DNA of 64,000 nt from Candidatus Sulfurimonas baltica (GTDB lineage Bacteria > Campylobacterota > Campylobacteria > Campylobacterales > Sulfurimonadaceae): contig NZ_CP054492.1 of NCBI RefSeq assembly GCF_015265455.1, forward strand, positions 310,001 to 374,000, given 5' to 3'. The position numbers and the translations under genes are program-made. Positions 1-64,000 of the stretch are shown piece by piece. The notes beneath the pieces were generated by a model. The model saw nothing but the letters and a program-made list of their open reading frames with translations, did no database searches and was not told the DNA's origin. Within the stretch, counting starts at the first letter, position 1. Each line of letters begins with the position of its first letter.

Positions 1-3000
1 ATCATATGCCAATTTTTCACTTGTGATGCCTAGCTCAGAAATATTTACCGCATTATCAGAAAAAGTTTTCTTCTTCTCTGTGATATCACTTCTCTCTAGT
101 GGCACTTCAAATATAAATTTACTTCCTTGATTTACTACGCTTTCAACCCAGATTTTGCCATTCATAAGTTCTGCAAGTTGTTTGCTGATGCTTAGACCTA
201 GTCCGGTTCCGCCATATCTTCTTGTCGTGCTTGTATCGGCTTGCGTGAATGATAAAAAAACTTTATCTATCTCTTCTTGCGTTAATCCGATTCCGGTGTC
301 ACAGACCGAAAATCTAAATATTCCGTCTAACTGTTCTACAATCAACTCGACTTTTCCGTTATCTGTAAATTTGATAGCATTTGAGAGCAGATTAGTGAGT
401 ATTTGAGAAAGTCTTTGAGAATCTCCATGCAGATGAATAAAGCCATCTTTGTCATAATCGATTTTAAAATCTAAACCTTTTTCATCAGCTTTTATTTTTA
501 GAATGTTTGAAATATTATCAAGTAGTTCAATTAGATTAAAATCACTGTTGTCAAGCTCTAGCTTTTTTGCTTCAATTTTTGAATAATCTAAAATATCGTT
601 AAGCAGCGTTAGCAAGCTGTTTGAAGCAGTTTGTATATTTTTAATATATCTTTTTTGCATCTCGTTGAGTTTGGTCTGCTCTATCAGGTAGACCATGCTT
701 ATAATTGAGTTCATCGGAGTTCTAATCTCATGTGACATATTTGCCAAAAAATTAGATTTTGTCAGTGTTGCTTCTTCTGCCTTGTTTTTTGCTTTTTTCA
801 GGGCTATATTTAGGGTTGATAATTTTCTATTCCAAAATGAGATAATCAACAATATAATAATTGAAATAAAAATAATTTTCCAAACTAACTTATAATCAGC
901 AATATTTTCATACTTGATGGAGATCCATTTATTGAGTATTTCTCTATGCTGAGTCTCTTTAATGCTTTGGATTATTTTTTCAAATATTTCTAAAAGTATT
1001 TTGTCATCATTTCTGACACCAACACCTAAAGTCCATTTATCATCAAACTTGCCGGCAATTTTAAGCTCGCCCGTAAACTCGGTTTGAAGCATATACCCAA
1101 CGCTGGCAAGTGTCCCAATATAACCGAACAACTTCCCTTCTTTAACTTTAGTAAGACCATCTTTTATATTTTTCACTTCTACTATATTTAGGTTTGGATA
1201 TTTATCTTTAAGTATCTCTACAAATGCATATCCTGTCGGAATGCCTAGTTTTTGATCTGTTAAAGTGCTGAAATCTGAAATAAACGACACATCGCTCTTA
1301 GTCGCCAAAACAAGAGGGATACTCAGATAAGGTGATGTGAAATTTAGATACTCTTTTCTACTTGAGGTTGCCATTGCAAGAGATAAAATATCACATTTTC
1401 TTTGCTTGGCAAACTCCAAAGACTCACTCCAAGTACGTGTTTTAAGTAGAATAAACGGAGTCTCTATTTTAGTTTGAAATATTTTAAAATAGTCTGCCGT
1501 AAGTCCCACATGCTTCCCTTTTTTAAAGCTCTCAAATGGCATCCACTCCGGGTCGATACATATAGTTATTTTTTTCTTATTTGTTAAATATTTTTTTTCT
1601 TCTATTGTTAAATTGATTTTCTCATCTTCTTGTGTATTGGATAGCCATTTTGCCTTTAGTTTGATTATCTCATCTTCAGGTATTGTTGATTTTACTTTTT
1701 CCAGTATATTTAAAAGAGTCGTGTTACTCTTGTGGGTGGCGAAATGCAACTTTAAGCTAAACCCGTCTTCTTTTACCTCAAATATTGGTTTTATATTTGT
1801 TATGGTGTGCTCGGCAATTAAAAAATTATATATAGCAAAATTACCTATCGTCGCATCAGCTTCAGAATATGCGACTGCCTTTAAGGCCTCCACAGGTGAT
1901 TTTACTAAAAGTATTTTTATGTTCGGGTATAAGTTTTTGATAAGTTCCTCTTGATAGAACCCTTTTGATATTGCTAAAGTTTTGTTATTTAAATCTGAAA
2001 GAGATTTATATGGCGAACCCTCTTTAGCATATAAAGTATCCAAGGTATCAGTGTATGATGAGGTGAAATTCAAATACTCCTCTCTGCTTTTTGTCTTTGC
2101 AATATCTAGCATAATGTCTATTTCATTGTTTTTTACACTATTTAGAAGTTCATTCCAATGCCCGGTTTTATATACTGTCTTTAAATTAATTTTTGAGGCT
2201 AAAAGATTCATATAGTCAACTGAAAGACCTTGTGGTTTGCCATTTTTATAAAAATCATATGGAGCGATACTCGAAACATTTGCGACTTTTATAATTTTAT
2301 GTTTCTTTAAAAAATACAACTCTTCTTTTGTAAAATTGTATTGGGATAGGCTACTTTTATTTTTTTTTAAAAAATAGTTAATGTAGATATCTGAAACACC
2401 AACATCCTTTTTTACAAGACCGAGTTTTTTATACATGTCAATATTTAATTTTATAAGCTCAGGTACAACAGCACCAATTTGAAATATATTTCTTTTAAAA
2501 AGATCTTCAGTTTTATGAGCTTCGTAGAGTAAAGCCTCTTTAGTTTTTTGTTTTGAATATTTGTTATATATTAACTCAACGATTTCTTCTTTATTATTCA
2601 GGGCATATTCCCACCCCTTATTTGTTGCCAGTAAAAATTTATTTACTATTAGAGGGTGCTCTTTTGCAAATTTTTCACTTGTAAAAAGTTCGACGTCATA
2701 AGAGTATATTCCATAGTCTGAAGGGTTTAATATATTGAATTTTACACCTAAAGTATCTAATAAAAATGGTTGTGAAGTTATAAAAACACTCATGGCGTCA
2801 ACCTCGCCATTTACAAATTTATCAACACCAAAATTGTGATTTACCAAAGTGTAGTCACTTTTTTCTATATTACTATCTTTAAGCATAGCACCTAAGCTGG
2901 TGCGCTCCATCTCGGATGAGAGTGCCATTATTTTTTTATCTTTAAGATCACCGGGTTTTTTTATATCAGGTTTGGTTACTAAAGCCAAAGCATTTTGTTT

Positions 3001-3294
3001 AAAATATGAAGCAAGTAAAACAACAGGTTTGTTTTTTAATCTCTCTAAAATAAGAGAAGAGGAGGAGACACCAAAGGCTGCTTTGCCGTTTAGAACATCA
3101 TCCGTAATGCTTATGTTATTGTTGAACTCTTTTATTTCAGCTTCAATACCCACATCTTTGTAGTACCCTTTTTCTAAAGCTGCATAAAATCCTGCAAATT
3201 CAAACTGATGTTTCCATTCAAGTTGCACAGTCACTTTTTCTACAGATGAAAAAAGAAGTGTTGACAGTAGTAGTAAAAATATAATTTTTTTCAA
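1..3294 (-). CDS. Hybrid-type sensor histidine kinase with NMT1-like and two SBP_bac_3-like modules (3' end outside window)
   Basis: Inner-membrane sensor kinase, at least 1098 codons, still open at the left edge. In order it shows a signal peptide, an NMT1/THI5-like binding module (starts EKVTVQLEWKHQFEFAGF), two bacterial extracellular solute-binding family 3 modules (for example ICIDPEWMPFES at the start of the second), one membrane helix, then a HisKA H-box (MSHEIRTPMNS, around position 730) and a HATPase_c domain with DTGIGL and GGTGLGL. The open C-terminus suggests a receiver domain follows, but that is not visible. The start is TTG at 3294: an in-frame TAA lies just upstream and AAAGG sits six bases before the TTG. 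It is divergent from the diguanylate cyclase at 3397 and shares with it an inverted-repeat intergenic region. The ligands are unknown. Confidence 0.88.
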   Translation of the reverse strand, partial: MKKIIFLLLLSTLLFSSVEKVTVQLEWKHQFEFAGFYAALEKGYYKDVGIEAEIKEFNNNISITDDVLNGKAAFGVSSSSLILERLKNKPVVLLASYFKQNALALVTKPDIKKPGDLKDKKIMALSSEMERTSLGAMLKDSNIEKSDYTLVNHNFGVDKFVNGEVDAMSVFITSQPFLLDTLGVKFNILNPSDYGIYSYDVELFTSEKFAKEHPLIVNKFLLATNKGWEYALNNKEEIVELIYNKYSKQKTKEALLYEAHKTEDLFKRNIFQIGAVVPELIKLNIDMYKKLGLVKKDVGVSDIYINYFLKKNKSSLSQYNFTKEELYFLKKHKIIKVANVSSIAPYDFYKNGKPQGLSVDYMNLLASKINLKTVYKTGHWNELLNSVKNNEIDIMLDIAKTKSREEYLNFTSSYTDTLDTLYAKEGSPYKSLSDLNNKTLAISKGFYQEELIKNLYPNIKILLVKSPVEALKAVAYSEADATIGNFAIYNFLIAEHTITNIKPIFEVKEDGFSLKLHFATHKSNTTLLNILEKVKSTIPEDEIIKLKAKWLSNTQEDEKINLTIEEKKYLTNKKKITICIDPEWMPFESFKKGKHVGLTADYFKIFQTKIETPFILLKTRTWSESLEFAKQRKCDILSLAMATSSRKEYLNFTSPYLSIPLVLATKSDVSFISDFSTLTDQKLGIPTGYAFVEILKDKYPNLNIVEVKNIKDGLTKVKEGKLFGYIGTLASVGYMLQTEFTGELKIAGKFDDKWTLGVGVRNDDKILLEIFEKIIQSIKETQHREILNKWISIKYENIADYKLVWKIIFISIIILLIISFWNRKLSTLNIALKKAKNKAEEATLTKSNFLANMSHEIRTPMNSIISMVYLIEQTKLNEMQKRYIKNIQTASNSLLTLLNDILDYSKIEAKKLELDNSDFNLIELLDNISNILKIKADEKGLDFKIDYDKDGFIHLHGDSQRLSQILTNLLSNAIKFTDNGKVELIVEQLDGIFRFSVCDTGIGLTQEEIDKVFLSFTQADTSTTRRYGGTGLGLSISKQLAELMNGKIWVESVVNQGSKFIFEVPLERSDITEKKKTFSDNAVNISELGITSEKLAYD

Positions 3295-3327
3295 TATTAA
3301 CCTTTATGTATGTTATTTTAGCGCAAA

Positions 3328-3377
3328 TGAGTCTCAAAAAAGTCTCAAATTGATTTTTAAGACTTTTTTGAGACTCA
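3328..3377. promoter_or_regulatory. Inverted repeat in a divergent promoter region
   Basis: An 18-bp perfect inverted repeat, arms 3328-3345 and 3360-3377 around TGAGTCTCAAAAAAGTCT, lies between the divergent hybrid kinase and diguanylate cyclase genes. Each outer segment is also followed by CAAATTGAT, giving a direct repeat on top of the inverted one. Its position over the -35 region of the rightward gene fits an operator. It could instead be a hairpin at the 5' end of the leftward transcript. The binding protein is unknown. Confidence 0.55.
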
Positions 3378-3384
3378 AATTGAT

Positions 3385-3390
3385 TATAAT
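3385..3390 (+). promoter_or_regulatory. -10 box, predicted leaderless start for the gene at 3397
   Basis: TATAAT followed by exactly six bases and then the ATG at 3397. The expected transcription start coincides with the start codon, and no Shine-Dalgarno sequence is present. Confidence 0.6.
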
Positions 3391-3396
3391 ATATAT

Positions 3397-4284
3397 ATGA
3401 AAGATAATAAAAAAACAATATTAATAGTTGATGACACAGAGACGAATATAGATATTTTACTTGAGCTTTTGGGCGATGAGTATGATGTTATGGTCTCTCT
3501 AGATGGTAAAAGTGCATTAGAGATTGTAAACGAAGATGATATAGATTTAATACTTCTAGATATTATGATGCCGGATATGGATGGGTACGAAGTGTGTGAA
3601 ATCCTAAAAGCAAATGCTAAAAGTGCAAATATACCGGTTATCTTTATAACAGCAAAAACGGATGAAGCGAGTATTGAGAAAGCTTATGACGTTGGAGCGG
3701 TTGACTACATAACAAAACCTTTTAAACCAAGAGAACTTCTAGCACGGGTAAAAACACAGTTAAAAGTAAAAGAACTTATAAATAATTTAGAATTCATCGC
3801 TTCTCACGACTCTATGACAGGAGTATATAATAGAAGGAAATTTTTTGAATTAGCAAATGAAAAGTTTAAAGACAAAGCAGATGATTTGTATGCAGTTATG
3901 ATTGATATTGATAATTTTAAACCTATCAATGACATGTACGGACACCCAACCGGAGACAAGGTTATAAAACTTGTTGCAACTACAATAAAAAATAATATAA
4001 GAGCCGAAGCTATATTTGCAAGATTGGGAGGTGAAGAGTTTGTTATTATATGCAATTCACCATCACAGGAGCTAATAAAATCCCATATTGAAAACATACG
4101 AGAGCTTATAGAGTCTCTTGAGGTTCTATCAGATGACAAAAAAAGTATAAAGTTTACTATAAGTGAGGGGCTGGCTAAAGCCTCTTCTGATATGAAAAGT
4201 TTAGATGAGTTGTTGAAAAAAGCAGACTCCGCCCTTTATGAGGCGAAGGGCTCCGGAAGAAATAAAGTTGTGTTTAGAGACTAG
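3397..4284 (+). CDS. Response regulator with GGDEF domain (diguanylate cyclase)
   Basis: Cytoplasmic two-component output protein of 295 residues predicted to make cyclic di-GMP from GTP. Residues 1-125 form a receiver domain with phosphoacceptor Asp55 (LLDIMMPD) and the KPF lysine. Residues 130-295 form a GGDEF domain with an intact GGEEF signature at 211-215. The product-inhibition I-site (RxxD) reads RAEA, so feedback inhibition by cyclic di-GMP is probably lost. It is divergent from the hybrid kinase, a plausible partner, though pairing is inferred only from adjacency. There is no ribosome binding site; the TATAAT-N6-ATG arrangement predicts a leaderless mRNA. Its stop codon overlaps the stop of the convergent cytochrome gene within CTAG. 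Confidence 0.93.
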   Translation: MKDNKKTILIVDDTETNIDILLELLGDEYDVMVSLDGKSALEIVNEDDIDLILLDIMMPDMDGYEVCEILKANAKSANIPVIFITAKTDEASIEKAYDVGAVDYITKPFKPRELLARVKTQLKVKELINNLEFIASHDSMTGVYNRRKFFELANEKFKDKADDLYAVMIDIDNFKPINDMYGHPTGDKVIKLVATTIKNNIRAEAIFARLGGEEFVIICNSPSQELIKSHIENIRELIESLEVLSDDKKSIKFTISEGLAKASSDMKSLDELLKKADSALYEAKGSGRNKVVFRD

Positions 4285-5390
4285 AAATCAAAACTCTGTT
4301 TCTTAAACACATTAAATTTAGTTGCAACTTCTTCTTTATCAAGACCCAAGTTTTTAACAGCTTTTGGATTTACTAAAAACCACCCTAAAACAACATCTAC
4401 TCTATCCCCCTTAAGCAGTTTAAACTCTCTCTTAACAGCTCTTTTTTCGTTTGCTTGAATCATTGTGTCTTTGAGAGTTGTATCTGCAATCCATGGCATA
4501 GCAGGCTTGCCGTCTTTGCCCAACACTCTTACAAAAACCTCTTTTTCAAGCTCTATAGTTTCATTGTCTCTTTTGACGCTAATCTTTAAAAGTGCCAAAC
4601 GCATCGGGTGAAGTAAAAGAGCATGTGAAGTCCTGTTATCAATGTTTACAATAAAGTTGTCTATATTTCTCAAAATTGACAAATCTACATATTGAGTTAA
4701 CATCTCAGAGTTAAAATGGCTTCCCGCAAAACCGTGAAAAGAGTGAGTTTTAGTTTTATTAATAGTTGAAACACTCCCTTTGACTTTTGGCATATGACAA
4801 CTAACGCAGTTTGCACCATCCATCTCATTTGCTATGTTTGTAGAGCAGACGTTAAGATTGTGTGAATTCATCCTGTGTGAATGGCATCCGATACATACAT
4901 TACCGTTTCTCATATGCTCATTAGACTCTGTTTCAATCTTATGAAACGGCGAGTCAAGTCCGCTTTTTTTGGTTGCGTAGTATTTGTTTGGAGTTTTATC
5001 AATAATATTTGTATTGCTATCTGCATGCAACTCTATACTTTTTATGCGGTGACAATATGCACAACTGATAGCTTCTTGGTGGGTCGCATTATTGACATCA
5101 GCAGGTGCTACTTCACCTTTTGTCATCATTTTATCTAGGTCGTTAGCAGCTGGAGTGTGGCACTTCCCGCATAAGTATCTGTTAGCCTTTATATTTGCCG
5201 GATGTTTTGCCCAAACGGCTCCGTGAATAACATCTTTATCCGGAGTGGCATTCGCATGCATAGAACCATAATATTCACTGTATATTTGTGTGTGACAAGC
5301 TTGACACTCTTCACTTTTTGCAAACTCGTGAACAGCATCATTAGCAACTAAAGAAAGAGAGAAAAGAAAAATTAGAGACAATATTTTCAT
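4281..5390 (-). CDS. Pentahaem c-type cytochrome, cytochrome c554-like
   Basis: Periplasmic multihaem cytochrome of 369 residues. After a signal peptide (MKILSLIFLFSLSLVA) there are five CXXCH haem-binding motifs at about residues 29 (CQACH), 74 (CGKCH), 110 (CAYCH), 166 (CIGCH) and 195 (CVSCH). Spaced single histidines such as SMHAN and HSHRMNSH could be distal ligands. The C-terminal 150 residues lack haem sites and look like a beta-rich domain. This resembles the cytochrome c554/c-prime and related multihaem families; the electron donor and acceptor cannot be read from the sequence. AAAGG precedes the ATG. It stands alone between NhaA and the convergent diguanylate cyclase. Confidence 0.85.
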   Translation of the reverse strand: MKILSLIFLFSLSLVANDAVHEFAKSEECQACHTQIYSEYYGSMHANATPDKDVIHGAVWAKHPANIKANRYLCGKCHTPAANDLDKMMTKGEVAPADVNNATHQEAISCAYCHRIKSIELHADSNTNIIDKTPNKYYATKKSGLDSPFHKIETESNEHMRNGNVCIGCHSHRMNSHNLNVCSTNIANEMDGANCVSCHMPKVKGSVSTINKTKTHSFHGFAGSHFNSEMLTQYVDLSILRNIDNFIVNIDNRTSHALLLHPMRLALLKISVKRDNETIELEKEVFVRVLGKDGKPAMPWIADTTLKDTMIQANEKRAVKREFKLLKGDRVDVVLGWFLVNPKAVKNLGLDKEEVATKFNVFKKQSFDF

Positions 5391-5455
5391 TTAAAAACCT
5401 TTATTTAAATATTTGTGGAATGTTACAATAGTATTTGTTAAATTTATGTTAATAA

Positions 5456-6796
5456 TTATATTTGTTTATCTTTCTTTACTGTTTGTCTTAACCAAAAGAA
5501 GCCAAAAAGACCCGAAAAAAGTGATGCGACCAAGATGCCTACTTTTGCCTGAAAAATTAGTGTTTCATTATCAATAAATGCTAAATCTGCTACAAATATT
5601 GACATTGTAAATCCAATTCCTCCCAAAAAAGCAACTCCAAAAACTTGGCTCATTGAGCTACCTTGTGGAAGTTTTGCAATACCAAGTTTTATGGCAAGCC
5701 ATGAAACTCCAGCAATTCCAATTACTTTGCCAAAAATAAGCCCTGCAATTATTCCAAGTGAGACAGGTTCTAAAAGAGTCTCTCCAAAAGAGGAAAAGTC
5801 TATAGATATACCGGCATTAGCGAGCGCAAAGAGAGGAATCACAATCAAACTCACTGGAAGGTGCAAATCATTTTCCAGTCTAGCTGCAGGAGTACGGATA
5901 GAGTCTATTTTATTTTTTATATTTTGCAATATCGCTTTTTGTTTTTCATGTAGTGTATGGTCTGCCCCAATAGGATAGTTGTCGTACTCATCTAATAGAT
6001 TTTTAGTATGTAGTGTAAAATCAACGGGAGTAAATTTTGGCTTAGAGGGGATTGCCATAGCAGCAATAACACCTGCTATTGTCGCATGAACGCCAGACTC
6101 TAGCATAAAAAACCACATCGCTAAACCAACTATAAAGTATGGCAAAATGGCATGGATTCCAAAGCGATTAAAAGAGACTAAAATCAGAAAAGATGCACCT
6201 GCTAAGATAAGAGGTAGTATGTTGATTTGTTCAGTATAAAAAATTGCTATAACAATAACTGCACCAAGGTCATCAACAATGGCTAGAGCAACTAAAAAAG
6301 TAACAAGTGCCGGTGATACTCTATTTCCAAGAAGAACTAAAGCACTAATTGCAAAAGCAATATCGGTTGCCATGGGAATTCCCCAGCCAACTGAGCCTTG
6401 TGTGCCATAGTTTATACTAAAGTATATAAGTGCCGGTAAAACCATTCCACCAATTGCTGCTAAAATTGGCAAGATGGCAACTTTAATATTTGAGAGCTCT
6501 CCAACTAAAATCTCTCTTTTTATCTCAAGCCCAATAACAAAGAAAAAAATTGCCATTAGTCCATCATTTATCCAGTGGTGTATGCTGTGCGAGAGTTTCC
6601 ACTCTCCAACATTAAAATCTATCTTGGTATGAAAAAAATGCATATAACCATCCGTTAACGGAGTGTTCGCAAGTATCAGAGCAAAAATTGTCATAAACAT
6701 TAGCACTAAACCGGTTGTAGTTTGTGCATGTATAAATGTTTCAAAAGGTGTCGCAACTCTTTTAAAAGCCTTCTCCCATGGTGCGTAAAGTTTCAT
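5456..6796 (-). CDS. nhaA: Na+/H+ antiporter NhaA
   Basis: Inner-membrane sodium/proton antiporter, 446 residues, slightly longer than E. coli NhaA (388). It exports Na+ in exchange for protons and supports pH and salt homeostasis. The transport-site pair of aspartates is visible in ALAIVDDLGAVIVIAIFY, and the FFVIGLEIKRE and HATIAGVIAAMAIP segments are characteristic. About twelve hydrophobic segments can be followed, with a hydrophilic insertion (LLDEYDNYPIGADHTLHEKQ) mid-protein. AAGGA precedes the ATG. It lies 12 bases downstream of the REC-REC-GGDEF gene on the same strand and may be cotranscribed with it. Confidence 0.96.
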   Translation of the reverse strand: MKLYAPWEKAFKRVATPFETFIHAQTTTGLVLMFMTIFALILANTPLTDGYMHFFHTKIDFNVGEWKLSHSIHHWINDGLMAIFFFVIGLEIKREILVGELSNIKVAILPILAAIGGMVLPALIYFSINYGTQGSVGWGIPMATDIAFAISALVLLGNRVSPALVTFLVALAIVDDLGAVIVIAIFYTEQINILPLILAGASFLILVSFNRFGIHAILPYFIVGLAMWFFMLESGVHATIAGVIAAMAIPSKPKFTPVDFTLHTKNLLDEYDNYPIGADHTLHEKQKAILQNIKNKIDSIRTPAARLENDLHLPVSLIVIPLFALANAGISIDFSSFGETLLEPVSLGIIAGLIFGKVIGIAGVSWLAIKLGIAKLPQGSSMSQVFGVAFLGGIGFTMSIFVADLAFIDNETLIFQAKVGILVASLFSGLFGFFWLRQTVKKDKQI

Positions 6797-6808
6797 AAAT
6801 ATTCCTTT

Positions 6809-8053
6809 TTAGTTTGACAAAACTTTGTTTCTTCCAGATTGTTTAGCTTCATAAAGCAGCATGTCCGCTTGATTTACAGTCTCATCTAGTGTGTCTTCAT
6901 GTTGAGTTACTAATCCTATTGATATAGTGAATCTAATCTCTACATTTTTATCTGAGATAGTCACTGAGTTTTGAACGTTAGCTCTTAGTTTTTCAAATAC
7001 ATCTACCGCGTTCTTGGGTTTTATATCTTTTAAAATAATACAAAATTCTTCTCCGCCAAATCTTGCTACAATATCATTTTGACCAGTATTTGCTCTTAAA
7101 ATCTCAGATAAATTAACAATAGCTTTGTCTCCAGTGTCATGGCCATAGGTGTCGTTGATTTTTTTAAAGTGATCTATATCTACCATGGCAATAGCAAAAT
7201 TTTCACCACTCTCTAGTGCAGTGTTAAAATATGTTTGTACATTTTTAAAAAAATAACGTCGATTATACAGTCCTGTTAAAAAGTCTCTATTGGCATGGTT
7301 TGTAATAATTTGTATATTTTCCAAGGCTTCTATGGAGTTGTTAACTCGACATGAGAACTCCTCTTTTGAAAAAGGTTTATTAATATAGTCATTTGCACCA
7401 TTCTTTAAAAACATAGCATTTACTTCATCATCAGTATTGGATGATATTGCAATTATACAAATATCATTTTTATTGTGTGTTTCCCTGATGGCTGCTGTTA
7501 GCTTTAGACCATCCATGACAGGCATAAAGTAGTCTGTTAAAACTAAAGATAAATCAGGATGGGATTTTAACATCCCAAGAGCTTCTTCACCGTGAGCAAC
7601 TGTAATGACTTTATAAAAAAGATTTTCTAACATATTTTTCATCTGTTTTCTAAATACCATAGAGTCATCAACAACTAAAATTGTATGGTTTTGATTTTTT
7701 TGCAGTCTTTTTATTGTGTTTATAATATAGTTTATAACATTTACACCGCTTTTATTTACATAGTCAACTATGTTTTTATTAAGCAGTTCTTTTCTTAAAT
7801 CTTTATCTACATTTGCGCTTAAAACTATTATTTTATTGTTTTTGCTTAAAGCGTAATCAACTATTTCTCCATTTGGAGCATCAGGGAGGTTTAAATCAAG
7901 AAGAGTTAAAAAGTAATCATGTCTTTTTAAAAATAGTTTTGCTTCTAGCAAGCTATATGCTACATCAATTTCAATGTTCAGCTCAGCAACTATTTTTTTA
8001 GTTATCAGTTTCGCCAAGGTCTTGTTGTCTTCTACAATTAAAATTCTTTGCAT
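6809..8053 (-). CDS. PleD-like response regulator: REC-REC-GGDEF diguanylate cyclase
   Basis: Cytoplasmic signalling protein of 414 residues with two receiver domains and a GGDEF domain, the PleD architecture. REC1 spans about residues 1-115 with Asp53 (LLDLNLPD); REC2 spans about 122-245 with Asp174 (VLTDYFMP) and KPF. The GGDEF domain has GGEEF at 333-337 and should make cyclic di-GMP. The I-site position reads GQND, so the arginine is missing and allosteric product inhibition is doubtful. AGGA precedes the ATG with normal spacing. It could act as the phospho-dependent partner of a kinase encoded elsewhere. Confidence 0.92.
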   Translation of the reverse strand: MQRILIVEDNKTLAKLITKKIVAELNIEIDVAYSLLEAKLFLKRHDYFLTLLDLNLPDAPNGEIVDYALSKNNKIIVLSANVDKDLRKELLNKNIVDYVNKSGVNVINYIINTIKRLQKNQNHTILVVDDSMVFRKQMKNMLENLFYKVITVAHGEEALGMLKSHPDLSLVLTDYFMPVMDGLKLTAAIRETHNKNDICIIAISSNTDDEVNAMFLKNGANDYINKPFSKEEFSCRVNNSIEALENIQIITNHANRDFLTGLYNRRYFFKNVQTYFNTALESGENFAIAMVDIDHFKKINDTYGHDTGDKAIVNLSEILRANTGQNDIVARFGGEEFCIILKDIKPKNAVDVFEKLRANVQNSVTISDKNVEIRFTISIGLVTQHEDTLDETVNQADMLLYEAKQSGRNKVLSN

Positions 8054-8140
8054 ATTGTGTCCTAATAATTTTTTTAATAAAAATTTCTTTAATCAAGTTT
8101 TGTATTATAGCAAATAAGCATATATTTTAAATAATGGTTC

Positions 8141-8146
8141 TATAAT
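8141..8146 (+). promoter_or_regulatory. -10 box, predicted leaderless start for the gene at 8153
   Basis: TATAAT, six bases, then the ATG at 8153. No Shine-Dalgarno sequence is visible. This would be the promoter of the LRV/MoxR/DUF2201 operon. Confidence 0.6.
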
Positions 8147-8152
8147 CCTTTT

Positions 8153-9511
8153 ATGAATTTAAAAGATTTACAAAACAAATCAGTACTGTTGTTTGGAAAG
8201 AGCCGTGCTTTTGGAAGTGAGGAGTTTGAGTCACAGATGAAGTTTCATAAAATCACATTGTGCAAAGAGTACAACAGCGGAGTCGTACTTGTCGTAGAGG
8301 GCAAGATGATGAGTCCTTATGAGCATATAGCAAGTGATGAACTTTATAGAGAAAATTCTAAAGAGATTGAGTTTATCTCAATAGATGATTTTGAAAAAGA
8401 GCTGGCAAAGTATATAGACGCAGATACTCTCTTGATGAGTCTTAAGCTATCCCACGATAAGCAGAGATTAAAAAGTTTTTTGCAAAACTCCACCTTGGGT
8501 GATGAGCTGTTTTTGAAACTGCTGAAGATGTACTCGTGGAGGGGTGAAGACTTTTTTGGGAGTGATGATAACAGGGATGTTAGCGCTGCGATTATTTTAA
8601 GGTTTTACAAAAACATAGAGCGCAACCATAATGTTCAGTATGCAACTTCTGGTTTTATGCACCTGCTAGCGCAGACTGATAACAGTAGTCTTATAGCAGC
8701 AATAGCAGAGCTAGAACCTTTGCAAAAAAGTTTTACTCTGGATGTTAAGTCGTCAAACTACACAATTTTGACAGCCATAGCGACTCAAACTGCCACGCCA
8801 AAAAGTGTGCTGAATCTTTTTATAAAAAAATCTTCCTCATATATTAAAACTATTATCGCAATGCGTGATGATTGCGATGAAGAGATGCAGATAGCTCTTT
8901 ACAACTCTATGGATGAAGATGTTCATGAGGCTCTCTCTTATAATTTTAACCTCTGCGAGACACTCTTGCGTAAACTTATAGATCAAGATAAATTTGCACA
9001 TAATATTGCTCTACATGTAAGACTTAATATTGATTTTTTTGAGACATTGTTGCAAAAATATCCTCAAGAGTTGGCTCAAAATGGGTCTCTCTCAATTGAG
9101 ATGCAGGCAAAACTACTCTCCTTACATGTACAAGGTGTTAAAGTCGCTTTGGCATCAAACTTCAAGATAGACAAGAGAATACTTTTAGAGCTTCTTAGGG
9201 AGGATACCAAAGAGGTTAAGTCTGCAATTTATAAAAACTCCGCAACTTCGCAGACAATTCTTGAAAATGCGTATGAAAAAAGAGAGAACCATTTTTCACT
9301 GGCATGCAACGAGAATACTCCAAAGCATATATTAAAGCGGCTTGGAGATAGTTTTGATAAAAAAGTTTTAAGAGCCTTGGCTCAAAATGAAAGCACACCG
9401 GTTGAGATTTTATACCAACTGCAACTGGACTCTGCGTTGGCGAGAGTTGTAAAAGAGAATCCGGCATTTGGAAAATATATTCAACAAAACAGTATAGGAT
9501 GGGAAGTTTGA
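8153..9511 (+). CDS. LRV-repeat protein, first gene of a MoxR/VWA operon
   Basis: Cytoplasmic protein of 452 residues without a signal peptide. I do not recognise a characterised homologue. The first ~90 residues look like a small alpha/beta domain (SVLLFGKSRAFGSEEF), possibly BRCT-like, but this is weak. A Trp/Phe-rich middle segment (YSWRGEDFFGSDDNRDVSAA, about 124-143) looks like a conserved core. The C-terminal half consists of irregular repeats of about 24 residues (LACNENTPKHILKRLGDSF, then LAQNESTPVEILYQLQLDS) typical of leucine-rich repeat variants. Its end overlaps the MoxR ATPase start by 13 bases, implying coupled translation. It may be the substrate adaptor or target of the ATPase/VWA pair; that is inference. 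Confidence 0.75.
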   Translation: MNLKDLQNKSVLLFGKSRAFGSEEFESQMKFHKITLCKEYNSGVVLVVEGKMMSPYEHIASDELYRENSKEIEFISIDDFEKELAKYIDADTLLMSLKLSHDKQRLKSFLQNSTLGDELFLKLLKMYSWRGEDFFGSDDNRDVSAAIILRFYKNIERNHNVQYATSGFMHLLAQTDNSSLIAAIAELEPLQKSFTLDVKSSNYTILTAIATQTATPKSVLNLFIKKSSSYIKTIIAMRDDCDEEMQIALYNSMDEDVHEALSYNFNLCETLLRKLIDQDKFAHNIALHVRLNIDFFETLLQKYPQELAQNGSLSIEMQAKLLSLHVQGVKVALASNFKIDKRILLELLREDTKEVKSAIYKNSATSQTILENAYEKRENHFSLACNENTPKHILKRLGDSFDKKVLRALAQNESTPVEILYQLQLDSALARVVKENPAFGKYIQQNSIGWEV

Positions 9512-10503
9512 AGGCAACAAGTTTAATAAACACGATTACCTCTTTGGTAGAGCAAAAAGTTCCAATATTTTTATGGGGAGCACCGGGAATAGGGAAGTCA
9601 TCTATTGTGAAGCAAGTTGCAGACGAGAGAGGTATCTCTTTTATTGATTTAAGACTTGCACTTATGGACCCCACAGATTTAAAAGGTATTCCGTTTTACG
9701 ATAAAGAGTCACATACGGCACTTTGGGCACCTCCGGCTTTTTTGCCAAAAGAGGGTGAAGGGATTTTGTTTTTAGATGAGCTGAACTCCGCACCCCCGTC
9801 TGTTCAGGCTTCAGCATATCAGCTAATACTAGACAGAAAAGTGGGAGAGTATGAACTTCCGGATGGATGGGCAATAGTCGCAGCGGGAAACCGTGAGGGA
9901 GACAGAGGGGTCACATACAGAATGCCAAGCCCGCTGGCAAATAGATTTGTCCATTTTGAAATGGAAGTAAATGTAGAGGATTGGCGCTTTTGGGCATATT
10001 CCAAAGAGGTAGACGAGAGAATTATCTCATATATTTCTTATAAAAGCGAACACTTGTTTACATTTGACTCCAAAAGTGATGTTAAGAGCTTTGCAACACC
10101 TAGAAGCTGGGAATATGTAAACAAAATATTAAAAAGCACAATATCAGATGAACTACTTCTAGATACTTTAGGCGGAGCAATCGGACGAGATGTTGCTGTC
10201 TCCTTTTTGAGCTTTACAAAAGTTATGAATCGTCTTCCTGATATACAAAATATTTTAACATCCGCAAGTGGTGAATACAGTGATGAGGTCGATGTTTTAT
10301 ATGCTTTAAGCACAGGTCTTGTGAGTGCCTATTTAAAAGATAAGAGTGAAGAGAGTTTGGAGAACTTGCTAACATATACTCTTGATTTAAAGAGCGAATT
10401 TGCAGTAATGATAGTGCAGGATTTACAAAGAAACGGTGTGGATATGCAGAACTCTGCAGTTTTTAAAGAGTGGGTTCGTAAGTTTGCTTTTCTTTTAGGG
10501 TAA
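9499..10503 (+). CDS. MoxR-family AAA+ ATPase
   Basis: Cytoplasmic AAA+ ATPase of 334 residues. Walker A GAPGIGKS is at 27-34, Walker B FLDE at 91-94 in the segment ILFLDELNSAPPSVQASAYQ, and sensor 1 lies in VAAGNREGD. A MoxR-type helical lid follows. These ATPases act as chaperones that remodel or insert metals or cofactors into targets, usually with a VWA-domain partner encoded next door. That is the case here, since a VWA protein begins nine bases after its stop. It overlaps the LRV gene by 13 bases. The client is not known. Confidence 0.9.
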   Translation: MGSLKATSLINTITSLVEQKVPIFLWGAPGIGKSSIVKQVADERGISFIDLRLALMDPTDLKGIPFYDKESHTALWAPPAFLPKEGEGILFLDELNSAPPSVQASAYQLILDRKVGEYELPDGWAIVAAGNREGDRGVTYRMPSPLANRFVHFEMEVNVEDWRFWAYSKEVDERIISYISYKSEHLFTFDSKSDVKSFATPRSWEYVNKILKSTISDELLLDTLGGAIGRDVAVSFLSFTKVMNRLPDIQNILTSASGEYSDEVDVLYALSTGLVSAYLKDKSEESLENLLTYTLDLKSEFAVMIVQDLQRNGVDMQNSAVFKEWVRKFAFLLG

Positions 10504-10512
10504 TACTTAACT

Positions 10513-11679
10513 ATGTCAATAGAGAAAAAAATCTCACAGGCCAAAGCTAAACTATTAGTTGATTATCCACTTTTTGGAACAATTGCTTCAAAGTTGGAGC
10601 TGAGCATAAATGATGATATACAAAGCTTTAAAAGCAACGGTGTAAAGCTGGAGTATAACAGCGATTTTTTTCAAGGCTTGGAACTGAGTGAGATGGAGTT
10701 TGTCTTTGCAAACGGGGCTATGCACGCTTCACTGGCTCATGAGTCACGTAAAAATGGCAGAAGTGGCTGGTTATGGCAACTTGCGACCGACTATGCAGTA
10801 AATGACATGTTGGTTGAGAATGGTTTAGAGAGACCCCATGAGGCACACTACTCAAAAAGATTTAGCGGACTCTATGCGGAGGAGATTTATGCCGAGCTAA
10901 AAGCTGACATACTTCGTGAGGATGAAGGTTTGGAGTATGAAGCTGATGATGTGAATGATATTAATTCTGATGAATCTAGTAAAAGTTCAGAAGTTAATGG
11001 ACCCCTTGAGTCCAGCTTATCTAATGACTCAGCCGAAGAAGCACAAAATGAAACTATCCAAGCAGAACAACTCTTTGAGGAGTTTGCAAAAGCAACTCTT
11101 GAGGCTGAGATAAAAAATGGCGAAATCCCAGCTGCGATAGATAGGTTTTTCAACCTTACATGTAAGAGTAAAATTGATTGGCGAGATGAGCTAAAAGCGG
11201 CACTCGACAGGTTTCATAAAGATGACTACACTCTTTTGCCACCCAATAAAAAGTTTCTACATGTAGGGATATATTTGCCCTCATGTATAAGCCAAAGATT
11301 TAAGTTGGTAGTGGCGGTGGACAGCTCAGGCTCAATAGATGAAAAACTCTTAAATGAGTTTTTAAGTGAGTTGAACTTTCTTATGAATACAATTCAAAAC
11401 TACGAAATAGAGTTGTTGGTTTGTGATGATAAAATCCAATCACATAAAACTTTTTACAGTGGTGATATTTTAGAAGCTGATTTAAAAGGTGGCGGAGCTA
11501 CAGACTTTAGAGCTGTTTTTGAGTTTATACAAAATGAGCTTGAAGATACTAAACTGCTTCTGTATTTTACGGATTTAGATGGAATATTTCCACATGTAGC
11601 CCCGTTTTATGATGTAAAATGGATAAGCCAAAAAGTGACTGAAGTTCCATTTGGAGAAGTTATACTTTTAGAGGATTAG
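10513..11679 (+). CDS. DUF2201-family protein: putative metallopeptidase domain plus VWA domain
   Basis: Cytoplasmic protein of 388 residues. The N-terminal ~130 residues match the putative metallopeptidase part of DUF2201, with HASLAHE at 71-77 as the candidate metal site and WLWQLATDYAVNDML after it; this is not a canonical HExxH. An acidic, Ser-rich linker follows (about 135-190). The C-terminal VWA domain keeps a full MIDAS set: DSSGS at 270-274, Thr330 in GGGATDF, and Asp354 in FTDLDG. VWA proteins of this type work with MoxR ATPases, and this gene directly follows one. Function is unknown; a metal-dependent maturation or proteolytic role is inference. Confidence 0.85.
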   Translation: MSIEKKISQAKAKLLVDYPLFGTIASKLELSINDDIQSFKSNGVKLEYNSDFFQGLELSEMEFVFANGAMHASLAHESRKNGRSGWLWQLATDYAVNDMLVENGLERPHEAHYSKRFSGLYAEEIYAELKADILREDEGLEYEADDVNDINSDESSKSSEVNGPLESSLSNDSAEEAQNETIQAEQLFEEFAKATLEAEIKNGEIPAAIDRFFNLTCKSKIDWRDELKAALDRFHKDDYTLLPPNKKFLHVGIYLPSCISQRFKLVVAVDSSGSIDEKLLNEFLSELNFLMNTIQNYEIELLVCDDKIQSHKTFYSGDILEADLKGGGATDFRAVFEFIQNELEDTKLLLYFTDLDGIFPHVAPFYDVKWISQKVTEVPFGEVILLED

Positions 11680-11693
11680 CACGTGAATTATTG

Positions 11694-11699
11694 TATAAT
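11694..11699 (+). promoter_or_regulatory. -10 box, predicted leaderless start for the helicase at 11706
   Basis: TATAAT, six bases, then the ATG at 11706. This argues for the downstream ATG rather than the in-frame TTG at 11691, which itself overlaps the -10 box. Confidence 0.55.
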
Positions 11700-11705
11700 T
11701 TTTTC

Positions 11706-12962
11706 ATGAATTATTTGAAAAATGTTATTGAAAAACTACAGGCAAAAAAGAACGTTTTTTTAACCGGCGGGGCAGGGGTCGGCAAAACAACCATTACAAG
11801 AGATGTGATACAAGCCTACGAAGAAGATGCAAAAAAAGTTGCAAAATTGGCCTCGACTGGAATGGCGGCCACTCTTATAAGCGGTCAGACTCTGCACAGC
11901 TTTTTAGATTTGGGAATCGCTTCAAACATAGATGAGCTAGAGAAAAACGGCAAGCTAGAGATCAAAGCGAAGGTGAAAAAACTTCTCTCCAGTATGGAGC
12001 TAATCGTTATAGATGAAATCTCCATGGTAAGTGATACTCTTTTTGACATGATTAGAGTTAGGCTTGCTCAGGCAGAGTTTAGAGGCTCTCTTCTTGTGGT
12101 GGGTGACTTTTTACAGCTCCCTCCTGTAGTTCGTGGATATGGCGATGTTAAGTTTGCTTTTGAATCATCATCTTGGGATAAGTTTGGGTTTGAAACAGTA
12201 GAATTGACACATATTTATAGAACCGATGACAAGGAGTTTATAGAACTTTTAGCACATGTAAGAGACGGATTTGTAAATGAAGATGTACATAACTCGCTCA
12301 ATGAGTTTATAAAGCCTCTTCCAGAAGATTTAAGTGAGTTTACTTTTCTTTTTGGCAAAAACAACTCAGCTTCATTTCACAATAAAAATCAGCTCTCTTT
12401 TGTAGATAGCGAACTGTTTATAAAAGAGGCTCAGGTCATTAAACATATAAAAACTACTAAAGATTTTGAGATAGAGCGTTTTATGGACGATGCAAGGATA
12501 GAAAAAGAGTTGGAGTTAAAAGTAGGAGTTCCGGTTCTTTTTACAAGAAACTCTTGGAACTATTTTAACGGTGAGAGAGGTTTGATAGTAAATGTTGACA
12601 ACAACTTTGTATATGTTCAAAAAAGTGACGGTGTTGTTGTAAAACTTGAAGCAATCGCACAAAGCAAGAGCATGTGGAAAGAAAAAAGCATAAGTGGTAA
12701 AAAAGAGATTGTTGAAGAGCCTGTTTTTAGTGTTTACCAGTACCCAATAAAACTAGCTTATGCTATTACAATTCATAAATCACAAGGTATGTCTATCGAG
12801 GATTTGATAATAGAGACTAATGAGATATTTGCACCATCGCAGTTTTATGTGGCGATATCAAGAAGTTCAAACCCTAAAAGATTGAATCTTATAGCACCGT
12901 CAAAGCAGTGGAGAGAGATAGTTTTTGTAAATTCGAAAGCTTTGGAGTTTGTTAAAACTTAA
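11706..12962 (+). CDS. PIF1/RecD-like superfamily 1B DNA helicase
   Basis: ATP-dependent 5'-3' type helicase of 418 residues. Walker A GGAGVGKTT lies near residue 21, motif II DEIS in LIVIDEISMVSDTLF, motif III GDFLQLPP, and the C-terminal motifs YAITIHKSQGMS and FYVAISRS are those of PIF1/RecD helicases. There is no extra nuclease domain. I chose the ATG at 11706; an in-frame TTG five codons earlier is possible but has no ribosome binding site and lies in the promoter. It starts 26 bases after the DUF2201 gene with its own -10 box. Its 3' end overlaps the convergent PD-(D/E)XK-like gene by 11 bases. Confidence 0.9.
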   Translation: MNYLKNVIEKLQAKKNVFLTGGAGVGKTTITRDVIQAYEEDAKKVAKLASTGMAATLISGQTLHSFLDLGIASNIDELEKNGKLEIKAKVKKLLSSMELIVIDEISMVSDTLFDMIRVRLAQAEFRGSLLVVGDFLQLPPVVRGYGDVKFAFESSSWDKFGFETVELTHIYRTDDKEFIELLAHVRDGFVNEDVHNSLNEFIKPLPEDLSEFTFLFGKNNSASFHNKNQLSFVDSELFIKEAQVIKHIKTTKDFEIERFMDDARIEKELELKVGVPVLFTRNSWNYFNGERGLIVNVDNNFVYVQKSDGVVVKLEAIAQSKSMWKEKSISGKKEIVEEPVFSVYQYPIKLAYAITIHKSQGMSIEDLIIETNEIFAPSQFYVAISRSSNPKRLNLIAPSKQWREIVFVNSKALEFVKT

Positions 12963-13662
12963 AAGCTTTAAGCTTCCCTTTCGATGATAGTATCAGTACT
13001 TTGGAAAACTTACGTTTGTTTAGTTTGATTTTTTTAAGTGCTTTAAAGTCATCATTATCTAATCCATATATTATAGAGTCAACTAATATTAGCCACCATT
13101 TGTCAAATAGATTAAAGTTTTTAGATATTTTTTTATCTTTTTCATCAATAACTAATTGAATGTTTTTGTGAAGCTCATTTACAATCCACAAATGATCATT
13201 ATTGCAACCAGCAAAAATATACTGTACTGATTTTTTCTTTATCGGCGTAAATGTTATTTCTAAATAATCAGATACTTTGAATGACTTTTTTTTATGGATT
13301 TTATGAGTGTGCTTTTTTAATACTTTTTTCGTTTTTTTAATAACACCGTCTTTACTATCTACATGTAACGGTTTGGAAAGTATTATTGATATATATGCAG
13401 AATTTCTATAATCAGTGTGCTTAAAAGTAGAAATTATTTTTTTTATTTTTTTAATGAGGTGTATTTCAAAGTTTTCTATACTAATCAACTTCTCACCATT
13501 TATATGGTTTCGATTGAGTCTCCTAACCTCTACTGCTACTTCATTGTCAAGAAGAAAATCAGGGGTGACATTTCCAAGTGGCTCATGCTCTAATTTTGTA
13601 TAGTCTAAAGTTTGTAAATACTTCTTTGCTCTTGTTTCGTCTTTATTTTCTTGTCTGCTCAT
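12952..13662 (-). CDS. Hypothetical protein, possible PD-(D/E)XK nuclease fold
   Basis: Lysine-rich protein of 236 residues, no signal peptide or membrane helix, not recognised. Residues ~33-50 (TPDFLLDNEVAVEVRRLN) have the spacing of a PD-(D/E)XK nuclease core, with PD, then E-x-R in place of E-x-K. This is a pattern match only. The second half is very basic (KKTKKVLKKHTHKIHKKK), which would suit nucleic-acid contact. It is convergent with the PIF1-like helicase and overlaps it by 11 bases. The gene is more AT-rich than its neighbours and may be horizontally acquired. The ATG is preceded by TAAAAT eight bases upstream and no clear ribosome binding site. Confidence 0.6.
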   Translation of the reverse strand: MSRQENKDETRAKKYLQTLDYTKLEHEPLGNVTPDFLLDNEVAVEVRRLNRNHINGEKLISIENFEIHLIKKIKKIISTFKHTDYRNSAYISIILSKPLHVDSKDGVIKKTKKVLKKHTHKIHKKKSFKVSDYLEITFTPIKKKSVQYIFAGCNNDHLWIVNELHKNIQLVIDEKDKKISKNFNLFDKWWLILVDSIIYGLDNDDFKALKKIKLNKRKFSKVLILSSKGKLKAFKF

Positions 13663-13740
13663 GGTTTTGTATTTTATCTGAAAGTGGTAAAAATAAAAAT
13701 AATATGCAAGGAAAAGTTTTGTAAATTTGTAAAAGAGGTT

Positions 13741-13780
13741 AAAAAGTTAACCCTCACAAAATGTGAGAGTTAAAAAAAAG
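13741..13780 (-). terminator. Rho-independent terminator of the peroxiredoxin gene
   Basis: A hairpin with arms AACCCTCAC and GTGAGAGTT (13749-13771, one G-U pair) lies just after the peroxiredoxin stop. Read on the minus strand it is followed by a short T tract. Confidence 0.75.
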
Positions 13781-13787
13781 AAAGTGA

Positions 13788-14384
13788 CTACAGTTTATTT
13801 TCGTGTTTACCAAGATATTCAGCTACACCCTCAGTTGTTGCTTTCATACCTTCGTCACCTTTTTGCCAACCGGCAGCACAAACTTCACCATGCTCGTCAG
13901 TAAACTGCATTGCATCTACCATACGAATCATCTCGTCAATATTACGGCCAAGTGGTAAATCATTGATAACTGAATGACGAACAATACCTTTTCCATCTAT
14001 AAGGAATGAACCGCGAAGTGCTACTGCTTCACCAAAAAGAACATCATAGTCTTTAGAGATTTGTTTTGTAAGATCAGCTACAAGAGGGTATTTGATACGA
14101 CCGATACCACCGTTGTTTATCGGGGTTTCTCTCCATGCAAAGTGTGAAAACTGGCTGTCTACAGAAACACCTATAACATTCACGCCACGGCTTTTGAAAT
14201 CTTCAATTCTGTGAGAAAATGCAATGATTTCAGACGGACATACAAAAGTAAAGTCCAACGGGTAAAAGAATAAAACTGTACCTTTTTCACCAAAATTTTC
14301 TGATAATTTAAAATCTTCTACTATTGAGCCATCTGCTAAAACTGTTGTCGCTGTAAAATCTGGAGCTGGGTTTGTTACTAACAT
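13788..14384 (-). CDS. 2-Cys peroxiredoxin (AhpC/TSA family)
   Basis: Cytoplasmic thiol peroxidase of 198 residues that reduces hydrogen peroxide and organic hydroperoxides. The peroxidatic Cys49 is in FTFVCPSEI and the resolving Cys169 in EVCAAGW, the typical 2-Cys arrangement; the arginine of the active site lies in LRGSFLID. Length and motifs fit the AhpC/TsaA proteins of Campylobacterota. The ATG is preceded by AAGGAATTAT. Upstream lie two hairpin repeats (14524-14584) that separate it from pgm. No PerR or OxyR site could be assigned with confidence. Confidence 0.95.
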   Translation of the reverse strand: MLVTNPAPDFTATTVLADGSIVEDFKLSENFGEKGTVLFFYPLDFTFVCPSEIIAFSHRIEDFKSRGVNVIGVSVDSQFSHFAWRETPINNGGIGRIKYPLVADLTKQISKDYDVLFGEAVALRGSFLIDGKGIVRHSVINDLPLGRNIDEMIRMVDAMQFTDEHGEVCAAGWQKGDEGMKATTEGVAEYLGKHENKL

Positions 14385-14523
14385 ATTATAATTCCTTGAA
14401 GTTTTTTTTATTTGGAAAATTCTAACAAAATTTCATTTACAAATAAATTATTTTAAATGATTGAAAATTATATAAAGAATTTTTTTATATAAAATATTAA
14501 ACCATCTGCTTAGAGAATAAATG

Positions 14524-14550
14524 AGATTCCAAATCAAGTTTGGAATGACG
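14524..14550 (+). repeat. ATCAAGTT-core palindromic repeat, copy 1
   Basis: Hairpin unit with stem ATTCCAAA/TTTGGAAT (14526-14533 and 14539-14546). It shares the loop core ATCAAGTT and the flanks AGA and TGACG with the copies at 14554 and 59056, but has different, still complementary, stem bases. Confidence 0.7.
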
Positions 14551-14553
14551 ACA

Positions 14554-14584
14554 CCTCCGTCACCCTGAACTTGATTCAGGGTCT
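14554..14584 (-). repeat. ATCAAGTT-core palindromic repeat, copy 2
   Basis: Thirty-one bases identical to the reverse complement of 59056-59086. The stem is ACCCTGAA/TTCAGGGT with an ATCAAGTT core. It lies in opposite orientation to copy 1, four bases away, between the end of pgm and the start of the peroxiredoxin gene, and could also act as a terminator for pgm. Confidence 0.85.
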
Positions 14585-14590
14585 AGTGGT

Positions 14591-16216
14591 TTAAATTACA
14601 CTAAGCACTAATGTTTTCGCCTCTTCTTGTATGAGAGAGAGATGCTCTTTAGAGATAAAACTCTCTGCATATATTTTGTAAATATCTTCTGTTCCTGAAG
14701 GACGTGCCGCAAACCAGCCATTTTTTGTAGTAACTTTTAGTCCACCTATAGACTCATTATTTCCGGGAGCTTGCGTGAAAATACCATCTATTTTCTCACC
14801 TGCTAAACTCTCTGATACTATATCATCAGGAGATAGTTTTTTAAGTTTTGCTTTTTGCTCAGGTGATGCTTGAGCATCACTTCTCTCATAGTATGAGACA
14901 CCAAACTGTGATTCTAACTCTTTATATATTGTGCCAGGGTCTTTTTTAAGTTTTTCTGTAATTTCAAAGGCAAGAAGATTTAAAATAATTCCATCTTTGT
15001 CGGTTGTCCAAACAGAACCGTCTTTACGTAAAAATGAGGCGCCGGCACTCTCTTCCCCGCCAAAACCTATACTTCCATTGCTTAGCCCGTCTACAAACCA
15101 CTTAAAACCAACCGGTACTTCAATAACCTCACGGTTAATTGATTTTGCAACTCTGTCAATCATAGAACTTGAAACAAGTGTTTTTCCTATTTTAAGTGAA
15201 GATGACCAACTCTTACGGTATTGAAAAAGATACCAAATAGCAACAGATAAATAGTGGTTAGGATTCATAAGTCCAACACTCTTGGTAACAATTCCATGAC
15301 GGTCAAAGTCCGGGTCATTAGCAAATGCTAGGTCATACTTATCTTTAAGTGCAATCAGTGATGCCATAGCATAAGGCGAGGAGCAGTCCATCCTCACTTT
15401 TCCATCATGATCACATGACATAAAACTAAATGTAGGGTCAACATCTTCATTTACAATTTCAAGGTTAAGGCCGTAAATCTCATTTATTTTTTTATAAACC
15501 TCTATCCCTGAGCCACCCAGTGGGTCAACACCAACATTTAGTTTACTTGACTTTAAAAGATCCATATCTATTATGCTTGATAACGCTACTACATAAGGGG
15601 TGATGAAATCTATTTGAGCTACCTTATTTAATGCCTCTTCTGCACTCACTTTTTTTACACCATTTAGAGAATTTTTCAGATACTCATTTGCATTTGCTTC
15701 AATAACAGAAGTTGCATCGGTGTCAGCTGGACCTCCGTTTGGTGGGTTATATTTAAACCCTCCATCTTGGGGAGGATTGTGCGATGGAGTGATTACAATA
15801 CCATCGCAAAGCTCTTTAGAGGTTTTGTTTGCCTCTATAACTGTAAAAGAGAGTACGGGAGTTGGAACATAACCATCATCTTTTGCTATTGCACAATCAA
15901 CACCATTAGCTATACAAACTTGCAGTGCAGAGATTTGCGCAGGCGTTGAGAGAGCGTGTGTGTCTTTTGCAATAAAAAGTCTGCCGTTGATACCGTTACT
16001 TTTTCTATAATCACAAACAGCCTGCATAGTAGCAAAAATATGTGCTTCATTAAAGCTGTTTTTAAAAGATGAACCACGGTGACCTGAAGTTCCAAAAGCA
16101 ACCAGTTGAGAGCTTTCTAAGACATTTGGCGTTTTTGTGTAATAATCAGAAATAAGATTAGGAATATTTATTAGATTAGAAGAAGAAACTTTTTGTCCTG
16201 CATTTTTATGTATCAT
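14591..16216 (-). CDS. pgm: Phosphoglucomutase (alpha-D-glucose phosphate-specific)
   Basis: Interconverts glucose-1-phosphate and glucose-6-phosphate in the cytoplasm; 541 residues, normal length for this family. The phosphoserine loop TPSHNPPQDGG, the Mg2+ loop DPDFDRHG and the sugar-binding GGEESAG are present, as is the phosphate-binding RPSGTEDIYK near the C-terminus. I place the start at 16216 (MIHKNAGQ), which matches the E. coli Pgm N-terminus (MAIHNRAGQ) and has GGAG nine bases upstream. The longer reading from 16231 has no ribosome binding site. It is monocistronic and divergent from metK. Confidence 0.95.
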   Translation of the reverse strand: MIHKNAGQKVSSSNLINIPNLISDYYTKTPNVLESSQLVAFGTSGHRGSSFKNSFNEAHIFATMQAVCDYRKSNGINGRLFIAKDTHALSTPAQISALQVCIANGVDCAIAKDDGYVPTPVLSFTVIEANKTSKELCDGIVITPSHNPPQDGGFKYNPPNGGPADTDATSVIEANANEYLKNSLNGVKKVSAEEALNKVAQIDFITPYVVALSSIIDMDLLKSSKLNVGVDPLGGSGIEVYKKINEIYGLNLEIVNEDVDPTFSFMSCDHDGKVRMDCSSPYAMASLIALKDKYDLAFANDPDFDRHGIVTKSVGLMNPNHYLSVAIWYLFQYRKSWSSSLKIGKTLVSSSMIDRVAKSINREVIEVPVGFKWFVDGLSNGSIGFGGEESAGASFLRKDGSVWTTDKDGIILNLLAFEITEKLKKDPGTIYKELESQFGVSYYERSDAQASPEQKAKLKKLSPDDIVSESLAGEKIDGIFTQAPGNNESIGGLKVTTKNGWFAARPSGTEDIYKIYAESFISKEHLSLIQEEAKTLVLSVI

Positions 16217-16381
16217 AAAGTAGAGCTCCATGTTGATTTTTTTTATTTAAATTTATTTACGATTGTATATAAAAACACAAGAGAATACAATAAAAACTAC
16301 GTAAAAAGCTTTATTTAACATACTAAGATATACTTTCGGTGATTTATGGAGCTGGACTCTGTATATCAATAAGGAAAATCG

Positions 16382-17539
16382 ATGACGAAAGAGTATATAT
16401 TTACTTCAGAGTCTGTAACAGAAGGGCACCCTGATAAGATGGCAGATCAAATCAGTGATGCAATTTTGGATTATATTATTGAACATGATCCTAATGCACG
16501 CGTTGCGTGTGAAACACTGGTATCAAATGGTTTTTGTGTAATTGCAGGCGAACTGAAAACAACGGCTTATGCCCCAATGCAAGAGATTGCAAGGAAAGTT
16601 ATTCAAGAGATTGGGTACACAGATGCAACTTATGGGTTTGATTATAGAGCTGCAGCAGTTTTAAATGGTATAGGTGAGCAGTCACCTGACATCAACCAAG
16701 GTGTCGATCAAGCAAATGGTGATATTGGAGCTGGTGATCAAGGGCTTATGTTTGGTTATGCCTGTAGTGAAACAGATGTTCTTATGCCTATGCCAATTTA
16801 CTTGGCTCATCGCTTGACCAGAAGGTTGGCAGAGGTTCGTAAAGAGGGAATTATCCCTTATCTTCGTCCTGATGGGAAAGCTCAGATAAGTATTAAATAT
16901 ATAGGTGACAAGCCTGTTTCAGTTGAAACCGTAGTTATTTCAACGCAGCATGCTCCTGATGTTTCGCAGGAGAAAATACATGAAGATGTTATAAATGAAG
17001 TCATTAAGCATGTGATTCCTAGTGAAATGATGCATAAAAATACCGTTTTTCATATCAATCCAACTGGAAAATTTGTAGTTGGCGGACCTCAAGGTGATGC
17101 GGGACTTACTGGTAGAAAAATAATAGTTGATACATATGGTGGTTCTTGTCCTCACGGCGGGGGCGCATTTAGCGGAAAAGATCCAACCAAAGTTGACAGA
17201 AGTGCTGCTTATGCTGCAAGGTGGGTAGCCAAAAATTTGGTTGCTGCTGGTGCCTGTGATAAAGTCACTTTACAAATTGCATACGCGATTGGTGTTGTTC
17301 AACCAGTTTCTATTATGGTAGATACGCATGGAACGGGTAAAGTAGAAGAAGAAAAAATAGAAAAATGTGTAAAAAAACTTTTTGACTTATCTCCAAAAGG
17401 TATTATAGACTCCTTAAATCTTCTCCGTCCTATCTATAGAAGGACAGCAGCCTATGGTCACTTTGGAAGGGAAGAGGATGGTTTTACTTGGGAGATGACA
17501 AACAGAGCAACAGATATTAAAGAGTACTTGGAACTTTAA
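16382..17539 (+). CDS. metK: S-adenosylmethionine synthetase
   Basis: Makes S-adenosylmethionine from methionine and ATP in the cytoplasm; 385 residues, normal length. The N-terminal [15 protein letters not shown], the P-loop-like [16 protein letters not shown] and DTYGG are all present. AAGGAAAATCG precedes the ATG. A weak hairpin (17555-17576, CCTA/TAGG with flanks) follows the stop and may terminate it. A Fur-like box overlaps the end of the gene but more likely serves the downstream ferredoxin. Confidence 0.98.
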
Positions 17540-17553
17540 TAGTAATCATTATC
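17535..17553. promoter_or_regulatory. Fur-box-like sequence upstream of the ferredoxin gene
   Basis: The 19 bases ending TAATCATTATC match 15 of 19 positions of the classical GATAATGATAATCATTATC Fur consensus. It overlaps the metK stop and lies about 140 bases before the ferredoxin start, which is far for direct repression. A -10-like ATATAAT lies around 17607. Confidence 0.4.
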
Positions 17554-17695
17554 AAATCTCCTAGTGTTTAGGAAGATTGTTTATGTTAAAAGTGTAACAA
17601 ATTAATATAATTAGACTCATATAAAAGATATTTTAGCTATCTTTAAAAATCTTTTGTTAAACTTACTTCGAAATAAAATAACTAGGAGAATCCTA

Positions 17696-17980
17696 ATGGC
17701 AGTAATTATTAATGATACATGTATTAACTGTGGTGCTTGTATAGATGAGTGTCCAGTAGAAGCGATAGTTGATGAGGATGATAATCCAACAGATGAAGAG
17801 ATTTACTATGTGTATGGTGACAAATGTGTAGAGTGTGTTGGTCATCATGATGAGCCAGCATGTGCTACTGCATGTCCTACTGAAGGATGTATTACATGGG
17901 ATGCTATTGGTGAGAGTCCAGAGCATCGTGATGATATTACAGACGACCAACGTTCAAATAAAGAGCCTGTAGTAGAATAG
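17696..17980 (+). CDS. 2[4Fe-4S] ferredoxin, YfhL/Allochromatium type
   Basis: Small soluble electron carrier of 94 residues. The first cluster motif is CINCGACIDECP; the second is CVEC, eight residues, CATACP, an insertion typical of the Allochromatium-type ferredoxins. The acidic C-terminal tail (DDITDDQRSNKEPVVE) is also usual. Campylobacterota use such ferredoxins as partners of 2-oxoacid oxidoreductases; the partner is not in this window. I chose the ATG at 17696 because AGGAG lies six bases upstream; a TTG reading from 17654 adds an unrelated N-terminus. Confidence 0.93.
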   Translation: MAVIINDTCINCGACIDECPVEAIVDEDDNPTDEEIYYVYGDKCVECVGHHDEPACATACPTEGCITWDAIGESPEHRDDITDDQRSNKEPVVE

Positions 17981-17990
17981 TCTTTTTACA

Positions 17991-18019
17991 TATTACAAAG
18001 TGGAAAACACTTTGTAATA
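17991..18019 (+). terminator. Terminator-like hairpin after the ferredoxin gene
   Basis: A perfect 12-bp stem, TATTACAAAGTG (17991-18002) and CACTTTGTAATA (18008-18019), with a GAAAA loop, shortly followed by CCCACTTTTT. Confidence 0.75.
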
Positions 18020-18124
18020 CCCACTTTTTACAATTCTTACGAAATTTCTTTTCCATTTAATTTATAATAAACTCTTTTTTAGATATAATTCCATCCTAAT
18101 TTTATAGATATAACAGGAGATTTG

Positions 18125-18538
18125 ATGGAACGTACACTATCAATAATAAAACCAGATGCCGTAGCTAAAGGTGTTGTAGGTAAGATTTTAGACCGTTTTG
18201 AGAGTGCTGGTCTTAAAATAGCAGCAACAAGAAAAATTCAACTTTCTCGTGTAGATGCAGAAGCTTTTTATGCAGTTCACGCTGAAAGACCTTTTTTCGG
18301 TGATTTAGTTGATTTTATGATTAGCGGTCCAGTAGTTGTAACAGTTTTAGAAGGTGAAAATGCAATGCAAAAGAACCGTGATCTTATGGGTGCTACTAAT
18401 CCTAAAGAAGCTGAAGCTGGTACAATTCGTGCAGATTTTGCTGAAAACATAGATGCAAATGCAGTTCACGGAAGTGATTCTGTAGAGAATGCAGCTGTTG
18501 AAATCGCATTCTTTTTCTCTGAAAGAGAAATTTCTTAA
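18125..18538 (+). CDS. ndk: Nucleoside diphosphate kinase
   Basis: Transfers the gamma phosphate of ATP to NDPs; 137 residues, the normal length. N-terminal [10 protein letters not shown], the catalytic histidine in NAVHGSDS, and [17 protein letters not shown] are diagnostic. AGGAG lies upstream of the ATG at 18125; the reading from the TTG at 18122 only adds one residue. A TATAAT-like promoter (TATAATTCC, about 18085) precedes it. It may be cotranscribed with the following yceD-rpmF-plsX-fabH genes, as the gap is six bases. Confidence 0.98.
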
Positions 18539-18544
18539 GTTTTT

Positions 18545-18901
18545 ATGAAAGTAATACTTAGAAAAGTTGGACAAACACCAGTAGATTTTGAAGTAAAATC
18601 TGATGAAATAACTTTTAAAGGTTATTTACAGTATGATGCCAACAAATTAATTTTGCTCAAAGCAAAATTAAGTGGAAAAATCACTACAGACTGCGATGTC
18701 TGTGCTGAAGAGTTCAAGCTTGATGCTGATGAAGATATAGAATTTTTTATCTCAGATGGTATTTATGAAAAGAGTGAAGAAGCTTTATTGGATGTTGTAG
18801 AAGTATTAAACTCTGCAGTAGATATGCAAGATCTCATGAATTCGGAAATAGAACTTATAAAAAGCGACTATAACAGTTGTGACAATTGTAAAAGTTCTTA
18901 A
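18545..18901 (+). CDS. yceD: YceD-family (DUF177) protein
   Basis: Cytoplasmic protein of 118 residues of the DUF177/YceD family, almost always encoded upstream of rpmF, as here. In other organisms the family is linked to 23S rRNA accumulation. Two Cys pairs are visible, CDVC near residue 55 and CDNC at the C-terminus, which may bind zinc. No strong ribosome binding site is seen; translation may be coupled to ndk, whose stop is six bases upstream. Confidence 0.88.
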   Translation: MKVILRKVGQTPVDFEVKSDEITFKGYLQYDANKLILLKAKLSGKITTDCDVCAEEFKLDADEDIEFFISDGIYEKSEEALLDVVEVLNSAVDMQDLMNSEIELIKSDYNSCDNCKSS

Positions 18902-18936
18902 TTATAAGAACAAAAATTTAAACAAAGGAATATATA

Positions 18937-19086
18937 ATGGCAGTACCTAAAAGAAGAGTATCTCATTCACGTTCAGCGAAAAGAAGAACTCACTATAAAA
19001 TAACTTTAGCTAAACCAGTTAAAGATAAGGATGGAACTTACAAACTTCCACATCATATCAACCCAACTACTGGTGAGTATAAGTAG
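18937..19086 (+). CDS. rpmF: 50S ribosomal protein L32
   Basis: Ribosomal protein of 49 residues: [20 protein letters not shown], then a basic C-terminal half ending INPTTGEYK. The N-terminal PKRRVS and SRSAKRR segments are standard for L32. The zinc-binding cysteines found in some L32 proteins are absent, as in many Campylobacterota. AAAGGA precedes the ATG. It lies between yceD and plsX; its stop is three bases before the plsX ATG. Confidence 0.96.
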
Positions 19087-19089
19087 TCA

Positions 19090-20088
19090 ATGGTAAAGAT
19101 TGCTATTGATGCAATGGGCGGGGACTTCGGTCCCGAACCAATTGTTAAGGGTTGTATTCTAGCGCTTAAGAAAAAACAATTCATTCCTATCCTAGTAGGA
19201 AAAAAATCAGAAATTTTACCTCTGTTACCAAAACGTTATAGAGATAAGATTTCTATAGTAGAAGCAGATGACGTTATATCAATGAGTGATGCTGCTACTG
19301 AGGCTATAAAGCGCAAAGAAAGTAGCATTTATATAGCTATTGAACTAGTTAAAAATGGTGAGGCGGATGGTGTTGTTTCGGCTGGTCATAGTGGCGCTAC
19401 TATGACACTCGCAACTCTTAGACTCGGACGTCTTCAAGGCGTACTTCGTCCTGCTCTAGCTACATTAATGCCTACGAAGCTTTCCAGACGCTCAATATTA
19501 TTAGACGCGGGTGCAAATGTTGATTCAAAAGCTGAACACATTGCTCAATTTGCTGTTATGGGTGGATGTTACGCAGAAGATTTGCTCAAGATACAGACTC
19601 CTAGAATTGGGATTCTTGCAAATGGGGAAGAGCCATCAAAAGGAAATGATGTTACAAAAGAAGCATTTAAACTCTTAATTGGATATAAAGGCTTTAAGGG
19701 TAATGTTGAGGGTGGAGATATTTATAATGGCAGTTGTGATGTAATAACTTGTGATGGTTTTGTGGGAAATCTAGTCCTAAAAGCAAGCGAAGGTGTCGCG
19801 TCTACAATTACTGGTCTAATCAAAGACTATATTAGAAAATCACCAATTGCTATAACGGGTGCACTTTTAATGAGAAAAGTTTTCAGACTTCTTAGAGCGC
19901 AGATGGATTATGCAGAGATAGGCGGAGCACCACTTATTGGTATAAAGGGTTGCGCAATAGTAAGTCACGGCAAAAGTAACCCTAAAGCTATACAAAATGC
20001 AATTTTTCAAGCAATAAATTATGTTGATACAGGCGTTAATGAGCACATTATAGAGAGACTTGAAGTCCTGAAAAACAAGGAAAAATAA
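19090..20088 (+). CDS. plsX: Phosphate acyltransferase PlsX
   Basis: Converts acyl-ACP to acyl phosphate for phospholipid synthesis; a peripheral membrane enzyme of 332 residues. [18 protein letters not shown] at the N-terminus, LDAGANVD and [16 protein letters not shown] are family hallmarks. It follows rpmF by three bases and overlaps fabH in TAATG, the conserved yceD-rpmF-plsX-fabH order that couples ribosome and membrane synthesis. Confidence 0.98.
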
Positions 20089-21086
20089 TGGCTTATGCTG
20101 CCTTTAGATCTATCGGTGCTTATGTTCCTAGTAAAATTTTAACAAACGAAGATTTATCTACAATGGTTGATACTTCAGATGAATGGATCACAAAAAGAAC
20201 CGGTATAAAAGAGCGCCATATAGCGCACGAAGATGAGTTCACAAGCGATATGGGTGCAAAAGCAGCTGAATTAGCAATACAGAGAAGTGGTTTAGCTAAG
20301 AGCGACATAGATATGGTTGTTTGCGCTACTATCTCTCCAGATTATTTTTGTATGCCTTCAACTGCTACTATAATTTCAACTAAGCTTGGGCTTGGCAACG
20401 TAACAGCATTCGATATCTCTGCAGCTTGCACAGGTTTTGTTTATATTCTTTCAATTGCTAAAGCATTTATTGAATCAGGGATGAAAAAAAATGTTCTTAT
20501 AATCGGTGCAGAAAAATTATCAGCAATTACTGACTATACTGATAGAGGCACTTGTATTCTTTTTGGAGACGGTGCTGGCGCTGCTATAATTTCCGCAACA
20601 AATGATAAAGAAGAAGCTATTATTGATGTTCACACTGGGTCAGATGGTGCATATGCAGATTTACTAATGACACCTAACGGCGGAAGTGGTTCTGCTCATG
20701 ACTCTTTAACTCAAGAGGCTTCAAGTTGTTTTATGCAGATGAAGGGAAATGAGACATTTAAAGTAGCAGTAAGAACTTTGACAAAAGATGTTGTTGAGAT
20801 TTTAAAAGAAAACAATATCCAAAGTTCTGAAATAAAACATTTCGTACCACATCAAGCAAACTACAGAATAATTAAAGCAGTTGGTGATGCTCTAAAACTT
20901 AATGATGAGCAAGTTGTTCTTACTGTTGAAAAATATGGAAATACTTCCGGCGCTTCTATACCGATGGCAATAAACGACATCTATGAACAGGGGAAGCTTA
21001 AAAAAGGTGAACTTATGCTCTTGGATGCTTTTGGCGGGGGGCTAACATGGGGTTCAGCCCTAGTCCCATTTTCACCACTAAAATAA
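20088..21086 (+). CDS. fabH: 3-oxoacyl-ACP synthase III (FabH)
   Basis: Starts fatty-acid elongation by condensing acetyl-CoA with malonyl-ACP; 332 residues. The catalytic triad is visible as Cys in [13 protein letters not shown], His in PHQANYRI and Asn in YGNTSGAS. The start overlaps the plsX stop by one base (TAATG), so translation is coupled. A long structured hairpin follows the stop. Confidence 0.98.
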
Positions 21087-21109
21087 CACTTTTGCCCAAT
21101 TTCGGCGTT

Positions 21110-21167
21110 AGAGGTTAATTTTCTATCGTCACTCACATAAGTGAGTTCCTCAATAAAATTAACTTCT
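21110..21167. terminator. Long imperfect hairpin between convergent fabH and the HIT gene
   Basis: Outer arms 21110-21122 and 21155-21167 pair over 13 bases with one G-U. An inner perfect hairpin ACTCAC-ATAA-GTGAGT occupies 21131-21146. It has no long T tract but sits between convergent genes, where it could terminate both transcripts. Confidence 0.5.
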
Positions 21168-21225
21168 ACCTTGAACTAGAACAAAACTGAAAATTTTAAT
21201 GTCGAAAATTATTGGCTTTTGTATT

Positions 21226-21594
21226 TTATAAATTCTCTAAAGCTTTTTTTACATTTTTATGAAACTCTTTTTCATCTGGAAGCTTTAAATCACTTTCTCT
21301 TAATTTTTCTCCCCACATAGGGTTTGGAAAGTAACTGTCCTCTTTAAATCTAGCCATCACATGTATATGAACTCTTGGAAGCATATTCGCAAAAGATGCC
21401 ATATTTATTTTAGCGGGTCTGTAGTACTCTTTCATCTCATATTCTATAATGTCATATACTTCCCAAAGTTTTGTTCTTAAACTTTTTGGAACATCACCTA
21501 ACTCTTTGTAGGCTTGTTTTGTAAATATCTTAAGCCATGGTATTTCACTATCTTCTGTTTCAATATATATATCGTTGTCTTCGTAAACTATCAT
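21226..21594 (-). CDS. HIT-domain protein
   Basis: Small cytoplasmic nucleotide-binding protein of 122 residues from the histidine-triad superfamily. The triad region reads LPRVHIHVMARF, so the first two histidines of the HxHxHxx motif are present and the third position is Met. Catalysis as a standard nucleotidyl hydrolase is therefore uncertain unless the alignment is shifted. TATAAT and AAAGG are visible upstream of the ATG. The upstream region is interrupted by the IS1380-family element about 37 bases before the start codon. Confidence 0.75.
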   Translation of the reverse strand: MIVYEDNDIYIETEDSEIPWLKIFTKQAYKELGDVPKSLRTKLWEVYDIIEYEMKEYYRPAKINMASFANMLPRVHIHVMARFKEDSYFPNPMWGEKLRESDLKLPDEKEFHKNVKKALENL

Positions 21595-21630
21595 TTAAAG
21601 CCTTTCTTAATCAATTATAGCAATTTTTAT

Positions 21631-21635
21631 TCTAA
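21631..21635. repeat. Target-site duplication TCTAA, left
   Basis: TCTAA directly flanks the left end of the insertion sequence and is repeated at 23285-23289 at its right end, as expected for a 5-bp target duplication. Confidence 0.75.
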
Positions 21636-21725
21636 CCCAAATAAATCCATAATATGAATTCCACTCTCCACTTGTAAAAAAATATCATTTTTTTCAGAAA
21701 AGTAACAGCGGATTAGGCTGTAAAA

Positions 21726-21857
21726 TTATGCTTCACATGTTTTAATTCCAAATTTATTCAGATGTTGACACTTTTGGCAAGGTTTACTGTTTTTTTTACA
21801 ATAGTATCCTGTAATAAGCTTATTAAGAGATGGGTTTGTCAGCGCTTTGTTTTTCAT
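21726..21857 (-). CDS. Cys-rich micro-ORF (43 aa) coupled to the IS transposase
   Basis: Reading on from the transposase, an ATG overlaps its stop codon as ATGA and opens 43 codons: MKNKALTNPSLNKLITGYYC, then four cysteines spaced C-x6-C-x2-C-x10-C to the end (CEA). The arrangement could bind a metal. The ATGA overlap is the classical sign of translational coupling. I do not recognise the product and it may simply be non-coding sequence in the element. It ends about 90 bases before the left IS end. Confidence 0.5.
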   Translation of the reverse strand: MKNKALTNPSLNKLITGYYCKKNSKPCQKCQHLNKFGIKTCEA

Positions 21858-23158
21858 TTCAAACTCTCTTCATAAGCTCGGTATCTTATTTTTTGGAGGA
21901 GATTTTGGAACTGCTCGTTTACCTTGAGTATTAATCCTCTGGCATGTGAAACTACTTTACCCGCTATGTTGTAGAGTTTGTATCTAATTGTTTTAATGGT
22001 GTGCTTTTGAAGATTTGTGTCCAGTATCTGTTTAAACATCAAGAAAAGGTTATACGCAAGTGTTCCTATTAAAAAGTAGAAAGCATTTGCCTGTGTATTG
22101 GATGTTGGAAGATAGCTCATATTAAAACCATTTTTTAACTCTTTAATCTTATTCTCACTTGTTTCACCTCTTTGACGGTGCAGTTTAATAATCTCCTGCG
22201 GGCTTAAATTATTATCATTAGTGGCGATACAGTAGTAAATCTCATCTTGATATTGCATCATCACTTCATCGCCTATATAGCCCTTAAGCGTTGGGAGTGT
22301 AGGTGTTATATCTTTTTTAATTACTATCATTCTAAAAGCATTATCTGTATCACACATCGTGTGCATAAACTCTGCTACTTTCTCTCTTTTGGAAAAAGTT
22401 TGCCAATCATCATCTTTAATATCTTTGATTGAATCAAATACATTTTTATTCTTTTTAGCTGTTACAGTGAAAAAAATATTTTCTTTATCGCAGTGGTTAA
22501 AAATAGCAGCTTGATACGAAGCACTATCGGCCCTGAATCTGTCAAACTTCACACTAAAAGGGAGCTGTGCTTGACACTGTTTAAGAAACTCCAGGTTTTT
22601 ACTAGCAGGTGCCTCATTACCCTCTCGGAAATCTACATCAATCACATATCCACTGTTAATATGTCCAACCATAGGCATATAACCAGGTGCATCTTTATAT
22701 GACCACTTTGCTGTATTTTTATGAGCTTCAATAAATGTAGCGTCTATGTCTAAAATAAGCTCTTCATTTTTGAGTGATTTTAAAAATCGTTTGAGAAATT
22801 GCTTGTTGATATTTCTTACTCCATCGGTGCCAAGTGCAGCATGTCTGTGAAGATACTTTGTAAATGCTCCTGCTGTTGGAATATTTTTCATTTTTAGCAG
22901 TAATGAGAGCGCGCTATCTAATCGTATCTCTTTTATATCATCTAAGACTCTGCCTCCGCTATGGAGCATCAGAATAAGTGGATAAATAAATTCAAACGGA
23001 GTGTATCCGTTTGGATGTTTGGCTAAAGGAATGTTCGTGTTGCAAAGTGCTTCAAGGTTCATACCCTTAAGATACTCCCCAAATATTGCTACACCTGTTC
23101 TAGGAGTTAATTTTTCGTTTGTAGTTTCGATATTGAAGTTTAATATTGTTTGAGGCAT
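21854..23158 (-). CDS. IS1380-family transposase
   Basis: DDE transposase of 434 residues from the start MPQTILNFN. Candidate catalytic acidic positions lie in LILDIDATFIEAHK, FDRFRADSASYQAA and HRQRGETSENKIKEL, in the order and spacing of IS1380 transposases. The frame is intact. A longer in-frame start at 23203 would begin inside a stem-loop and is less likely. The C-terminal region (LIGTLAYNLFLMFKQI) is typical of the family. The downstream micro-ORF overlaps its stop codon. Confidence 0.92.
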   Translation of the reverse strand: MPQTILNFNIETTNEKLTPRTGVAIFGEYLKGMNLEALCNTNIPLAKHPNGYTPFEFIYPLILMLHSGGRVLDDIKEIRLDSALSLLLKMKNIPTAGAFTKYLHRHAALGTDGVRNINKQFLKRFLKSLKNEELILDIDATFIEAHKNTAKWSYKDAPGYMPMVGHINSGYVIDVDFREGNEAPASKNLEFLKQCQAQLPFSVKFDRFRADSASYQAAIFNHCDKENIFFTVTAKKNKNVFDSIKDIKDDDWQTFSKREKVAEFMHTMCDTDNAFRMIVIKKDITPTLPTLKGYIGDEVMMQYQDEIYYCIATNDNNLSPQEIIKLHRQRGETSENKIKELKNGFNMSYLPTSNTQANAFYFLIGTLAYNLFLMFKQILDTNLQKHTIKTIRYKLYNIAGKVVSHARGLILKVNEQFQNLLQKIRYRAYEESLK

Positions 23159-23173
23159 AATCTCTCTCGTGCA

Positions 23174-23219
23174 GAAAAAGTTGCACCCGTTGGGTGAAAA
23201 CATTGAGTGTAACTTTTTC
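23174..23219 (-). promoter_or_regulatory. Stem-loop upstream of the transposase start
   Basis: Arms GAAAAAGTTGCAC (23174-23186) and GTGTAACTTTTTC (23207-23219) pair over 13 bases with one G-U; a smaller CACCC/GGGTG hairpin lies inside. Such leader hairpins in insertion sequences can block translation from read-through transcripts. Confidence 0.55.
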
Positions 23220-23284
23220 TTGTTAAAGTACCTAATTATAGAGCAAGTCGGCTTGTTGTCTAATTTGGTATGGAATTATTGGGG

Positions 23285-23289
23285 TCTAA
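23285..23289. repeat. Target-site duplication TCTAA, right
   Basis: Second copy of the duplication flanking the IS1380-family element. The base pairs that follow lead into the -10 box TATACT (23299-23304) of the riboswitch-preceded gene. Confidence 0.75.
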
Positions 23290-23298
23290 AGAAAAGAT

Positions 23299-23304
23299 TA
23301 TACT
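23299..23304 (+). promoter_or_regulatory. Possible -10 box for the riboswitch-controlled transcript
   Basis: TATACT lies only 14 bases inside the native sequence beyond the IS end. Any -35 contacts would therefore fall in the insertion sequence. Confidence 0.4.
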
Positions 23305-23340
23305 AAAAATAGATAAGATGTAAGATTGATAAATATTAGA

Positions 23341-23412
23341 AAAAGCCAACCTTGTTGCGAAGCAAGCACGGAAAGTTATGGGTCTTTAACAGATCGCCAG
23401 ACTGCCTAGGTA
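23341..23412 (+). promoter_or_regulatory. GEMM-like (cyclic di-GMP class I) riboswitch candidate
   Basis: The segment carries, in order, the landmarks of GEMM-I aptamers: a CCAACC strand, a small GAA-capped hairpin (TTGC/GCAA, 23355-23365), GGAAAG-TTAT-GGGTCT (23370-23385) and GCCAGACTGCC (23396-23406). These blocks resemble the GEMM consensus (...GCAAAGCCACGGGTCT... and ...GCCAGGTTGCC...). Against it, the 5' strand reads AAAAGCCAACC instead of GGCAAACC, so the closing P1 helix is not obvious. It lies upstream of a small exported-protein gene. Identification rests on memory of the consensus, not on a covariance search. Confidence 0.55.
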
Positions 23413-23449
23413 TTTACACCTCATTTTCCTTTATCTATCAAAATTTTTT

Positions 23450-23504
23450 AATAAGTATAATTGTTTTTAGTTTTGCGTGTGCTTTTCTGACATTTATACT
23501 TATT
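23450..23504 (+). promoter_or_regulatory. Long-range stem before the ribosome binding site (possible expression platform)
   Basis: AATAAGTATAA (23450-23460) and TTATACTTATT (23494-23504) form a perfect 11-bp stem ending six bases before the GGAGG of the next gene. It is well placed to couple aptamer state to translation. Confidence 0.45.
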
Positions 23505-23520
23505 GGTATGGAGGAAAATC

Positions 23521-23775
23521 ATGAAAACTGTAGTATTCGTCATTATGACATTTTTTATGTTTAGTCCCTTAGGAGCTTCATCTGATACTCTTAAGAAGAA
23601 AGAGTTTGTTTTAGATATATTTGCAAATGATTTCATTGACATAGAGCCAATAAATTTTGGCAACTTTGTGTTTAAGATTGATATATCTAATAGTCTATTG
23701 GAACTTGAAAATAGGAGTGAAAAAAATAGTAGCTTGATTAACAGAGTTGTTTTTTGGGTAAATTATGAATTTTAG
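23521..23775 (+). CDS. Small exported protein behind a riboswitch-like leader
   Basis: Protein of 84 residues with a signal peptide (MKTVVFVIMTFFMFSPLGAS) and a mature part of about 64 residues rich in Phe, Asn and acidic residues (PINFGNFVFKIDISNSLLE). No cysteines, no lipobox and no membrane helix after the signal. I do not recognise it. The mature part could be a truncated periplasmic domain, because it ends soon after a beta-like stretch (RVVFWVNYEF). GGAGG lies seven bases before the ATG at 23521. It follows the GEMM-like riboswitch, so control by a cyclic dinucleotide is the working idea. Confidence 0.65.
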   Translation: MKTVVFVIMTFFMFSPLGASSDTLKKKEFVLDIFANDFIDIEPINFGNFVFKIDISNSLLELENRSEKNSSLINRVVFWVNYEF

Positions 23776-23788
23776 TCTTATTGAAATT

Positions 23789-23821
23789 TGTACATGTAAA
23801 ACAGAAGGATTTACATGTACA
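23789..23821. terminator. Hairpin built from two TACATGTA palindromes between convergent genes
   Basis: TGTACATGTAAA (23789-23800) and TTTACATGTACA (23810-23821) form a perfect 12-bp inverted repeat with a nine-base loop. It lies between the small exported-protein gene and the convergent DEAD-box helicase. Confidence 0.6.
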
Positions 23822-23830
23822 TAGAGATAT

Positions 23831-25447
23831 TTAGTCTCTAGTTCTGTTACGGTTTCTATCACCGCCGCCAGAACGGCTTCTGTCACCACCAGTAGAACTT
23901 CCGCCGCCAGCAGAACTTCCACCACGGTATCCACCGCCAGAACTAGCACCACCTGAACGATTTCTATCTCCACTACCGCCAGAACGATTTCTATCTCCAC
24001 CGCCACCAGAACGATTTCTATTTCCTTTATAACCGCCACGGCCGCCTCTACTATCATTTCTACTAGCAGCACGCTCTAAAATAGCAGCTAATTTATCAGC
24101 TGGTATACCGATAGTATTTGGACCTTTTACCGCTTGTCTATCTAAAATCATGGAAACAAGTTTAAACATAATAGTAGCTTCATCTATGTCCTCTTTTAAC
24201 ATGTCAAGAATTTGATGAGCTTCATCATAGATGTGTTGGTCTTCTATTGTTTTAACTATTGATTTTAAGTTTAAAGCTCTTAAATCATTTTTACTTGGAA
24301 CAAATGCATGAGTCATTGTAGTTCCAACTTTTGATTTGATTCTTTGAAGTTCTTTAAACTCTAATGGAGTTAAAAGCGTAATAGCCTTACCTTTAGTTCC
24401 AGCACGGCCAGTTCTACCAATACGGTGAACATAAGACTCAGGGTCAAAAGGTATGTGATAATTGAAAACATGAGATATATTATCTACATGTATACCACGA
24501 GCGGCAACATCAGTAGCAACTAAAACTTTAACACTATTGCTCTTGAAACCTTTAATTACAGTTTCGCGTTGGCGTTGCTCCATATCTCCGTGAAGACCAT
24601 TAGCTAAGTATCCAGCATTTGATAGAACATTTGAAAGTCTATCAACTTCACTTTTTGTTCTACAAAACACTACACATTTTTTAGTATCTTCAGCATCCAT
24701 AAGACGGATAATCGCATCATCTCTCTCAGATTCTTCGATTACATAATACTCTTGAGATATATCTGTATTAGTTGTCTCGCCTTGAGTGATAGATATAAAC
24801 TCTGGATTATCTAAGATTCTTTCAGCTAGAAGCTTGATAGGTTTAGGCATAGTTGCTGAGAATAAAAGTGTTTGACGATTTGTTGGAAGATATGAAAAAA
24901 TTTCATTAATATCATCTAGAAATCCCATGTCAAGCATCTCGTCAGCTTCGTCTAGTACAACGATGCTTGGAGCGAAATCTTTAACTAGATTCTTTTTAAG
25001 AATATCTAAAAGTCTACCCGGAGTTGCAACAACAACACTAGCACCTCTTTCGATAAGGTCGATTTGTCTATTGTAAGAGCTACCGCCATAAACAGTCACT
25101 GTTCTAGCATTTATATTTCTACCATATTTGAACATCTCATCACTAACTTGAGTAGCAAGTTCACGAGTTGGAGTTATTATTAGTATGCTAACACCACTTT
25201 TTGGATCGATATTGTTTAGTGCAGGAAGACCAAAAGCAGCTGTTTTACCAGTACCAGTGTGTGCTTGACCAACTATGTCACGACCAGCTAATATAAATGG
25301 TATTGCTGCTGCTTGAATAGGGCTAGGAACTGTAAAACCTGCGTCTTTAACTGCTCTTAGTATATCTTTGTTTAAACCTAAATCATCAAATGTGATTGTT
25401 GGCTCTTCATTAATTTGTTCTGCGTTTGTTTGTGCATTTTCTTGCAT
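23831..25447 (-). CDS. DEAD-box ATP-dependent RNA helicase, DeaD/CsdA-like
   Basis: RNA helicase of 538 residues acting in ribosome assembly, RNA decay or cold adaptation. Motifs in order: Q motif (PSPIQAAAIP), AHTGTGKT, PTRELA, TPGRLLD, DEADEMLD, SATMP, VATDVAARGI and HRIGRTGRAG. The last ~70 residues form a low-complexity tail of repeated SGGGGDRNR-type units rich in Gly, Ser, Arg and Asp. This tail is probably disordered and RNA-binding. A TATAAT (GGGTATAATTCC on the minus strand, about 25525) and a leader of about 70 bases with a GCC/GGC hairpin precede the gene. Confidence 0.95.
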   Translation of the reverse strand: MQENAQTNAEQINEEPTITFDDLGLNKDILRAVKDAGFTVPSPIQAAAIPFILAGRDIVGQAHTGTGKTAAFGLPALNNIDPKSGVSILIITPTRELATQVSDEMFKYGRNINARTVTVYGGSSYNRQIDLIERGASVVVATPGRLLDILKKNLVKDFAPSIVVLDEADEMLDMGFLDDINEIFSYLPTNRQTLLFSATMPKPIKLLAERILDNPEFISITQGETTNTDISQEYYVIEESERDDAIIRLMDAEDTKKCVVFCRTKSEVDRLSNVLSNAGYLANGLHGDMEQRQRETVIKGFKSNSVKVLVATDVAARGIHVDNISHVFNYHIPFDPESYVHRIGRTGRAGTKGKAITLLTPLEFKELQRIKSKVGTTMTHAFVPSKNDLRALNLKSIVKTIEDQHIYDEAHQILDMLKEDIDEATIMFKLVSMILDRQAVKGPNTIGIPADKLAAILERAASRNDSRGGRGGYKGNRNRSGGGGDRNRSGGSGDRNRSGGASSGGGYRGGSSAGGGSSTGGDRSRSGGGDRNRNRTRD

Positions 25448-25642
25448 CGTTATCCTTTAAATAGGAGCTGATACAAGATTGCCTCATTTGGCAATGCACC
25501 TTCCCCTAAACTATTTGTGGAATTATACCCAAATATAATTTGTTTTATATTTAAAGATTGTATATTTAAAATTAGTTAAGTTTATATTGTGTAAATAAAT
25601 GAAGATATTGTTAATAATATGGTAATGAATTTAATTTTTAGA

Positions 25643-25648
25643 TATGAT
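25643..25648 (+). promoter_or_regulatory. -10 box, predicted leaderless start for the gene at 25655
   Basis: TATGAT, six bases, then the ATG at 25655; no Shine-Dalgarno sequence. The placement supports the ATG at 25655 over the upstream in-frame start at 25619. Confidence 0.55.
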
Positions 25649-25654
25649 ACAAGT

Positions 25655-25852
25655 ATGAAAATAGAGACACAATATACATATGAAAAAATATGGACAACAA
25701 CAAATGAGGCTGATCTTCTTCGGATGATTGAAGAGGAAACTGGCAGTGCTGATACTGCTAAGGGAACACTGGCTTATATAAAAGAAGCTGTTAAAGCAGG
25801 CAAAACAATTAGTGTTGGCGATTGTAAGTTTAGAGAGAAAAAGCAAGGGTAA
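25655..25852 (+). CDS. Small conserved-looking hypothetical protein upstream of mscS
   Basis: Soluble protein of 65 residues (starts MKIETQYTYEKIWTTTNEAD), acidic N-terminal half and basic C-terminal end (CKFREKKQG). It has one cysteine and no membrane segment. I do not recognise a family. It is followed by the MscS-type channel gene four bases after its stop, so the two are probably cotranscribed. The -10 box sits exactly six bases before the ATG. Confidence 0.7.
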   Translation: MKIETQYTYEKIWTTTNEADLLRMIEEETGSADTAKGTLAYIKEAVKAGKTISVGDCKFREKKQG

Positions 25853-25856
25853 AATA

Positions 25857-26684
25857 ATGGAAAAAGAACTTGAAGAAGTTGGACATTTTTATAATATAGT
25901 TATTGACTTTATAACTAACTATAGTTTTCAGATAATTGGTGCGATTATTATCTTAGTTATTGGTGTTTTTGCCTCAAAGTATATACACAAATATGTTTTA
26001 AAACTACTTTTAAAAACAACAATAGATGAGACAATAAGTGGATTTATAGCCAATTTTGTAAGAATTACAGTAGTTGCTATGATGGCTGTTTTAGCACTTG
26101 GAAAGCTCGGGATTTCTATAGCTCCATTTATTGCGGCAATTGGTGCTATTTCTTTAACTGCTGGTTTGGCTCTTCAGGGGAGCGTATCAAATTTTGCCGC
26201 TGGTATTGTTCTTATTGCAACAAAACCTTTTAAGCTTGGTGATACAATTAGGGTTCATGATGTCTATGGTGAAGTTCAAGAGATTAAGTTGGCATATACT
26301 ATTTTAGTCAATGAAGACAAAGAACAGATCACTATACCAAATAAATATATGATAGGTGATGTTCTAGTAAATTCATATTCATACCGCATAGTTGAGGGTA
26401 GCGTTGGAGTCTCGTATGACACTGATTCAAAAAGTGCAATAGAGCTTATTAAGTCTATGCTATCTACATGTAAAGATGTCTCAAATGAAAATAAGCCAAT
26501 AGTAGGTATAGAAAAATTTGGTGCTAGTTCTATAGACATTGGTTATAGATATTGGGTTCCCACAAATAGTTTTTATAAAACACAATATGAAGTAAATCTA
26601 AAAGTCTTAGAGGCGCTTACTGAAGCTAAAATAACAATACCATTTCCGCAAACAGAGGTTCGTATGATAGGGGATAAAAAATGA
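25857..26684 (+). CDS. MscS-family mechanosensitive channel
   Basis: Inner-membrane channel of 275 residues that opens on membrane tension during hypo-osmotic shock. Three transmembrane helices are visible; the pore helix TM3 has the Gly/Ala pattern IAAIGAISLTAGLALQGSVS, followed by the beta domain (PFKLGDTIRVHDVYGEVQEI) and the IPN of TIPNKYM. AAGGG precedes the ATG at 25857. It overlaps the following DoxX gene by four bases (ATGA). Confidence 0.95.
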   Translation: MEKELEEVGHFYNIVIDFITNYSFQIIGAIIILVIGVFASKYIHKYVLKLLLKTTIDETISGFIANFVRITVVAMMAVLALGKLGISIAPFIAAIGAISLTAGLALQGSVSNFAAGIVLIATKPFKLGDTIRVHDVYGEVQEIKLAYTILVNEDKEQITIPNKYMIGDVLVNSYSYRIVEGSVGVSYDTDSKSAIELIKSMLSTCKDVSNENKPIVGIEKFGASSIDIGYRYWVPTNSFYKTQYEVNLKVLEALTEAKITIPFPQTEVRMIGDKK

Positions 26685-27064
26685 TGAACGATATAGCGAA
26701 ACTTATTTTAAGATTAACACTTGGAATAATGATGCTTTTTCACGGTCTTGATAAGATTATTAATGGAATAAAAGGTGTTAAACATTTAGTTGTAAATGCA
26801 GGGTTGCCAGAATTTTTTGCTTATGGAGTTTATGTTGGAGAGGTTGTTCTTCCACTCCTAATTATAATTGGGCTTTATGCCAGAGTCGCATCGGTTATAT
26901 TGGCATTCAACATGATAATGGCAATCTTTTTAGCCTATCATAGCTCTATATTTGAACTAGGTAAGCATGGGGCACCGGTAATTGAGTTGCCGTTTTTATA
27001 CTTTATTATTTCTGTTGTTGTTTTCTTGCTTGGAAGTGGAAAGTACGCTGTAAACAGCAAGTAA
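26681..27064 (+). CDS. DoxX-family membrane protein
   Basis: Integral membrane protein of 127 residues with four predicted helices. The N-terminal LRLTLGIMMLFHGLDKIINGI and GLYARVASVILAFNMIMA segments are typical of the DoxX/DoxD family of unknown or redox-related function. The start overlaps the mscS stop in ATGATGA. A TACATGTA palindrome lies just after its stop, before the convergent pssA. Confidence 0.85.
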   Translation: MMNDIAKLILRLTLGIMMLFHGLDKIINGIKGVKHLVVNAGLPEFFAYGVYVGEVVLPLLIIIGLYARVASVILAFNMIMAIFLAYHSSIFELGKHGAPVIELPFLYFIISVVVFLLGSGKYAVNSK

Positions 27065-27087
27065 AAAATATCTACATGTAGAGCTGT

Positions 27088-27645
27088 TTAGAGGTGGGGA
27101 ACTTTTATATTGGAGTTTAAACTCCATCCAACTGCAGCCATAATAGCTATTACAGCAAAAGCAGGTACAAAAGCATAAGTAGCACCCAAGTAAACTAACC
27201 AAAGCAAAATTGCACCAAGAGGCGTAGGGACTCCTGTAAAAAACTTATCAACTTTACCAGCCTCTGCGTTAATGTTAAAGTGAATAAGTCTTCTAAGCCC
27301 TGAAATCACATAATATATACTTACAACGCCTGCAAATAAAAGAGATATGCCCGAGAGTGAAACAGAGTAAACAGCTTGAAATATTAAAAATACAGGAACA
27401 AGAACAAAGCTTAAAAAATCTGCAAAGCTGTCTAGTTGAACACCAAACTCATTTGACAAGTTGTATTTTCTAGCTATCTTACCATCAAAAATATCAAAAG
27501 CACCACCAATCCATGCTAGTAAAATTGCAATAAAAAAATTGTTATGAGTTATAAAGTAGGTTGCTAGCAGGCCAGCTGTAATATTTACAAACGTAAAGAG
27601 GTTTGCCAAGTTGAAGTGTGAAGATGGTTGATATAAAAATTTCAT
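27088..27645 (-). CDS. pssA: CDP-alcohol phosphatidyltransferase, likely phosphatidylserine synthase
   Basis: Inner-membrane phospholipid enzyme of 185 residues. The CDP-alcohol motif is complete: DIFDGKIAR followed by GVQLDSFAD. Length, the N-terminal PSSHFNLANLFTFVNITAG and the topology fit the PssA subclass that makes phosphatidylserine from CDP-diacylglycerol. The substrate assignment is by family resemblance. AAAGG precedes the ATG. No psd gene is nearby. Confidence 0.85.
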   Translation of the reverse strand: MKFLYQPSSHFNLANLFTFVNITAGLLATYFITHNNFFIAILLAWIGGAFDIFDGKIARKYNLSNEFGVQLDSFADFLSFVLVPVFLIFQAVYSVSLSGISLLFAGVVSIYYVISGLRRLIHFNINAEAGKVDKFFTGVPTPLGAILLWLVYLGATYAFVPAFAVIAIMAAVGWSLNSNIKVPHL

Positions 27646-27803
27646 TAGTTACCTTTGTTTGCGCAATTATATCATTTAGTAATTAAAAAAAATCAATTTA
27701 TATATGATTATAGATTTTTTAAGATACAATCTTGGTTATAAAATGTATCGCAATTGTGACATTCTTGCATAAATCTTGTTATGTTAAATTATATGGAGAA
27801 AAA

Positions 27804-29423
27804 ATGTTAAATAATTTTAAAATAAAGAATATTATTATCGCTGTATCAGGCTTGGTGTTTGCGATATTATTTATTAGCTTTTTTTTAAACCATTATAGTG
27901 TACGTGACATAGAAAAAAAATCTAATGAACAGATAGAGGTGGTTTTGCCAAATATCTATGACTTTTTAGAGTTGCAACTAAGTGTTGTTCAGATACAGCA
28001 GTGGTTGACAGATATCTCTGCTACAAGGGCAGCAGAGGGTGTTGATGATGGTTTTGATGAGGCAGCAAAATACTTTAAAAGTGCTAATAAAATTACAGAT
28101 AGACTTGTAGCCACGCATATCAAGATTGGTGAAGAGGAGATGGCAAATAAGCTTAAAAAGTTTAAGTCCGACATGCAAAACTACTATAATGTTGGTGTTG
28201 AGATGGCTAATGCATATATAAAAGATGGACCGACAGAGGGGAATAAGCTTATGCTAAAGCTTGACCCTTATGCAGCAAAGCTTTCCGATCAGCTCGGAGA
28301 GTGGGTTGCCGTATATAAGGAAAATTCGATTAAATCTGCCCAGAATTTAAATAAAAGTTTGTCTGATTTTGAACTACAAAATATTTATACATCGACTCTA
28401 TTGGTAATTGTATTATTTATTGCGTTTGGAGTTATCAACAAACTATTGAGTTCCATTAAAGGGGTAGATGCCTTTTTGGCTAAGGTTTCAAATATTGATT
28501 TTACTCTAGAAACAGGTTCTAAAAATGAGGTTACGCAGATTATTCAAAATATATCCAAGGTCATGGACTCTTTTAAAGATTTTATCACTGAAGCAAAAAA
28601 ATCTTCTACCGAGAACTCATCAATATCTCACGAACTATCAACTACCTCTACTATCGTGGGTCAAAAAGTTGAAAATGTAATGCAGATAGTTGACAATGCG
28701 ACTAAAAAGGCCAAAAATATAACAAATGAAATAGCAATATCGGTTAGTTATGCCAAAGAGAATCTTAAAAGCAGCGTTAAGGCAAATAATAACCTTGATG
28801 AAGCGACTAAGGAGATTATAAATTTAACATCAAGTGTTCAAGAAACGGCAAATATTGAAGCAGATTTAGCTATAAAGATAGACCAACTCAGTAGTGACGC
28901 AGAGCAGGTAAAAGATGTCTTAAACGTTATTGGAGATATAGCAGACCAGACAAATCTGTTAGCTTTGAATGCCGCAATAGAAGCAGCAAGGGCCGGAGAA
29001 CATGGGCGAGGCTTTGCTGTTGTCGCCGACGAGGTTAGAAAACTAGCAGAGAGAACACAAAAAAGCCTTACAGAGATACAATCCAGTATAGGAATTATTG
29101 TACAATCTATTTCTGATACAAGTCAACAGATGAATATAAACTCCAAAAATATTCAGTCACTGGCTAATATCTCTTCTGGAGTGGAAGTAAAAATAACTGA
29201 AACTCTGAATTTAATGCATATAGCATCAGAAGCTACCGAAAAAATAGTTGTTGATTTCGAAGCCACCGGTATTTCAGTGAGTGCTATATCACATGAGATA
29301 AACGATGCTAATGAGATTGTAGCCTCAAATGCTAGAAGTGTTGAGGAGATAGCTGCAGCAGCAGAGCATTTAAATGGTTTGACTGAGCAGTTGAATAAAA
29401 AGATGGAAGAGTTTAAAGTATAA
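27804..29423 (+). CDS. Methyl-accepting chemotaxis protein
   Basis: Chemoreceptor of 539 residues. An N-terminal helix (about 10-28), a helical periplasmic sensing domain of about 165 residues, a second helix ([13 protein letters not shown]) and a HAMP-like region precede the signalling domain. The hairpin tip is clear: [20 protein letters not shown] and [17 protein letters not shown]. No methylation pentapeptide was seen at the C-terminus. The ATG at 27804 has GGAG six bases upstream; the longer reading from 27732 lacks support. The ligand is unknown. Confidence 0.93.
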
Positions 29424-29458
29424 AATAATATAATCTCGAAATTCAAGGAATCTTTATT

Positions 29459-30625
29459 ATGTTACGCTATATATTACTTATAAGTTTACTATTTTCAGTA
29501 GGTTTTACATCTTTATTGGCAGAAGAAAAAAGTTACAAAGACGGATTTACAGTTGACGCGGTACTTAGCGCAGATTTTATAAGAAATATTGATGGTGGGA
29601 TTGAAGAAGATGGGACAATACTTGGAAACTTTGACTTAACAATAGAGCTTGATACACAAAAAGCAGGACTGTGGGATAATGGTACATTTTTCGCTTATTT
29701 TTTGGGAAATTTATATACCAATGAGTGGATGACTAGCCATGTTGGTGACTGGCAGGTTTCAAGCAGTTTAGAAGCTGTTGAAGCATTTAGACTTTATGAA
29801 TTTTGGTATGACCATACATTTTCAGACAGCCTTTCTCTTCTAGTGGGTATGCATGATTATAACAGCGAATTTATTGTACTAGAATATGGTTTATTATTTA
29901 CACATAGTTCATTTGGTATTCAGCCTGATGTTGCACAAGTTGGACCATCCATTTTTCCTATTGCATCATTAGCAACAAGAGTTGCAGTAAAACCAACACA
30001 AAATAGTTATGTTCTAGCAGCTGTGTATGATGGAGTTGCGGGTGATCCTAATTATCCAAAAAAAACAACAATTGAGTTAAACAATAGTGATGGAGTTTTT
30101 GCATCTCTTGAAGCAGGATTGGTAAGTAGTGAAGTTTATGAAGCAGATTATTATAAACTAGCATTAGGTGTATGGCAACATACAGCAAAAGTAGAAAATT
30201 TTGCAGGTATTGTTGATGATAAAAACAGTGGTGTTTATTTAATTGGTGAGAAAACTATCTTTGCTAACTCTAATGGAGCTTTAGGTGCTTTTTTTCAACT
30301 AGGTTTTGCAGATTCAGGCAGAAATCAAGTAGATAGATATTGGGGAGTTGGTTTAAACTACAAGGGTCTACTTTCTGGGCGTAGTGATGATTTACTTGGT
30401 TTAGCGGTAGGAAGTGCTATAAACTCTAATGAGTATAAAGATTATGAATTAACTAAGGATAATGTTGTAGATTCTTCTGAAACAGCTATTGAGCTTACTT
30501 ACGAAGTAGAGCTTTATTCATGGCTAGTAGTTCAACCACTTATTCAACATATACTAAACCCCTCAATGGATAAAACCATAGATGATTCAACAATTGTGGG
30601 TGCTCGTATTTCATTAGTTTACTAA
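29459..30625 (+). CDS. OprB-type outer-membrane porin
   Basis: Outer-membrane beta-barrel of 388 residues with a signal peptide (cleavage after SLLAEE region). The pattern GNFDLTIELDTQKAGLWDNG, LYEFWYDHTF, LLVGMHDYNSEF and the C-terminal aromatic (SLVY) are those of carbohydrate-selective porins of the OprB family. AAGGA precedes the ATG. It is 41 bases upstream of a second porin gene and may share its transcript. The substrate in this organism is unclear, since sugar uptake is unusual in Campylobacterota. Confidence 0.8.
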   Translation: MLRYILLISLLFSVGFTSLLAEEKSYKDGFTVDAVLSADFIRNIDGGIEEDGTILGNFDLTIELDTQKAGLWDNGTFFAYFLGNLYTNEWMTSHVGDWQVSSSLEAVEAFRLYEFWYDHTFSDSLSLLVGMHDYNSEFIVLEYGLLFTHSSFGIQPDVAQVGPSIFPIASLATRVAVKPTQNSYVLAAVYDGVAGDPNYPKKTTIELNNSDGVFASLEAGLVSSEVYEADYYKLALGVWQHTAKVENFAGIVDDKNSGVYLIGEKTIFANSNGALGAFFQLGFADSGRNQVDRYWGVGLNYKGLLSGRSDDLLGLAVGSAINSNEYKDYELTKDNVVDSSETAIELTYEVELYSWLVVQPLIQHILNPSMDKTIDDSTIVGARISLVY

Positions 30626-30666
30626 AAGTGATTGTGAGCTTAGAAAATAAATTTAAGGAATTTTAA

Positions 30667-31926
30667 ATGTTAAAACATATTTTACCAGTAGGGCTGGTTT
30701 TAGTTAGTTCTGTACCATTAATGGCAGAAACAGGGAGATTTCATGAAGATCAACAGATCTCTGTTCATGAAAAACTTGATAAGTTTGCTCAGGGTTATGA
30801 AAAAGAGATTTCAGTTGTAGATAACCTTAGGCGAATGGTTTCCGATGGGAAAGTGAGTGGTCAATTTAAATCAATGTATGCTGGATATTTTAGAGAGGGA
30901 GATAATCCTAATGAATATGCAACTGCAATTGGCGGTATGCTTAAATACGAGCTTGCAGAATATAATGGATTTAATGCTGCTGCTGCTTTTACAACGTCAC
31001 AAGATCTTGACTTTGCAACGGGTGAGGACACTAAGCACAATACTGAGTTATCATCAGACACTCAGGAGTATACAGAATTAACAGAAGCTTATATAAACTA
31101 TAGAAATGGAAATTTGAATCTTAGAGCAGGTCTTCAAGTTATAAATACTCCTTTGGCTGATAGTGATAATATTAGAATGGTACAAAATACATTTGAAGCT
31201 TATATTGCTACATATTATGTTGATAATTTTGAATTTTTTGCAGGTCATTTAATGAAATGGCAGGGTGTAGATGCTGGGCTAAAGCATGGGGAATGGGTAA
31301 ATGTTGGTTCTAAAGGGGCATATGTTAGTGGTATAACTTATACATATGATGTTCAAATAAATGCTTGGTATTATAATTTTATAGATTTAACTAATGCAGT
31401 CTATCTTGATATTGCATATACTTTTGATATTACTAAAGATTTTTCTATTGACACTGCAGCTCAATATCTTAATGAATCAGAGATTGGTGTAAGTAATGCA
31501 GAAGCAGAAATTTATGGCGCTTTAGCTGGGTTTTCAGTTTATAACATTGGCTTTGAGCTAGCATACAATATATCAAATAAGAAAGTAGGAAAGCACAGTC
31601 ATTCTGGAAATGGTGGGGGAACACTGTTTACTAGTATGGATACTATGATACTTGATGAAATAGCTGATGATAGAGAAGCAAGAGCTATTTTAGCTTCTGT
31701 TTCGCGTGAATGGAATTTACTCAACTTCTTATATGCATATGGAGATTTTAAAGGAAAAGAAAATTCTCTTGGAGAAAAAGCGCATATAGTTGAGCATAAT
31801 ATTGGCTGTGAGTATGAGTGGAAGGAAGACTTCTTTTTAGGAGCTATATATGTTATACAAGAAGACAAAGAAGATTCATCTAATGATTGGAGCCGCTTGC
31901 AGTTAATGGTTGCTTACAACTTCTAA
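30667..31926 (+). CDS. OprD-like outer-membrane porin upstream of feoAB
   Basis: Outer-membrane protein of 419 residues: signal peptide (MLKHILPVGLVLVSSVPLMA), a coiled N-terminal stretch (FAQGYEKEISVVDNLRRMVS) and alternating beta strands ending in the aromatic AYNF. The segment NLRAGLQVINTPLADSDNIR is like the OprD porin family. AAGGA precedes the ATG. It sits 64 bases upstream of feoAB, which have their own Fur-like box. A role in iron or substrate entry is possible but not shown. A Gly/His/Ser-rich loop (KKVGKHSHSGNGGG) might bind metal. Confidence 0.8.
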   Translation: MLKHILPVGLVLVSSVPLMAETGRFHEDQQISVHEKLDKFAQGYEKEISVVDNLRRMVSDGKVSGQFKSMYAGYFREGDNPNEYATAIGGMLKYELAEYNGFNAAAAFTTSQDLDFATGEDTKHNTELSSDTQEYTELTEAYINYRNGNLNLRAGLQVINTPLADSDNIRMVQNTFEAYIATYYVDNFEFFAGHLMKWQGVDAGLKHGEWVNVGSKGAYVSGITYTYDVQINAWYYNFIDLTNAVYLDIAYTFDITKDFSIDTAAQYLNESEIGVSNAEAEIYGALAGFSVYNIGFELAYNISNKKVGKHSHSGNGGGTLFTSMDTMILDEIADDREARAILASVSREWNLLNFLYAYGDFKGKENSLGEKAHIVEHNIGCEYEWKEDFFLGAIYVIQEDKEDSSNDWSRLQLMVAYNF

Positions 31927-31946
31927 ATTTAATCTGTTATTAATAT

Positions 31947-31965
31947 GATATTAGTTATCATTATA
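31947..31965. promoter_or_regulatory. Fur-box-like sequence upstream of feoA
   Basis: GATATTAGTTATCATTATA matches 14 of 19 positions of the GATAATGATAATCATTATC consensus. It lies 25 bases before the feoA ATG and overlaps the expected promoter (TATAAT at about 31972), the normal arrangement for Fur repression of ferrous iron uptake. Confidence 0.6.
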
Positions 31966-31990
31966 AAAATATATAATTTAAAGAAAAAAT

Positions 31991-32218
31991 ATGAAAAAAT
32001 TAAGTGATTGTAAAAAAGCTTGTAAAGTAAAAATATTAAAGTTGCATGCTGACTCAGAACTCAAACAAAGGTTTATCTCTTTTGGTATTATGAAAGAGGT
32101 TGTTGTTGAAGTTTTGGAATACTCTCCGGCAAAGAGCACCATAGAGATTAAAGTTGGCAAGATGAGAATAGCTCTTAGAGCCAAAGAAGCTGAGCTAATA
32201 GAGGTAGAAGATATATGA
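31991..32218 (+). CDS. feoA: Ferrous iron transport protein A
   Basis: SH3-like cytoplasmic protein of 75 residues that works with the FeoB transporter. The pattern (A)CKVKILKLHADSELKQRF, GIMKEVVVEVL and IALRAKEAELIEV fits FeoA. Its stop overlaps the FeoB start, so the two are translated together. The Fur-like box upstream suggests repression in iron-replete cells. Confidence 0.92.
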   Translation: MKKLSDCKKACKVKILKLHADSELKQRFISFGIMKEVVVEVLEYSPAKSTIEIKVGKMRIALRAKEAELIEVEDI

Positions 32219-34353
32219 AACCCCAAGCAAAAGTTTGTCCAATAACAGCAAATCACATTAAAATTGCATTAGTAGGTCAGCCAAACGTAGGCAAGAGTAT
32301 GCTTATTAACTCTATATCGAATGCACATCTACATGTAGGGAATTTTACCGGCGTAACGGTGGAAAAAAGAGAAGTTCTTTTTGATTATAAAGATTATCAT
32401 TTTACCGTAGTTGACCTACCAGGTACTTACGCTCTTAACGATTATACAATAGAGGAGAGGGTAACAAGCGAGTATTTGGCAAGAGAAAATTATGATGTGA
32501 TTATAAATGTAGTTGACTCTACAAATTTAGAAAAAAATCTTCAACTTACAGCTGAACTTATGAGTGTTGGCAAAAAAATGGTTATTGCTCTGAATATGAG
32601 TGATGAAGCTGACAAAGAGGGGATTAAAATAGATGAAAAATATATGTCCCAACTTATCGGTATTAGTTGTGTAAAAGTCTCTGCCGCAACAAAGTATGGA
32701 ATAGAAAATCTTATTGACTCCATTTTACAAGAGTATGAGAGTGAAGGCATCGAACAAAAACTTATTTTCAGTGAGGCAGTAGAGGAGGAGATCTCTGAAA
32801 TTGTAAACTATCTTGCAAAACATAAATATATAGATGAAAATTCATACAGAAATATAGCAATAAATCTTTTAAAAAATGACAAAGTGACTTATGCAAAACT
32901 TCATGATAATCCTATATGGACGGAGCTTCAGCCCATTCTTATAGAAGCGTCACACCATATTGAACTTCATCACGATAGCGATGATATAAAAGAGGCTTTT
33001 GCATCAGAATACAGCTCATTTAATCGGGGAGTTGTAGCCGAGGTTTTAAAAGAGGAAAAAATAGTTGAAAAAAGAACACTGACTGATAAGTTAGACAGCG
33101 TGCTAATACATCCAAAATTTGGTATTCCAATTTTTTTGTTTTTTATGTGGGGGCTGTTTCAGCTTACATTTGAGATAGGCTCAATACCGATGGATTGGAT
33201 AGATGCTTTCTTTGGATGGCTAGGAGACACGGTTGGTCCAACGATAGCCAATGAAGATGTACGTTCGCTTATAGTAGATGGAATTATCGCGGGTGTTGGA
33301 GCAGTTGTTTTGTTTGTCCCAAATATTGTGATTCTTTTTATTGGTATTGCACTACTTGAGGGGACAGGCTACATGTCGAGAGTTGCTTTCTTGCTTGATG
33401 GATTTTTTCATAAATTCGGTTTGCACGGACAGTCATTTATCCCTTTGGTTACTGGTTTTGGCTGTTCAATCCCAGCCTACATGTCAGCTAGAATTTTAAA
33501 AAATGACAGAGATAGACTATTGACCCTTTTTATTATAGGATTTATGAGTTGCGGAGCAAGACTTCCGGTTTATGTTCTTTTTGCAGGTGCGTTTTTCGGT
33601 CCAGAGATGGCTGGTAATATTTTGTTTCTTATTTATATAAGCGGTGCTATTATGGGGCTTATGGCAGCAAAAGTACTTAAAATGACAGCATTTAAAGGGG
33701 CTAATGAGCCGTTTGTAATGGAGATGCCAAAGTACAGACTCCCCTCCATGAAGTTGATTTGGCATACGGTTGTGACAAAAACTTTGATGTATCTAAAAAA
33801 AGCAGGTACATACATAGCGGCAGCTTCAATGCTGATATGGTTTTTAAGTAACTATCCCCACAATTTGATTCTTGAAGAGGAGTATGGGGCTAAGGTAGAA
33901 AAAGCAATAAGCGAAGATGAGAAGTCGGTATTAAAAAATCAGTTATCTCAAGAGCTTCTTGAGCAGAGCTATTTAGGAACGATAGGTAAATTTTCAGAAC
34001 CGATTTTTGCACCACTTGGGTTTGATTGGAAAATGAGTGTTGCTCTACAAACAGGGCTTGCTGCAAAAGAGGTAGTAGTCTCAACATTGGGAGTTTTATA
34101 CTCTTTGGGAAGTGAAGTAGATGAAGAAAACAGCTCTTTAATTACGGTAATATCCAAAAATATACCTTTTGCATCTGCAGTCGCTTTTATAGTAGTAATT
34201 ATGATTTATTTGCCATGTTTAGCTGCATCGGTTGTATTTACCCGTGAAGCAGGTGGGATAAAATACTTTTTTTACCTTTTTGCATTCACGTCAATAGTAG
34301 CTTATGGGCTAGCTTTTATTGCATTTAATGTAACTTCTATGATCTATGGATGA
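32215..34353 (+). CDS. feoB: Ferrous iron transport protein B
   Basis: Inner-membrane Fe2+ uptake protein of 712 residues. The N-terminal G domain has G1 GQPNVGKS (21-28), G3 DLPGTYAL and G4 NMSD. The C-terminal membrane domain contains two Gate-type repeats: GYMSRVAFLLDGFFHKFGLHG, with its GCSIPA and GCGARLP segments, and the later ALQTGLAAKEVVVSTLG. It overlaps feoA by four bases. No feoC was found. Confidence 0.97.
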   Translation: MKPQAKVCPITANHIKIALVGQPNVGKSMLINSISNAHLHVGNFTGVTVEKREVLFDYKDYHFTVVDLPGTYALNDYTIEERVTSEYLARENYDVIINVVDSTNLEKNLQLTAELMSVGKKMVIALNMSDEADKEGIKIDEKYMSQLIGISCVKVSAATKYGIENLIDSILQEYESEGIEQKLIFSEAVEEEISEIVNYLAKHKYIDENSYRNIAINLLKNDKVTYAKLHDNPIWTELQPILIEASHHIELHHDSDDIKEAFASEYSSFNRGVVAEVLKEEKIVEKRTLTDKLDSVLIHPKFGIPIFLFFMWGLFQLTFEIGSIPMDWIDAFFGWLGDTVGPTIANEDVRSLIVDGIIAGVGAVVLFVPNIVILFIGIALLEGTGYMSRVAFLLDGFFHKFGLHGQSFIPLVTGFGCSIPAYMSARILKNDRDRLLTLFIIGFMSCGARLPVYVLFAGAFFGPEMAGNILFLIYISGAIMGLMAAKVLKMTAFKGANEPFVMEMPKYRLPSMKLIWHTVVTKTLMYLKKAGTYIAAASMLIWFLSNYPHNLILEEEYGAKVEKAISEDEKSVLKNQLSQELLEQSYLGTIGKFSEPIFAPLGFDWKMSVALQTGLAAKEVVVSTLGVLYSLGSEVDEENSSLITVISKNIPFASAVAFIVVIMIYLPCLAASVVFTREAGGIKYFFYLFAFTSIVAYGLAFIAFNVTSMIYG

Positions 34354-34382
34354 ATATTAACTCATTATTAGTTCATATTGGT

Positions 34383-34388
34383 TAAGAT
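34383..34388 (+). promoter_or_regulatory. -10 box (TAAGAT), possible leaderless start for the gene at 34395
   Basis: TAAGAT, six bases, then the ATG at 34395. The hexamer is a weaker match than TATAAT, but the spacing is the same as in the other candidates and no Shine-Dalgarno sequence is present. Confidence 0.4.
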
Positions 34389-34394
34389 TCATTT

Positions 34395-35057
34395 ATGAAA
34401 AAAATATTAATGATTGAAGACGACTTAGAACTTGCAGAGATACTGACGGAATATCTTGAGCAATTTGAGTTTGAGGTAGTAACTGAAGATGATCCATTTA
34501 AAGCCGTCAGTATATTAAAACTAGAACCTTTCGATTTAGTTATATTAGATTTAACACTTCCAGGTATGGATGGTTTAGAGGTTTGTGAAGCAATTCGAGA
34601 GAGACAGGATATACCAATAATTATTTCATCAGCTAGAAGCGATGTGACAGACAAGGTAAAGGCACTTGAACTGGGAGCTGATGATTATTTGCCAAAACCT
34701 TATGACCCTAGGGAGCTTGAAGCCAGAATACACTCTGTTTTAAGACGTTATGAAGCAAAAAGCCAAGAAAAGCAAGAATCGAAGAGTGATTTTAAGTGTG
34801 ATACATCATCAATGATGATTACATATAAAAATAGAAACATTGATTTGACAAATGCAGAGTTTGGAATTTTGTCATATATGATTGCTAAGCAGGGGCTTGT
34901 TGTATCAAGAGAAGATTTGATTCATAATGTTAATGCGATTAATGAAGATTCATCAAACAAAAGCATAGACGTAATGGTCGGTAGAATTAGAAATAAGCTT
35001 GGTGACAAATCTCTTATAGAGTCGGTAAGAGGCGTTGGTTATAAACTTCTTAAGTGA
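34395..35057 (+). CDS. OmpR-family response regulator
   Basis: DNA-binding response regulator of 220 residues. The receiver domain has Asp52 (VILDLTLPGMDG) and KPYDPREL; the C-terminal winged-helix domain has the recognition pattern DVMVGRIRNKLGD and RGVGYKL. It pairs with the histidine kinase 28 bases downstream. The pair resembles the ArsRS acid-response system of Helicobacter in organisation, but this is a resemblance only. Targets are unknown; the adjacent transglycosylase is one candidate. Confidence 0.93.
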   Translation: MKKILMIEDDLELAEILTEYLEQFEFEVVTEDDPFKAVSILKLEPFDLVILDLTLPGMDGLEVCEAIRERQDIPIIISSARSDVTDKVKALELGADDYLPKPYDPRELEARIHSVLRRYEAKSQEKQESKSDFKCDTSSMMITYKNRNIDLTNAEFGILSYMIAKQGLVVSREDLIHNVNAINEDSSNKSIDVMVGRIRNKLGDKSLIESVRGVGYKLLK

Positions 35058-35085
35058 AAACTGCCTTTATAAAGGAGAACAATAA

Positions 35086-36360
35086 ATGAGAAAACATGCT
35101 GTTTTAATAACTGTACTGTTTGCACTTGTTGTTACCCTCCTAAGTGTGAGCGCTGTTTTTTGGGAATTTTTTCTATTAAATAAACAGCGTTACATAAATT
35201 ATATTTTTTCAAAACATACAACTATAACTCAAATTCTTCGTCAGCATCAACAAAATCCTAATTCTGAAATTATGCTTGAAGCAAACTTGGCTGTATATAA
35301 CCTTGTTTTAGAAAAAGATATTAATACAAGAAAATATATTACAAAAATAGCAAAAGTTTTAAAGACAAAAGATTTTAAAAGTGTTGATGCTTCTTTGATG
35401 ATGCTACAAGAGGGTCTCTACACCCAAAAAGTTGTAACAGACTTGACTGCCACAATGTTGGAGTTAGATAAAAAAATATACTTCTATATTCAATCACCGT
35501 CAACTTCTGTATTAATACTTGATGAAGAGTTAAAACCGTACAAATATTATCCGTTAGCTTATGCTTATTTGATAATTATTTTAATAATTTTCATATCATT
35601 TGTTTTGATACTCATTAGATTGAGACCACTAATAAGACTTAGAAAAAAGATAGCACTCTACGGCGATGGAGATATGAATGTCTCCTTTAAAACAAATGGA
35701 AAAGATGAAATAGCTTTGATATCTAACGAGCTTGAAGCAACGAGAGGAAAAATTAATAATATATTGGAATCTAGAACTTTATTTTTGCGAAATATTATGC
35801 ATGAGCTAAAAACACCAATAGCAAAGGGGACCATTGCCACGCAAATGCTCGAATCTCAAAAACAAAGAGATAGGTTTAGTTCTATTTTTGGAAGACTAGA
35901 ATCTTTAATAACAGAGTTTGCTTTAATAGAAGAGGTTACAAGCATAGATGATAAGACAGAATTTAAAGAGTACCGTTTAGTAGACATTATTGATGGGGCA
36001 ATAGATATGGCAATGATTGAGAGAAGTTCCGTGACAGTAAATATAGATGCTAAACACAAAATATATGCAAACTTCAGGCTCTATACGACGGCAATCAAGA
36101 ATATGATAGATAATGGTATTAAATACTCTACAGATGCCCATGTGAAAATTTTAATAATAAATCATGAATTATGCTTTGAGAGTAAAGGGGCATGTATCGC
36201 ACATCCAATTCAGTATTATATTGAGCCTTTTACAAAAGATAATCCATCTAAAAATAGTTTTGGTTTAGGACTCTATCTTGTAGACTCTATCCTAAAAGCA
36301 CACGACCAAGTTTTAGCACATGAATATGATAGTGGAGTTAACCGTTTTATATTCGCATAA
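35086..36360 (+). CDS. Sensor histidine kinase
   Basis: Inner-membrane sensor kinase of 424 residues, partner of the upstream regulator. Two membrane helices (about 5-30 and 158-178) flank a periplasmic domain of roughly 125 residues. The H-box histidine is His239 (RNIMHELKTPIAKGT), the N-box asparagine is in IKNMIDNGIKYS, and the G2 box is SFGLGLYLVDSILKAH. The G1 box is poorly conserved, which is seen in ArsS-like kinases. AAGGAG lies upstream of the ATG. It is followed 23 bases later by an MltF-like gene. Confidence 0.92.
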   Translation: MRKHAVLITVLFALVVTLLSVSAVFWEFFLLNKQRYINYIFSKHTTITQILRQHQQNPNSEIMLEANLAVYNLVLEKDINTRKYITKIAKVLKTKDFKSVDASLMMLQEGLYTQKVVTDLTATMLELDKKIYFYIQSPSTSVLILDEELKPYKYYPLAYAYLIIILIIFISFVLILIRLRPLIRLRKKIALYGDGDMNVSFKTNGKDEIALISNELEATRGKINNILESRTLFLRNIMHELKTPIAKGTIATQMLESQKQRDRFSSIFGRLESLITEFALIEEVTSIDDKTEFKEYRLVDIIDGAIDMAMIERSSVTVNIDAKHKIYANFRLYTTAIKNMIDNGIKYSTDAHVKILIINHELCFESKGACIAHPIQYYIEPFTKDNPSKNSFGLGLYLVDSILKAHDQVLAHEYDSGVNRFIFA

Positions 36361-36371
36361 GCTTTACTTTG

Positions 36372-36377
36372 TAGAAT
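36372..36377 (+). promoter_or_regulatory. -10 box (TAGAAT), possible leaderless start for the gene at 36384
   Basis: TAGAAT, six bases, then the ATG at 36384. No Shine-Dalgarno sequence is visible in the 23-base gap after the kinase gene. Confidence 0.45.
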
Positions 36378-36383
36378 ATATAA

Positions 36384-37781
36384 ATGGATAAATATATAAA
36401 ATTTTCGGTAATTATTTTTTTCGCAGTGTCCTTCTTTATTTTTGGATGGTTGAGTCATACTGCGTACAAACCTGTTCATAAAATTGAGATGCCCTCTTTG
36501 CTCGAAACAATAAAAAAAACAAAACTTCTTAACGTTGTGCTTCTAAACTCCCCCTCAACTTACTACATAGGTCCAAATGAAGCTCAGGGATTTGAGTATG
36601 ACCTTCTCAATTCATACGCCACAAGCGTGGGGGTAGAACTTAATATTACAACAGCCAACACGACAAAAGAGGCAATAGAACTTAGTAAAAGCCCAAATAT
36701 ACATATAACGTCTGCATCCTTGGCAAAAACAAAAATGAGAGAGAAAAATTTTAATTTTGGTCCGTCATATTTTGAAGTACAAGAACAAGTTGTCTGTTAT
36801 AGAGGGATGTTATGGGATGGAGTATTTCCAAAAGATGTAGAGGATTTAGCAGGACTTAGAATAATAGTCGGCGAAGACACCAGCTATAGCGAGACAATTC
36901 AAAGACTGCAAGAAGATGGCTTTGACATAAATGCAAGCTTTACATCTGAATTTTCCACAGAAGAACTTTTAGAGAAGGTAGCTTCAAATGAGATAGACTG
37001 CACTATTGCTGACTCAAACATATATTCTATAAACCAAAGGTATTTTCCAAATATTGCACTTGCCTTTGCTATAAGCAACAGAGAGCAGCTAGCCTGGGTT
37101 TTAGCACCAAATTCCAAAGAACTTGAAGCTAATATGTACTCTTGGCTGAATGGATTTAATCAAAGTGGTGAAATGGCACGACTAAAAGATCACTACTATA
37201 GTTTTGTACAGTTTTTTGATTATTACAATACTAAAATGTTCTATAAGCATATTAAATCAAGATTCCCAAAGTACAGAGACTATTTTAAAGAGTTTGGCAA
37301 AAAATACAACATACCATGCTCAGTGTTAGCAGCCCAATCTTACCAAGAGTCGCATTGGAATCCTAATGCAAAAAGTTTCACCGGAGTAAGAGGCTTAATG
37401 ATGTTAACCCTCTCTACGGCAAAACAGTTGGGGGTCAAAAACAGACTAGACCCAAAAGAGAGTATAGTTGGCGGAACAAGACATCTAAATCAAATGATTA
37501 AAAATGTCCCTATTGAAGTGATGGGGGAAGATAGGCTGAAATTTGCACTCGCTGCCTATAATATTGGAATGGGGCATGTTCAAGATGCACAAACATTAGC
37601 CAAAATAATGGGTTTAAACCAAAATATCTGGAGTGACTTAAAAAAGGCATTACCACTGCTATCACAAAAAAAATATTATAAAAAACTAAAACACGGATAC
37701 GCAAGGGGGAGCGAACCTGTAAAATATGTGGACTCTATATATGACTATAGAGGCATATTAGAAAATGTCATAGAACAATAA
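36384..37781 (+). CDS. MltF-like membrane-bound lytic transglycosylase
   Basis: Membrane-anchored peptidoglycan lytic transglycosylase of 465 residues. An N-terminal helix (about 7-25) is followed by an SBP_bac_3-like domain (about 45-275) and a C-terminal SLT domain with the catalytic Glu322 ([12 protein letters not shown]), then [18 protein letters not shown] and [14 protein letters not shown]. This is the MltF architecture, where the N-terminal domain regulates the lytic domain. It cleaves glycan strands in the periplasm with release of anhydromuropeptides. It lies downstream of a two-component system. Confidence 0.9.
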
Positions 37782-37882
37782 ATAACATTCATGTGGGAAA
37801 ATAAGAGACATTTAGGTAAAAAATAAATTTATTTAGATAAAATACTTTTCAAAGACCAATATTATATAAAAAGAGAAAAATC

Positions 37883-40009
37883 ATGTTAAGTTCAGATATG
37901 TCCATCAGCAAAAAGATTCATATTCCGTTAATAGTTGCCATATTAATAGGCTTTATAGTAGTAGTTGTAAATTATTTTTTCTCTATTAACGAGATGAAGA
38001 GTGTTGTTTATAAGGAACAGGACCAATCACTGAGAATGGATTATCAAGAGGCTATAGAGACAAAAGAGAGTATTGGCTTGACCAATGCTATAAACATATC
38101 TAAAAACAACAGTGTTATTATGGCATTAAAATCTAATGACAGGAGCATAGCTATAAGTGGATTGGAATCTGTCTCCAAAGAGTTTAAAGATAGCACAAGT
38201 TATAAAAATATTAAAATACATGTGCATGATGCTAACGTCCATAGTTTTTTAAGAGCATGGAGCCCTGAAAAATTCGGTGATGATTTAAGTTCTTTTAGAA
38301 AAACAATTGTAAGCGTGAAGGATACAAAAAAACCATTAGTAGCAATAGAGCTAGGTCGTGCAGGATTTGTGCTTCGCGGTGTAGCACCAATTATAGATAA
38401 TGAAAAATACTTGGGTTCAGTAGAATTTATGCAGGGGTTGAACTCTGTAGTTAAAAGAGCAAAAAAAGCCAAGGGGTATGATATGGTTATTCTGATGAAT
38501 AATGAGTACCTTTCAATCGCCAAAGCTCTCGCTTCTTCCCCAAAAACTGGAAACTATACGCTGGCAGTTAATGAGAACATTATAAACAAAGATTTTTTCA
38601 ATGACTTGAAAAATATTGATGTTACTAATGTTAAAGAGCACCAAATTACAGACAAATATCTTATAGTATCCGAACCTATTAGAGATTTTTCAAACAATAT
38701 AGTAGGTTATTCTGTAGTTGGAAATGATATATCAAAAGTGCAAGCGATTGTTTCAGAGTCTGAGAAATCATTAATCCGTCAAGTATATATTATGGCAATA
38801 TTAGACATATTTGTTTTACTGTTTCTGTTTATGATTATTAAAAAAGCTATTGTTGCCCCGATACTACAGCTTGACCGTGTCGCATCAGACTTAGCCGAGG
38901 GTGATGCAGATTTATCTAAAAGGCTACCAGTTCTCAGCAATGACGAGCTAGGAAAAGCAAGTGCAAGTCTGAATATCTTTTTTGATAAAGTTGAAGCTTT
39001 GGCAAATGAAGCACATGATGAGAAACAAAAAGCTGAAGACGCAGCAAGAGAAGTTATAGAGAGTATGGAAAAAAATAAACTTACACTGGCAATCTCTGAA
39101 AGTATGCTACACGGTGCATTTGAAAATACGAACAACCTTCGTGAAAGCATGAAGACTAATGTAGATAACGTAAATGGAGTAAATGAGCTAAATGTACAAA
39201 CAAGCGGTGTAATTAAAAGAGTAACAGAATCAACCAGTGAAGTTACGGAATCAATGTCAAATATTACCGAGATGATTAGTGAGTCTAGAATCTCTTCAGA
39301 GCAGTTAAGCTCCAATGTTGAAGAGATATACAGCGTAATAACATTGATTAAAGATATTTCAGACCAAACAAACCTTCTTGCGTTAAATGCTGCGATAGAA
39401 GCCGCACGTGCCGGTGAACACGGGCGTGGGTTTGCTGTTGTAGCCGATGAGGTTAGAAAGCTGGCTGAGAGAACGCAAAAAGCTACAAGTGAAGTGGAAG
39501 CAAATATAAGTGTATTAAAGCAAAATGCTACAAGCATGAATGAAAATAGTGAGAAAATAGAAGAACAGGCTATTGCATCTCAAAATACATTGACTGAGTT
39601 TAGTCAAACGCTTTTTGAAATGGTTTCAAATGTAGAAAAAATCAAAGATGAAAGCAGTGTTATTGGACATGAGCTTTTTGCGAACATGATTAAATTAGAT
39701 CATATGGCTATTAAAAACAATGCATATTCGGCAGTCTTAAATAACAAAAAGAGCAGTGATGAAATAGCTGATCACACAGCTTGCAGAATGGGTAAATGGT
39801 ATCAAAATGAAGGTAAAAAACGATTTGGCCATATAGGTTGTTTTAAAGACATGGAAGCTCCTCACAAAGATGTACATGTAAACTTATCTAAGATAAATAG
39901 TTTGATAGGCAAGAGTGAAAATGCAAATCAGATTATAGAGTTGTTTAAAGTGACGGAAGAAGATTCTAAGATTCTATTCGGGCTTCTTGACCGTATGGTC
40001 AAGAAGTAA
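37883..40009 (+). CDS. Methyl-accepting chemotaxis protein with Cache-like sensor and CZB domain
   Basis: Chemoreceptor of 708 residues. A Cache-type extracytoplasmic sensor ([20 protein letters not shown] region, about 55-290) lies between two membrane helices, followed by HAMP and the signalling hairpin ([37 protein letters not shown]). The C-terminus is a chemoreceptor zinc-binding (CZB) domain: HMAIKNNAY, then the Cx2GxW-type [11 protein letters not shown], and HKDVHVN. CZB domains sense zinc or hypochlorous acid in other bacteria. The ligand of the Cache domain is unknown. The ribosome binding site is weak (AGAGAAAAATC). Confidence 0.92.
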
Positions 40010-40012
40010 TAC

Positions 40013-40043
40013 AAAGAGGCTCTTAAAGAGCTTCTCCCTCTTT
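40013..40043. terminator. Hairpin between convergent chemoreceptor and rsfS genes
   Basis: AAAGAGG and CCTCTTT pair around an internal GCTCTT/AAGAGC hairpin. It overlaps the last codons of rsfS and could end both transcripts. Confidence 0.5.
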
Positions 40044-40358
40044 GCCGTTAGCTAATCCACTTAAGAATGTCTCCATATCGTACTTAACTCTATATTCTGG
40101 AGTCATTATATGGATAAGAATATCCCCTAAATCAATAACAACCCAGTCACCGCTCTCATCAACATTGTTAAACCTCTCTACTGCTTTTAAATCGGTTTTT
40201 AAATGGTCAAGAAGAGCCGTTGTATGTCTTGAACCCAATGATGAAGCAATTATTGCATAATCTACAAAGTAATTTTTTTCACGAAGATCAAAAACTTCAA
40301 TCCCCTCCGCTTTGTTTTTGTCTAATATGTCTGTTATTCTTTCTATTCTGTTTTGCAA
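40023..40358 (-). CDS. rsfS: Ribosome silencing factor RsfS
   Basis: Protein of 111 residues that binds L14 and keeps ribosomal subunits apart during starvation. AEGIEVFDLREKNYFVDYAII and DESGDWVVIDLGDILIHIM are family signatures. It overlaps nadD by 16 bases, the usual nadD-rsfS order. Confidence 0.95.
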   Translation of the reverse strand: MQNRIERITDILDKNKAEGIEVFDLREKNYFVDYAIIASSLGSRHTTALLDHLKTDLKAVERFNNVDESGDWVVIDLGDILIHIMTPEYRVKYDMETFLSGLANGKEGEAL

Positions 40359-40891
40359 TTGTTTTCCTTGTAGTATTTATATATCTCTTCTGCACTTGTT
40401 TTAGGTAATTCTGATAGTTCCACACGCTCTCTTAGTCTTGTTGAAGATATTTTTTTATCAACATCAAGTCTTAGAAAATTTGGCGAAATTTCTATACCGT
40501 CCCTTGGAACAACCACAAAAGTAACTAGCTCTTTTAACTCATCATATCTATGCCACATGTTAAGTGAAGCGAGATTGTCAGCGCCTATAACGAGGTATAT
40601 TTTTTTATAACTCTTTAGTAGATATTTAACAGTCTCAATAGTAGGAACCGCTTTGGCCTGATCAACTTCATAGCTAGAAATCTCAACATTTTTATAATCA
40701 CTGAAAATCTCTTTTAGCCACTTCAGCCTAAGAGATGAGGGGGCATAAAATTTAGATTTAAATGGATTTAAAAATGTTGGCATAACGATAATCTTCTCAA
40801 CATCTTTGAAGTTTATCAAAGCTTTAACAATAGCCTCGTGGCCGACATGCGGCGGGTCAAATGACCCGCCAAAAAGTGCAATAGTTTCCAT
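40343..40891 (-). CDS. nadD: Nicotinate-nucleotide adenylyltransferase
   Basis: Makes deamido-NAD from nicotinate mononucleotide and ATP; 182 residues. The nucleotidyltransferase signature GSFDPPHVGHEAIV lies near the N-terminus and the C-terminal motif SSTRLRERV is present (written ISSTRLRERVELSELP). TATAAT lies 11 bases upstream of the ATG, giving a very short leader. It overlaps rsfS. Confidence 0.96.
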   Translation of the reverse strand: METIALFGGSFDPPHVGHEAIVKALINFKDVEKIIVMPTFLNPFKSKFYAPSSLRLKWLKEIFSDYKNVEISSYEVDQAKAVPTIETVKYLLKSYKKIYLVIGADNLASLNMWHRYDELKELVTFVVVPRDGIEISPNFLRLDVDKKISSTRLRERVELSELPKTSAEEIYKYYKENNCKTE

Positions 40892-40963
40892 ATTTAAAGC
40901 GAATTATAGCTAAGTTTAGATAAAATTACCGAATTTTAATTTTTAATCATAGTAGGAAATTTA

Positions 40964-41965
40964 ATGGCACTTAAAATAGCAATTAATGGCTTTGGTAGAA
41001 TCGGTCGCTGCGTAGCTCGTATAGCTGCTACCAGAGATGATATCGAAGTAGTAGCTATTAATGATTTAACAAGCACAGATATGATGCTTTATCTGCTAAA
41101 AAACGATTCTGTTCATGGAACTTTCAGTAGTAGTGTTGAACGAATAGACGATGAAAACATTTCTATTGATGGAAAGAAAATCAGAGTTTTTTCTGATGGA
41201 GATCCAAAAAATTTGAAATTTGCTGAGTGCGGAGCTGATATGGTTCTTGAGTGTACCGGTGTTTTTTTAACACAAGCGTTCGCTCAGATGCACCTTGATA
41301 ACGGAATTAAAAAGGTTCTTTTTTCAGCCCCTTCAAACGACACGGTAACAGCGACTTTCGTTATGGGTGTTAATGAAAATTTATATGATGGTCAGACAGT
41401 AGTCTCAAATGCCTCTTGTACTACAAATTGTCTCGGTCCTGTTGCAAAAATTTTAGATGACGCCTTTTCAATTGAAAAGGGTCTTATGACAACTATTCAC
41501 TCATACACAAATGATCAAAACCTTTTAGATGTAAAACACTCAAGAGAGAAACGTAGAGCAAGAGCTGGTGCTATAAATATGATACCAACAACAACAGGTG
41601 CGGCAAAAGCTATTGGTTTAGTTCTCCCTAATCTTATAGGTAAGCTTCATGGACAGAGTGTTCGTGTACCAACGCCGGACGTATCTATGGTTGACTTAAA
41701 TGTGGTGGTGAAAAAGAAAACAACAAGAGAAGAGGTAACTGCTGTATTTAATGAGATGGCAAACAGCTCACTAAAAGGTATTCTTTTGATGGACAAAGAG
41801 ATGAGAGTATCCCAAGATTTTGTTGGCTGCCCTTATAGTGCTATTGTAGCTGAGGATTTAACGCAGGTTATTAGTGGTGATATGATTAAAATCATGGCTT
41901 GGTATGATAACGAGTGGGGATACTCCAATAGACTGATAGATATGGCTCTTCATATCTCGAAATAA
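40964..41965 (+). CDS. gap: Glyceraldehyde-3-phosphate dehydrogenase
   Basis: Interconverts glyceraldehyde-3-phosphate and 1,3-bisphosphoglycerate with NAD(P); 333 residues. The Rossmann start INGFGRIGR, the catalytic SNASCTTNCLGP and the phosphate-binding GAAKAIG are present. AGTAGGAAA precedes the ATG. It heads gap-pgk-tpiA-fabI. In an autotroph these genes would serve gluconeogenesis and central metabolism rather than sugar catabolism. Confidence 0.97.
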   Translation: MALKIAINGFGRIGRCVARIAATRDDIEVVAINDLTSTDMMLYLLKNDSVHGTFSSSVERIDDENISIDGKKIRVFSDGDPKNLKFAECGADMVLECTGVFLTQAFAQMHLDNGIKKVLFSAPSNDTVTATFVMGVNENLYDGQTVVSNASCTTNCLGPVAKILDDAFSIEKGLMTTIHSYTNDQNLLDVKHSREKRRARAGAINMIPTTTGAAKAIGLVLPNLIGKLHGQSVRVPTPDVSMVDLNVVVKKKTTREEVTAVFNEMANSSLKGILLMDKEMRVSQDFVGCPYSAIVAEDLTQVISGDMIKIMAWYDNEWGYSNRLIDMALHISK

Positions 41966-41993
41966 ACGTGAATTATAAAATAAAGGAACTTGT

Positions 41994-43193
41994 ATGGAAT
42001 TGTTAAACATTAAAAATTTAGATTTAGCCGGTAAAAAAGTTTTTATAAGATGTGATTTTAATGTCCCGATGGACGAATTCGGAAATATCTCAGATGATAG
42101 AAGAATCCGCTCAGCGCTCTCAACTATCAGCTTTTGTTTAGACCATGGATGTGCAGTTATATTGGCCTCACACCTCGGTCGTCCAAAAGGTGAGGTAAAC
42201 AAGAAGTACTCTTTGCAGCCAGTTGCCAAAAGAATTCAGCACCTTTTAAAAAGAGATGTTATTCTATCTAAGGATGTTGTCGGTCCAGATGCAATTGAAA
42301 AGGCGAAGTCTCTAAAACCGTCAGAAGTTTTACTTTTGGAAAATCTTCGTTACGAGGCTGGTGAAACAGAGAATAATAAAGAGTTATCCGAGAAACTTGC
42401 TTCAATGGCTGATTTTTATATAAATGATGCGTTTGGAGTAAGTCATCGTGCTCACTCTTCGGTCGAAGGAATTACGTATTTTTTTGATGCGCAGCATAAG
42501 GCAGCCGGGTTCTTGCTTCAAAAAGAGATAGAGTTTTTCTCAAAACTGATTGAAAATCCGGTGCGCCCTTTTGCTGCTATTATTGGCGGATCAAAAATTT
42601 CAGGAAAATTAGAGGCATTAACAAACCTGCTTACAAGGGTTGATAAAATAATTATCGGCGGAGGAATGGCATTTACATTTTTAAAGCAAATGGGGTACGA
42701 TATCGGCGCTTCACTTGTAGAAGATGACCTTCTTGAAGATGCACAGCATATTATGGATGAGGCAAAAAGACTCGGTGTCAAGTTTTATCTGCCTGTTGAT
42801 GTTGTAGCAGCTGAGAAATTTTCAGAAGATTCAATCAGCAAGGTAGTGCCTGTTCAAGAGATTCCGAGTGGATGGATGGGGCTTGACATAGGACCGGCAA
42901 CAGTTAGACTTTACAGAGAAGTATTGGGCGATGTTCAAACTGTACTATGGAATGGGCCTATGGGTGTATATGAGATGGATAAGTTTGCTCGCGGCTCCAA
43001 TAAAATAGCTCACTATGTTGCGGATAGTTATGCTACAACTGTTGTTGGCGGTGGAGATACTGCAGATTTGGTTCAAAAAGTTGGAGTTGATGAAGAGATG
43101 AGTTTTATCTCAACTGGCGGAGGGGCTACTTTAGAGCTTCTTGAGGGTAAAATATTGCCGGGCGTTGCATCACTAATAGTAAAACAGGGATAA
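41994..43193 (+). CDS. pgk: Phosphoglycerate kinase
   Basis: Transfers a phosphate between 1,3-bisphosphoglycerate and ADP; 399 residues. [23 protein letters not shown], the hinge [10 protein letters not shown] and the nucleotide-binding GGGDTADLV are all present. AAGGA lies before the ATG. It follows gap by 28 bases and precedes tpiA by three. Confidence 0.98.
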
Positions 43194-43196
43194 ATA

Positions 43197-44745
<1,549 letters not shown>

Positions 44746-44746
44746 C

Positions 44747-44775
44747 TACATGTAGCCTCTATTATATTGAGGCTG
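44747..44775. terminator. Hairpin after fabI, next to a TACATGTA palindrome
   Basis: AGCCTC and GAGGCT form a short stem between convergent fabI and the lipoprotein gene. The left arm directly adjoins TACATGTA (44747-44754). Confidence 0.5.
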
Positions 44776-44785
44776 CAACCTGCAA

Positions 44786-45142
44786 TTACTTTATATTTCC
44801 AATAACCGGCAAAGCGTTCATTTTTTTTACATGTGAAGCCTCAGCTTCATCATTTATGTGAGCTTTGTTATATACAGAAGCTTTATCTATAAACTCTTGA
44901 ATAGTAAACTCTCTATCCTCATCTTTATTTGTCTCTTTTATTTTCTCATCTTTTTCAATGGTTGGTGTCCAATCTTTTTCAACCCAACTGTCCATTGTGT
45001 TTTGCAAGAAACCTTTTTCAGTTTTTTCTTCTTTTCCTGCAATAGTGTTTAATGCTTTATTTTGAGACGGATTTGCTCCATCAACCTGACTGCAGCCATT
45101 TAGCAGTATTGTTACTGATATTATTAGTGCTATATTTTTCAT
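44786..45142 (-). CDS. Small hypothetical lipoprotein
   Basis: Exported protein of 118 residues with a lipoprotein signal (MKNIALIISVTILLNGC), Cys at 17. The mature part is highly charged (KEEKTEKGF, KIKETNKDEDREF) and probably partly disordered. I do not recognise a family. Its start is preceded by TATACT six bases upstream and no Shine-Dalgarno sequence. Confidence 0.75.
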   Translation of the reverse strand: MKNIALIISVTILLNGCSQVDGANPSQNKALNTIAGKEEKTEKGFLQNTMDSWVEKDWTPTIEKDEKIKETNKDEDREFTIQEFIDKASVYNKAHINDEAEASHVKKMNALPVIGNIK

Positions 45143-45148
45143 TTTGTA

Positions 45149-45154
45149 AGTATA
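45149..45154 (-). promoter_or_regulatory. -10 box, predicted leaderless start for the lipoprotein at 45142
   Basis: On the minus strand, TATACT is followed by TACAAA and the ATG, the same six-base spacing as in the other candidates. Confidence 0.45.
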
Positions 45155-45247
45155 CTATAATAAGTTAATTATAATTTAATAATAACATCAACTTAATTTA
45201 AAGTTTATTATGACATAATTCCGACAAGATTAATTCTAGGAGAATAT

Positions 45248-46618
45248 ATGAAATTAAAAAGATTAAGTTTAGTGGCAGTAATGCTGATAGGTTCAAGTGC
45301 ATTTGCAATTGAGAACACAAAGGTATCTGGTAATGCAGAGTTGTATTATGGAACACAAAGTTCAACTGAAAATGATACAGATATGTTTAATAAAGATTCA
45401 AGTTATACGAACTTCGCAGCTCGTTTAGATTTGACTACTGATTTAACTAAAGGTGTATCTGCTGGTGTTGGTATGCAAGTTGTTACAACACTTGGTGTTG
45501 AACACAACTTAGTAGATTCTGTATGGTCAAATGCACATACTGCTTCTGCTTCAACAGGTGCAACTTTTCACTCTGCATTAGGTGGTAATTTACAAGTTGA
45601 TTCAGCTATGTGGTTTGATGAAGTATGGTTAGCAGGTACTGCTTTTGATACAACTTTAAAAATTGGTCGCCAATCTTTAGATACACCATTAGCATTTACA
45701 GAAACTTGGGGAGTTGATAAGAATACTTTTGAAGCTGTTGTTTTAATCAATCAGTCTCTTCCAAATACAACTATTGTAGCAACATATATCGGTAAGTCAA
45801 ATGGTTCTGCTGATGATATGTCAAGTAATAGAGAAAACAATGCGTCTAACAATTTAAATGACTATGGTGCAGCAGCTGCTGGTTATGTTTCAGCAGATGG
45901 TTTATTTAATACATTTGGCGTTCAAGGTACATATGCATTTGGTTTAGTAAATAACTCTTTTAAACCACTTACTGTTCAAGCTTGGTACTATGATATGATT
46001 GATTTAGCTCAAGCGTATTGGCTACAAGCTGATCTAAACTTAGATGGTATTTTAGTTGGTGCTCAATATGCAAGTACAGACTTAGATGATAATGCAAATC
46101 TTGGAACTTTAACTTCTTTTGCTCCAATTGGTGCAAATACAGAAGCTACTACAGCTTATTCGGCAATGATTGGTTATGAAGCTAAAGATGTTGTAACTGT
46201 TAAGCTAGCATATTCTTCAGTTGATGAAGATGGTACTCTCGGTGTTGCTAATACTGCAACTGGTTCTGTTGCTACTATTGGTGGTGTATCAAAACTTTAT
46301 ACTGAGATGAGATGGAACTATGGTAATGTATCTGCAGTTGGTGCTGATACATTCGCTATCACTGCCCAAACTAAAGTTTCTGACATAGATCTATTTTTAG
46401 GTTACTATGATACTGATATAGAAGCAGGTAGTGCTACAGTTCAAGCTGTTCGTGGTTTTGCTGCTAGAGAATTACAAGAAGTTGCTTTTAGAGCTTCTAC
46501 ATCTTTTGGTCCACTAGATACAGCGGCAGCTATTATTTATGCTGATAATGATGAAGTTGGTACAGCGAGTGATGCTGAAAGTATAGACCTTCAACTTTAC
46601 CTAACATATAACTTTTAA
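45248..46618 (+). CDS. Outer-membrane porin, OprD/major outer-membrane protein-like
   Basis: Outer-membrane beta-barrel of 456 residues with a signal peptide ending SSAFA. LKIGRQSLDTPLAFTETWG and TVQAWYYDMIDLAQAYWLQ resemble the OprD and Campylobacter major porin proteins; the C-terminus is LTYNF. Codon use is simple and biased, with a strong AGGAG ribosome binding site, which suits an abundant protein. TATAAT boxes lie in the AT-rich upstream region. The OprD-like porin at 30667 is a distant relative. Confidence 0.85.
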   Translation: MKLKRLSLVAVMLIGSSAFAIENTKVSGNAELYYGTQSSTENDTDMFNKDSSYTNFAARLDLTTDLTKGVSAGVGMQVVTTLGVEHNLVDSVWSNAHTASASTGATFHSALGGNLQVDSAMWFDEVWLAGTAFDTTLKIGRQSLDTPLAFTETWGVDKNTFEAVVLINQSLPNTTIVATYIGKSNGSADDMSSNRENNASNNLNDYGAAAAGYVSADGLFNTFGVQGTYAFGLVNNSFKPLTVQAWYYDMIDLAQAYWLQADLNLDGILVGAQYASTDLDDNANLGTLTSFAPIGANTEATTAYSAMIGYEAKDVVTVKLAYSSVDEDGTLGVANTATGSVATIGGVSKLYTEMRWNYGNVSAVGADTFAITAQTKVSDIDLFLGYYDTDIEAGSATVQAVRGFAARELQEVAFRASTSFGPLDTAAAIIYADNDEVGTASDAESIDLQLYLTYNF

Positions 46619-46632
46619 TAATTTTCACTTCA

Positions 46633-46671
46633 GTCCATCTTCCCTTTCCTCTTCCTTTTGGGAAGGTGGAC
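46633..46671. terminator. Hairpin with ATTTAAACT flank, copy 1
   Basis: GTCCATCTTCCC (46633-46644) and GGGAAGGTGGAC (46660-46671) pair over 12 bases with one G-U pair, followed by GCCATTTAAACT. It follows the porin gene and is related to the hairpin at 47526. Confidence 0.65.
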
Positions 46672-46814
46672 GCCATTTAAACTTCTATTACTACTCACAT
46701 TAAATAAGAACTTAATCTTTATACTACTAGTTGATTAAAAATTAATCAATATATAGTAGTTATAATACTCAGTAGCTGTTATACTTTCCCCATCAAACAA
46801 TCAAAGGAAGAAAA

Positions 46815-47477
46815 ATGAAATTAACTAAACTTAGTATAGCAGCAGCTTTAGTTGCAACAATGGCGTTCGCTGAAGAGGCAAAATCAGAAATAGAAGTTAG
46901 TGCAAATATGGCAATGGCAAGTAACTACATTTGGAGAGGTTATTCTCAAACAGCAGATACTACAGCAATTCAAGGTGGAATAGATGTGTCTTATAAAGGT
47001 TTTTATATAGGTACTTGGGGTTCAAATGTTAGTGATGAAGTATATAGCGGTGCTACAATGGAATTGGATCTGTATGCTGGTTATGCAGGTGAACTTGGAA
47101 AGTTAAGTTATGATGTAGGTGTATTAGAATTTACTTATAATGGTAATTCTGACAATAACTTTGCAGAGGCACACCTTACTTTAGGATACGATTTTGATGT
47201 TATAGCAATTAGCGGAACTTACTATGCGGGTATTAATGGTACTAACGATGCAGATTCTGATACTTGGGAGGCTGGTGTCTCAATCCCTCTTCCAATGGAC
47301 ATATCTTTAGATGCAACATATGGTGATTATAAGGATTATGGAAAGTATGCATCGGTTGGGCTAAGTAAGTCATTTGGCAAATTTGATATAAATGTTATGT
47401 ATGCCGAATACAATGATGATTTTGACAGTAGTGCAGATGAAGAAAATGTCGTTGTTACAATAGGTACAAGCTTCTAA
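46815..47477 (+). CDS. TorF-type putative outer-membrane porin
   Basis: Beta-rich outer-membrane protein of 220 residues with a signal peptide (MKLTKLSIAAALVATMAFA). The start of the mature part, ANMAMASNYIWRGYSQTADT, and the strand pattern GFYIGTWGSNV are those of the TorF family. The C-terminus ends in Phe. CAAAGGAAG precedes the ATG. A strong terminator follows it. Confidence 0.85.
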   Translation: MKLTKLSIAAALVATMAFAEEAKSEIEVSANMAMASNYIWRGYSQTADTTAIQGGIDVSYKGFYIGTWGSNVSDEVYSGATMELDLYAGYAGELGKLSYDVGVLEFTYNGNSDNNFAEAHLTLGYDFDVIAISGTYYAGINGTNDADSDTWEAGVSIPLPMDISLDATYGDYKDYGKYASVGLSKSFGKFDINVMYAEYNDDFDSSADEENVVVTIGTSF

Positions 47478-47481
47478 TCAC

Positions 47482-47513
47482 CATGCTCAGGCTAGCCTGG
47501 GCATGTTTTTTTT
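47482..47513 (+). terminator. Strong Rho-independent terminator after the TorF-type porin gene
   Basis: CATGCTCAGG and CCTGGGCATG pair (one G-U) around a CTAG core, followed directly by eight T residues. Confidence 0.92.
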
Positions 47514-47525
47514 ATTCTCCTGCAT

Positions 47526-47558
47526 CCACTATCCTTTTCCTGTTTTTTAGGATGGTGG
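47526..47558. repeat. Hairpin with ATTTAAACT flank, copy 2
   Basis: CCACTATCC (47526-47534) and GGATGGTGG (47550-47558) pair with one G-U, followed by GTATTTAAACT. It shares the pyrimidine-rich loop and ATTTAAACT flank with the hairpin at 46633. Confidence 0.55.
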
Positions 47559-47592
47559 GTATTTAAACTATTCTTTGGCTATAATTCTTCAC

Positions 47593-48549
47593 ATGTACAC
47601 ACTAATCAAAAAACTTTTTTATATCATTTTTATGCTACTCATTATTTCTGTTATCTCATTTTTGGCTATTCATGCAGCACCAAATAGTTTTTTTGCAGCG
47701 GGTGAGCTAAACCCAAATATGACTGAGGAGGCAATAGCTGTTTTAAAAGCTGTTTATGGACTTGATAAACCTCTACATGTACAATATATTGACTGGGTAA
47801 TCAATATTTTTAGTCTGAATTTTGGAATCTCTTTTGTCTCTGGTCAAGACGTTGGTTCTGAGATACTTAAACGGCTTCCAGTTACTCTGATTATGAATAT
47901 TACAGCGCTTGTTGCAGTATTTGTTATATCTCTCTATCTGGGGATAAAATCGGCTTTAAATTATGAAAAAAAGATGGATTATCTAATAAGACAGATTTCA
48001 TTAATTTCATTTTCAATGCCCTCATTTTATTTAGCACTTCTTTTTATAATATTTTTCTCTTTAAACTTAGATATGTTTCCAATATCAGGACTTCATTCAA
48101 TCGAACCACAAATAGGCATATTGTATTATCTTGATATGGCTTGGCATTTAGTTTTACCGGTTGGAGTTATGATATTTGTTGGACTTGGAAGTATGATTAT
48201 ATATGTACGCTCACTTACTTTAGAGATATTAAAGAGTGATTACTACTACTTTGCATTATCTCGCGGGCTAAACAAAAAAGAGCTGCTTCGCTACTATATA
48301 CTTCCAAATTTGCTTCCTCCAATTGTCACACTATTAGGACTTTCTCTACCCGGGCTTATAGGTGGTAGTGTTATTTTAGAGTCAATTTTTGGTATAGAGG
48401 GGATGGGACAACTATTTTTTATGAGTGCTTTGAGCAGAGATTATCCTATAATAATGGGTACTTTGATGATAACAGCATTTTTAACACTTTTAGGAAATAT
48501 GATTGCGGATTTGTTGTTGTTGAAATTGAATCCGTATATGAAAAGATGA
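47593..48549 (+). CDS. Orphan ABC transporter permease, DppB/OppB type
   Basis: Inner-membrane permease of 318 residues, peptide/nickel type. Six membrane helices and the cytoplasmic EAA-like loop (RGLNKKELLRYYILPNLLPP) are clear; GGSVILESIFGIEGMGQL is the DppB hallmark. I start at the ATG 47593, since TATAAT ends seven bases earlier; a TTG at 47575 would overlap the promoter. No partner permease, ATPase or binding protein is encoded nearby, so it must work with proteins from elsewhere. Confidence 0.9.
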   Translation: MYTLIKKLFYIIFMLLIISVISFLAIHAAPNSFFAAGELNPNMTEEAIAVLKAVYGLDKPLHVQYIDWVINIFSLNFGISFVSGQDVGSEILKRLPVTLIMNITALVAVFVISLYLGIKSALNYEKKMDYLIRQISLISFSMPSFYLALLFIIFFSLNLDMFPISGLHSIEPQIGILYYLDMAWHLVLPVGVMIFVGLGSMIIYVRSLTLEILKSDYYYFALSRGLNKKELLRYYILPNLLPPIVTLLGLSLPGLIGGSVILESIFGIEGMGQLFFMSALSRDYPIIMGTLMITAFLTLLGNMIADLLLLKLNPYMKR

Positions 48550-48556
48550 TAAATTA

Positions 48557-48652
48557 AATTAGTATGATTTATCTGAGCTGATAAGCTCAGTCTTTAGTGG
48601 CCATAGCGGCCATAGAGAAGACAAAGGGAGTTATTCCTTTGTCGGACTAATT
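48557..48652. other. Three-hairpin structured element downstream of nusA
   Basis: A 7-bp outer stem (AATTAGT 48557-48563, ACTAATT 48646-48652) encloses three perfect hairpins: CTGAGCT-GATA-AGCTCAG (48573-48590), TGGCC-ATAGC-GGCCA (48598-48612) and GACAAAGG...CCTTTGTC (48620-48643). It lies between convergent genes and could terminate both, but the multiloop shape is more elaborate than needed. A related pattern is in the nusA leader. Confidence 0.55.
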
Positions 48653-49784
48653 ATGAAAATAGTGCTTCAAGTGCATCAACACCATCTTTTGATTCTTCAA
48701 TCGTTCCATCTTCACTAGTAGTGCCACCACTCTCTACTAGTTCAATATTTAATCCACTTAACATAGATGCTAAACGGATATTTATACCGCTTTTACCTAT
48801 AGCTTTTGACTTTTGATCTGATGGAAGTGTTACGATTGCTCTTTCGGCTTCACCTTTTTCATTTTTAATTATCTCAACATTAGAAATAATTGCAGGAGCC
48901 ATAATTCTTGAAATGAAAAGCTCTGGTATTGATGTATATTCAATACAGTCAATATTTTCGCCAATAAGCTCAGCACTTACAGCATTTATACGAACACCTC
49001 TTACACCGACAGTTGCTCCGACTGCATCAACTTGAGGATGAGTGCTTAAAAGAGCAACTTTAGCTCTCTCTCCAGGAATTCTTGCACAACCCTCTATGAT
49101 AACTGCACCATCTGCAATTTCAGGTACTTCCAACGCTAATAGCTCTTCAAGAAATTTAGGAGAAGTACGTGAGAGTTCTATCTGTATACCATTCTCCTTA
49201 TCCATATTTACTCGGCGTACTACAGCTTTCATATGATCGCCTACTTTAAATAATTCACCTTTTATACGACTTTTCATTGGAAGAATAGCACGCACTTCGT
49301 CAACTTCTATGTATGTGGAGTTCTGAGCATCAACCCTTGTAACACGGCCAGTTACGAGTGTGCCTATTTTAGATTTATACTTATTGAACATCTCATCTTC
49401 AACTAGTCTCTGGATATGGTACTCTATTTCACGGTGAAGTTGAGACGCAGCAGTTCTACCATACTCTTCTAACTCATGTGGAATTTGAAGCTGATCATCA
49501 AGCTCTACTTGATCATCATATTCTTTTGCTTCTGATATAGAAATAAAAGCAGGTGCTATCTCTTCATCTTTAAGTCTTCCATCATCATCTGAAACAACAG
49601 TAATTGTTTGAATAATATCTAATGTTTTAGTTTCATTGTTAATTACTGCCTCAAAAGCAAACTTATTGTCGATTACTCTTTTTGCAGTTTGAATAAATGC
49701 TGTTTTTAGTGCCTCTGTTACTTTCTCAGGTGCAAGACCTTTTTCGTGAGCAATTGCGTCAATAATGTCTAGTATTCTTTCCAT
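48651..49784 (-). CDS. nusA: Transcription termination/antitermination factor NusA
   Basis: RNA-polymerase-binding factor of 377 residues. The N-terminal domain (MERILDIIDAIAHEKGLAPE), an S1 domain (GTLVTGRVTRVDAQN) and two KH-type domains ending with SKAIGKSGINIRLASMLSG are in the standard order. The C-terminal acidic repeats of enterobacterial NusA are absent. AAGGAATATT precedes the ATG. It has a long 5' leader from TATAAT at 49976-49981. RimP and IF2 genes, its frequent neighbours, are not adjacent. Confidence 0.96.
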   Translation of the reverse strand: MERILDIIDAIAHEKGLAPEKVTEALKTAFIQTAKRVIDNKFAFEAVINNETKTLDIIQTITVVSDDDGRLKDEEIAPAFISISEAKEYDDQVELDDQLQIPHELEEYGRTAASQLHREIEYHIQRLVEDEMFNKYKSKIGTLVTGRVTRVDAQNSTYIEVDEVRAILPMKSRIKGELFKVGDHMKAVVRRVNMDKENGIQIELSRTSPKFLEELLALEVPEIADGAVIIEGCARIPGERAKVALLSTHPQVDAVGATVGVRGVRINAVSAELIGENIDCIEYTSIPELFISRIMAPAIISNVEIIKNEKGEAERAIVTLPSDQKSKAIGKSGINIRLASMLSGLNIELVESGGTTSEDGTIEESKDGVDALEALFS

Positions 49785-49969
49785 TAATATTCCTTGATTT
49801 TATTTATAAAAATGAAGGCTTCCTTCATCTAGTTATTTAATAAAGAAACTAGGTCCCTTTATATGCGCTTTCACCGCTATGGTGACCAAAGACAGCCCTT
49901 TATTAAAGGCAAATTTTATGATTTACTCATAAAAAACAGTGTTAAAATTTTGTGGGATTTCTTATGAAG
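49785..49969 (-). promoter_or_regulatory. Structured 5' leader of nusA
   Basis: From the likely start point after the promoter GGGTATAAT (minus strand, 49976-49981), about 185 bases precede the nusA ATG. Four hairpins are visible on the minus strand: GCCTTT-AATA-AAGGGC (49895-49910), TCACC-ATAGC-GGTGA (49871-49885), CTAGTT...AACTAG (49829-49852) and ATGAAGG-AAG-CCTTCAT (49812-49828). There is no gene here. Confidence 0.55.
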
Positions 49970-50030
49970 TGTGAAATTATACCCAAATTTGATAAAATCA
50001 TCTTTAATAGATTTTTTAGTAGATTTTGTA

Positions 50031-50036
50031 TATAAT
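50031..50036 (+). promoter_or_regulatory. -10 box for the HP0268-like/miaB operon
   Basis: TATAAT, with a leader of about 30 bases ending in AAGGATTACATT before the ATG at 50074. It is divergent from the nusA promoter. Confidence 0.65.
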
Positions 50037-50073
50037 GCAAGACTTTTACAATACTAAAAATATTAAGGATTAC

Positions 50074-50322
50074 ATTATGGATTTAAAATTTGCAAGAACT
50101 GATGTTGCATCAAAACCGAAGAAAGTTGATTTAGCTAAACTGGAGTCTATTGTTGAAAAAGATGATAGTGTTATTTTCTATTTCGATAAAGAGAACTCTC
50201 ATAAAGATTTGTTAGAACTTCAAGACCATTTTGAAGCAAAAGGCAAAAGCTTTTACATGAGTGAAGTTAAATATGGTCTTGCTGATAGTGAGTACATGTA
50301 CCAAGTTCACATTATAAAATAG
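50074..50322 (+). CDS. HP0268-family small nuclease
   Basis: Soluble protein of 82 residues (MDLKFARTDVASKPKKVDLA) similar in length and pattern to Helicobacter HP0268, reported as a nicking endonuclease and purine-specific ribonuclease. The segment SVIFYFDKENSHKDLLELQD matches the HP0268 core (FYF...NAHKDML). As in Helicobacter, miaB follows. AAGGA precedes the ATG at 50074; the longer reading from 50026 overlaps the -10 box. Confidence 0.85.
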   Translation: MMDLKFARTDVASKPKKVDLAKLESIVEKDDSVIFYFDKENSHKDLLELQDHFEAKGKSFYMSEVKYGLADSEYMYQVHIIK

Positions 50323-50331
50323 ATTTTATTT

Positions 50332-51633
50332 ATGTCAAAGAAGCTATTTATTGAAACTCTGGGTTGTGCTATGAATTCTCGTGATTCTGAGCATATTATT
50401 GCTCAGCTTAGTGAGAAAGAAAATTACAGCCTCACAGATGATTTGGCAAGTGCTGATTTAATTTTAATAAATACTTGTTCAGTTAGAGAAAAACCGGTTT
50501 CTAAACTTTTTTCAGAGCTGGGCGTCTTTAACAAAAAGAAAAAAGATGGTGCTAAAATTGGTGTTTGTGGCTGCACAGCCTCTCATCTTGGTGAAGAAAT
50601 TATTAAACGCGCTCCATATGTCAGTTTTGTTCTAGGTGCTAGAAATGTTTCTAAAATAACAGATATACTGCATAAAGAAAAAGCTGTTGAAGTAGATATT
50701 AACTATGATGAGAGCGAATTTGCTTTTGATGACTTTAGAACATCACCCTACAAAGCCTTTATAAACATCTCAATGGGCTGTGATAAATCTTGTACCTATT
50801 GCATAGTTCCAAAAACAAGAGGTGATGAGATTTCTATACCTGATGAACTTATTATCAGAGAAGCTACTAGAGCTATAAACAGTGGGGCTAAAGAGATTTT
50901 TTTATTAGGTCAAAATGTAAATAATTATGGTCGCAGATTTTCAGGTGAACATGAAAAAGTCAACTTTTCAGAACTGCTTCGTCGCTTGAGCACAATTGAA
51001 GGGTTGCAAAGAATCCGCTTTACTTCTCCTCACCCGTTTCATATGGATGATGAGTTTATAGAGGAGTTTGCAAGAAATCCTAAAATCTGTAAATCAATGC
51101 ATATGCCGTTGCAAAGTGGCTCTACAAAAGTGCTTAAAGATATGAAGCGCGGTTATTCAAAAGAGTGGTTTTTGGATAGAGTAGAAAAATTAAGAAGTGT
51201 TTGTCCTGAGGTCAGTATAAGCACAGATATTATTGTGGCATTTCCCGGTGAGAGTGATGAAGATTTTAAAGAAACCATTGATGTTATGAAGAGAGTGAGA
51301 TTTGATCAAATTTTCTCTTTTAAATATTCCCCTCGGCCAGAGACTGAGGCAGAACATTTTACAAATACGGTAGACGAAGATGTAGCCTCTTTTAGACTTA
51401 CAACGCTGCAAAATCTTCACACTGAGATACTAGATGAGATAAATGCTACATCTTTAGGCAAAACATACAGAGTCTATTTTGAAGACCTAAACAAAGATTA
51501 TTTTGTAAGTGGTAGAAGTGACAACAATATTGTTATTAAAGTTAAAGGTTCAGATGAACTTTTAGGTGAGTTTCGTGATGTTAAAATTAGTGCTATTGGT
51601 AGAACTATTTTAACTGGAGAAATTGTTGCGTAA
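50332..51633 (+). CDS. miaB: tRNA-2-methylthio-N6-dimethylallyladenosine synthase
   Basis: Radical-SAM methylthiotransferase of 433 residues that modifies A37 of tRNAs reading UNN codons. N-terminal UPF0004 cysteines ([29 protein letters not shown]), the radical-SAM [11 protein letters not shown] and a C-terminal TRAM domain are present. It starts nine bases after the HP0268-like gene and overlaps the acyltransferase gene. Confidence 0.96.
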
Positions 51634-52249
51634 AAGATTGTTTCGTGCAACCGTGCTAATGGTTGTCCCATTTTTTGCATCTTTACTAATTAGACTACTT
51701 CACTTAACAAACAAAAAAGTGTTCCATTCTCCAAAAAGTGTAGGAAATGAGCCTATTATTTTAGCCTGTTGGCATGGTGAACTTTTAATGCTCCCCTATA
51801 TTTACTTCAGATATAGAAAAACTCTTAAAGCCAAAGTTTTAATATCCAGCCATTTTGATGGACTTTTAATCTCAAAAACTATAGAATACTTTGGGTTACA
51901 AACTATTGCGGGTTCTACAAACAGAAATGCAGCGAAAGTTTTGATTCAGGGTATTAGAGCATTAAAAGATGGATATGACATAGGAATTACGCCAGATGGT
52001 CCAAAGGGTCCACGACATGAAGTTGCTGATGGCATAGTTGTTATGGCTAAAAAAACTAAGGCAAAGATAGTACTACTAAACGTAAAGCCTACAAAATATT
52101 GGCAGTTAAATTCTTGGGATAAGTTTATTATTCCAAAACCTTTTGGGACCTTACATTATTATTCAACATCTGAAATTGATGTTAGTGAAATGGATATACA
52201 AGAGGCTAAACTTTTAATCAAGGAAGGATTGCTAAAACATGAAGCCTAA
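51626..52249 (+). CDS. DUF374 lysophospholipid acyltransferase-like protein
   Basis: Membrane-associated acyltransferase-like protein of 207 residues, DUF374 family, homologous in place to HP0270 of Helicobacter. An N-terminal helix ([15 protein letters not shown]) is followed by the LPLAT motifs [20 protein letters not shown] and [15 protein letters not shown]. The start is TTG (51626, or 51623) with GGAGA upstream, overlapping the miaB stop. It may acylate lipid A or phospholipids. Confidence 0.85.
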
Positions 52250-52697
52250 AGTAATATTTTTTATTTTTTCATTCTCTTTACTTGCTATTATGGGTGGATT
52301 TTTTCTATTGAGCCCATCTTATGAAAAGTCTTTAAAAGCTAAATACTACTACGAAGTTTCAGACTATAAAGAGGCTTACACTCTTGCAAAAGAGGCATTT
52401 AGTTTGGATATATATAACCGCATGGCAGCAACTATTATGGCTCAATCTCAAAATTCACTTAGATATGTTAGATACAATGATGATGCTAAAAAATATACCA
52501 AGGTAATAGACGAGATAGCACTTCATGAAGATATTTCAGATTCAGACAAAGCTAAAATAAGGATGATTTGTAACATAATGATTAGCTCATATATAAAACT
52601 GGCACCAAGCGTTATAACCGATAAAGAGTTAGTTGCCCAATCAGCAAAATATTATGACATGTTTGAGAAGCTTCTTGAAAAAGTTAATAAGCGCTAA
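52239..52697 (+). CDS. Membrane-anchored helical protein, TPR-like
   Basis: Protein of 152 residues with one N-terminal membrane helix (VIFFIFSFSLLAIMGGFFLL) and a helical domain facing the periplasm or cytoplasm (KYYYEVSDYKEAYTLAKEAF resembles a TPR helix pair). I do not recognise a family. It overlaps the acyltransferase gene by 11 bases and the recombinase gene by 23, so it is part of a tightly packed operon. Confidence 0.7.
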   Translation: MKPKVIFFIFSFSLLAIMGGFFLLSPSYEKSLKAKYYYEVSDYKEAYTLAKEAFSLDIYNRMAATIMAQSQNSLRYVRYNDDAKKYTKVIDEIALHEDISDSDKAKIRMICNIMISSYIKLAPSVITDKELVAQSAKYYDMFEKLLEKVNKR

Positions 52698-53508
52698 GCG
52701 CAAAGAATTTTTACAAAACCTAGAGGAGCTGGGCTACTCCGATTTAACTGTTAAAAGTTATGATGAGTCTTTAAAAGAGGCACTTTTATATATAGAAATA
52801 GTAGAAGAAAAAAATCATCTTCTCTTCAATCTTATGCCGTATCGAATAAAAATTGCCCCCCTTAATCCAAAAACAATAAGCAAAAAACTTAGTTCTATCC
52901 GTTCATTTGTTGAGTACTTAAATGAGAATGGAGTAGATGTTACTTTAAAAGCAGATGATAGTGTAAAGGTTGCAAAAACTCTTCCAAAGCCGATTTCTCA
53001 CAAGCACATTCTTGAGGCATTATCGCACTGTGAATCAGACGAGAAGCTGATAGTAACAATGCTATACACATTAGGGCTGAGAATATCTGAGCTGTCATCA
53101 CTTAAAATGGATGATATATCAAATGATTGGGTAAGGGTTTTGGGAAAAGGCAATAAACATAGAGATATTCCACTTTTAGCTTCCACAAAAGAGATGCTCG
53201 AAGAACATTTGAGTACAACACTGCAAAAAAAGTTCATTTTTGAAAAAAATGGCGAAAGATTAAGCGAAAACAGTCTAAGATATATTATTATAAAAGTCTT
53301 TAGAAGAGTTGGATTGAAAGCTACTCCGCATCAACTTCGCCATTCGTATGCGTCTGAGCTGTTAAATGGCAGTGCTCCTATAGCGGATGTTAGTGAGTTG
53401 CTGGGTCACTCATCTATGGCTACAACACAAATATATACAAAATTGGGTAGTGCATTGAAACAACAAAACTATAACAAAGCGCATCCGCTTTCTAAAGTGG
53501 ACGATTAA
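52675..53508 (+). CDS. Tyrosine recombinase, XerD/XerH-like
   Basis: Site-specific recombinase of 277 residues. The catalytic set is visible: Arg in TLGLRISELSS, Lys in GKGNKHRDIP, HxxR in PHQLRHSYA, His in LGHSSMATTQ and the Tyr nucleophile in IYTKLG. The start is probably TTG at 52675 with GAGAAG upstream. It is shorter than Helicobacter XerH (about 350 residues). It could be the chromosome dimer resolution enzyme; no dif site was found in the window. Confidence 0.88.
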   Translation: MKKLISAKRKEFLQNLEELGYSDLTVKSYDESLKEALLYIEIVEEKNHLLFNLMPYRIKIAPLNPKTISKKLSSIRSFVEYLNENGVDVTLKADDSVKVAKTLPKPISHKHILEALSHCESDEKLIVTMLYTLGLRISELSSLKMDDISNDWVRVLGKGNKHRDIPLLASTKEMLEEHLSTTLQKKFIFEKNGERLSENSLRYIIIKVFRRVGLKATPHQLRHSYASELLNGSAPIADVSELLGHSSMATTQIYTKLGSALKQQNYNKAHPLSKVDD

Positions 53509-54500
53509 TGATTAGAAAATTAGTAGATGCTTTTTATACAAAAATTTTTATTAATATTCTTGTTGAGAAAGTAGCGACTGTTGTATATATTGAGGTGTGT
53601 TCCCAAGATTCTATAGTTGAAAACATACAAATGCGATTTGAGACAAATAGCATAAACTCAAAAATGTATGAATTTATTAAGACATACATTAAGTCATCAC
53701 CTTACTATTATATTTCAATATTAGATAAATCATTAAATCAAGGTGCAGTTCCTACATGTAGTGCTGATGAAATGAGTAGATATATTGATATTAATTTTTC
53801 AAAAAGTGTATGTGTTTCTAATTTGTGGGCTGCATACACGTCAGAAGATGAGATAAATTTAATCGAGAGAGAGTATAAAAGCATAGGTCTGGATTTTATA
53901 TTTTCACCTTTTGTGGTACTAAGTAAATTTTTTAAAGATAAGATTGAAAATAATTTTGCAATGTTTTTATTGATTGAAGATTCAAACATATCTTTAACTA
54001 TTTTTGATAACTCTAAACTTCTTTATGCAAAATATATAAAAATAAATCTTGGGGATGATAACGAGGATATTTTGATTGACTCCTCCTTGGATGATGATGA
54101 CTTATTATTGGATGAAGATGACATTGATTTGGACAATATTGACTCTGAAGATTTAGATGATTTTGGTGACATAGAAGACTTAGACAGCAGCGAAGATATA
54201 GATGAATTTGCAGAAGCACTTGACATGAAAGAGATAGTTCATGAAAGTTATGAAGCTGAAGAAGATGGATTTAATGAAGATTACAAAAGGTTTTCATTAA
54301 TACACGATTGCGTAAACTCTTTTTATAAAGACAACACATACAACAGTGATTTTATTGAAAATATATTTATAGCAGATGCTGCTGGCGTAAGCAAGGATCT
54401 TAAAAAATATCTGGAAGAGGAGATGTTCTTAAGTGTTGTTATAAGAAAGATAGATTTATGTGTAGAGGTATGTGAGATGGCTAAAATGGAGCTACAATGA
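53508..54500 (+). CDS. PilM/GspL-like protein with acidic insertion
   Basis: Protein of 330 residues, no clear signal. It begins VDAFYTKIFINILVEKVATV and includes FAMFLLIEDSNISLTIFDNSK, LLYAKYIKINLG and a C-terminal helical region; the layout suggests a PilM/GspL-type actin-like fold, but the match is weak. Residues ~185-245 form a run of Asp, Glu and Ser (DDNEDILIDSSLDDDDLLLD) unlike PilM. Its start overlaps the recombinase stop (TAATG), and the next gene overlaps its stop (ATGA). Confidence 0.55.
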   Translation: MIRKLVDAFYTKIFINILVEKVATVVYIEVCSQDSIVENIQMRFETNSINSKMYEFIKTYIKSSPYYYISILDKSLNQGAVPTCSADEMSRYIDINFSKSVCVSNLWAAYTSEDEINLIEREYKSIGLDFIFSPFVVLSKFFKDKIENNFAMFLLIEDSNISLTIFDNSKLLYAKYIKINLGDDNEDILIDSSLDDDDLLLDEDDIDLDNIDSEDLDDFGDIEDLDSSEDIDEFAEALDMKEIVHESYEAEEDGFNEDYKRFSLIHDCVNSFYKDNTYNSDFIENIFIADAAGVSKDLKKYLEEEMFLSVVIRKIDLCVEVCEMAKMELQ

Positions 54501-55021
54501 AATATAGCTATATAAAACCTAGGTCTAAAACTGCTTTAACTACTGATATGCAACTTCTTTTTACTTTTTTTGCAGTGGCAATTCTTATGCTTTTGCTTAC
54601 ATATATTTTTTTGTTGTTTCGTGATTATAGATTTGATAAAAACAGGGCTGAAATAAGTCAGCAAAAGCTAGAAATTCGTATCCGCACAGACCATATGAAA
54701 AAACAAATTACGCAAATAGAGAAGCAGAGTATGCTTAGCGAAATAATATTCACAAAAAACAGTGTACTCAAAGACAGTATAAATAACATGTTCGATCTAG
54801 TTCCAAGCAGAATAACTCTCTCTCAAGCAAAAATCATGGATAACGGATTGATTCTTTACGGGATTACGCCAAATAAGGATATATACAACTTTATGCTTCA
54901 AGCCCCACTTCGCTCTATATTTAACAGAAGTTACAGTAGCTTTTATCCTGCCGAAAATGGATGGTATAGGTTTGTTTCAACAAATTACATAGATGAAGAG
55001 GAGATTAAGGGTGAAAACTAA
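54497..55021 (+). CDS. PilN-like bitopic membrane protein
   Basis: Protein of 174 residues: short cytoplasmic N-terminus, one membrane helix (LLFTFFAVAILMLLLTYIFLL), a coiled coil (QQKLEIRIRTDHMKKQITQI) and a periplasmic domain (ILYGITPNKDIYNFM). This is the PilN layout. It lies between a PilM-like and a PilO-like gene, overlapping the PilM-like stop. Confidence 0.6.
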   Translation: MKYSYIKPRSKTALTTDMQLLFTFFAVAILMLLLTYIFLLFRDYRFDKNRAEISQQKLEIRIRTDHMKKQITQIEKQSMLSEIIFTKNSVLKDSINNMFDLVPSRITLSQAKIMDNGLILYGITPNKDIYNFMLQAPLRSIFNRSYSSFYPAENGWYRFVSTNYIDEEEIKGEN

Positions 55022-55550
55022 TATCACTAGACAAACTATCTACCTTTTGGGGCTCTCTGTATTTTTGCTTATCTTTGTTTTATTTTTCTCGTTTTCTGTA
55101 CTAATTCCATCAGGGAAAAAATATAGAATTAATATGAGTGATTTAAATAAAGAATCTCTTGAATTAAGACAACTAGAAGATTTTTCATATGAGACAGAGG
55201 TTATACTTCAAAAATTAAAAAGTGATAACAGACATATTATAACAGCATTTCAAACAGATTTTGACGCACAAAGATTTAAAAAGCAACATGGAACTTTTTT
55301 TAGTTCTTTAAGCTTATCTAAGCACTCTAAAATAGATGATGAAGAGGGGTTCGCTGTTTATGAGGTTAATACAACATCAGAGATAAGTTCACCGGAGAGT
55401 TTTTATGCATTTTTAGATGCCGTAAATAAGAGCGATTGGATAATATCTGTAAATTTTCCAATTAATTTTAAAAGAGATGGTGAAATTATTAGCTCATCTT
55501 TTACTATGAAAGTCTATAACAATAAAAAAGATTTAAACACTACTAAGTAA
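55011..55550 (+). CDS. PilO-like bitopic membrane protein
   Basis: Protein of 179 residues with one membrane helix (TIYLLGLSVFLLIFVLFFSFS), a short coiled coil and a periplasmic domain (SSPESFYAFLDAVNKSDWI) of PilO-like shape. I start at the GTG 55011, with GAGGAG seven bases upstream; the ATG at 54993 has no ribosome binding site. It is the last gene of the PilM-N-O-like set. The convergent tilS overlaps its end by 18 bases. Confidence 0.55.
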   Translation: MKTNITRQTIYLLGLSVFLLIFVLFFSFSVLIPSGKKYRINMSDLNKESLELRQLEDFSYETEVILQKLKSDNRHIITAFQTDFDAQRFKKQHGTFFSSLSLSKHSKIDDEEGFAVYEVNTTSEISSPESFYAFLDAVNKSDWIISVNFPINFKRDGEIISSSFTMKVYNNKKDLNTTK

Positions 55551-56528
55551 CTCTTTTATTTTTACAAAGAGTTCTTTGTTTTTATATATGTATGGGCGAA
55601 GTTTTTGCTCTATTTTTAAAATCCTCATCTCTTCTTTAAACTCTTTTGACATTACCGCATCTGTAAAAGGGGCTATAAAAACAAAGTCGCTGTTTTGATT
55701 AACAACAAATTTTCGTCCAACCACTGCTGTTTTTTCACTCTTTAGAATTTCTCTCTCTTTTGCACTTAACATATACCCTTTTAGTTTTAGATATTTGTCA
55801 ATTGTATAGATGTTAGTTCTTGGATTTTGAGAGTTTTCAAAATATGCAAACTCACCAATAGTTTTAATTTCTAGTTTTTCAATAAGGCTGTCTCTGTCTT
55901 CGTCTAAATAATCAAAACTTTTTTTAATACCGAGGAGATATTTTTCTAAAAGAGGCGCAGAATAGTTATGTCTAAAGGAGTTTCTTTTTATATCTTCATT
56001 TAGGTTACTCTCATCTTCAAAGTATTTGTTTTCATTTACATGTAGATAGGCTAAAAGCTCTTTTTTGTCCAGATGAAGCAGAGGGCGGATTAGTGTGTAA
56101 AAGCCTCTCTCTTGCTCTACTTGCATACCAGCTATTTCAGCACAGCCGGCCCCTTTGCAAAACTGCATAAGCATCCACTCAAATCTGTCACCAAGATGAT
56201 GTGCAGTTATAAGATTTTCATAACCGTGTGTCTTAATTAACTCTTCAAAAAAAGAGTATCTGATCTCTCTTGCCTTAGCCTCAAAGTTTTTTACAAATTT
56301 TGGAGCATTAAATACATGGCATTTTAAATTATGTGTTTGAGCCAACTCTTTAGCATAGAGAACTTCTTCTTTGCTCTGTTCTCTGACTCCATAATCTACG
56401 ATAGCAATATCAAAAGGGATGTTATTTTTTATAAGAAGAAAAAACAGAGCAGTGGAGTCTCCACCACCTGAAAAGGCTAAAAGATTTTTTTTATCTTTTA
56501 ATTTTTGAAGTGTTCTATTTTCAAGCAT
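55533..56528 (-). CDS. tilS: tRNA(Ile)-lysidine synthetase
   Basis: Modifies C34 of the CAU-anticodon tRNA(Ile) to lysidine; 331 residues. The PP-loop LLAFSGGGDSTALFF and ITAHHLGDRFEW are diagnostic. The C-terminal domain is short, as in other Campylobacterota. The start overlaps the rimO stop by eight bases and its end overlaps the PilO-like gene. Confidence 0.95.
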   Translation of the reverse strand: MLENRTLQKLKDKKNLLAFSGGGDSTALFFLLIKNNIPFDIAIVDYGVREQSKEEVLYAKELAQTHNLKCHVFNAPKFVKNFEAKAREIRYSFFEELIKTHGYENLITAHHLGDRFEWMLMQFCKGAGCAEIAGMQVEQERGFYTLIRPLLHLDKKELLAYLHVNENKYFEDESNLNEDIKRNSFRHNYSAPLLEKYLLGIKKSFDYLDEDRDSLIEKLEIKTIGEFAYFENSQNPRTNIYTIDKYLKLKGYMLSAKEREILKSEKTAVVGRKFVVNQNSDFVFIAPFTDAVMSKEFKEEMRILKIEQKLRPYIYKNKELFVKIKELLSSV

Positions 56529-57834
56529 TATCTACTGTCGCAGTTAGAATATTTCCAACCATATCGGTAATTTTTGCTTTGTAGATTTTTCCAAATACTA
56601 AGTCATCATCTTTAGTTCTGTCGTTTACATAAATCTCACCATCAATCTCAGGTGCCCAAATAAGCTCTTTTGCACTTAATAGGTACTCGTGCTCATCGCT
56701 CTCGCCATCTATTACAAGCTCAACCTCTTTACCGATTTCAGCCCTTAGGGATTTTTCTAAACACTCGCTTGTTATTTGACCTAATATATCAGCACGTTCG
56801 GCTATCACTTCTGCGCTGATTTTTTGACTCATATCGTATGCAGGTGTTGTCTCCTCATCGGAGTATGAAAATACATTGATTCTGTCAAATCCAAAAGATG
56901 CTGCAAATTCGCACATCTCTTCAAACATCTCTTGTGTCTCATTTGGATGTCCGACAATAAAGCTGGTTCTGATAAATGAGTTAGGAAGTGACTTCATATA
57001 ATCCAAAAGCTCAATAGTTTTCTCTTTACCGAAACCCCTTTTCATCATACGAAGCATCTCATCGTTTATATGTTGAATCGGCATATCAAAGTAGTTGTGA
57101 AAAATCTTGCTTTTGCCTATATTTTTTAGAAGAGAGATAGTTGTCGTTGAAGGGTAAAGGTAGAGGATTCTGGCACTTTTAACACCCTCTATAAGCTCTA
57201 TTCTTTGAATAAGAAGACTTAGACCGTCTTTTACATTTTGGTCACGCAGGTATGAGCTACTGTCTTGTGAGACAAAAGAGAAATCATAGTACCCTTTTGC
57301 AACAAGCCCCTCGACCTCTTTTGCAATCGAGTCTAAGTTTCTTGAGTTTAGCTTGCCTTTAAAAGATGGAATTGCACAGAAGCTACATACTTGGTTACAA
57401 CCCTCTGAGAGTTTAATGTAAGCATGGTAAGTTGAACCTGTAATTACACGCTCGGCACCATCAATTAAAAAAACTGAATCTGAAAAACGGCTCTTTTTAT
57501 CTCTAAGAAGTTCATCAATTTTATCATAGTCGCCAACACCGGTAAAGATATCAACTTCAGGCATATCTTTAGCCAACTCGATTTGGTATCTCTCGCTCAA
57601 ACAGCCAGCCATTACTAAAACAGAGTCCTCTTTTCTTGCGTCATGAAGATTTAAAATTGTATTAATTGACTCCTCTTTTGCTGCGTCAATAAACCCACAT
57701 GTGTTTACTATGATTACATCTGCATCGCCTGACTCATCGGTTAGTTCAAAATTTTGAAGTTTACCCATCATGACTTCTGTGTCAACTAAGTTTTTTGTAC
57801 ACCCAAGAGATACTATATGAAGTTTATTGCTCAT
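56521..57834 (-). CDS. rimO: Ribosomal protein S12 methylthiotransferase RimO
   Basis: Radical-SAM methylthiotransferase of 437 residues acting on Asp88 of ribosomal protein S12. N-terminal VSLGCTKNLVDTEVM, NTCGFID and VMAGCLSERY, radical-SAM EGCNQVCSFCAIPSF and a C-terminal TRAM domain separate it from MiaB, which lies nearby at 50332. It overlaps tilS by eight bases. A TATAAT lies about 26 bases before the ATG (minus strand). Confidence 0.95.
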   Translation of the reverse strand: MSNKLHIVSLGCTKNLVDTEVMMGKLQNFELTDESGDADVIIVNTCGFIDAAKEESINTILNLHDARKEDSVLVMAGCLSERYQIELAKDMPEVDIFTGVGDYDKIDELLRDKKSRFSDSVFLIDGAERVITGSTYHAYIKLSEGCNQVCSFCAIPSFKGKLNSRNLDSIAKEVEGLVAKGYYDFSFVSQDSSSYLRDQNVKDGLSLLIQRIELIEGVKSARILYLYPSTTTISLLKNIGKSKIFHNYFDMPIQHINDEMLRMMKRGFGKEKTIELLDYMKSLPNSFIRTSFIVGHPNETQEMFEEMCEFAASFGFDRINVFSYSDEETTPAYDMSQKISAEVIAERADILGQITSECLEKSLRAEIGKEVELVIDGESDEHEYLLSAKELIWAPEIDGEIYVNDRTKDDDLVFGKIYKAKITDMVGNILTATVDNA

Positions 57835-57873
57835 TCTTACTACTTTTAAATATTTTTCGTATTATATCTAAAG

Positions 57874-57879
57874 TATAAT
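57874..57879 (+). promoter_or_regulatory. -10 box, predicted leaderless start for the gene at 57886
   Basis: TATAAT, six bases, then the ATG at 57886; no Shine-Dalgarno sequence. Confidence 0.6.
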
Positions 57880-57885
57880 GCCATC

Positions 57886-59028
57886 ATGAAAATATATGAT
57901 GTAATAATTTTGGGAGCAGGGGCTAGCGGTTTGATGTGCGCCTCTCATTTAGATAAAAACCTAGCTGTGGCAGTGGTTGATTGTAACTCTAAAGTTGCAC
58001 AAAAACTGAAAATTTCCGGTGGCGGAAAGTGCAACATAACAAATGTACATGTAAGCGAAGATAATTATGATGGGGACTCGGAATTTGTATCTTACTCTTT
58101 GAATAATTTTTCTAAAGACGACTTGTTAAATTATCTACATGTAAACGGCGTAAAGCCTGTTGTACGAAAGAACCGTTACTACTTTTGTAAAGATTCTTCT
58201 GATGAAATTATAGATATTTTAAAAAAAGAGACCAGATATGCAGAGATGCTTTTAAACACAGAGATTCTACATGTAGAGAAAAAAGATGGGCTTTTTGAAG
58301 TGAAAACTTTGCAGGGCATATATAAAACAAAAAAACTAATAGTAGCTACGGGCGGCAAAAGTTATAAAACACTTGGTGCCAGCGATATCGGTCTCTATAT
58401 TGCAAAAAGTTTTGACATAAAGGTAAAAGAGTTCACTCCGGCTCTTGTAGGTTTAACAGTTCAAAAAGATCAGTTTTGGATGAAAGAACTTAGCGGACTT
58501 AGCTGTTATGTAAACATACATGTAGATGGAAAAATTTTAAAAGAGGAGATGCTTTTTGCACATAAGGGTATCAGCGGTCCTGCTGTTTTATCTGCTTCTC
58601 TTTACTGGCAAAAAGGAAATATTGCTATAGATTTCTTACCAGATGATAATATTTTAGAGCTTATCAAAGGTAGTAAAAAACTACTAAGTTCAGTTGTCCC
58701 TCTTCCAAAAAGACTCTCAAAAGCGATTTTAGAAGCTCTACATGTAGAAGATGTGGAGTGCAAAAAAATAGACTCAGAATCTGTGAAAAAACTGCAAAAT
58801 ATTCACAACTACGAGTTCGCTCCAGCAGGTAATTTTGGTTTTAGTAAAGCTGAAGTTTGTCGTGGCGGAGTTTTAAGCAGTGAGCTGAATTTTGCAACCT
58901 TGGAATCTCTACATGTAGAGAATTTATACTTTATAGGAGAAGTTGTAAATGTGACAGGCGAACTAGGCGGCTACAACTTTCAGTGGGCGTTTAGCAGCGG
59001 GGTAACGTGTGCTAACTCTCTTAGCTAA
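57886..59028 (+). CDS. BaiN/HI0933-family FAD-dependent oxidoreductase
   Basis: Flavoprotein of 380 residues. The N-terminal dinucleotide fold IILGAGASGLMCASHL, the KLKISGGGKCNITN motif and the C-terminal FIGEVVNVTGELGGYNFQWA are the signature of the HI0933/BaiN family, whose physiological substrate is mostly unknown. The gene contains six TACATGTA palindromes (58046 to 58910), many read as LHV codons; this is unusually dense. It is divergent from rimO. An ATCAAGTT-core hairpin repeat follows the stop. Confidence 0.92.
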   Translation: MKIYDVIILGAGASGLMCASHLDKNLAVAVVDCNSKVAQKLKISGGGKCNITNVHVSEDNYDGDSEFVSYSLNNFSKDDLLNYLHVNGVKPVVRKNRYYFCKDSSDEIIDILKKETRYAEMLLNTEILHVEKKDGLFEVKTLQGIYKTKKLIVATGGKSYKTLGASDIGLYIAKSFDIKVKEFTPALVGLTVQKDQFWMKELSGLSCYVNIHVDGKILKEEMLFAHKGISGPAVLSASLYWQKGNIAIDFLPDDNILELIKGSKKLLSSVVPLPKRLSKAILEALHVEDVECKKIDSESVKKLQNIHNYEFAPAGNFGFSKAEVCRGGVLSSELNFATLESLHVENLYFIGEVVNVTGELGGYNFQWAFSSGVTCANSLS

Positions 59029-59055
59029 TTGAACACTCTAAAGAAGTACTCAACC

Positions 59056-59086
59056 AGACCCTGAATCAAGTTCAGGGTGACGGAGG
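59056..59086 (+). repeat. ATCAAGTT-core palindromic repeat, copy 3
   Basis: Thirty-one bases identical (reverse complement) to 14554-14584, with stem ACCCTGAA/TTCAGGGT. It lies between convergent genes. Confidence 0.85.
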
Positions 59087-59131
59087 CGTTGTCCATTACA
59101 AACTTGTTTTGCAATCTCATATATTCTTTAA

Positions 59132-60730
59132 TTATTTGTTTAACGCATGATTGACAAGTACATTGGATATTTCATAGCTTGCATCTACAAACTCTAACTC
59201 TTTTAAATCTTTTAAATTTTGCTTTTCTTCTGAGCTGTCAACTTTAATGATTATATTTGCATATTTAAAAAAATTGAGTATTGCTTCGCTGATAAGTCGT
59301 TTTTGATGCTCATCACTTACTGTTAAGATGATGGCTTTTGCTTCATCTACTGCTAAAGACTCTAAAACAGGCAACTTGTTTAAGTGCCCAAAATATGCCG
59401 AGTAACCTACTTTTCTTGCAAGAAGTACATGTTTTAGATTGTCGGAGATGATAACAAAGTCAACTCCTTTTGCCTTTAAGTCTGTTGCAACTCTTCTTCC
59501 CAAAGTCCCAAACCCTGCGACAACTATGTGATTTTTTAACTTTATGGGGGTGATAACATCTGACTCATAAAACTCTTTTTCAAAATAAGATGATATTTTA
59601 TAAATATTGCTCAGTATAAAAGGAGTCAAAATCATAGACATTACACCTACAAGTATTAAAAAATTAGTCATCTCTTCACTTATAAGTTTATGAGAACCGG
59701 CAATTGCAAAGATAGCAAAAGAGAATTCACCAATTTGAGCTAAGGCTAAAGCAGTTTTTGCGGAAGTGTTTTTGTCTGAGTTTCGTCTGATAATGGCATA
59801 AATTACAATCGATTTAAAAAGCATTGCCAATAAGAAAATAAAAATGACAATGTATATATTTTCTAAAAAATAAATCATATCAATTTTTGTTCCAACACCA
59901 AAGAAAAATACACTTAGAAGTAAATCTTTATAAGTAGCGATATCTGACTCAACTTTAACATTATATTTAGTGTCAGCTATAATCATTCCCGCCATAAATG
60001 CCCCCAAAGAGTATGTGAAACCCATCTCGTGAGTAAGTAATGAAGCACCGATAACAATGGAAAAAACAGAGCCTAAAAACAACTCTTCGAGTTCTGCTTT
60101 TGCTGAAAACTGAAGAAGAGCATTTACAATTTTTTCTCCAATTGTAAACATAAAAACAAGTACTAAAATAGCTGAAATCACTGTTTTTATCAGGACTTCA
60201 CTTAGAGATAAAGTGTCATTTGACAAAAATGTCATAAGTAATAAAATAGGGATAACAGCTAAATCTTGAAATATAAGTATTCCCATAGACTTTTGTCCAT
60301 ACGGAGTGAGAATATCTTTTGATTTTTTGAGATATGTCAGCACTATTGCGGTTGATGAAAGTGAAAATGCCAACGATATAATAAGCGATGTATTAAAATC
60401 AAGCTTAAAAAGATAAAAAGAGAGTAAAAATATCACCACTACACTAAGTAAGACCTGCAACAAGCCATTTGTAAGAAGTATATCTTTCATCTTTTTAATT
60501 TTTGAGAAGCTAAGTTCTAGCCCTATTGTAAACATCAAAAACACTATTCCAAACTCGCCTATAAGCTCAAGTGAATATATGTTAAGACCGTTAAATCCAA
60601 AGATATAACTAATAATAGTTCCAGATAAAATATACCCGATAATATGTGAGATATCAAATTTCTTTAAAATTATATTGAGTACAGTTGCAATCGCAATTGT
60701 TAAAAATATTGCTAATAGTAGATTTTCCAT
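59132..60730 (-). CDS. Kef-type (CPA2) cation/proton antiporter
   Basis: Inner-membrane antiporter of 532 residues, about twelve membrane helices followed by a TrkA-N domain (IVVAGFGTLGRRVATDLKAK) that binds NAD(H). FTIGLELSFSKIKKM and LGAFMAGMIIADTKY are Kef/CPA2 hallmarks. It probably exchanges K+ for H+ under electrophile or redox control. A TATAAT lies six bases before the ATG and no ribosome binding site is seen. Confidence 0.92.
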   Translation of the reverse strand: MENLLLAIFLTIAIATVLNIILKKFDISHIIGYILSGTIISYIFGFNGLNIYSLELIGEFGIVFLMFTIGLELSFSKIKKMKDILLTNGLLQVLLSVVVIFLLSFYLFKLDFNTSLIISLAFSLSSTAIVLTYLKKSKDILTPYGQKSMGILIFQDLAVIPILLLMTFLSNDTLSLSEVLIKTVISAILVLVFMFTIGEKIVNALLQFSAKAELEELFLGSVFSIVIGASLLTHEMGFTYSLGAFMAGMIIADTKYNVKVESDIATYKDLLLSVFFFGVGTKIDMIYFLENIYIVIFIFLLAMLFKSIVIYAIIRRNSDKNTSAKTALALAQIGEFSFAIFAIAGSHKLISEEMTNFLILVGVMSMILTPFILSNIYKISSYFEKEFYESDVITPIKLKNHIVVAGFGTLGRRVATDLKAKGVDFVIISDNLKHVLLARKVGYSAYFGHLNKLPVLESLAVDEAKAIILTVSDEHQKRLISEAILNFFKYANIIIKVDSSEEKQNLKDLKELEFVDASYEISNVLVNHALNK

Positions 60731-60736
60731 AAACCA

Positions 60737-60742
60737 ATTATA
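60737..60742 (-). promoter_or_regulatory. -10 box, predicted leaderless start for the antiporter at 60730
   Basis: On the minus strand TATAAT is followed by TGGTTT and the ATG. No Shine-Dalgarno sequence is present. Confidence 0.6.
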
Positions 60743-60842
60743 ATATAGTTATGAAAGTTTTTTTAAAATTTTATGTATGAAATATATACACAATGTTCTT
60801 AAAATTTTTTCAGCCTGAGAGTCTACGCTATTTTGTTACATG

Positions 60843-61181
60843 TTACTCATATCTTTGACCATTGTATTCTAGCCAACCACCAACGTGACGCTTATTTGGA
60901 TCATGGTGTGTCCAATGAACAACTCCGCCCTTTGCGTTACTTTCATGTTCGCCACAAAACTTTATAAAACCACCTTTTTTTAGTGAGGATACTTTTGGTG
61001 CCAAATCAATATTGTGAGCAATTAATAAAGTTTGCCCAGATGATAATTTTATTATAAACCTTTGATGCCGACTGCCCTTGTTGTCGTCACTGAGTAGTTT
61101 AACAACTGTACCAGAACTGCACATTTGTGTACCAGCATATATCTCCAAGCTCATAAGTAGTACAAATAATATTTTTTTCAA
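60843..61181 (-). CDS. DUF3465-family exported protein
   Basis: Small periplasmic protein of 112 residues with a signal peptide. GSRHQRFIIKLSSGQTLLIA, HNIDLAPKV and VVHWTHHDP match the DUF3465 family, of unknown function. The start is TTG (61181), with GGAG six bases upstream. It lies downstream of nrfA on the same strand, about 90 bases away, with no strong terminator between them. Confidence 0.9.
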   Translation of the reverse strand: MKKILFVLLMSLEIYAGTQMCSSGTVVKLLSDDNKGSRHQRFIIKLSSGQTLLIAHNIDLAPKVSSLKKGGFIKFCGEHESNAKGGVVHWTHHDPNKRHVGGWLEYNGQRYE

Positions 61182-61272
61182 TTAAAGCTCCAGTTTTAAT
61201 TTTATATGGTATCTATTACATATTGCTCTAGAGAGTGCCGGTGGGCAAGCACCCTCTAAAAGGAGTATTATG

Positions 61273-62763
61273 TTAGTAAGAAGTTTTCAACTTCTCGATA
61301 CTTTTAGTTGAAGATGGATTATAGATACCTTTTTCTTGAGCATCTTTTTCCCATTCTTTCAATAAGCCTTTTTGGAATTTTTTCTTATCATCTACTAGTT
61401 GCTTAAACGGTAAACCCGTAATCTCCTGAGCAACTTTCTTGGAAGTTAGTGCAGGAGCTACATAGTCAGAAGCACCATGTTTTGCTAAAACTTTTGCTAG
61501 TTTAATTCTAGCATTTCCAGCTTTGTCTATTGCAGTCGCAAGCACTCTTAAAGTCTCTTCTGGTGCATGAAAAAATGCAGGATGAGAAGCAACAGCATAA
61601 TCCCATCTCCATTGAGCATGTCTAATGTCTAGTAAGATTGGTTCCATTTCAGCTTTAGTCGCTCCAACTTCCCAAGCTTTACCAGCTTCAAGATGAGCAG
61701 CAGCTAAGTGCTTCATAGCTTTTTTATGAAGTTCATCTTTTCTAGCTTTTTTCTCTGCAATCGTTTCAGTTAATTCTTTTTCACTAACTCTATGACAATT
61801 CATACATGTACTAGCAATATCATCAAGTGGATTAGCAATTTTGTGGTCAGTATATTTAACTCCACCTTCATTTTTGTACGGCATGTGACAATCCGCACAT
61901 GAAACACCATTTTTGCCGTGAGCTCCTGTTTTCCACATCTCATAACCTGGGTGTTGAGCTTTTATCATTGGAGCCCTAGAAATTTTATGAGTCCAATCTT
62001 TGAAATCTAGATTGTCATAATATCTCTCCATATCTTCAACTCCAGTTCCCTCTGCCCATGGTAAAGTTACAGCAACAGCTGTCCCACCTTTTGGATTTGG
62101 AGTTTTTTTGAAATAATATTCAACATGACATTGAGCACAAACCATCGTTCTCATATCTTGCTGAGTTGCGTCTTCTAGTTTCATCTTACCTTCAGCTTCT
62201 AAGCCTTCAGCCAAATATTTTCTGTTAACTTGTAGTTCCATAGTATTAGGATTATGACAATCAACACATCCTATTGGATTAATAATATCTGAGCCGTATT
62301 TAGACCATTTACCAGTGTAGTATTCCGCATCGCCTTTTGTAGCCATGATTTTTGGAACTTCTGGAGACTTACAAGTCCAGCATGCAGTTGGCATAGGTCC
62401 AGTTTTTTCATCTACTGGAGCACCAGTTCTTAATGAATTTCTATTGTCTTCAACAGCATAAGCATGACCTCTTGGAGCATTGTAATCTTTAGCAAAACCA
62501 TAACCTGCAAATAGAACTACTAACTCAGGATACTCTTTTAGCAAATCATCAATGTCATCACTTTTTTCTGTTTGTTTCCATGAATCATATTGTCTTGGAT
62601 AGTGCTTTCTAAACTCTTCATTTCTTGTTTCCCATCTATCTATCTTTGGAACACTATTAATTTGTGCTTGCTCTTTTTTACCTTCATTAATTGAAGCAAT
62701 CAATATGCCCATTAGACCAATTGCTACAGCTGAAATGACAAATAAAATTTTAAACTTGTTCAT
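61273..62763 (-). CDS. nrfA: Ammonia-forming cytochrome c nitrite reductase NrfA
   Basis: Periplasmic pentahaem enzyme of 496 residues reducing nitrite to ammonia. The active-site haem motif CWTCK is at 128-132; four CXXCH motifs follow at about 166, 209, 289 and 320 (CVDCH, CAQCH, CADCH, CMNCH). The catalytic Tyr in QCHVEYYF and the Ca2+-site region are recognisable. A signal anchor is at the N-terminus. NrfH is encoded 10 bases upstream. Confidence 0.97.
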   Translation of the reverse strand: MNKFKILFVISAVAIGLMGILIASINEGKKEQAQINSVPKIDRWETRNEEFRKHYPRQYDSWKQTEKSDDIDDLLKEYPELVVLFAGYGFAKDYNAPRGHAYAVEDNRNSLRTGAPVDEKTGPMPTACWTCKSPEVPKIMATKGDAEYYTGKWSKYGSDIINPIGCVDCHNPNTMELQVNRKYLAEGLEAEGKMKLEDATQQDMRTMVCAQCHVEYYFKKTPNPKGGTAVAVTLPWAEGTGVEDMERYYDNLDFKDWTHKISRAPMIKAQHPGYEMWKTGAHGKNGVSCADCHMPYKNEGGVKYTDHKIANPLDDIASTCMNCHRVSEKELTETIAEKKARKDELHKKAMKHLAAAHLEAGKAWEVGATKAEMEPILLDIRHAQWRWDYAVASHPAFFHAPEETLRVLATAIDKAGNARIKLAKVLAKHGASDYVAPALTSKKVAQEITGLPFKQLVDDKKKFQKGLLKEWEKDAQEKGIYNPSSTKSIEKLKTSY

Positions 62764-62773
62764 TCTAAACCCC

Positions 62774-63310
62774 TTATTTTATTTTTTCTTTTACACCAAG
62801 GTTATATGGTGTTGAAGTTAAACTTCTTACTTTACCATGAGGAGTATATTTATGACACTCCCAACATTTACGCTCATTTTTTAGACTTTTATTACTATTG
62901 CTGTGACCTCTTATCGCATTAACAGCCATTACGGAAGTTAAGTTGCTGTGACAACGAATACAGTTTTCTTGAACACGATTAGCTCCATCCTCACTTATGG
63001 TAAGATTATTACCATATGATTTTAGTGTCATAGCGACTGAGTGATTCCATCCATCTTTAGCTTTTGCAGCATATTTTTTTACCGCATCTCCAACAGGAAG
63101 GTGACAATCAACACATGTAGCCACATCTTTATGTGAACTTCTTGACCAAGTTGCATAAGCTGAGTTCATTGTATGACAATTAACACAAGCTCTAGGATCA
63201 CTTGACAAGTATGACAGTGCTTTTGAGGCATCTAAAGTGTAAACAAAAAAACCAATAGCAATAAGAAAAGTTAAAATTGAGCCATACATAATAACTACAT
63301 TTTTTTTCAT
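62774..63310 (-). CDS. nrfH: Quinol dehydrogenase subunit NrfH
   Basis: Membrane-anchored tetrahaem cytochrome of the NapC/NirT family, 178 residues. A single N-terminal helix (VVIMYGSILTFLIAIGFFVYT) anchors four CXXCH haems at about 42, 66, 117 and 149 (CVNCH, CVDCH, CIRCH, CWECH). It passes electrons from menaquinol to NrfA. AAAGGA precedes the ATG. An AT-rich region of about 230 bases with TATCTATAAT-type direct repeats (63440-63465) lies upstream; no regulator site could be assigned. Confidence 0.96.
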   Translation of the reverse strand: MKKNVVIMYGSILTFLIAIGFFVYTLDASKALSYLSSDPRACVNCHTMNSAYATWSRSSHKDVATCVDCHLPVGDAVKKYAAKAKDGWNHSVAMTLKSYGNNLTISEDGANRVQENCIRCHSNLTSVMAVNAIRGHSNSNKSLKNERKCWECHKYTPHGKVRSLTSTPYNLGVKEKIK

Positions 63311-63537
63311 TTCTTATCCTTTGAGTAAACATAGAGTCTATAATTGTATATAACGTAAAAAATTATAAACAACTACATTATGAATGAGTATTCAGATGGA
63401 AGTATAGCAAATTTTTTTTAAGAAAATTATTAATAGTAGTTATATATAATTATCTATAATTATCTATAGTATAAATAAACCTAAGACAATTTACGATATT
63501 ATTTGAGCCAATGTAAAATCTAAAAAAAGGTTGTTCT

Positions 63538-64000
63538 ATGAAATTTCTTCTATTAAACGTGTTGCTTTTAAACTCTCTCTTTGCTTTTGAATATACCCTC
63601 TCTGAAACAAAAGTAAACTCTAATACATATTGCTTTTTTGGCTTGCCAGAAGTTATGAATGAGGTGAATAATGGAAATATCTCAAACTCTTGTTATGTAA
63701 ATATGGGTGATAGTTATATCGTTATAGACAGTGGTCCTTCATATCTTTATGCAAAAAGTACACATGCAAAGATGAAAGAGATTAAGGACTTGCCAATATC
63801 TTATCTTATAAACACACACGGGCATGATGACCATTACTTGGGTAATGCTTACTACAAAGAGATCGGGGTAGAGATTGTAGGTTCAAAAGAGTTTAAAAAT
63901 GTAGAAAAAGTTCAAGAGACTAGAATGCAAAGCAAAATCTCTAAAGAGGCTTATGCAGGAACTACACAAGTTTTTCCAAGCACATTTGTAGATGGTGCAA
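63538..64000 (+). CDS. Metallo-beta-lactamase-fold hydrolase (3' end outside window)
   Basis: Exported protein, at least 154 residues, cut by the right edge. A signal peptide (MKFLLLNVLLLNSLFAF) is followed by a metallo-beta-lactamase fold whose metal motif is INTHGHDDHYLGN (HxHxDH). The form resembles the SoxH/quinoprotein-relay MBL proteins near sulfur and respiratory genes. AAAGG precedes the ATG at 63538. Confidence 0.85.
   Translation, partial: MKFLLLNVLLLNSLFAFEYTLSETKVNSNTYCFFGLPEVMNEVNNGNISNSCYVNMGDSYIVIDSGPSYLYAKSTHAKMKEIKDLPISYLINTHGHDDHYLGNAYYKEIGVEIVGSKEFKNVEKVQETRMQSKISKEAYAGTTQVFPSTFVDGA

Follow-up and report, generated by a model that had tools for sequence, protein, structure and literature searches.

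What does a repeat protein contribute to a MoxR ATPase and its VWA partner when the genes for all three are packed together? MoxR–VWA motors are widespread, but few have a known client or targeting principle. In the window, the 64,000-nt stretch of Candidatus Sulfurimonas baltica analysed here (NZ_CP054492.1, positions 310,001–374,000), such a pair lies downstream of a protein carrying a predicted BRCT fold and LRV repeats (BRCT-LRV protein), which offers a handle on client capture.

A conserved three-gene module

The three genes are real and, in some Campylobacterota, are conserved as a module (Table 1). Re-reading of the ORF coordinates bore out the packing described in the first-pass annotation: all three ORFs are encoded on the + strand, the repeat and MoxR ORFs overlapping by 13 bases and a 9-base gap separating MoxR from DUF2201. 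As to protein assignments, MoxR and DUF2201-VWA stood as annotated and LRV stood via relatives of the window protein, whereas a Trp-rich core and a metal-binding motif did not. No RNA family was matched in positions 6700–13000.

Table 1. Features of the locus, in window positions.
Feature	Position	Strand	Basis or remark
TATAAT –10 box	8141..8146	+	read in sequence; –12 to –7 from ATG, leaderless-type spacing (six bases between box and ATG)
BRCT-LRV protein gene	8153..9511	+	452-aa ORF; model pLDDT 90.8, pTM 0.77
Predicted BRCT-fold domain, residues 1–88	8153..8416	+	beta-alpha-beta-beta-alpha-beta-alpha; predicted model, structure matches
Conserved helical core, residues 89–195 (MSLKL ... NRDV ... 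RFY ... NHN)	8417..8737	+	invariant alignment columns
LRV repeat solenoid, residues 196–446	8738..9490	+	1lrv structural match; length variable among relatives
C-terminal I-G-W tail, residues 447–452	9491..9508	+	conserved; residues 448–452 pLDDT <50
MoxR-type AAA+ ATPase gene	9499..10503	+	334-aa ORF
Walker A, residues 27–34	9577..9600	+	
Walker B, residues 89–94	9763..9780	+	
DUF2201 protein gene (degenerate metallopeptidase domain and VWA domain)	10513..11679	+	388-aa ORF
HExxHxxxxH remnant (NGAMHASLAH, residues 67–76)	10711..10740	+	alignment with phage and plasmid relatives keeping HExxH
MIDAS DxSxS, residues 270–274, with T330 and D354	11320..11334	+	motif alignment
TATAAT –10 of PIF1 gene, leaderless-like	11694..11699	+	read in sequence
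PIF1/RecD-like helicase gene, neighbour, probably separate	11706..12962	+	PF05970, 7.2e-29

Conservation of the triad in Campylobacterota had been put forward as a check on the annotation, and co-occurrence proved to be wide. The full repeat gene was found in 69 of 397 genomes of the phylum sample, and the DUF2201 gene in 68 of these 69 versus 20 of the 328 others (Fisher 4e-57, with related genomes not being independent). Within the host family, the DUF2201 gene was present in 153 of the 161 genomes that have the repeat gene and in 17 of the 67 that lack it; some of the DUF2201 genes in these 20 phylum and 17 host-family genomes are of other subtypes. In a tree, once a single LRV-free subclade is set aside, 44 type-A DUF2201 rows are left, and 43 of them came from genomes with a full repeat gene. 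Two genomes of at least 99% completeness that have lost the DUF2201 gene (G151, G216) contain the repeat gene only as a fragment; two others (G105, G191) keep an LRV-lineage DUF2201 gene, and no repeat gene was found in them.

Within the triad, the repeat and MoxR genes hold adjacency most strictly, being neighbours in all 64 locus entries gathered for the host family and its near relatives (a few genomes are represented twice) and in 17 of 23 loci belonging to other families, with MoxR not beside the repeat gene in the other six. One genus (g61) has its DUF2201 gene at another place in the genome and nevertheless retains both.

The adjoining PIF1-like helicase, suggested earlier as a functional neighbour, is only a loose one: among 33 related loci, some of which end early, the retrieved sequence included it in 13, and it has its own leaderless-like –10 box, found at matching spacing in 5 of 13 distinct upstream sequences. 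As its presence is inconsistent across related loci, PIF1 was rejected as a fourth part of the system.

The motor pair

The MoxR protein matched AAA_3 (3.5e-8; 33.9 bits vs. a cut-off of 27) and the phage family phrog_1297 (3.5e-104), and fell below the cut-off of the bpMoxR profile (13.5 vs. 27 bits). Judged by its sequence, with both Walker motifs intact, it is a MoxR-type AAA+ ATPase.

For the DUF2201 protein, matches were obtained to DUF2201_N (PF13203; 8.6e-33, 114.5 bits vs. a cut-off of 23.2), to the VWA-like domain of DUF2201 (PF09967; 1.2e-21, 77.6 bits vs. 26.4) and to phage family phrog_1314 (2e-72), while a sequence search of solved structures returned no match and NCBIfam no useful one. 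The MIDAS is intact, as D270, S272, S274, T330 and D354 are invariant in 24 of 24 sequences. HExxH, on the other hand, was kept by all five of the phage and plasmid relatives that were read vs. 0 of 24 in the window branch, and the final His of the remnant is a Tyr in 3 of the 24. HASLAHE, previously proposed to bind metal, is therefore a relic of HExxHxxxxH from which the HE of HExxH is gone. The 'metallopeptidase' half is thus degenerate in the window branch, which suggests that DUF2201, named as a putative metallopeptidase, turned pseudo-peptidase here.

Anatomy of the BRCT-LRV protein

According to the predicted structure, the repeat protein begins with a BRCT fold, to which the BRCTs of LigA and RFC1 are nearest. 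VIA-align superposed residues 1–88 on the LigA (DnlJ) BRCT of an integrative model (Z 9.3–9.4, 77 aligned, 2.1–2.2 Å), Foldseek matched the domain with an E of 1.5e-4, and the four Foldseek matches with E ≤0.001 to a separate model of residues 1–92 were all LigA and RFC1 chains. Detection relied on VIA-align and the separate domain model rather than on full-length Foldseek, which gave no match at E ≤0.001 and an output dominated by the helical repeats. At the sequence level, the BRCT profile PF00533 did not match the protein (in its own genome, only one other locus matches), hhalign against LigA-type BRCTs gave an E of 0.0016 but a probability of 16%, the search of solved structures produced a chance match only (E 1.9), and NCBIfam contained nothing for it. 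The statement that this LRV partner is not described holds in the literature searched, where neither an LRV–MoxR nor a MoxR–BRCT pairing was found, no title on DUF2201 was on topic, and Sulfurimonas with MoxR gave nothing on topic; its BRCT fold, however, had been missed.

In DNA-binding BRCTs of the LigA/RFC1 type, a conserved Thr-Gly and an Arg form a phosphate pocket. Across the aligned BRCT columns, the Gly is kept in 51 of 51 relatives, but the Thr and Arg positions (LigA T13, R20) are not conserved, and the Lys of helix 2 falls outside these columns. On these residues, the domain does not qualify as this DNA-binding type.

Conservation peaks in the helical core, at residues 141–160 (0.85 mean majority). 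The protein contains only two Trp (W129 and W450), at odds with the 'Trp-rich core' of the first-pass annotation. Its LRV assignment fared better: LRV models did not match the window protein by itself, but LRV_2 matched 33 (best 6.2e-14) and LRV 22 (best 2.3e-5) of 51 aligned relatives, both counted at E up to 1, and 1lrv aligned to residues 314–440 of the model (Z 7.2, 116 aligned, 4.3 Å). The I-G-W tail is conserved yet unstructured, with 49 of 51 relatives carrying G-W among their final four residues.

A predicted leaderless start

The single –10 box annotated for the operon is present, and its spacing is conserved among relatives. Out of 52 distinct sequences upstream of the repeat gene, 49 had at least 5/6 matches to TATAAT at –13 to –11 and 48 had the exact hexamer, compared with a Markov expectation of 5.1% at leaderless-type spacing and with 65 of 788 background ORFs at best. 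In other families, 8 of 23 loci had such a box, seven of them from one genus. A sigma-70 scan requiring a –35 hexamer did not list the TATAAT at 8141–8146, no –35 being found, and promoter-like sites in the region were not in excess (11 vs. 13.6 expected). We infer that the repeat gene is transcribed and translated leaderless. In Epsilonproteobacteria, leaderless genes are linked to stress and DNA repair (PMC3847290), and the start predicted here is apparently far better conserved than the few cases from that group compared so far.

A candidate remodelling machine and its alternatives

We consider it reasonably likely (probability roughly 0.6) that the MoxR, DUF2201 and BRCT-LRV proteins are one dedicated AAA+ remodelling machine with BRCT-LRV as its adaptor. 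The three proteins would bind one another, with MoxR as the hexameric ATPase and DUF2201 as a VWA co-chaperone whose MIDAS contacts client or adaptor and whose inactive peptidase half provides a docking domain. In the adaptor, the BRCT fold and helical core would hold a client or scaffold, the solenoid would act as an adjustable arm, and the flexible I-G-W tail may be a peptide that docks onto the motor. Driven by ATP hydrolysis, the VWA would then turn relative to the docked elements and so reshape the client as in NorQD, following the motor mechanism outlined for MoxR–VWA pairs in PMC9976466 and PMC13036017. The earlier idea that the LRV repeats recognise the client, which would make the protein the recognition partner of a MoxR–VWA pair, fits its anatomy. 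As a leaderless mRNA could sustain translation of the first gene at times of low normal initiation, the machine possibly serves under stress conditions. Against the machine count the six loci with MoxR apart from the repeat gene, the DUF2201 genes in genomes lacking that gene, the scarcity of the box in other families, and gene neighbourhoods in which nothing pointed to a client.

Alternatively, the triad might mature one metalloenzyme, recognised by the LRV protein, by inserting a metal cofactor, much as NorQD supplies iron to nitric oxide reductase; this is possible, if unlikely. LRV proteins are linked to nif genes in Azotobacter, and a paralogous MoxR–DUF2201 pair in the phylum adjoins, at one locus, a nitrogenase-associated protein (TIGR01616, 110.6 bits, cut-off 109). 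Metal-cofactor insertion is also a known activity of MoxR–VWA pairs (PMC9976466, PMC13036017). Against this stand the BRCT fold, the four scattered Cys of the LRV protein, which form no cluster, the broken peptidase-type metal site, and the loci read, whose conserved neighbours included no metalloenzyme.

That the BRCT fold instead recruits the motor to DNA ends, repair complexes or replication complexes strikes us as rather doubtful. The LigA and RFC1 folds argue for it, as does the inclusion of DNA-repair genes among leaderless genes of the class (PMC3847290), but the pocket Thr and Arg are not conserved and the protein carries an acidic mean net charge of –16 (–4.5 for the BRCT part). Three of six phage regions read place MoxR–DUF2201 relatives near DNA or nucleotide genes and the other three do not, and one published view of the jumbo-phage pairs is virion assembly with peptidolytic processing (PMC7824862). 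Quite doubtful, too, is a fuller version in which the adaptor would deliver a MoxR ring and pseudo-peptidase VWA lever to a complex engaged in DNA repair or replication, for them to dismantle or reset it under stress, the leaderless start of the operon being conserved family-wide.

An anti-phage defence or conflict role appears improbable: MoxR–VWA ternary conflict systems exist (PMC7159879) and one relative (L011) has, by eye, restriction-like genes between MoxR and DUF2201, but PADLOC assigned no family to the LRV and DUF2201 proteins and only weak AAA matches to MoxR (best 4.8e-4), the repeat gene was not on the plasmids, phages or viral contigs searched, and its chromosomal spread inside the host family is long-standing. 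An active zinc metallopeptidase processing the client, suggested by homology to DUF2201_N and the HExxH of phage and plasmid relatives, was rejected as extremely improbable, the motif being kept by none of 24 in the window branch.

Comparison with known systems

The remodelling machine favoured here shares LRV repeats with the Azotobacter LRV protein (1lrv), which presumably has an N-terminal FeS domain where the window protein has its predicted BRCT fold. E. coli yehL/yehP with a WGR protein is a possible parallel to the triad. The N-terminal domain of NorD is not known to be of the DUF2201 type. NorQ/NorD (also CbbQ/CbbO) resemble the window in combining a MoxR ATPase with a VWA partner that bears a separate N-terminal domain, but are two-part and have a known client, and the portions available name no BRCT-LRV subunit (PMC9976466, PMC13036017). 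The MoxR-vWA ternary conflict systems also have a third component beside MoxR and VWA (Kaur et al. 2020, PMC7159879), whereas the window MoxR scores below the bpMoxR cut-off and its third component has no match there.

The ATPase plus peptidase-VWA architecture is shared with a phage MoxR–DUF2201 pair (N4 gp24/gp25-like; jumbo-phage MoxR plus metallopeptidase-vWA), as the phrog_1297 and phrog_1314 matches show, the names being taken from annotations and literature. For the ATPase and the peptidase-VWA protein, 811 and 424 phage records, respectively, were obtained; no phage record matched the BRCT-LRV protein, and the phage and plasmid DUF2201 proteins read differ from the window branch in their HExxH. 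The motor pair thus belongs to a known type, with phage N4 gp24/gp25 as its relatives by annotation and literature. The third subunit is the new part: it brings two recognition modules, a predicted BRCT fold and an LRV solenoid, together with a tail likely to serve in docking, into the genomic company of the motor.

Gene organization and conservation

The repeat protein, MoxR-type ATPase and DUF2201 genes lie on a single 2.74-Mb contig, and the open reading frames bear out the tight packing described in the first-pass annotation, with a 13-base overlap between the first two genes and a 9-base spacer between the last two. The close relatives with names come from Sulfurimonas and other Campylobacterota metagenome assemblies.

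Coordinates and features of the three genes within the window
Gene	Position	Strand	Evidence and features
Repeat protein	8153-9511	+	ORF
MoxR-type ATPase	9499-10503	+	ORF; Walker motifs present
DUF2201 protein	10513-11679	+	ORF; N-terminal 'putative metallopeptidase' domain, C-terminal VWA-like domain

A sample of 397 genomes of the phylum yielded 95 repeat-gene matches, 69 full (E up to 1e-60) and 26 short LRV-only or partial. Conservation of the triad across Campylobacterota, suggested earlier as a check, held in part of the phylum: a DUF2201_N gene was found in 68/69 genomes with the full repeat gene vs. 20/328 others (Fisher 4e-57, treating related genomes as independent, and with matches that may be of another DUF2201 subtype). 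In the single exception, genome G458, the contig ends inside MoxR; there, the repeat and MoxR genes lie downstream of what by eye appear to be Bat (VWA) operon genes (locus L142). Many genomes (e.g. G238, G254, G351), some without the triad, carry a separate gene for a short LRV-only protein (roughly 190-230 aa).

Within the window's family (228 genomes; cut-offs E 1e-29 for the repeat gene and 1e-20 for DUF2201, 22 weaker repeat matches excluded), 153 genomes held both genes, eight the repeat gene alone, 17 DUF2201 alone and 50 neither. Five of the eight are <90% complete and G052 is 92% complete; G151 and G216 (99-100%) carry the repeat gene as fragments only (L195 and L193-L194, respectively), with no DUF2201 match. 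Several of the 17 hold only other DUF2201 subtypes, and the G208 contig breaks off within MoxR; a window-type DUF2201 gene persists in G105 and G191, with no repeat gene found.

In all 64 locus entries (some genomes entered twice), MoxR lies no more than 723 bases downstream of the repeat gene; it also follows that gene in 17 of 23 loci of other families, once with an intervening ORF. DUF2201 linkage is looser: several loci have insertions between MoxR and DUF2201, and in genus g61 the DUF2201 gene is often far off, yet both it and the repeat gene are retained. At three g61 loci (L098-L100), DUF2201 adjoins MotA/TolQ/ExbB-like and OmpA/MotB-like genes (families tested for L098, the others called by eye). 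Searches of plasmids, phages and viral contigs returned no relative of the repeat protein.

A predicted leaderless start

A TATAAT begins 12 bases upstream of the repeat gene ATG. As this –10 box ends 6 bases before the ATG, transcription would begin at the start codon, implying a leaderless mRNA. Of 52 distinct upstream sequences from relatives with protein identity down to 34%, 49 carry the box 13-11 bases ahead of the start (48 exact, two with a Shine-Dalgarno-like sequence; Markov expectation 5.1%). At the same spacing it was seen for 2/50 MoxR, 0/34 DUF2201 and 5/13 PIF1 upstream sequences. By a cruder count, it preceded 35/49 repeat genes of all families and, among 788 background ORFs from these loci, a set that includes the repeat gene of the window, 50 at the first ATG and 65 at any candidate ATG. 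Outside the window's family, 8/23 loci have the box, seven of them in genus g61. A promoter scan requiring a –35 element gave no excess of sites.

Passages of a dRNA-seq study in Campylobacter jejuni (PMC3847290) define leaderless genes by the same pattern, associate them with stress and DNA repair, and describe leaderlessness as little conserved among Epsilonproteobacteria. Downstream of the triad, the PIF1-like helicase gene (11706) has a TATAAT at 11694-11699, likewise at leaderless spacing, and in family f11 an ankyrin-like gene (by eye) upstream of the repeat gene bears a leaderless-like –10 (L096, L110, L143).

The repeat protein as a BRCT-LRV protein

The window's repeat protein by itself matched no family; among 51 aligned relatives, 33 matched LRV_2 and 22 LRV (E up to 1). 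Its AlphaFold2 model (51 sequences; pLDDT 90.8, pTM 0.77) places a beta-alpha-beta-beta-alpha-beta-alpha order in residues 1-88, ahead of the most conserved segment (residues 89-195). With the full model, VIA-align ranked a LigA BRCT, taken from an integrative model, first (Z 9.4, 77 aligned, 2.2 A); the BRCT rows that followed included those of RFC1, Pol mu and XRCC1/ligase III. For the domain modelled separately (pLDDT 85.2), Foldseek returned four matches at E up to 0.001, each to LigA or RFC1, and the 50 VIA rows were BRCT-bearing chains by title or by domain content. The N-terminal domain is thus, as modelled, a BRCT fold.

Its sequence is distant from known BRCTs: PF00533 did not detect it, and hhalign against 17 BRCT frames of the phylum, which we read as LigA-type, gave E 0.0016 but a probability of only 16%. 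The Gly following strand 1 is invariant; the positions at which the LigA set has an invariant Thr and Arg show no such conservation. The protein is acidic, with net charges averaging –16 overall and –4.5 for the BRCT domain. The missing Thr/Arg conservation and the acidity leave a DNA-end-binding role of the BRCT unsupported.

Relatives differ in the length of the LRV part, and residues 314-440 resemble 1lrv (Z 7.2, 116 aligned, 4.3 A). The final residues are unstructured in the model, and a G-W within the last four residues, present in 49/51 relatives, makes the tail a putative docking peptide.

A DUF2201 protein with a lost metal motif

HExxH was present in all five phage and plasmid relatives read in the alignment, and in 0/24 proteins of the window branch, 0/14 other type-A rows and 0/7 second-type paralogues. 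Because HExxH is absent from the branch and the last His is variable (Tyr in 3/24), HASLAHE, earlier proposed to bind metal, is a remnant and an unlikely metal site. The MIDAS residues are invariant (24/24).

In a tree of 79 DUF2201 sequences, all 61 type-A rows form one group (support 100/99), long branches flagged by the program leaving fine placements unsure; 17 rows make up a derived subclade with no adjoining repeat gene (L101, L103, L106, L112, L114, L152, L153, L155, L156, L158-L165), and 43 of the remaining 44 come from genomes holding the full repeat gene. The second MoxR-DUF2201 type (L102, L104, L107-L109, L113, L114, L152, L154, L157, L158, L164, L167), with HTLLH or HALLH in place of HExxH where aligned, has its own small partner protein starting MEELFNL or similar; a nitrogenase-associated protein (TIGR01616) is encoded nearby at L109.

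A candidate machine and its known relatives

Passages on NorQD (PMC9976466, PMC13036017) describe a VWA finger occupying the MoxR pore and ATP-driven VWA rotation against an N-terminal domain that remodels the client. By analogy, the BRCT-LRV protein would recognize a client and dock by its tail onto the motor, the DUF2201 protein passing the twist on. That the triad forms one such machine, in which the BRCT-LRV protein serves as adaptor, is in this general form our main reading (probability roughly 60%). The rival readings, metalloenzyme maturation and DNA-linked remodelling, are in part sub-cases of it, so that the odds overlap.

Both motor proteins have phage relatives: MoxR resembles phrog_1297 (3.5e-104; 811 phage records matched) and DUF2201 phrog_1314 (2e-72, labelled HNH endonuclease; 424 records). 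Annotations among the phage records name N4 gp24-like and gp25-like proteins, both of which are described as belonging to the core gene set of N4-like phages. DNA or nucleotide genes lay nearby in three of six phage regions read and not in the other three. That a BRCT-guided motor acts on repair or replication complexes would fit this part of the phage contexts, the BRCT fold kinship and the predicted leaderless expression; the acidic charge and the missing phosphate-pocket residues count against it, and it is rated unlikely. The MoxR of a Pseudomonas jumbo phage (LC727698.1) shares 46% identity over 84% of the window MoxR; for jumbo-phage pairs, virion assembly with peptidolytic processing has been proposed (PMC7824862).

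As to the adaptor reading, a search of the open-access journal literature found no paper on a BRCT-LRV third subunit; MoxR-VWA and MoxR-DUF2201 pairs are already known.
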